From NCBI GenBank assembly GCA_937930585.1, contig CALHCA010000057.1, forward strand, positions 1-5,429: a DNA stretch of 5,429 nucleotides. The letters are read 5' to 3'. The notes under the pieces were generated by a model. The model was not told the origin of the DNA. It did not search any database and saw nothing but the letters and a program-made list of their open reading frames with translations. A program made the translations under genes and the position numbers. Source of the stretch: an uncultured bacterium. GTDB taxonomy: Bacteria > Patescibacteriota > Saccharimonadia > Saccharimonadales > Saccharimonadaceae. This document shows, one piece after another, positions 1-5,429 of the stretch; position 1 is the first letter of the stretch; every line of letters begins with the position of its first letter.

Positions 1-502
1 TATCAATTTCACCAGGCAAACCATTCGCTATAAACAAAATTTTTTTCTTATCATCTTCATTTAACTTTGATTTTTGAAGCATTTTAATCGAATCAATTTC
101 TGATATTGGTGAAATTCGCAAAATTTGCGCTCGTGAAAGTATAGTTTTTTCGAAAGCATTCTTATTTTCGGTCAAAAGCACGAAAGAAGTGTTTACATTC
201 GGTTCTTCAAAAAGTTTCAAAAATTTATTTTGCGCAGATTCGTTAATCTTTTCGGCATTCACTAATACAAAACAACGTTTTTTCATGCTTTTAACATTTG
301 CTCTTTGCTGCAAAAGTTCAATATCATCAACATTGATAATTTCAGTTTTTTGCGCACCATGAATAGTTGGCCTGAATTCAATTATTTGAATATCTTTCAA
401 AAATTTTAACTTTTTTAGAGCAAATTCAAAACCGAACCCACGAGGGATTTCCACAATCGTTGCATGCGAATTTAAAATTGTATTTTTAAAGAAATCTTTC
501 AT
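1..502 (-). CDS. holB: DNA polymerase III delta'-like clamp-loader subunit, 3' end missing
   Basis: Reading right to left from an ATG at 502-500, 167 codons are open to the left edge, so the C-terminal part lies outside the window. Delta' is the non-hydrolysing AAA+ subunit that helps load the sliding clamp. Residues 77-101 have the family's Walker B/sensor layout: a hydrophobic strand CFVLVNAEKINESAQNKFLK and then LFEEP. The segment FVLLTENKN (107-115) and ILSRAQ (121-126) match the sensor-1 and SRC regions. The N-terminus (IVEIPRGFGFEFA) has no GxxxxGKT P-loop, the Walker B acidic residue is Asn82, and the SRC cysteine is replaced (SRA). All this fits a subunit that does not hydrolyse ATP. 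The start follows the pseudouridine synthase stop by two bases, and only a weak purine stretch precedes it, so translation probably depends on coupling. A degenerate gamma/tau paralogue is the main alternative. Confidence 0.72.
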   Translation of the reverse strand, partial: MKDFFKNTILNSHATIVEIPRGFGFEFALKKLKFLKDIQIIEFRPTIHGAQKTEIINVDDIELLQQRANVKSMKKRCFVLVNAEKINESAQNKFLKLFEEPNVNTSFVLLTENKNAFEKTILSRAQILRISPISEIDSIKMLQKSKLNEDDKKKILFIANGLPGEID

Positions 503-504
503 TT

Positions 505-1686
505 TTATAACTCAAAATCTTCAGGAATTTCTGCCTCGAAAATCATTCTTTGTGATTCTTTTTCACCTTTTTTTGGCGGAATTGTAATCTCTAAACTTTG
601 TGCATGCAAAAACATCCTATCTTCACTTTCAGATTTCGAAATATTTTTATCATAAATCCTATCACCTAAAATTGGATGGTTTAGATAGCTTAAATGAACA
701 CGCAATTGATGCGTTCGACCAGTTTTTGGCATAAGTTTTACTAACGAAAAATTTTCATTTTCCTTAAGAACTTCATATTTAGTTTGGGCCGGCTTTCCTT
801 TTGCATGAATTATGAAAGTGCTCGGAGCTGAGCCATTTCTCGCGATAGGTAGATCAATTAAGGCTTTTTTTGGATTCAAAACACCTTTAACAATTGCCAC
901 ATAGTTTTTTTTCGCAGTCCGTTCTGAAAATTGTTTTTGCAGCTTTTTAGCAGTTTCATCATTTTTTGCGCCAATTATTACACCAGAAGTTTCGCGGTCA
1001 AGCCTATGAACGATCCCAACACGATTCCTCCCTTTACCAAATTTTGCACCACAGCTTTCAAAAAAATCCGCAACAGTAAATTCATCATTTAAAGCACCTT
1101 TGCTATGCGTTAAAATTCCACGAGGCTTATTTATCACTATAACATTTTCATCTTCAAAAAGTATTGGAAAGTTGATCTTTTCAGCAGTTTTTTCTGGAAT
1201 TTCGAACTCAATTTTATCGCCTTTTTCAATTGCATCTTTTGGTTTTTTTGCGATTTTTCCATTAACCTTTACAAAGCCATTTTTAATATATTTTTGAATC
1301 GTTGCCCGAGAAAATTCTGGGTAATTTTCGGTCAAATAAACATCGAGCCTTGTTTTTGAAGCAATATTTCGAAAGAGATAAATATCTTTCCCCTCAAATG
1401 GCAAAGCAAAACTCATCATTGAATCGAGCGGATTCTTAATTAATTCACCTTCAATATCACCAAAATGCTTTCGAAGAAGGTCTTGAATATAAAATTCATC
1501 ATCTTCAGCTATTCCATCAACTACGACAAAAAACTTATGCTTATTAAATTTGAAAGTGAAGATTTCTGAAAATTCATCAGCAGCAATCTTTTTTAGCTCT
1601 TCAATATTCCGCGGAACATTTTCTTCACCTGCAATTTGAAACTTTCGCAAAATTTTTAAAATATCACCAGAATTAAACTTTGCCAT
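505..1686 (-). CDS. RluA-family 23S rRNA pseudouridine synthase with S4 domain and N-terminal extension
   Basis: This 393-residue enzyme isomerises uridine to pseudouridine, most likely in 23S rRNA. An S4 RNA-binding domain occupies about residues 111-164 (TRLDVYLTENYPEFSRATIQ onward). The catalytic domain follows, with LFEDENVIVINKPRGILTH (176-194), the signature HRLDRETSG (227-235, catalytic Asp230), and the C-terminal motif KTGRTHQLRVHL (321-332) followed by HPILGD. RluC and RluD both have this architecture and the sequence alone does not separate them, so I give no symbol. The ATG at 1686 is preferred over an in-frame TTG at 1707 because GGAGGT lies just before it. The gene overlaps the end of trpS by 14 bases. 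Relatives are usually 300-330 residues. The excess is a stretch of about 110 residues ahead of the S4 domain that I cannot assign. The protein contains no Trp. Confidence 0.93.
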   Translation of the reverse strand: MAKFNSGDILKILRKFQIAGEENVPRNIEELKKIAADEFSEIFTFKFNKHKFFVVVDGIAEDDEFYIQDLLRKHFGDIEGELIKNPLDSMMSFALPFEGKDIYLFRNIASKTRLDVYLTENYPEFSRATIQKYIKNGFVKVNGKIAKKPKDAIEKGDKIEFEIPEKTAEKINFPILFEDENVIVINKPRGILTHSKGALNDEFTVADFFESCGAKFGKGRNRVGIVHRLDRETSGVIIGAKNDETAKKLQKQFSERTAKKNYVAIVKGVLNPKKALIDLPIARNGSAPSTFIIHAKGKPAQTKYEVLKENENFSLVKLMPKTGRTHQLRVHLSYLNHPILGDRIYDKNISKSESEDRMFLHAQSLEITIPPKKGEKESQRMIFEAEIPEDFEL

Positions 1687-2713
1687 TTTCACCTCCAAAG
1701 TAATCAATCTTCATTGCTTGTTTAACTTCTTTAAGGGTTTGCGCTGCAATTTTTTCAGCTTTCAAGCTTCCTTTTTTAAGAATTTCATAAATTATTTCAG
1801 GATTTTTCTCTAGTTCAGCTCGTTTTTCACGAATAGGCTTCAAAACTTTATCCATCTCTTCGATCAAGTATTTTTTAACCGCAACATCACCCAAGCCACC
1901 TTTTTGGTAGTGAGCTTTCATTTCAGCAACTTTCTCTTTATCTTCAGCAAAAACATCAAGATACGCAAAAACTACATTTCCTTCAATCTTTCCAGGATCT
2001 TCAACCCGAATATGTTCAGGGTCGGTATACATTTTCATCACCTTTGCACGCATTTCTTCAAAAGAATCCGCCAGATAAATACCGTTATTTAAGCTTTTGC
2101 TCATTTTAGCATCCATTCCGTTAATTCCCGGCAAGCGTCGTTCAATTCCTTCTTTCGAAAGAATAACCTCTGGTTCAACAAGCGTATCTGTTTTATATGT
2201 TTGATTAAACGATCGAGAAATTTCGCGGGTCAGTTCGATCATTGGCATTTGATCTTCGCCAACTGGCACATGAGTTGCCTTAAAAGCTGTAATATCCGCC
2301 GCCTGTGAAATTGGATAAAATACAAAACCGCTCGGCACGCCTTCGCCGAAGTTTTTTTGCTTGATTTCGGTTTTAACGGTCGGATTGCGCTCAAGGCGAG
2401 AAATCGAAACTAAATTCGCATAATACATTGCAAGCTCTGGAAGCTGCGGAATCTGACTCTGTAAAAAAATTGTAGTTTTCGAAGGGTCAATTCCCGCTGC
2501 TAAATAATCTAAAGCAACTTGCAAAACATTATTTCGAACTTTTTCAGGATTTTTTGCATTATCAGTTAAGGCTTGCGTGTCGGCAATCATAATAAAAGTT
2601 TTATATTCGCCCGAATTTTGCAATTCTACACGTTTTTTTAGCGAGCCAACATAATGGCCAATATGTAATTTTCCAGTTGGTCGGTCACCCGTTAAAATAA
2701 CTTTTTTATTCAT
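1673..2713 (-). CDS. trpS: Tryptophanyl-tRNA synthetase
   Basis: A class I aminoacyl-tRNA synthetase that charges tRNA-Trp in the cytoplasm. At 346 residues it has the usual bacterial length. The N-terminus VILTGDRPTGKLHIGHYVGS carries the HIGH signature (17-20). QAADITAF (137-144) holds the Asp expected to contact the indole nitrogen, VGEDQ (151-155) follows, and KMSKS is at 203-207. The TGDRPTGKLHIGHYVGSLK start and the NAL/DYLAAG region resemble the TrpRS type of Streptococcus and other Lactobacillales, judged from memory. AAGGAG lies four bases before the ATG. The gene starts inside the hydrolase gene (8-base overlap) and its end overlaps the next gene by 14 bases, so translation is probably coupled. 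There is no room for a T-box leader, so trpS is unlikely to have its own tRNA-sensing control. The enzyme contains no Trp, so its synthesis does not itself need charged tRNA-Trp. Confidence 0.97.
   Translation of the reverse strand: MNKKVILTGDRPTGKLHIGHYVGSLKKRVELQNSGEYKTFIMIADTQALTDNAKNPEKVRNNVLQVALDYLAAGIDPSKTTIFLQSQIPQLPELAMYYANLVSISRLERNPTVKTEIKQKNFGEGVPSGFVFYPISQAADITAFKATHVPVGEDQMPMIELTREISRSFNQTYKTDTLVEPEVILSKEGIERRLPGINGMDAKMSKSLNNGIYLADSFEEMRAKVMKMYTDPEHIRVEDPGKIEGNVVFAYLDVFAEDKEKVAEMKAHYQKGGLGDVAVKKYLIEEMDKVLKPIREKRAELEKNPEIIYEILKKGSLKAEKIAAQTLKEVKQAMKIDYFGGENGKV
1691..1696 (-). promoter_or_regulatory. Shine-Dalgarno that fixes the pseudouridine synthase start
   Basis: On the minus strand GGAGGT lies four bases before the ATG at 1686, inside the last codons of trpS. 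If translation began at the upstream TTG (1707), this site would fall inside the gene. It therefore supports the 393-residue form, including the whole N-terminal extension. Confidence 0.85.
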
Positions 2714-3521
2714 ATTTCTCCTTTAAAATCTTATCAATACCTTTCGAAACCTGCTCAATCATCGATTTTGTTGGATCGTGAGCACTTAAAACTCTTGAAG
2801 TTGTAATATTTTTATTAATCCTACCAAGTTTTCGAATATTTCGCCCAATCACAACAGGGTCAAAAACTCCATAAATAATTTTAGTTGGCGTTTTAGTTTT
2901 TGAAAGTACCGCAAAAGTATCTTGTTCAATTATTGCTTCTTTTAAAGCTCTTCGAATCGGCCTAAACTGCTCTTGAGATTCAAATTTAGCAACATCAATC
3001 GCACCAGTATCGATAACCGCATTTATAAATTTAATTGATTCTTTTGGCTTCGTGACAATTCTTTTATAGCTTTGTTTTAATATAAATTCTTGAATCGAGC
3101 CGCGCGCTTCTTCTGGCGAATAAATTGGTGGTGAAAGTAGAAAAATTCCGTCAACTACGTTCGAATATTTTTTCGAAAATTCTGCTGCTACCAAAGACCC
3201 CATTGAATGACCAACTAAGAAAAGTGGTTTTTTATACTTTTTCATCAAAAAAGCCATTCTTCGAACCGCCCTTGCCTGAATTGAAAGTTGTTGAACACCT
3301 GCCCATTTTGGTTTTGGTGATTTTCCGTGACCAATTAGATCAACTGCATAAATATCAAATTCCCCTTGAATTTCGCTTTCGGCTTTTTGCCACATTCCAG
3401 CATCACTCGCAATTCCATGAATAAAAATCACCACAGCTTTTGGGTTTTGAGACTTTCGCATTTTTGTAATATTTAATCTATATGGAATGCGTAAAGTTTT
3501 ATGCAAAAATGAATCTAACAT
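2706..3521 (-). CDS. Alpha/beta hydrolase (lysophospholipase/esterase-like)
   Basis: A 271-residue protein of the alpha/beta-hydrolase fold, probably a cytoplasmic serine esterase, lipase or thioesterase. I see no signal peptide or membrane segment. The motifs are in order: VIFIHGIASD (31-40) gives the oxyanion-hole HG; DLIGHGKS (61-68) is typical of the family; VGHSMGS (103-109) is the nucleophile elbow with Ser106; IIYGVFDP (215-222) supplies the likely acid Asp221; and SAHDP (246-250) the likely base His248. The lid (about 131-200) is basic and helical. The motifs fit the monoglyceride-lipase/lysophospholipase branch, but the substrate cannot be read from the sequence. Processing of scavenged host lipids is only a guess. 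It is the first gene of the minus-strand operon. The ATG at 3521 has no Shine-Dalgarno but sits at the predicted transcription start of an extended -10 promoter. Its stop overlaps the trpS start. Confidence 0.93.
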   Translation of the reverse strand: MLDSFLHKTLRIPYRLNITKMRKSQNPKAVVIFIHGIASDAGMWQKAESEIQGEFDIYAVDLIGHGKSPKPKWAGVQQLSIQARAVRRMAFLMKKYKKPLFLVGHSMGSLVAAEFSKKYSNVVDGIFLLSPPIYSPEEARGSIQEFILKQSYKRIVTKPKESIKFINAVIDTGAIDVAKFESQEQFRPIRRALKEAIIEQDTFAVLSKTKTPTKIIYGVFDPVVIGRNIRKLGRINKNITTSRVLSAHDPTKSMIEQVSKGIDKILKEKYE

Positions 3522-3528
3522 TAAAAAT

Positions 3529-3537
3529 AGTATACCA
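3529..3537 (-). promoter_or_regulatory. Extended -10 promoter for the hydrolase-trpS operon, predicted leaderless
   Basis: On the minus strand TGGTATACT (TGn plus TATACT, one mismatch from TATAAT) ends seven bases before the hydrolase ATG. RNA synthesis would start within a base or two of the A of ATG, giving a leaderless message. No convincing TTGACA lies 17 bases upstream (TTTATT at best), as is common for extended -10 promoters. The rest of 3541-3612 is AT-rich DNA in which I see nothing else. Confidence 0.65.
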
Positions 3538-3620
3538 TAAAATACACAAAAAATAAAGCTAAGCTATTTTTATAATAAATGCTAATTTTAGTCCTACATA
3601 TATAAATATTAAACAATTTA

Positions 3621-3645
3621 AAAGCCCCTCGAATGAGGGGTTTTA
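3621..3645 (-). terminator. Intrinsic terminator of the LPXTG gene, possibly bidirectional
   Basis: CCCCTC (3625-3630) and GAGGGG (3635-3640) form a six-pair GC-rich stem with a four-base loop, flanked by AAAA on the left and TTTT on the right. It lies 33 bases past the surface-protein stop codon. Minus-strand RNA reads GAGGGG then CUUUU, suited to ending that transcript before the hydrolase promoter. Plus-strand RNA can extend the stem through a G-U pair and ends in UUUUAUUUU, so the signal may work both ways, although no plus-strand gene reads into it. Confidence 0.85.
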
Positions 3646-3672
3646 TTTTAGTTGATAGACTAAGAGTTTTCA

Positions 3673-4302
3673 TTAATATTTCTTCTTACGAAGAGACAGC
3701 CATGCTAGAGTGGCTGCTAGCAAACCTGCTAAGACTGCAAAGGTTGAATCTTTTTCACCAGTTTCTGGTAACTGCTCAGTTGATTGTTGACCTTGACCAG
3801 GTTTTTCCGGAGTCGGAGTTGGCGCTGGTTCCGGAGTCGGAGTTGGCGTTGGTTCCGGAGTCGGAGTTGGCGTTGGCGCTGGCGCTGGTTCCGGAGTCGG
3901 AGTTGGCGCTGGCGCTGGAGTTTCTTTCTTCTTGTATTTTAGGTACATCTCAACGTACCCGTCTGATGCACCATAGAAATACGTGTTAGCTATCTCATGC
4001 GTCATGAGATAGCCCGGCATCCAATCAGGATGGGTGACTATTTCATATCCATCAATATCTTTATAAATATTGATGCTTTCACCAGGGTTTATAACCCCAG
4101 TTTTAGGCGGTGCAATTTCTTGCCCCCCTCCAATATGATACCTAATACGGTATTTCAATGGCTGTAGTGTTCCCATCTCTTCTGCTTTTACAATAGTAGC
4201 ACCAAAAATAGGTGTATCAGTTAAAGCTGGAACAGTAACACCGAGAATAGCGACAGAGAGTAACGAAATACCAAGTTTGGTCCATTTATTAGTTTTCTTC
4301 AT
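3673..4302 (-). CDS. LPXTG cell-wall-anchored surface protein with Pro-rich stalk
   Basis: A 209-residue precursor expected to be exported and covalently anchored by a sortase. The signal peptide has a basic n-region (MKKTNKWTK), a hydrophobic core (about 10-27), and a likely cut after VKA (residue 40). One small domain (about 47-126) is rich in Tyr and Gly, with YRIRYHIGGGQEIAPP, KDIDGYEIV and VEMYLKYKKK. This layout is faintly like a MucBP-type adhesin repeat, which is a guess. A Pro-Thr-Glu/Ala stalk spans 128-168, followed by LPETG (178-182), a hydrophobic segment (about 188-203) and the tail RKKKY. AAGGAGGA lies eight bases before the ATG. The gene has its own promoter, a long leader and a terminator. 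No sortase gene is in the window. Higher GC, the absence of TTCGAA and the streptococcal-style signals suggest it came from a Gram-positive donor. Ligand and role are unknown. Confidence 0.93.
   Translation of the reverse strand: MKKTNKWTKLGISLLSVAILGVTVPALTDTPIFGATIVKAEEMGTLQPLKYRIRYHIGGGQEIAPPKTGVINPGESINIYKDIDGYEIVTHPDWMPGYLMTHEIANTYFYGASDGYVEMYLKYKKKETPAPAPTPTPEPAPAPTPTPTPEPTPTPTPEPAPTPTPEKPGQGQQSTEQLPETGEKDSTFAVLAGLLAATLAWLSLRKKKY
3806..3920 (-). repeat. In-frame tandem repeats encoding the Pro-rich stalk
   Basis: The 19-base string TCCGGAGTCGGAGTTGGCG (plus strand) occurs four times, at 3806, 3830, 3854 and 3890, so the spacings are 24, 24 and 36 bases. GGCGCT hexamers fill the longer gaps. 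All spacings are multiples of three, so gain or loss of units changes stalk length without breaking the frame. The encoded unit is roughly eight residues of the form APTPTPEP. Confidence 0.9.
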
Positions 4303-4310
4303 ATTTTTTT

Positions 4311-4318
4311 TCCTCCTT
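4311..4318 (-). promoter_or_regulatory. Strong Shine-Dalgarno of the LPXTG gene
   Basis: AAGGAGGA on the minus strand, eight bases (mostly A) before the ATG at 4302. It is a near-perfect anti-16S match and stronger than any other ribosome site in the window. It sits downstream of the leader terminator, so control by the leader would act on transcription rather than by hiding this site, although UUCC just upstream could pair weakly with it. Confidence 0.85.
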
Positions 4319-4352
4319 AGGAATTTTTATTTTTGCCTTTTAGACATTATGC

Positions 4353-4443
4353 AACAAAAAGGCTTCCATCAAGACCACAAAAAGGAAAAATATGAGTAAC
4401 CAAAACTCATTCTTCAACTTTTAATGTTCTTGATAGAAGCCTT
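4353..4443 (-). terminator. Leader terminator hairpin upstream of the LPXTG gene
   Basis: In minus-strand RNA the arms AAGGCUUCUAUCAAGA (4443-4428) and UCUUGAUGGAAGCCUU (4374-4359) pair over all 16 positions, with one U-G wobble. The RNA then continues as UUUUUGUU (4360-4353, the first two U being in the stem). On the other strand the wobble becomes an A-C mismatch and no U-run follows, which indicates the structure works in minus-strand RNA. The 53-nt loop is long for a simple terminator and carries the inner hairpin AUGAGU/ACUCAU (4410-4405 with 4397-4392). Confidence 0.65.
4369..4410 (-). CDS. Possible 13-residue leader peptide inside the attenuator loop
   Basis: An ATG at 4410 opens a 13-codon frame encoding MSFGYSYFSFLWS, ending in TGA at 4371-4369. 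Six of thirteen residues are aromatic (three Phe, two Tyr, one Trp). The start codon lies in the inner hairpin, and the stop lies inside the 3' arm of the terminator, so a ribosome at the end of the frame would block the hairpin. Only a weak GAAG, too close to the ATG, precedes it, so initiation is doubtful. A second frame overlaps it: TTG at 4417 to TAA at 4342-4340, 25 codons and very hydrophobic. Both may simply reflect T-rich DNA. Confidence 0.35.
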   Translation of the reverse strand: MSFGYSYFSFLWS

Positions 4444-4470
4444 ACTATTTAGTTTTAAGCTATCTATCAA
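4430..4470 (-). promoter_or_regulatory. Candidate antiterminator pairing in the LPXTG leader
   Basis: UUGAUAGA (4470-4463) is exactly complementary to UCUAUCAA (4437-4430), which lies within the 5' arm of the leader terminator. The eight-pair helix with a 25-nt loop would form first during transcription and would compete with the terminator. The upstream segment in effect mimics the terminator's own 3' arm. Confidence 0.5.
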
Positions 4471-4479
4471 CTGAGTAGT

Positions 4480-4508
4480 AGTTTATCATATTTTTATATA
4501 TTTGTCAA
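4480..4508 (-). promoter_or_regulatory. Sigma-70-type promoter of the LPXTG gene
   Basis: On the minus strand TTGACA (4508-4503) is a perfect -35. A 17-base spacer ending in TGA follows, and then TAAACT (4485-4480), giving an extended -10 (TGATAAACT). The predicted start is near 4472. It is a textbook housekeeping promoter and, unlike the other two promoters here, it drives a long untranslated leader. Confidence 0.8.
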
Positions 4509-4551
4509 TAGTTTTTAGTAATTTTATAAAAATCACAATCTATCTCTTTTA

Positions 4552-4580
4552 TTGAAAGCTATTTCGAAAAGTGATAAAAT
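4552..4580 (+). promoter_or_regulatory. Promoter of queA, predicted leaderless
   Basis: TTGAAA (4552-4557), a 17-base spacer, then TAAAAT (4575-4580) with an upstream TG (4572-4573), forming an extended -10. The -10 ends six bases before the queA ATG, so transcription should begin at or next to the A of ATG (4587), with no room for a ribosome site. It diverges from the LPXTG promoter, with 43 bases between the two -35 boxes. Confidence 0.75.
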
Positions 4581-4586
4581 ATAAAA

Positions 4587-5429
4587 ATGGAACTAAAAGA
4601 TTACACTTATAAATTACCTGAAAATAAAATCGCAGCACATCCGCCAAAAGTTCGTGGCAGTTCGAGATTACTAGCTTTAGATCGAAAAAGTGGTAAAATT
4701 ACCGATAGCTTTTATAAAAATATTGTGGATTTCTTTGAGAGTGGCGATTTGCTCATCTTGAATGATACGAAAGTTATTAAAGCACGGCTTTTCGCCACAA
4801 AAGAGAGTGGAGCTGAGCGCGAATTAGTTGTTTTAGAGCGACACAGTTTTGATAGCGATTGGCACAAACATAAAGTTATGTATCGTGGAAAAATCAAATC
4901 TGGCGACAAGCTTTTCGTAAAAGATCTCGACCAAAATAATTTCGAAAAAACAGAAATTAAAGTTGAAGAAATTCTTGGCGACGGACTTGCAATCGTGAGC
5001 TCAAAAATCGATCTTCGTGATCTTTGCGAAAACTTTGGCACCGTTCCTCTTCCGCCATATATGCGAAGAAACGCCACGCCACTCGATATCGAACGCTATC
5101 AAACTGTTTTTGCGGAAGAAAAAGGATCAGTTGCAGCACCAACCGCCAGTTTGAATATGACTGATGAAATTTTAAATTCATTAAAAGAAAAAGGCGTAAA
5201 AATTGCATATTTAACACTTCATGTTGGGCTTGGAACTTTTATGCCAATTCGGGTTGAAAAAATTGAGGAACACCGAATGCACCAAGAATATTTTGAAATT
5301 CCAGCAGAGACTGTTTCGAAAATTCAAAAAACCGCACAAAATGGCGGTAGAGTATTCGCACTCGGCACAACAGTCGCCAGAACGCTTGAATACGCCCATA
5401 ACGCAATTTTCGAAAAGAACCTAAACGGA
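4587..5429 (+). CDS. queA: S-adenosylmethionine:tRNA ribosyltransferase-isomerase, 3' end missing
   Basis: QueA transfers and isomerises the ribosyl part of S-adenosylmethionine onto preQ1 at position 34 of tRNAs, giving epoxyqueuosine, the next-to-last step of queuosine synthesis. All 281 codons visible are open to the right edge; relatives are about 340-350 residues, so roughly 60 are missing. Family motifs appear in order: LPENKIAAHPPKVRGSSRLL (10-29), LILNDTKVIKARL (56-68), GTVPLPPYM (151-159), ERYQTVFAEEKGSVAAPTAS (169-188), LHVGLGTFMPI (211-221), EHRMHQEYFEI (228-238) and GRVFALGTTVARTLE (254-268). The common LHFT after APTAS reads LNMT (189-192). No Shine-Dalgarno precedes the ATG, in keeping with the leaderless promoter. 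No tgt, queG or other queuosine gene lies within the window, so the source of preQ1-tRNA is not visible. Confidence 0.96.
   Translation, partial: MELKDYTYKLPENKIAAHPPKVRGSSRLLALDRKSGKITDSFYKNIVDFFESGDLLILNDTKVIKARLFATKESGAERELVVLERHSFDSDWHKHKVMYRGKIKSGDKLFVKDLDQNNFEKTEIKVEEILGDGLAIVSSKIDLRDLCENFGTVPLPPYMRRNATPLDIERYQTVFAEEKGSVAAPTASLNMTDEILNSLKEKGVKIAYLTLHVGLGTFMPIRVEKIEEHRMHQEYFEIPAETVSKIQKTAQNGGRVFALGTTVARTLEYAHNAIFEKNLNG

Follow-up and report, generated by a model that had tools for sequence, protein, structure and literature searches.

The window, which is the whole stretch of 5,429 nucleotides of Saccharimonadaceae DNA that was analysed, carries on its minus strand the gene for an LPXTG surface protein and, in front of it, a leader with the parts listed in Table 1. 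A sequence-only reading had described this leader as an attenuator, and the promoter, the 16-bp hairpin with a single U-G pair and the U-run are located where it had placed them. The promoter has the form TTGACA-17-TGATAAACT, with a 17-nt spacer, a TG preceding TAAACT and 10 of 12 matches. The promoter scan by itself provides no evidence, as two were found and 2.0 were expected by chance. The hairpin arms (4443-4428 and 4374-4359) form 16 pairs enclosing a 53-nt loop, with 4435-4367 as the sole U-G pair, and the U-run at 4360-4356 contributes to the final two A-U pairs of the hairpin. No terminator was reported here by the promoter/terminator scan because it allows only loops of 3-8 nt.

Table 1 Features of the leader and the LPXTG gene. 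Positions are those of the window; the last column indicates the basis of the assignment.
Feature	Position	Strand	Basis
Promoter TTGACA-17-TAAACT, extended -10 (TGA)	4480..4508	-	TTGACA 4508-4503; TAAACT 4485-4480
Segment 1, GUUGAUAGA, candidate antiterminator strand	4463..4471	-	invariant in five leaders; predicted pairing with segment 2
Segment 2 (5' arm of the terminator), also a partner for segment 1	4428..4443	-	pairing, prefix folding
Apical conserved motif ACAUUAAAAGUUGAAGA, ending in a near-copy of segment 1	4411..4427	-	identical in window, G244 and G263
Mini-ORF MSFGYSYFSFLWS, stop codon within the 3' arm; possible leader peptide	4369..4410	-	ORF comparison, 12 leaders
Segment 3 (3' arm of the terminator)	4359..4374	-	compensatory changes in homologues
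U-tract UUUUUGU, predicted termination site	4354..4360	-	sequence
Small hairpin UUCCU-AAGG-AGGAA, covering part of the Shine-Dalgarno sequence (4317-4312)	4310..4323	-	sequence; also in S. mitis-type and MKTNKV-type leaders
LPXTG surface-protein gene (209 aa), downstream of the leader	3673..4302	-	ORF, relatives
MucBP-like folded domain, residues 45-127	3922..4170	-	predicted fold
Terminator-like hairpin 3' of the LPXTG gene	3620..3645	-	sequence

Homologous leaders in Streptococcus

Using blastn and covariance models, the latter a check that the sequence-only reading had proposed for streptococcal genomes, we detected related leaders at 11 loci in 10 of 284 Streptococcus genomes. They fall into three types: an S. 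mitis/pseudopneumoniae-like type (seven genomes; hereafter S. mitis type), a type shared by genomes G244 and G263, and that of G135, which carries two copies (G135a and G135b). The blastn search gave E-values down to 7.6e-19 and any match in 24 of the 284 genomes; nine were retained with at least 83 nt over the hairpin, and the 15 others, with matches of 19-38 nt only, were left out. G135 was contributed by the covariance models. Model R1 matched 11 of the 284 genomes (G153 was left out) and model R2 matched 16 (G153, G166, G231, G240, G275 and G277 were left out after inspection); both searches used stricter filters, and weak matches were lost. The promoter architecture of the window is common to G244 and G263 and weaker in G135. 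The small hairpin over the Shine-Dalgarno sequence also occurs in S. mitis-type and MKTNKV-type leaders, some of which are without the attenuator, and may represent added translational control.

A search of the order gave matches in 10 of 395 genomes, three of which were known already; G700, G788, G817 and G897 turned out to contain ordinary terminators or unrelated DNA, and G825, G875 and G977 were left out of the inspection. A 16-mer pattern was too short, hitting at least 119 stretches; ten were inspected, four being streptococcal leaders and six not. In phages and plasmids, blastn matched nothing but AT-rich promoter sequence, over approximately 29-31 nt, and none of the 17 stretches found in viral contigs with a DNA pattern matched model R1. 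Rfam assigned no family at its cut-off to the window or to six homologous loci, in agreement with the earlier statement that no named family applies. Sequence comparison thereby indicates a leader family that is real, conserved and without a name in Rfam. Literature searches outside subscription papers and supplements listed neither a title nor an abstract dealing with this leader or with an LPXTG cassette linked to a recombinase, and the passages of PMC6722419 on resolvase and cell wall anchor do not describe such a cassette.

Alternative folds and covariation

The minus strand of 4303-4508 folds with -50.7 kcal/mol (z -4.8), which was equalled by none of 200 shuffles. Compared to shuffles, the z-scores are -5.9 for 4473-4351 and -5.1 for the leader of G244; one S. 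mitis-type leader folds no better than its shuffles (z -1.06). Upstream of the hairpin, the eight nucleotides UUGAUAGA (4470-4463) pair with the 5' arm, as the sequence-only reading had noticed. When the upstream 30 nt were dinucleotide-shuffled, this match had a p-value of 0.011 for Watson-Crick pairs and of 0.050 including G-U pairs. For Watson-Crick runs, the p-values were 0.002-0.015 in the window, G244, G263 and G135a, which are related sequences, compared to 0.89 in the S. mitis type, and a chance match including G-U had values of 0.05-0.07 in the window, G244 and G263.

Prefix folding, which describes equilibrium and not kinetics, revealed an exchange of helices in the window, G244, G263, G135a and G135b. 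Before the 3' arm emerges, segment 1 pairs with segment 2 with a probability of 0.86-0.95, and once the 3' arm is complete, segments 2 and 3 pair with a probability of 0.99-1.0. All seven S. mitis-type leaders showed 1:2 probabilities of 0.00-0.04, terminator probabilities of 0.55-0.59 and a poor U-tract; according to the folding model, these are homologous leaders in which the switch is decayed.

Segment 1 begins 7-9 nt past the -10 element in the window (8 nt), G244, G263 and G135, where start sites are predicted ones and the -10 of G135 is weak. At this distance, the invariant segment 1 would form the 5' end of the RNA, or lie within a few nt of it, as the antiterminator strand. The apical motif retains ACAUU and AAGUUGAAG in G135, and AAGUUGAAG, the near-copy of segment 1, is conserved in all five leaders with the exchange (window, G244, G263, G135a and G135b). 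Among possible sites for a binding factor, we would favour this motif.

A further competing strand had been proposed downstream (4341-4335, AAAAGGC). It does pair with 4363-4357 at 7 of 7 positions in the window, but homologues do not keep this pairing: 5, 5, 4 and 5 of the 7 positions pair in G244, G263, G135a and G135b, and four S. mitis-type leaders retain 2 of 7 each. We therefore rejected it as a working part of the leader.

Stems were tested for covariation in a structure-blind MAFFT alignment of eight leaders (A4) with 500 shuffles. In the terminator stem, 90.1% of the cells were paired and the covariation score was 0.232, each value being reached by one of the 500 shuffles, and sliding the stem out of register left at most 57% paired. 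Two of the five measures were unremarkable, namely the three pairs changed on both sides (reached by 101 of 500 shuffles) and the further pair types (166 of 500). Window G-C pairs near the base of the stem are A-U in G244, G263 and G135; for the innermost pair, the leaders show A-U, U-G, C-G or G-U. These changes suggest a modest covariation of the terminator stem. The helix of segments 1 and 2 was paired in 92.2% of the cells, compared to at most 54.7% when slid; its covariation did not go beyond that of shuffles (500 of 500, and 203 of 500 for a 13-pair version). The longer, 13-pair form is present in the window and G244 and is not significant.

The earlier proposal of an attenuator design is thus backed by homologous leaders, by covariation of the terminator and by a two-state fold that is reproducible in five of 12 leaders. 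As to whether homologues keep the pairing, the loss of which it had named as a refuting condition, the picture is mixed: the helix of segments 1 and 2 is kept in the window and at four of the 11 streptococcal loci, but it is lost at the other seven, all of the S. mitis type, and it shows no covariation.

A recombinase-linked LPXTG cassette

A serine-recombinase gene lies just upstream of the leader at all 11 streptococcal loci, and the Resolvase domain (PF00239) was found in the three recombinases tested. Several phage relatives of the recombinase, with 36-39% identity, are annotated as DNA invertases. The leader is followed by an LPXTG-type gene at each of the seven loci inspected (G001, G002, G003, G244, G263 and both copies of G135), while at the other four the downstream gene was seen at its start only. 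A further S. mitis contig (L064) encodes an LPxTG-type protein downstream as well. At least three kinds of these downstream proteins occur; the Pfam anchor scored above cut-off in L064, L020, L196 and L200 and just under it in L197. Between the two G135 copies, the stretch from ahead of the recombinase to within the signal peptide is 96% identical, after which the proteins diverge. Therefore, recombinase, leader and signal peptide appear to act as a unit with variable cargo. These comparisons go beyond the sequence-only reading in indicating that the leader is part of a streptococcal LPXTG cassette linked to a recombinase. The window itself contains no recombinase.

The unit copies of G135 (L198, L200) are located at different chromosomal sites, which resembles a duplicating or moving cassette. 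By eye, a pair of palindromes, each with a TTAACGNNCGTTA-like core, was seen between the recombinase and the promoter of the leader, at a distance of approximately 100 bp from each other. They have the same orientation, with a terminator-like repeat between them (L196:1180-1500, L200:1180-1500, L020:2385-2560), and are possibly the recombinase sites. In L159, the recombinase frame extends into the second of these palindromes, which looks as though a deletion had removed the DNA from the end of the gene to this site.

Residues 45-127 of the window protein gave MucBP domains as top Foldseek matches. The protein has no Pfam match to MucBP (PF06458) at the curated cut-off, and weak matches (best E 0.0075) were obtained in four of 44 aligned proteins. 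The fold of this domain may be that of MucBP adhesins, from which the protein differs in lacking the Pfam match. One relative is identical to it over residues 1-131. Within the LPXTG family (P0001-P0120), the proteins look assembled from interchangeable modules (signal peptides, MucBP-like domains, anchor types), and some domains are identical across differing contexts.

Among the Streptococcus genomes, 20 of 284 contain protein relatives matching alignment A2. The closest of these have a different, shorter leader, as seen at nine inspected starts, and model R1 found no match in their loci (L159-L170). The recombinase next to these closest relatives is full-length or nearly so at seven of nine loci, split in L159 and represented by its end only in L170. 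No relative of the LPXTG protein was detected in plasmids, phages and viral contigs, nor in a first scan of genome contigs with the protein as query.

Regulation, origin and related systems

Our best explanation, held with slightly more confidence than doubt, is that the leader (4473-4303) is an unnamed transcription attenuator, that it is part of a streptococcal cassette, and that leader and gene were passed on to oral Saccharibacteria (G6). During RNA synthesis, the first approximately 10 nt (segment 1) would be bound to segment 2 until the 3' arm appears, at which point the 16-bp hairpin and the U-tract would win and transcription would stop before the LPXTG gene. Termination would be the default state, and expression would need segment 1 to be held on segment 2, the apical motif to be occupied or the 3' arm to be busy. 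As a trigger, a trans-acting RNA-binding factor or pausing of the RNA polymerase seems likeliest, ahead of a translated leader peptide. No sensor was found for the leader, and we counted against the attenuator the loss in the S. mitis type, the lack of 1:2 covariation and the different leader of the closest protein relatives.

The leading rival, although unlikely in our estimation, is ribosome-mediated attenuation, in which the position of a ribosome on a translated leader peptide picks the helix and a ribosome on the mini-ORF blocks the terminator. An ORF with an AUG-AGU start and a common stop, the UGA within the 3' arm, spans 13 codons in the window and 11 codons in six of the seven S. mitis-type leaders, so that the frame is kept despite the difference in length. 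It encodes MSWLKILLLWS in five of the latter and MSWLKILLLCS in L122, and is reduced to MS in L120. These S. mitis-type counterparts (MSWLKILLL[W/C]S) of the aromatic mini-ORF are not rich in F or Y, which bears on aromatic amino-acid supply as one of the signals that the sequence-only reading had considered. In G135a and G135b, a UUG-started ORF of seven codons (MSWAFCA) leads to the same stop, and a second frame, which starts at a UUG in segment 1 and reaches AGUUGA, stays open in the window, G244, G135a and G135b. Several observations speak against this rival. A counterpart of the mini-ORF is absent from G244 and G263 among the 12 leaders compared, the second frame comprises only four codons in G263, and by eye no AGGAGG-like stretch was seen in the 14 nt before each leader-ORF start. 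Furthermore, the RNA is conserved in any case around the start and stop that the leaders share, so that these do not prove coding. A leader peptide is thus possible but not favoured, and a factor-dependent or kinetic attenuator was placed first because G244 and G263, which besides the window have the cleanest two-state folds, lack the ORF.

We consider a little more doubtful still that the hairpin is a constitutive weak terminator, which would keep the surface protein low without any regulation, segment 1 being conserved only as initially transcribed sequence. This would be in line with the fact that no regulator or ligand was found, with the 1:2 helix being without covariation and with the decayed terminator of the S. 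mitis type. It does not fit segment 1 as an invariant island that is complementary to segment 2 in five leaders, nor the low shuffle p-values of four related leaders as opposed to that of the S. mitis type (see above). That the hairpin yields a stable short RNA of approximately 115 nt acting in trans, with the gene expressed by read-through, is very improbable: the leader does have its own promoter and terminator and a conserved apical motif, but this candidate has no assigned target. An equally improbable reading takes the long inverted repeat for a recombinase or transposon site in the DNA instead of an RNA switch; the adjoining serine recombinase at 11 of 11 streptococcal loci, the long imperfect palindrome and a plus-strand match of model R1 in the window (38 bits vs 91) would agree with it, whereas by eye the pair of palindromes located between recombinase and promoter resembles recombinase sites more closely, the G-U pairs among the stem changes fit RNA better than DNA, and only one strand has a U-tract after the hairpin.

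Returning to the attenuator, leader and gene have likely been passed between streptococci and Saccharibacteria, and the range of the leader in the DNA searched suggests the direction from Streptococcus to Saccharibacteria. The Saccharibacteria JB001 and JB003 carry an element of approximately 10 kb, which is flanked by PinE-invertase homologues and approximately 95% like a Streptococcus salivarius region; based on this element, Streptococcus was proposed as a possible host of G6 (PMC8386444). The recombinase of the streptococcal relatives belongs to the same broad class as these PinE-invertase homologues, and the present locus is likely another streptococcus-like acquisition in clade G6. It may be speculated, as the most tentative extension of the attenuator reading, that with an antiterminator at the RNA 5' end the choice of start site, trimming of the 5' end or early pausing flips expression of the adhesin, and that the episymbiont took switch and adhesin, which belong to a surface-protein cassette carried by a recombinase, from its possible streptococcal host. 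If this were true, a host-derived RNA switch would govern the surface of an episymbiont. The leader provides a sequence-defined candidate for an RNA switch of surface-protein genes next to a serine recombinase in oral streptococci, and knowing its trigger would tell when such cells change their surface.

Factor-dependent attenuators of Gram-positive bacteria consist of a promoter, an antiterminator strand, a terminator hairpin and a U-tract, followed by the regulated gene. The leader has the same order of parts, but it contains no known binding site, has no known regulator or Rfam model, and precedes an LPXTG gene. As in leader-peptide attenuators, a mini-ORF overlaps the terminator arm in the window and in most S. 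mitis-type leaders; different from them, no ribosome-binding site was seen and G244 and G263 have no ORF. In Bacillus subtilis pyrG, according to the part of PMC4448216 that treats it, reiterative addition of G at the start site prevents attenuation. In both cases the 5' end of the RNA would decide on downstream attenuation, but the 5' strand is encoded here and there is no link to pyrimidines. According to the respective passage of PMC11394854, Rli51, the leader of Listeria mpl, acts from the 5'UTR to attenuate a gene whose product takes part in interaction with the host, and the present leader would do likewise, although mpl is unrelated to the LPXTG gene. Finally, the section of PMC4448216 on Streptococcus agalactiae reports eleven non-Rfam attenuator leaders, which give a short terminated RNA and a long mRNA from one start site; those named in that text precede rimP-nusA-infB and ABC-transporter operons, whereas the leader described here precedes an LPXTG gene.
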